DNA of 10,051 bases from positions 1 to 10,051 of the forward strand of contig CAMPGT010000143.1 in NCBI GenBank assembly GCA_946885665.1, written 5' to 3'. The notes under the pieces were generated by a model that saw only the letters and a program-made list of their open reading frames with translations, did not search any database and was not told the origin of the DNA. This document shows positions 1-10,051 of this stretch, in pieces (the stretch's first letter is position 1; each line of letters starts with the position of its first letter). The stretch comes from an uncultured Chitinophagaceae bacterium. GTDB taxonomy: Bacteria > Bacteroidota > Bacteroidia > Chitinophagales > Chitinophagaceae. A program made the position numbers and the translations under genes.

Positions 1-23
1 ACCTGATCTTGTATAGTGTTTAA

Positions 24-53
24 CAGTACAAGTACAGTACAAGAGCAGTACAA
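24..53. repeat. Short 11-bp-period tandem repeat (CAGTACAA)
   Basis: The octamer CAGTACAA occurs at 24-31, 35-42 and 46-53, an exact 11-bp period with variable 3-bp spacers. It lies beyond the terminator of the leftmost minus-strand gene. Eleven bp is about one helical turn, so the copies would face the same side of the DNA. That would suit a protein-binding site, but simple slippage repeats look the same. No gene is visible in 1-124. Confidence 0.55.
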
Positions 54-72
54 CAACAATACAAAGAAAATG

Positions 73-94
73 AAAAAAGCCCCTTGCGGGGCTT
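73..94 (-). terminator. Rho-independent terminator after the DUF2911 gene
   Basis: Read on the minus strand this is a 7-bp GC-rich stem, AAGCCCC / GGGGCTT, with a 4-nt GCAA loop, followed by a run of six T. It begins about 30 nt after the stop codon of the minus-strand gene at 125. The plus strand lacks a T run after the stem, so it should terminate leftward transcription only. It probably closes the sppA-permease-SRPBCC-DUF2911 run. Confidence 0.85.
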
Positions 95-124
95 CTGTAA
101 AAAGTTAATTATCCAAACGATCAC

Positions 125-628
125 CTATCCCACCTTTATCGGCACTTCGACTTTCGTCTGGTCCCATTCGATAATCAGGCTGTTCTTTTCATCGAAGCTT
201 AAGGTCAGCTTTTCGACGGGTGAATCGAGCTTCTGCGCGGGCACCGTGATATGCGGAAGGTCCTTGCTTTTTATTTTGTCATAACCATATGCACCCCATT
301 GCTTAAGCTCGGGATTCAGGATTACTGTCCATTCGCTTTCGTTCGGAATGGTAAACAGTGTGTAAGTTCCTGCCTTCACCTGCTGTCCGCCTACTACGGC
401 ATCTTTCTTGAAAGTGATCTCGGTAGCTTCATTTGCCCCGGTTCTCCAAACTTTACCGTAAGGTTCAAGCTGACCAAATATGACCCTGCCCCTTTTCGAA
501 GGCTGTCCATAGGCCACTTCAACGTCTTGTCCTTCTGCTTTTACGCGCGGACTTTTTGGCGGTTGGCTGCTACACTCCATAAATGTCGCAGATAGCATGA
601 TCAGTGAAAGAAAAAGGATCTGCCTCAT
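125..628 (-). CDS. DUF2911 domain-containing exported protein
   Basis: The product is 167 residues. The first 18 or so form a signal peptide (MRQ, then a hydrophobic stretch ending SATFME), followed by Cys19-Ser-Ser. That could be a lipidation site, but the residues before the Cys (FME) are not a good lipobox, so ordinary secretion is equally possible. From about residue 25 to 165 the sequence matches the DUF2911 family, widespread in Bacteroidota: SPRV near the start, AYGQPSKRGR at 40-48, VWRTGANEATEITF at 60-73, AGTYTLFTIP at 86-95 and WTVILN at 100-105. The family has no established biochemical role; periplasm or outer surface is inferred. The length is normal. The gene starts 36 nt after the stop of the broken SRPBCC gene and ends just before a strong terminator, so it is probably the last gene of a minus-strand unit. 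Confidence 0.88.
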   Translation of the reverse strand: MRQILFLSLIMLSATFMECSSQPPKSPRVKAEGQDVEVAYGQPSKRGRVIFGQLEPYGKVWRTGANEATEITFKKDAVVGGQQVKAGTYTLFTIPNESEWTVILNPELKQWGAYGYDKIKSKDLPHITVPAQKLDSPVEKLTLSFDEKNSLIIEWDQTKVEVPIKVG

Positions 629-664
629 AAAGATTTTTTTAGTTTAATAAAGAATGGGCCTAAG

Positions 665-1046
665 TTACGGAGAGTTCGTGATGACTTTCTTAAGATTATT
701 TAAGGAAGATTCCATGGACGTTCCAAACTGCTTATCGAAGGTTATACTGCCGAACTTTTCCCAGGGGTACCAACGCAAACGAAAGTCGAAATACCACTGA
801 ACGATGGTAATATTTCCGGAAGGAATAATGTTGAAAACACTATATATCGATGGTGCCGGACGACATGTCGTTCCATTGCTTCCAGTTTGCCGTATCGGCG
901 ATTAACGGCAATACTGTTTCCGGCGGGGCTTCAATGTTAATGGCCCTCGAAATCCGTACCTGCGATGGTATCAGGAGAGACATCAGGTACAAAAAGATGA
1001 AGAATATGATGAAGCTGATGACGGCCAGCTTGAAAAATCGGAACAT
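665..1046 (-). pseudogene. SRPBCC-family (polyketide cyclase-like) gene, internally deleted and frameshifted
   Basis: The minus strand opens at 1046 with an N-terminal membrane anchor (residues 6-26, very hydrophobic) and the usual SRPBCC opening: LIPSQVRISRAINIEAPP, then LIADTANWKQWNDM. The frame then hits TAG at 840-842 after 68 codons. One frame over, from 838 down to TAA at 665-667, 57 codons read as a good C-terminal end of the same family, including IVQWYFDF, RWYPWEKFGS and a final LNNLKKVI. Intact relatives run to roughly 170-180 residues with a middle beta-sheet section between these parts. Here the two ends almost touch, so about 50 codons appear to be missing, with a net frame change. 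This is best read as a deletion remnant rather than one sequencing error. The N-terminal 68-residue peptide could still be made but would lack the fold. The missing length comes from memory of the family, not an alignment. Confidence 0.8.
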
Positions 1047-1060
1047 GGGAGGGAAGTTTT

Positions 1061-1129
1061 AGTGGGGATGGGGAGTGGGAAGTGGGGAGTGGGAATATTA
1101 AACTCCCTACTCCTTATTCCCTACTCCCA
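1061..1129. repeat. Two facing heptamer arrays forming an imperfect inverted repeat
   Basis: On the plus strand 1061-1094 holds five 7-bp units of the AGTGGGA/AGTGGGG type, one of them a base short. After a short AT-rich centre, 1102-1129 holds ACTCCCT, ACTCCTT, ATTCCCT and ACTCCCA. The second array is roughly the reverse complement of the first, so transcripts of either strand could fold into a long imperfect stem with the AT-rich centre as loop. It sits between the permease and the SRPBCC remnant. The right-hand array overlaps the end of the permease gene, whose TAG stop (1121-1123) lies inside the repeat. There is no T run, so it is not a standard terminator. Confidence 0.8.
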
Positions 1130-2227
1130 TTTAAACACCTTTATCGCAATGGCATAAGCCACCACGCCCCAAAGGGCCAGCACGGCCAGTTGCTTGCCGC
1201 AGTCGGTGAGCCGGGCCCCTTCGAACGCCACGTTCCTCATCGCATCATTCAAATGTGTAAGCGGCAAAATTTGACAAAACGGCTGCATCCATTTGGGAAA
1301 ATTATCGATCGGAAAAAACGTTCCCGCCCGCAAGAACTGCGGCAGCGTAAACAGGTTGGCGAAGGGCGGTATGGAACTTTCATTTTTTGCCAGTCCGCTG
1401 ACAACAAATCCAAAGCCCATGAACACTGCCAGCCCAATAAAACTCAATACCAGCAGCTCCAAAAACGTGACCCATCCATTCACAAGCGTAAAATTAAAGG
1501 CATAGTGCCCGATCAACAGGATCACCACCGCTGTACTTAACTGAAAGATCACCCTGCTGAGTGCTTCGCCAAAAACAATATACGACCGGTTAATGGGCGT
1601 TGCGAAAAAGCGTTTAAGCACCAACGTTTGCCGCAAACTGAAAAAAATGAAAGCCACGCCAAATACGCCTGCACTTAACAGTGAAAATCCCAATTGCCCG
1701 GGCAGGATAAAATCTATTGTGCGATACACCCTTCCCGGCACCGTTTCCACTTCGTTGACGATGGTGGCGTAGGTGGGCGCATCCTTATAAATCTTTTTGT
1801 CCATGTTATTGATAAGTCCGTCGAGCATCGACCGCAACACGAGCACATTTTGCGGGTTCACCGCATCGGATGTGATCAGCCTGATGGTGTACGCCGGATT
1901 TTCCGCGGTGTTTTTCCTGATCTGAATAATGGCATTGAGCCTGCCTTTCTCAAGATCGTTTCGAAGCGCCCCTTCATTACCATCTACCACTTTTATTCCG
2001 TTCATCGATGTGATGGCGTGGTACAACGCGGCAGCCGTATCGGTTTGTGCATCAAATCCCACCCGCACCGTAACACCGCCGCCGCGGCCAATGAAGCCGA
2101 AGACAAGGATGAAAATAAGGGGGAACGCAAAACTGAAGATCACTGCACTGGGACTACGGAAGATGGCGCGAAGACTGGCACGTGTGATGGCCAGCATGGC
2201 CCTGAACTGACTGTATGATTTCGACAT
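1121..2227 (-). CDS. ABC-2 type transporter permease
   Basis: This 368-residue protein has the layout of ABC-2 exporter permeases of the YhhJ/YbhR type. There is one transmembrane helix near residues 28-47, a soluble extracytoplasmic domain at about 50-170, and a block of some five helices from about 174 to 363. Recognisable marks are LKRFFATPI at 204-212 after the second helix, AGTFFPIDNFP at 301-311 and LPLTHLNDAMR at 321-331, all typical of this family. It would form the membrane pore for an ATP-driven exporter; the substrate cannot be told. No ATP-binding subunit is present in the window, which is unusual because the ATPase normally lies just upstream. Here sppA is upstream, with only 21 nt between the sppA stop and this ATG. 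The C-terminus ends FKWE, with Glu and the stop codon contributed by a heptamer repeat. Confidence 0.9.
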   Translation of the reverse strand: MSKSYSQFRAMLAITRASLRAIFRSPSAVIFSFAFPLIFILVFGFIGRGGGVTVRVGFDAQTDTAAALYHAITSMNGIKVVDGNEGALRNDLEKGRLNAIIQIRKNTAENPAYTIRLITSDAVNPQNVLVLRSMLDGLINNMDKKIYKDAPTYATIVNEVETVPGRVYRTIDFILPGQLGFSLLSAGVFGVAFIFFSLRQTLVLKRFFATPINRSYIVFGEALSRVIFQLSTAVVILLIGHYAFNFTLVNGWVTFLELLVLSFIGLAVFMGFGFVVSGLAKNESSIPPFANLFTLPQFLRAGTFFPIDNFPKWMQPFCQILPLTHLNDAMRNVAFEGARLTDCGKQLAVLALWGVVAYAIAIKVFKWE

Positions 2228-2248
2228 GTATGTATATACTGTTAATGC

Positions 2249-3997
2249 TTACTCAATGATCATCTCGAACGGCAATCTCGCCTGTGCCTTTCCCAAAAAT
2301 TTTTTCAGGCTCCGAATCGCCGTGTAGGTTTTGTATCCTTCTTCTCCAATTTCATCGCGAATCGCCGCTTCCCTGGATTCGCCCTGGTTGCCAAAAATCA
2401 TTTCCAGCAGACCTTCCTTGCCCGGATATTCACGCAGGTGATACCGCTTCACACCTGCCTTAGCGGCTGCCGAACGAATGGCATCATCGAGTCCGCCGAT
2501 CCGGTCAACCAGGCCTATCTCCAGCGCCCGCGTTCCGCTCCACACCCTGCCCTGCGCAATACTGTCGATATATTCCATTGACTTTTTCCGCCCGGAAGAA
2601 ACCTTCATCTTGAAATTCTGGTAGATCGTATCGATTGAGTTTTGAAAATATCTTTTTTGCAAAGGCGTGAGCGGTTTTGTAACGGTAACAAACCCCGCAT
2701 CGGGCGATGTCTTAACCTCGTCGAAAGTAACGCCCAGTTTATTGTTGAAAAATTTTTCCATGTTAGGGAGAACGCCAAACACGCCAATCGATCCGGTTAT
2801 CGTGTTCGCTTCCGCAAAAATGCTGTCGGCGCCGCAGGCCATGTAGTAGCCGCCCGACGCCGCCACATCGCCAAAACTTACGATCACAGGCTTTACCTTG
2901 CGTGCGAGTATGATCTCGCGCCACATCACTTCGCTGGCCATGGCGCTTCCGCCGCCTGAATTGATGCGCACCACGATCGCTTTTGTTGAATTGTCCATTC
3001 TCGCCTTGCGAATGTAGTTCCTGTAAGTGTCGCCGCCTATCTCTCCCCTGTCTCCTTTGCCATCCAGTATGGTGCCTTCGGCATAGATGACGGCAATTTT
3101 CTCATCACCCGACGGCATATAATCTACCGCCTCCGCATACTTCGAAGGCGTGATGAAATTGATGCCGGCATCTTTATCGATTTTCAAAAGCTGCCGGATC
3201 TCGTCTTTCACCTCGTCGTCATATCGCAGTCCATCAACCATTTTGTACTTCAGTGCATCGGAAGCAAACTGGAGAGCGTTTGAGTCGGCATAACGGTGAA
3301 GCGTAGCCGTATCCATTCTGCGCGACCGGCCAATCGTTGAAAGAAAGTTTCCGTAGAGGTCGTTAAGCAGGGTAATGCTTTGCACCCTGTTGGCGTCCGT
3401 CATTTCCGTTTCGCGCAGCGGCTCGGTGGCGCTTTTGAATTTTCCTGCGTAAAAAATTTGCGGTTCGATCTCCATTTTTTCAAGGGTGCCCTTGATGAAG
3501 GGCATGGTCATGGAGAAGCCGTGCCATTCAATGCCGCCGGCGGGGGCGCAATATATTTTGTCGGCCGCACTCGCCACCAGGTAGGCTTTTTGGGAGATGG
3601 TAGCGCCATAGCCGATCACAAATTTTCCTGCTCTTCTGAAATCAATGATGGCATTACGTATTGCTTCGCTCGATGCAAAATCATTCGCGTTGTTGTCGCA
3701 TTTCAAATAAATACCCTTCACCGAGGCGTCGTTTTTCGCGTGCTGTATGAGACGGGTAAGGTGAGACAGTGAAGGCTGCGCCGACCTGTTATCAGTGATC
3801 TCGGAGATAATATCTGCGGGAGGAATTTCGGGGAAATGTGTCGACAGGTTAACGACCATCACGGCTTTTTCTTCAATGCCAGCTTTCTTCTGCGAAGAGA
3901 TTGCGGCAACCATCACGATGAAGATTACCAGCAACATTCCTGAAAAAACGATCAGGGCCAGCAATGCAGCAAAGAATGACCTGAAAAAATTATTCAT
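2249..3997 (-). CDS. sppA: Signal peptide peptidase SppA, 67-kDa type
   Basis: SppA is a membrane-bound serine protease (family S49) that degrades cleaved signal peptides. Residue numbers here refer to the 582-residue product from 3997. A single N-terminal membrane helix spans about 8-33. Two S49 domains follow, as in E. coli SppA. The first carries AGKFKSATEP, whose second Lys (K188) matches the catalytic lysine of the YKSAVEP motif in E. coli. The second carries INSGGGSA at 345-352 and DVAASGGYYMACGAD at 377-391, with Ser381 as the expected nucleophile. The catalytic dyad is therefore intact and split across the domains as usual. An upstream in-frame ATG at 4027 would add MVHLPAKCCC before the membrane helix. 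I prefer 3997 because a TAnnTTTG promoter box lies at 4016-4023, between the two candidates. The gene is divergent from folK and probably co-transcribed with the permease. Confidence 0.95.
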   Translation of the reverse strand: MNNFFRSFFAALLALIVFSGMLLVIFIVMVAAISSQKKAGIEEKAVMVVNLSTHFPEIPPADIISEITDNRSAQPSLSHLTRLIQHAKNDASVKGIYLKCDNNANDFASSEAIRNAIIDFRRAGKFVIGYGATISQKAYLVASAADKIYCAPAGGIEWHGFSMTMPFIKGTLEKMEIEPQIFYAGKFKSATEPLRETEMTDANRVQSITLLNDLYGNFLSTIGRSRRMDTATLHRYADSNALQFASDALKYKMVDGLRYDDEVKDEIRQLLKIDKDAGINFITPSKYAEAVDYMPSGDEKIAVIYAEGTILDGKGDRGEIGGDTYRNYIRKARMDNSTKAIVVRINSGGGSAMASEVMWREIILARKVKPVIVSFGDVAASGGYYMACGADSIFAEANTITGSIGVFGVLPNMEKFFNNKLGVTFDEVKTSPDAGFVTVTKPLTPLQKRYFQNSIDTIYQNFKMKVSSGRKKSMEYIDSIAQGRVWSGTRALEIGLVDRIGGLDDAIRSAAAKAGVKRYHLREYPGKEGLLEMIFGNQGESREAAIRDEIGEEGYKTYTAIRSLKKFLGKAQARLPFEMIIE

Positions 3998-4015
3998 ACA
4001 ACAACATTTGGCAGG

Positions 4016-4023
4016 CAAATGTA
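4016..4023 (-). promoter_or_regulatory. Bacteroidota-type -7 box for sppA
   Basis: The minus strand reads TACATTTG, an exact match to the TAnnTTTG -7 element of the Bacteroidota housekeeping sigma factor. It ends 18 nt before the sppA ATG at 3997, predicting a leader of about 10-15 nt. A clear -33 TTG at the usual spacing is not visible, which is common. The match supports the shorter sppA start. Confidence 0.55.
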
Positions 4024-4078
4024 CCAATAGGCCCCCGAATACATGGTTTTTTATTGTTTAGCACTTACATTGCAAGCG

Positions 4079-4567
4079 ATGAATTATGCATACTTAATTA
4101 CGGGCGGCAACATCGGCAACCGGGAGCAGGAACTTACTTTTGCCGATAAGCTGGTAGCCGAGCGTTGCGGACATGTTATTGACCGGTCTTCGGTTTATGA
4201 GACGGCCGCATGGGGCAAAACCGACCAGGCCACCTTCCTGAACCAGGCGCTTGTTGTGGAAACGAGCCTGCATGCGAGGGATCTGATGAGCGAAATCCTG
4301 TATATCGAGCACCTGATGGGCAGGGACAGGGTCGAAAAGTACGGACCGCGGATAATTGATATAGATATTATTTTTTTCAATCACCAGATCATCAATCAGC
4401 CGGACCTGGTGGTGCCGCACCCCGAAATGGCTGCCAGAAGATTTGTCCTTGAACCGCTGAATGAAGTCATCCCCGCATATATTCATCCCATCTATTACAA
4501 AACCATTACGGAATTGCTGAAAGACTGCAAGGACGAATCGCCGGTAAAAAAATATCAACCAAGTTGA
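4079..4567 (+). CDS. folK: 2-amino-4-hydroxy-6-hydroxymethyldihydropteridine diphosphokinase (HPPK)
   Basis: HPPK transfers pyrophosphate from ATP to 6-hydroxymethyl-7,8-dihydropterin, the step before dihydropteroate synthase in folate synthesis. The 162-residue product has the family marks in order: LITGGNIGNRE at 6-16 (N-terminal pterin-side motif), SSVYETAAWG at 37-46, FLNQ at 53-56, and the signature KYGPRIIDIDIIFF at 87-100, with Asp94 and Asp96 as the magnesium ligands. VVPHPEMAARRFVLEPL at 111-127 completes it. The open frame extends to an ATG at 4043, but the extra 12 residues are unlike the family and overlap the promoter region of divergent sppA. The ATG at 4079 gives the usual N-terminus. 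A weak -7-like box, TACATTGC, lies only a few nt before that ATG. The stop codon overlaps the start of the kinase gene downstream. Confidence 0.95.
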   Translation: MNYAYLITGGNIGNREQELTFADKLVAERCGHVIDRSSVYETAAWGKTDQATFLNQALVVETSLHARDLMSEILYIEHLMGRDRVEKYGPRIIDIDIIFFNHQIINQPDLVVPHPEMAARRFVLEPLNEVIPAYIHPIYYKTITELLKDCKDESPVKKYQPS

Positions 4568-5196
4568 ATCATCATTTTATTTCAATCGAAGGAAACATCG
4601 GAGCAGGTAAAACAACACTTGCTCACCTGCTCTCAAAGCACCTGAACGCAAGGCTGATACTCGAACAATTTGCAGATAATCCGTTTCTCCCGAAATTTTA
4701 TGAGAACCCGCAGCAATATGCCTTTCCGCTGGAATTGTTTTTCATGGCAGAACGGTACAAGCAGCTTAAGGAGCTGGTGCACACTAAGGACCTTTTTCAG
4801 CATGTGACGGTTGCTGATTACCTGTTCACGAAGTGCCTTCTTTTTGCGAAAGTAAACCTCAAGGATGAGGAGTTCCGGCTGTACCAGAAGCTGTATGACA
4901 TCATCAACCAGCAGTTGATCGCGCCCGATTTGCTGATCTATCTTCATGTTCCGGTGCAAAAGCTGCAGAAGAATATCAGGAAGAGGAACAGGCCGTATGA
5001 ACTGGCAATTCCTGATGAGTACCTGTTTTCGATACAGGAAACTTACACCCATTATATCAAGCAGCATAATATCACAACGCTTTTCATTGATGCGACAAAT
5101 GCGGATTTTCTTGATAATAAGAAGCACATGCAGGTAATTCTCGATGCGCTGGAAAAGGATTATGAAAGCGGGCAGCACTTTTTTTCATTGCCGTGA
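4564..5196 (+). CDS. Deoxynucleoside kinase (dNK family)
   Basis: The enzyme phosphorylates deoxynucleosides with ATP for the salvage route to dNTPs. The 210-residue product carries the P-loop GNIGAGKTT at 10-18, LEQFADNPFLPKFYENP at 33-49 and FPLELFFMAERYKQL at 54-68 (substrate-side helices), VADYLFTKCLLFA at 83-95 (the DY motif of bacterial members) and the arginine-rich lid KRNRPYE at 140-146. Sequence alone does not settle deoxyadenosine/deoxyguanosine versus pyrimidine preference; related Bacteroidota enzymes are usually annotated as purine deoxynucleoside kinases. The start is TTG at 4564-4566, sharing TTGA with the folK stop. The first in-frame ATG downstream (residue 61) would remove the P-loop, so TTG must be used. 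The 4-nt overlap points to translational coupling with folK. A three-unit AGTTAAA repeat begins 4 nt after the stop. Confidence 0.93.
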   Translation: MNHHFISIEGNIGAGKTTLAHLLSKHLNARLILEQFADNPFLPKFYENPQQYAFPLELFFMAERYKQLKELVHTKDLFQHVTVADYLFTKCLLFAKVNLKDEEFRLYQKLYDIINQQLIAPDLLIYLHVPVQKLQKNIRKRNRPYELAIPDEYLFSIQETYTHYIKQHNITTLFIDATNADFLDNKKHMQVILDALEKDYESGQHFFSLP

Positions 5197-5200
5197 AGAA

Positions 5201-5221
5201 AGTTAAAAGTTAAAAGTTAAA
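5201..5221 (+). repeat. AGTTAAA heptamer array after the kinase gene
   Basis: Three perfect tandem copies of AGTTAAA begin 4 nt after the stop codon of the deoxynucleoside kinase gene. Because 7 is not a multiple of 3, the TAA in each unit falls in a different reading frame in successive copies, so 21 bp gives a stop in all three plus-strand frames. The same repeat family occurs in inverted orientation at 5851-5878, on the other side of the YkgJ gene. Confidence 0.85.
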
Positions 5222-5244
5222 ACTGAAGAACCTCTCACTCATGA

Positions 5245-5348
5245 TTGCCCTTTGCCCTTTGCCGTTCACAGGTCCACCCCCGGCGCTTCGCGCCACCCCC
5301 GCCAGCGGGGGATATCTCCCGTCTCACATCTCACGTCTCACGTTTCCT
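5245..5348 (+). repeat. Mosaic intergenic repeat, copy 1 (short form)
   Basis: Three parts lie in order. First, 5245-5265 has three 7-bp units of TTGCCCT type. Second, 5272-5315 is a 44-bp GC-rich core containing two potential hairpins: GGCGC/GCGCC around a 3-nt loop, and CCCCCG/CGGGGG around a 4-nt loop. Third, 5316-5348 begins CTCCC and continues with GTCTCAC, ATCTCAC, GTCTCAC and GTTTCCT. The core matches 9774-9817 at 43 of 44 positions, and both flanking heptamer types recur there in the same order. An open frame runs through this block into the YkgJ gene, but its translation (PPPALRATPASGGY) comes from the repeat and is not protein-like. Confidence 0.88.
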
Positions 5349-5356
5349 TACCTTTG
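5349..5356 (+). promoter_or_regulatory. -7 box directly upstream of the YkgJ-type gene
   Basis: TACCTTTG matches TAnnTTTG exactly and ends 7 nt before the ATG at 5364. At normal Bacteroidota spacing, transcription would begin at or a few nt before the start codon, so the mRNA would be leaderless or nearly so. The heptamer array of the mosaic repeat runs right up to this box. No -33 TTG is visible upstream, where the sequence is all GTCTCAC repeat. Confidence 0.45.
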
Positions 5357-5363
5357 CCCCAGC

Positions 5364-5846
5364 ATGCAGGATCTTCTTCACAACTGGGAAAAGAAATCGC
5401 GCGAGAGAAAGAAACTTTACCGCCAGCACCTTAAGCGTGCAGATAAAAACGCCGTGCTGAAAGCCCTCCCCGAACTTCACGAACAGGCCTTCGAAAAAAT
5501 CGACTGCCTCAAATGCGCCAATTGCTGCAAAAATTATTCGCCCCGTTTTAAAACACCCGACATAAAAAGAATCTCGCGCCATCTTAAAATGAAGGAGGGC
5601 CAGTTCATCGACCAGTATTTAAAACTCGATGAAGACGGCGACTATGTCGTGAAATCAACACCCTGCCCTTTTTTGGGCGCAGATAATTATTGTTCGATTT
5701 ATGAAATGCGTCCGTCGGATTGCCACCGCTTTCCGTACACGGATGAAGATGTCATCGTTAAACGGCAGGATCTCACGATTAAAAATTCAGCATTCTGCCC
5801 CATCGTTTATTACGTTCTCGAAGGATTAATGACAAAGAAGATATAA
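5364..5846 (+). CDS. YkgJ-family cysteine cluster protein
   Basis: The 160-residue soluble protein belongs to the YkgJ/CxxCxxCC family, thought to bind zinc or an iron-sulfur cluster; its reaction is unknown. The N-terminal 45 residues are charged and helical (WEKKSRERKKLYRQHLKR). The core has CLKCANCC at 48-55, then CPFLGADNYCSIYEMRPSDC at 101-120, then Cys145 in SAFCPIVYY, making eight cysteines, all in family positions as I recall them. HRFPY at 121-125 is also typical. The frame is open back to an ATG at 5241, but that extension is encoded by the mosaic repeat. A TAnnTTTG box just before 5364 and the family-like N-terminus support starting at MQDLL. Only 17 nt separate its stop from the converging hydroxylase gene. 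Confidence 0.9.
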   Translation: MQDLLHNWEKKSRERKKLYRQHLKRADKNAVLKALPELHEQAFEKIDCLKCANCCKNYSPRFKTPDIKRISRHLKMKEGQFIDQYLKLDEDGDYVVKSTPCPFLGADNYCSIYEMRPSDCHRFPYTDEDVIVKRQDLTIKNSAFCPIVYYVLEGLMTKKI

Positions 5847-5850
5847 CCCT

Positions 5851-5878
5851 CAACTTTCAACTTTCAACTTTTAACTTT
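5851..5878 (-). repeat. AAAGTTG/AAAGTTA heptamer array overlapping the hydroxylase stop
   Basis: On the plus strand the block reads CAACTTT three times and TAACTTT once, running into a T tract. On the minus strand it is the AGTTAAA/AGTTGAA family also seen at 5201-5221. The minus-strand hydroxylase frame enters the array and stops there: the TGA at 5864-5866 and the last four residues, KVKS, are written by the repeat. It occupies the whole convergent gap between two genes. Confidence 0.85.
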
Positions 5879-6694
5879 TTTTTCCCATCCCGGGGGCCCA
5901 AACACGTACCTCAGCTTGTCTCTCCATCCAATATCTTTTTTCTTTACATCTTTCCAGATATTGATCCACTCGTGAAAAATAACCGTGTACAAACCTTCAT
6001 CTTTCAAAGGCTTTGAAAGTCCGTACCGGATCGGTTCATATTCTTCGGCCGTGAGCTCGCGCTGGAAAGTGCCGAACAGCCTGTCCCAAATGATGAGCAC
6101 CATGCCCATATTGCGATCGATATATTTCGGATTGGACGCGTGATGCACGCGGTGATGCGACGGCGTAACAAAAACAAATTCGAGCCAGCCGAGTTTACGG
6201 ATCACCTCCGTGTGTACAAACACTGCCCATATTTGTGCAATCGAGTACATCAGCAATATTTCGATCGGCCTGAAGCCGAGCAGCGGCAGTGGAAGAAAAA
6301 ATACAAAATCGTACAACGGGCGCATCAGCGAAGCGCGAAAGCCAACCGTAAGGTTCATGTGTTCGGCCGAATGGTGCGTAACATGCGCCGCCCAAAAAAC
6401 GCGGCAGAAATGTTCGAGCCGGTGCAGCCAGTAAAATTGAAAATCGATGAGTAAGAAAAGGGTAAACCAATACCAGAAAGTGCTCGTGATCTCGATCAAC
6501 CGGAACTGGTACACAAAAGTGAAGATGAGGAGGTATGCGCCTCTTACCGCGAGGTCGAGCAATCCATTAACGAGCGACAGGAAAATCGTCGTGAGCGTTT
6601 CCCGCCAGGTGTACAGCTTCCTGTGCTGAAAATTACTGATGCATACCTCCAGGCCTATGACAATCAAATAAATAACCGAGACCTTCCAGTTCAT
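5864..6694 (-). CDS. Fatty acid hydroxylase / sterol desaturase-family membrane enzyme (alkylglycerol monooxygenase-like)
   Basis: This is a 276-residue integral membrane di-iron oxygenase. Hydrophobic segments lie near 5-20, 37-66, 74-90, 127-150 and 150-163. The eight or more metal-binding histidines are present in the usual pattern: HRLEH at 91-95, HVTHH at 104-108, His161 in VHTE, and HHRVHH at 180-185. The stretch WAAHVTHHSAEHMN and the block TPSHHRVHHASNP, followed by LIIWDRLFGTF, resemble the alkylglycerol monooxygenase branch more than C-4 sterol oxidases. That suggests action on an ether lipid or fatty acyl chain; the substrate is inferred. The last residues (KVKS) and the stop come from a heptamer repeat, so the original C-terminus may have been altered. 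It is divergent from gcvP, with a 125-nt gap between the start codons. Confidence 0.9.
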   Translation of the reverse strand: MNWKVSVIYLIVIGLEVCISNFQHRKLYTWRETLTTIFLSLVNGLLDLAVRGAYLLIFTFVYQFRLIEITSTFWYWFTLFLLIDFQFYWLHRLEHFCRVFWAAHVTHHSAEHMNLTVGFRASLMRPLYDFVFFLPLPLLGFRPIEILLMYSIAQIWAVFVHTEVIRKLGWLEFVFVTPSHHRVHHASNPKYIDRNMGMVLIIWDRLFGTFQRELTAEEYEPIRYGLSKPLKDEGLYTVIFHEWINIWKDVKKKDIGWRDKLRYVFGPPGWEKKVKS

Positions 6695-6706
6695 TGACTA
6701 CACTTT

Positions 6707-6812
6707 AACGGTTAACTTTTGCAAAAATTGAACCTGTTGCCAACAATTTAACAAACAAATGTTAGTCTGCGCGTTTCTCTTAACTTTGCAAAACTTTTGA
6801 ACAACGGTTAAC
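6707..6812. promoter_or_regulatory. Duplicated motif pair in the hydroxylase-gcvP divergent region
   Basis: The decamer AACGGTTAAC occurs at 6707-6716 and again at 6803-6812, 96 bp apart, one copy near each start codon. A second duplicated string lies between them: TTAACTTTTGCAAAA from 6712 and TTAACTTTGCAAAA from 6780, each followed within a few bases by TTGAAC. The second copy contains a good -7 box. These could be operator sites for a shared regulator or the trace of a promoter duplication. No glycine riboswitch structure is seen here. Confidence 0.4.
6781..6788 (+). promoter_or_regulatory. -7 box for gcvP
   Basis: TAACTTTG matches TAnnTTTG exactly. It ends 31 nt before the gcvP ATG, predicting a leader of about 25 nt. 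TTAG at 6762-6765 is the nearest thing to a -33 element, at shorter spacing than usual. Confidence 0.5.
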
Positions 6813-6819
6813 CTCATTT

Positions 6820-9693
6820 ATGAACTTATTTGAAAAACAAAGGAAAGAATTTCAGGACAGACATATAGGTCCCGACGAAAATGAAACGTTGGAAATGCTC
6901 AAAACGATTGGCAAAAGATCACTTGACGAACTCATCAGCGAAACCATCCCCGCCGACATCCGCACCACGAAAGAACTCGACGTTCCACAGGCACAAAGCG
7001 AATACGAATACCTCAATCACCTGAAGAATATCGCCGCCAAAAATAAAATTTTCAAATCGTATATAGGTCAGGGTTATTATGCAACCATCACTCCAAACGT
7101 TATCCTGCGCAATGTTTTTGAAAACCCGGGATGGTACACCCAGTACACGCCGTACCAGGCGGAAATATCGCAGGGAAGGCTCGAGAGCCTGCTGAACTTC
7201 CAGACGATGGTTACCGACCTTACCGCCCTGCCATTGGCCAACGCGTCGCTGCTCGACGAGGCCACCGCTGCCGCCGAGGCCATGAGCATGATCTTTCACC
7301 AGGTGAACAGGACGGACGAAAAAAAGCAGCCAAAATTTTTTGTTGACAGCAATATCTTTCCCCAAACGAGGGACGTCATCCTTACCCGCGCCGAACCGAT
7401 TGGGATAGAAGTGGTGACCGGTAACTTTCAGGATTCCGAACCCGATGGATCCTGGTTTGGCGCCATCGTGCAATATCCCAATAATCATGGCTCGGTAGAA
7501 GATCACCGGGCGTTCATAGAAAAGGTTCACGGTGTTAACGGTTACGTGGTGATGGCGACCGACCTGCTGGCGCTTACACTGCTCAGCCCTCCCGGCGAGC
7601 TGGGAGCGGATGTGGCCGTAGGATCGGCGCAGCGCTTTGGCGTACCCATCGGCTACGGTGGCCCGCACGCCGCATTTCTCGCTGCTAAGGATGAATTCAA
7701 AAGAGGCATCCCCGGACGGATCATCGGTATTTCTGTTGACGCCACGGGACAAAGGGCGCTGCGCATGGCGCTTCAAACAAGGGAGCAGCACATCAAAAGA
7801 GAAAAGGCCACGTCCAATATTTGCACCGCCCAGGCTTTGCTCGCGAATATGGCAGCGATGTATGCCGTTTATCACGGTCCCGAGGGACTGAAATCGATCG
7901 CTACCCGTGTGGCGATTCTTACCCATACTTTGGATGACGAGCTGGAACAACTCGGCTACGAGCAACTAAATAAATGCTATTTCGATACGCTGCGTATAGT
8001 GGTTGACGATGCAGAGGCTATCAGGGCGATTGCTGAAAAGCACCAGGTGAATTTCCGTTACTTCGATGGCAAACATATCGGCATCTCGCTCGACGAAACG
8101 ACCCTGCCCGAAGATGTGCTCGACATTATTTCGATTTTCGAGGAAGCGATGGGACGAAATACGGCCTCGGTAACTTTCGACTCCGAGATGGAACTCGATC
8201 ACCTGCCGGTTAGTCTATTGCGGAACGCTGCATTTCTCACGCACTCTGTGTTCAATGCGCACCGCAGTGAGTCGGAAATGATGCGGTACATCAAGCAGCT
8301 CGAAAACCGCGATCTTTCCCTGAACACTTCCATGATACCGCTAGGAAGCTGCACGATGAAACTCAATGCCGCCACCGAGCTGATCCCCTTAAGCTGGCCG
8401 GCTTTCAGCGAGCTGCACCCGTTTGCTCCTGTCAACCAGGCGGAAGGCTACCGCCAGATCACCGATGAGCTGAGCGCTTTTCTTTGTGAGATCACCGGAC
8501 TGGACGCCTGTTCGCTGCAGCCAAACAGCGGCGCGCAGGGCGAATACGCAGGATTGCTGACGATTCGCAGCTATCACATCGACCGGGGCGACATGCATCG
8601 CAACGTTGTGCTCATCCCTATTTCGGCGCATGGAACCAACCCTGCCAGCGCCGTGCTGGCCGGGATGAAAGTGGTGGTGGTAAAAAGCGATGAAGACGGA
8701 CATATCGATGTTGCCGACCTGGAAGCGAAGGCAAACCAACACAAAGATTCACTTGCTGCGCTGATGGTCACCTATCCTTCAACCCATGGTGTTTTCGAAG
8801 AGACCATCAAAAGGGTCTGCGAAATCATCCATGAAAATGGCGGGCTGGTGTACATGGATGGCGCCAATATGAACGCCCAGGTGGGCCTTACATCGCCCGG
8901 AAACATCGGTGCAGATGTGTGCCACCTCAATCTTCATAAAACATTTGCCATACCGCATGGCGGCGGCGGACCGGGAATGGGGCCCATCTGCGTGAATGAG
9001 CACCTTGCCGCGTTTTTACCCGGGCATATTTCCATCAACAAAAAGGCAAAAACGGCGAACGCAGTTAGTGCCGCGCCTTACGGGTCAGCGAGCATACTGC
9101 TCATCAGCTACGCATACATCAGGCTGCTGGGCGCCGAGGGGCTCAAGAAAGCCACCGAATATGCCATCCTGAATGCGAACTACATGAAGGCCAGGCTGGA
9201 GAAATACTTCAAGATTCTTTTCCTCGGCAATAACGGCACCTGCGCCCATGAGTTCATCGTTGACCTGCGGCCCTTCAAATCATCGACCGGGGTAGAAGCG
9301 GAAGATGTGGCGAAAAGACTCATGGATTATGGGTTTCATGCGCCCACTATGAGTTTCCCGGTGCCGGGAACGATTATGATCGAGCCCACAGAAAGCGAAC
9401 CGAAAGCCGAACTCGACAGGTTTTGCGATGCGCTGATCAATATTTATGAGGAAATCAGGGCGATTGAATCGGGTAAGGCGGATAAGACGGATAACGTGCT
9501 CATGAATGCGCCGCATACCATGCAGATGGTTGCCGCTGATGAGTGGAAGCATTCTTATTCACGGCAGGAGGCGGCGTTTCCGTTGGCGTATGTGGCCAGG
9601 AACAAGTTTTGGCCATCGGTGGGAAGAATTAATAACACCTATGGTGACAGGAACCTGATTTGCACCTGCGAGCCCACTGAAGCGTATGTTTGA
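6820..9693 (+). CDS. gcvP: Glycine dehydrogenase (aminomethyl-transferring), P-protein of the glycine cleavage system
   Basis: The P-protein decarboxylates glycine using PLP and passes the aminomethyl group to the lipoyl arm of the H-protein, feeding one-carbon units to tetrahydrofolate. The 957-residue chain is the single-polypeptide form with both homologous halves intact. The N-terminal half shows DRHIGP near 14-19, [20 protein letters not shown] from 109, GYGGPHAAF and ATSNICTAQ. The C-terminal half shows [11 protein letters not shown], the [11 protein letters not shown] block from about 568, HGTNPAS at 604-610, and [15 protein letters not shown] with the PLP lysine at 707. The C-terminus ([22 protein letters not shown]) is complete. 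Length and motifs are normal, and the ATG at 6820 is the family start. gcvT and gcvH are not adjacent in the window, which is common. No clear terminator follows; a T-rich stretch at about 9708-9719 lacks a good stem. Confidence 0.98.
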
Positions 9694-9737
9694 TACAGGA
9701 GGGAAATTTTTTTCTTTTTAGACCCACTGACTACTCT

Positions 9738-9966
9738 TTGCATATTAGCTATTGCCTACTGCCCATTGCCTACGTCCACCCCCGGCGCTCCGCGCCACCC
9801 CCGCCAGCGGGGGATATGTTGCGCTTTTGCGGGAAACCTCACGCCTGCGGTTTACTATCCCCCTCTGGAGGGGGTGGTCCCGACGAAGGAGGGATCGGGG
9901 GAGGACTCCCGTCTCACGTTTCACGTCTCACGTCTCACGTCTCACGTCTCACGTCTCACGTCCGCA
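9738..9966 (+). repeat. Mosaic intergenic repeat, copy 2 (long form)
   Basis: This fills most of the gene-free stretch after gcvP. Part A (9738-9772) is five 7-bp units: TTGCATA, TTAGCTA, TTGCCTA, CTGCCCA, TTGCCTA. Part B (9774-9817) is the 44-bp double-hairpin core, with one mismatch to 5272-5315. Part X (9818-9905) is 88 bp absent from copy 1. It holds a stem CCCCCT/AGGGGG at 9859-9874 and a looser CCCGA/TCGGG pair at 9879-9899. Part C (9906-9966) starts CTCCC like copy 1 and carries seven GTCTCAC-type units (the second is GTTTCAC), then a decayed eighth. Open frames through the block only translate the repeat. Confidence 0.88.
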
Positions 9967-10051
9967 AACAGCCCCAACCGCAGGGAATGATCGAACGCTT
10001 CGCTGCTGTGCCGGAAATGGCAAACCGCCACGCCGGAGGCCTTGATCCTCT
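9942..10051 (-). CDS. Possible C-terminal fragment of a minus-strand gene, unidentified
   Basis: One minus-strand frame is open from the window edge to TGA at 9942-9944. It reads RIKASGVAVCHFRHSSEAFD, then HSLRLGLFAD, then VRRET, which is repeat-encoded. Up to LFAD the third codon positions are strongly G/C (about four in five), as in gcvP, and the composition is protein-like. Competing frames are poorer, though a plus-strand frame starting ATG at about 9988 (MIERFAAVPEM) cannot be excluded. I do not recognise the family. If real, its stop lies in the GTCTCAC array, as with the permease and hydroxylase genes and their arrays. Confidence 0.4.
   Translation of the reverse strand, partial: RIKASGVAVCHFRHSSEAFDHSLRLGLFADVRRET

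What the first reader, a model, noticed from the sequence alone, without database searches (positions are those of the whole stretch)
1061..9966. Intergenic gaps are filled by unrelated tandem repeats that all have a 7-bp period
Six separate arrays have an exact or near-exact 7-bp unit but different sequences: AGTGGGA/ACTCCCT (1061-1129), AGTTAAA (5201-5221), TTGCCCT (5245-5265), GTCTCAC (5321-5348 and 9911-9966), CAACTTT (5851-5878) and TTGCCTA (9738-9772). A shared period with unshared sequence suggests a mechanism or selection that fixes length rather than sequence. Heptanucleotide short tandem repeats (STRRs) are known from cyanobacteria; I cannot say whether this Bacteroidota set has been described.
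Basis: partly seen in the sequence, partly recalled or inferred. Interest (0 to 1): 0.72.

Follow-up and report, generated by a model that had tools for sequence, protein, structure and literature searches.

The report
Drifting seven-base repeats between genes
Gaps between genes in this bacterium hold DNA repeated every seven letters; in related bacteria such stretches come, go and swap their letters while keeping the seven-letter step, which looks like a fast-changing copying by-product rather than a new genetic system.

Summary
The 7-bp arrays are real: four perfect runs against 0.02 expected. The window's genome is not held, so wider tests used relatives. In samples of three array-rich genomes 93%, 68% and 89% of tandem runs have period 7 or a multiple; one also has an 8-bp family, and a 20-genome survey shows no dominance of 7. 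"Unrelated" is wrong: units of a genome are mostly one substitution apart, neighbouring arrays keep register in 48 of 53 pairs, and window arrays include copies and inverted copies. Between sister species one gap holds an array, other units, or none. Best explanation: satellite-like turnover by whole heptamers plus point mutation, so period is inherited while sequence drifts, tolerated mainly just past stop codons. Why seven is unsolved. Heptanucleotide excess and a similar layout are published for other bacteria; register-keeping unit turnover, mostly without G-tracts, looks new. A gene bracketed by inverted arrays lies opposite to 31 of 32 relatives, suggesting array-mediated inversion. Transposase and MutS-loss ideas found no support.

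The parts
1061..1129 (.). Inverted heptamer arrays: purine arm AGTGGGG/AGTGGGA (1061-1093), pyrimidine arm ACTCCCT (1102-1128); the stop codon of the ABC-2 transporter gene (1121-2227 -) lies in the array
   Evidence: TRF; hairpin over 1071-1128, -33.4 kcal/mol, z -4.27 for 1047-1129 on the - strand; ORF
5199..5222 (+). AAAGTTA array, 3.4 copies, 2 nt after the stop codon of the deoxynucleoside kinase gene
5245..5263 (+). TTGCCCT array, 2.7 copies; left part of composite copy 1
5272..5315 (.). 44-bp G+C-rich palindromic element, copy 1 (98% identical to copy 2), between two arrays
   Evidence: the repeat finder D1; two predicted stems
5315..5343 (+). TCTCACG (GTCTCAC) array, 4.1 copies, upstream of the YkgJ-like gene; right part of composite copy 1
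5364..5846 (+). CxxCxxCC (PF03692, YkgJ-like) gene (start codon chosen by me), bracketed together with composite copy 1 by the inverted arrays 5196-5222 / 5855-5881, and opposite in strand to 31 of 32 relatives
5850..5878 (-). TCAACTT array (purine strand AAAGTTG on -), 4.1 copies, in the convergent gap; gives the stop codon of the fatty-acid hydroxylase gene (5864-6694 -)
9751..9773 (+). Degenerate TTGCCTA / TACTGCC tract of about three units; left part of composite copy 2
   Evidence: lag-14 run; not reported by TRF at score >=30
9774..9817 (.). 44-bp G+C-rich palindromic element, copy 2
   Evidence: the repeat finder D1
9906..9962 (+). CTCACGT (GTCTCAC) array, 8.1 copies; right part of composite copy 2; on the - strand all three frames entering from the right edge stop within it
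   Evidence: translation of 9901-10051 -

Best explanation
The arrays are satellite-like tracts that grow, shrink and are replaced by whole 7-bp units (replication slippage or unequal recombination), in DNA that tolerates them: mainly the gap just after a stop codon. New units arise by point mutation inside an old array and are amplified in turn, so the 7-bp register is inherited while the sequence drifts; related arrays also stand at other gaps of the same genome. The arrays host palindromic elements and can pair as inverted repeats, which probably flipped the YkgJ-like gene here. Shown in relatives: period bias, unit networks, shared register, presence/absence and unit replacement between sister species. 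Inferred: slippage or recombination as the enzymology, the spreading route, the inversion, and that the window behaves like its relatives. Not explained: why 7 is favoured over 6 or 8.
For: Period spectra: G146, 400 kb: 39 runs at 7, 11 at 14, 2 at 21, 4 at all other periods 2-30; G635, 200 kb: 50/22/10/3 at 7/14/21/28 against 11 at all other periods 3-30. Unit networks: 92% of 12 classes (G146), 100% of 23 (G023), 100% of 8 (G670) and 62% of 8 (window) lie within one substitution of another, against 24%, 47%, 44% and 27% for letter-permuted units. Register: 48 of 53 separated neighbouring array pairs in phase, 1/7 expected. Turnover: a 210-bp stretch of G635, holding most of a 174-bp run of GTGAATR units, is lacking between flanks 84-89% identical in G670 and G671; elsewhere about 40 ATTGACY units in G635 face ATTTACG/ATTCACC units in G670 (flanks 88-94%); another gap has heptamers in G635 and G670 and none seen in G671.
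Against: Slippage alone does not explain the 7-bp preference or the purine polarity (58 of 70 pieces at 3' ends). Substitutions fall unevenly within units, in similar fashion in two genomes (GGATGNN family), which could mean a conserved core; founder variants copied many times could also do this, and the GTGANNN profiles differ between genomes. An 8-bp family with the same look exists in G023. On mean distance the network test is not significant for G635 (p = 0.08), G048 (0.087) and G251 (0.197). All turnover evidence comes from one genus of relatives, not from the window's genome, and at locus A the sites lacking the array are not clean empty sites but carry other degenerate repeats.
Confidence: 0.62

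Rival explanations
1. The arrays are selected 3'-end elements: purine-rich RNA after the stop codon followed by a pyrimidine-rich arm forms a hairpin or a binding platform that ends transcription, protects mRNA or stops read-through translation; a protein taking one heptamer per subunit would fix the step.
For: Nearest gene end is a 3' end in 70 of 109 pieces from six genomes (control fractions 0.42-0.50 by genome; p = 5e-4 against 0.48), and the purine strand is in sense there in 58 of 70. In G635 and G670, not used to form the idea, 13 of 16 are in sense (p = 0.011) and 16 of 25 are nearest a 3' end (p = 0.066). Uneven column conservation in GGATGNN units. Hairpin z -4.27 at 1047-1129. Xanthomonas and Nostoc arrays have a similar layout.
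Against: Of eight window stretches folded, only 1047-1129 is clearly more stable than shuffles (next z -1.69, six others -0.04 to 1.63); none of the 9 T-tailed terminator matches lies at an array; sister species lack arrays at the same genes; placement after stops is also where insertions should harm least. Unit and copy number change freely. Pieces of one locus are not independent.
Confidence: 0.2
2. The arrays are spread by a transposase, for example REP-associated tyrosine transposases (Y1_Tnp) acting on inverted arms and palindromes.
For: Composite copies and palindromes between arrays in the window, nested palindromes in G146. First look: strong Y1_Tnp hits (85 bits or more) in 7 of 10 array-bearing against 1 of 14 other genomes, p = 0.002.
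Against: That threshold was chosen after seeing the data, and the array content of most of the 14 was not measured. With rule and 80-bit threshold written down before the search: 17 of 28 array-positive against 12 of 28 array-negative genomes, p = 0.28.
Confidence: 0.08
3. G-quadruplex formation is the selected property, as considered for the GGGAATC and GGGGAYT arrays.
For: Similar layout in Xanthomonas and Nostoc; the 1061-1093 arm is G-rich.
Against: Only 25 of 244 period-7 runs in six genomes have GGG or CCC in the unit (0 of 39 in G146, 20 of 123 in G023, 4 of 9 in G048). AAAGTTA, AAAGTTG and CGTGAGA in the window have no G-tract of three.
Confidence: 0.03
4. Loss of mismatch repair lets the arrays grow in some genomes.
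For: Arrays of a given unit are concentrated in a minority of genomes.
Against: MutS_V domain found in 24 of 24 genomes, array-bearing or not; the best hit is weak (4e-32) only in G031, which is not among the array-rich ones. That loops of 7 nt largely escape MutS is recalled, not tested.
Confidence: 0.04

Closest known systems
Heptanucleotide long simple sequence repeats of bacteria (Mrazek et al. 2007, known to me only through PMC4679880 and PMC4692102)
   Same: Period 7 is described there as the commonest class among these repeats in most genomes; slippage with a 7-nt polymerase contact was proposed.
   Different: Here several related units share one genome and register, and units are replaced between sister species.
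GGGAATC arrays of Xanthomonas and GGGGA(C/T)T arrays of Nostoc (Rehm et al. 2015, PMC4692102; passages and sections 10 and 16 seen)
   Different: There one type of G-tract unit is described per genome; here many units, most without GGG.
TAACTGA direct repeats of Beggiatoaceae, Cyanobacteria and some Bacteroidetes (MacGregor 2015, PMC4679880; abstract, passages and section 12 seen)
   Same: Heptamer arrays between genes; other heptamers in the same gaps in Gramella forsetii and A. sublithincola; close relatives with shorter gaps and no obvious arrays.
   Different: There one unit, mostly just before start codons; here after stop codons.
Cyanobacterial STRR heptamers (recalled; no paper read, one search found none)
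   Same: Tandem heptamers in intergenic DNA.
   Different: Not compared in sequence.

Membership tests
Bacterial heptanucleotide simple sequence repeats | Perfect or near-perfect 7-bp tandem units beyond chance | tested here: met
   4 perfect runs against 0.02 expected; TRF
Bacterial heptanucleotide simple sequence repeats | Genome-wide excess at period 7 | tested here: inconclusive
   Window's genome not held. Seen in samples of relatives G146, G023, G635 and in 44 loci (13 of 25); 7 not dominant in a 20-genome, 311-kb survey
Xanthomonas/Nostoc-type G-rich heptamer arrays | Unit with a G-tract able to form quadruplexes | tested here: not met
   GGG/CCC in 25 of 244 runs over six genomes; most window units lack it
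Xanthomonas/Nostoc-type G-rich heptamer arrays | Next to the preceding stop, purine/G strand in sense, inverted pairs | tested here: met
   In relatives: 70 of 109 nearest a 3' end, 58 of 70 of these in sense; inverted pairs in 9 of 12 stretches printed; window
TAACTGA repeats | Tandem unit TAACTGA | tested here: not met
   Not among the units TRF lists in the window
REP/BIME elements with their tyrosine transposase | Linked transposase | tested here: inconclusive
   No significant association: 17 of 28 against 12 of 28; presence in the window's own genome not testable
Rfam RNA families | Match at gathering score | tested here: not met
   0 matches in the window

The most novel reading that the evidence does not exclude
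A replication- or recombination-linked activity in Bacteroidota copies DNA in steps of exactly 7 nt (8 nt for a second family), preferring a short core such as GATG or GTGA plus variable letters, so that the length of the step and not its sequence is what the machinery fixes; the resulting arrays also drive gene inversions.
Probability: 0.12. Interest if true: 0.85.

Novelty: new variant of a known kind. Interest (0 to 1): 0.5.

Why it matters
Why heptamers dominate the longer simple repeats of bacteria has a proposed but untested answer, as far as the papers I saw tell. A genus in which sister species hold no array, a short array and a long array of other units at the same place (G671, G670, G635) makes the question testable: one can see which step is made, at what rate, and from what seed. 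It also separates the shared layout from G-quadruplex formation, and suggests a source of small gene inversions.

Tried and rejected
Shared vocabulary across genera: the window's ACGTCTC class is in 5 of 248 Chitinophagales genomes, the backwards-read control in 2 of 248 (p = 0.45). GTGARTR is in 30 of 395 Bacteroidia, its control in 16 of 395 by my count of the table (p = 0.047). AAAGTTR was in 0 of 33 relatives. Two of 8 window unit classes occur in G023, a genome picked without regard to unit sequence (p = 0.01). Sharing is weak and I do not build on it.

A universal unit consensus (NGKNRRD): 59% of 74 classes against 37% permuted, but classes are not independent and the pattern was found after the fact; dropped.

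Y1_Tnp and MutS: see rivals. Terminators: no pattern match at arrays. The core of the 44-bp palindrome: 0 of 248 Chitinophagales genomes at up to 2 mismatches. Close relatives of G146 and G023 for site comparison: none close enough (best identity over coding flanks 70% and 74%). The two viral contigs that matched the TCACGTC pattern (L072, L073) were not read.

Limits of my own measures: G146, G161, G152, G251, G048, G035, G283 and G635 were picked because they hold particular units, G670 and G671 as congeners of G635, G258 through the backwards control, G023 and G020 because their peptidase loci have heptamer runs; only (survey part) are free of such picking. Genes in relatives were called by a simple ORF rule. 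32 of 141 array pieces fell inside ORFs >=100 aa, some of them true coding repeats; an earlier count found 16 of 65 blocks inside ORFs >=80 aa, while merged loci of G146 gave 0 of 21. Array pieces more than 400 bp from any ORF or at segment ends were dropped uncounted. The register test was not limited to pairs with different units.
Full report
Where the window lies. Its genes are DUF2911, an ABC-2 transporter subunit, signal peptide peptidase (S49), HPPK, deoxynucleoside kinase (dNK), a CxxCxxCC (YkgJ-like) protein, a fatty-acid hydroxylase and glycine dehydrogenase. The peptidase is 62% identical to that of a Chitinophagaceae MAG (L001), the best of 44 loci. No genome is held for the window.

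The arrays. Perfect lag-7 runs of at least 10 matches number four against 0.02 in simulations. The arrays are related to each other. 5196-5222 and 5855-5881 are inverted copies, 89% over 27 nt. 5272-5315 and 9774-9817 are copies of a 44-bp palindromic element (98%), and both stand between a TTGCC-type and a GTCTCAC array. 1071-1128 folds as one hairpin (z -4.27 for 1047-1129); the other seven stretches folded do not stand out in this way. Two genes end inside an array, and all three frames entering from the right edge on the minus strand stop in the GTGAGAC array.

Is it more than this window? In 44 loci brought in by the peptidase (738 kb), 13 of 25 runs have period 7; shuffles gave one run in all. 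In G146, found through the GTCTCAC-class pattern, 400 kb hold 39 runs at period 7, 11 at 14, 2 at 21 and four others. G023, picked because its locus L025 has heptamer runs, has 74, 27, 5 and 2 at 7, 14, 21 and 28 in 420 kb, but also 32 at 8 and 10 at 16, an AAATGNGG family. G635 has 50, 22, 10 and 3 in 200 kb against 11 others. Against this, 20 stretches from 20 genomes of the order (311 kb) show 4 runs at 7, 4 at 4 and 4 at 8. The dominance of 7 is therefore a property of some genomes.

Anatomy. In 400 kb of G146 none of 21 merged array loci lies inside an ORF of 100 aa or more; with a looser piece-wise count over six genomes 32 of 141 do. The nearest gene end is a 3' end in 70 of 109 intergenic pieces (controls 0.42-0.50 by genome; p = 5e-4 against 0.48). 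The purine strand is in sense with that gene in 58 of 70 (p = 1e-8); at 5' ends it reads away from the gene in 24 of 39, not significant. Taken alone, only G146 reaches p < 0.05 for the 3' preference. In G635 plus G670, which were not used to form the idea, the counts are 16 of 25 (p = 0.066) and 13 of 16 (p = 0.011). In 9 of the 12 G146 stretches printed a purine arm is followed by a pyrimidine arm, around a core of about 10 to 220 bp.

How units relate. Units of one genome are mutational neighbours: within one substitution of another for 92% of 12 classes in G146 (null 24%), 100% of 23 in G023 (47%), 100% of 8 in G670 (44%), 62% of 8 in the window (27%; p = 0.037 on mean distance); G635, G251 and G048 are not significant on mean distance. 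Separated neighbouring arrays keep register in 48 of 53 pairs. Mismatches between adjacent units are uneven by column, with similar profiles for GGATGNN units in G146 and G023, but GTGANNN profiles differ between genomes.

Turnover seen directly. Six genomes are held of the genus of G635; two have GTGARTR arrays. At locus A, G635 has 174 bp of GTGAATR units that begin one base after the stop codon of a gene; in G670 the flanks abut, in G671 they lie 3 bp apart, and both carry a degenerate 8-bp-step tract there. At locus B, G635 has GTGAATR, CAAATGA and AACTAAT units, G670 fewer and other heptamers, G671 none that I see. In C55 about 40 ATTGACY units in G635 face ATTNACG/ATTCACC units in G670, which contain a few ATTGACC copies. 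This looks like amplification of a minority unit with the step kept. MacGregor 2015 (section 12) reports close relatives with shorter gaps and no obvious arrays for Gramella forsetii and A. sublithincola.

A gene flipped between arrays. In window orientation the YkgJ-like gene is on the minus strand in 31 of 32 relatives' loci and on the plus strand here; dNK is plus in 40 of 40. L001, the closest relative, has dNK, YkgJ and the hydroxylase in the same order with YkgJ alone reversed. The inverted arrays bracket this gene together with the composite element upstream of it. Inversion by recombination between arrays is inferred, from one case.

Explanation and rivals. Unit turnover with an inherited register accounts for a shared period with drifting sequence. 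It does not account for 7 itself; the polymerase-contact idea of Mrazek 2007, seen only through PMC4679880 and PMC4692102, remains open. A selected 3'-end role is the main rival. G-quadruplexes are disfavoured (25 of 244 runs with GGG or CCC), MutS loss too (MutS_V in 24 of 24), and a Y1 transposase link failed a test whose rule was written down first (17 of 28 against 12 of 28).

What is known. Excess of heptanucleotide repeats in bacteria, the layout close to the preceding ORF, inverted pairs and length variation between species are published for Xanthomonas and Nostoc or cited there (PMC4692102). Searches in the held library listed no study of heptamer arrays across Bacteroidota beyond PMC4679880; most subscription papers are not in it. 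I therefore call this a new variant of a known kind.

Noticed in passing
window 5364-5846: YkgJ-like gene lies opposite to 31 of 32 relatives and is bracketed by inverted heptamer arrays; the fatty-acid hydroxylase gene is also reversed relative to 16 of 17 relatives, in common with L001.
   Followed up: partly
window 660-1046: A short reading frame (840-1046, minus) ends early while the downstream part stays open in another frame, so this gene may be frameshifted.
   Followed up: no
G023:C2 (L198, L214-L231): A second tandem family with an 8-bp step (AAATGNGG); of 32 runs in C2, 26 lie more than 1 kb from the nearest 7-bp run.
   Followed up: partly
window 9850-9905: G+C-rich palindromic tract (CCCCCTCTGGAGGGGG and CCCGACGAAGGAGGGATCGGG) between the second 44-bp element and the GTCTCAC array (fold).
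   Followed up: no
L087 2125-2469 (G146:C1:262125-262469): A Y1 transposase gene followed by several GTGCTCC/GGAGCAC-type palindromes, as in REP-transposase units (the REP comparison is recalled).
   Followed up: no
G635:C3 about 7,400-9,600 (L274) and G670:C223: Repeats built from heptamers (ACAAATAACAATGAGCAAATA type) inside one open frame of 2148 codons in G635 (3472-9915), so arrays also occur in coding DNA.
   Followed up: partly
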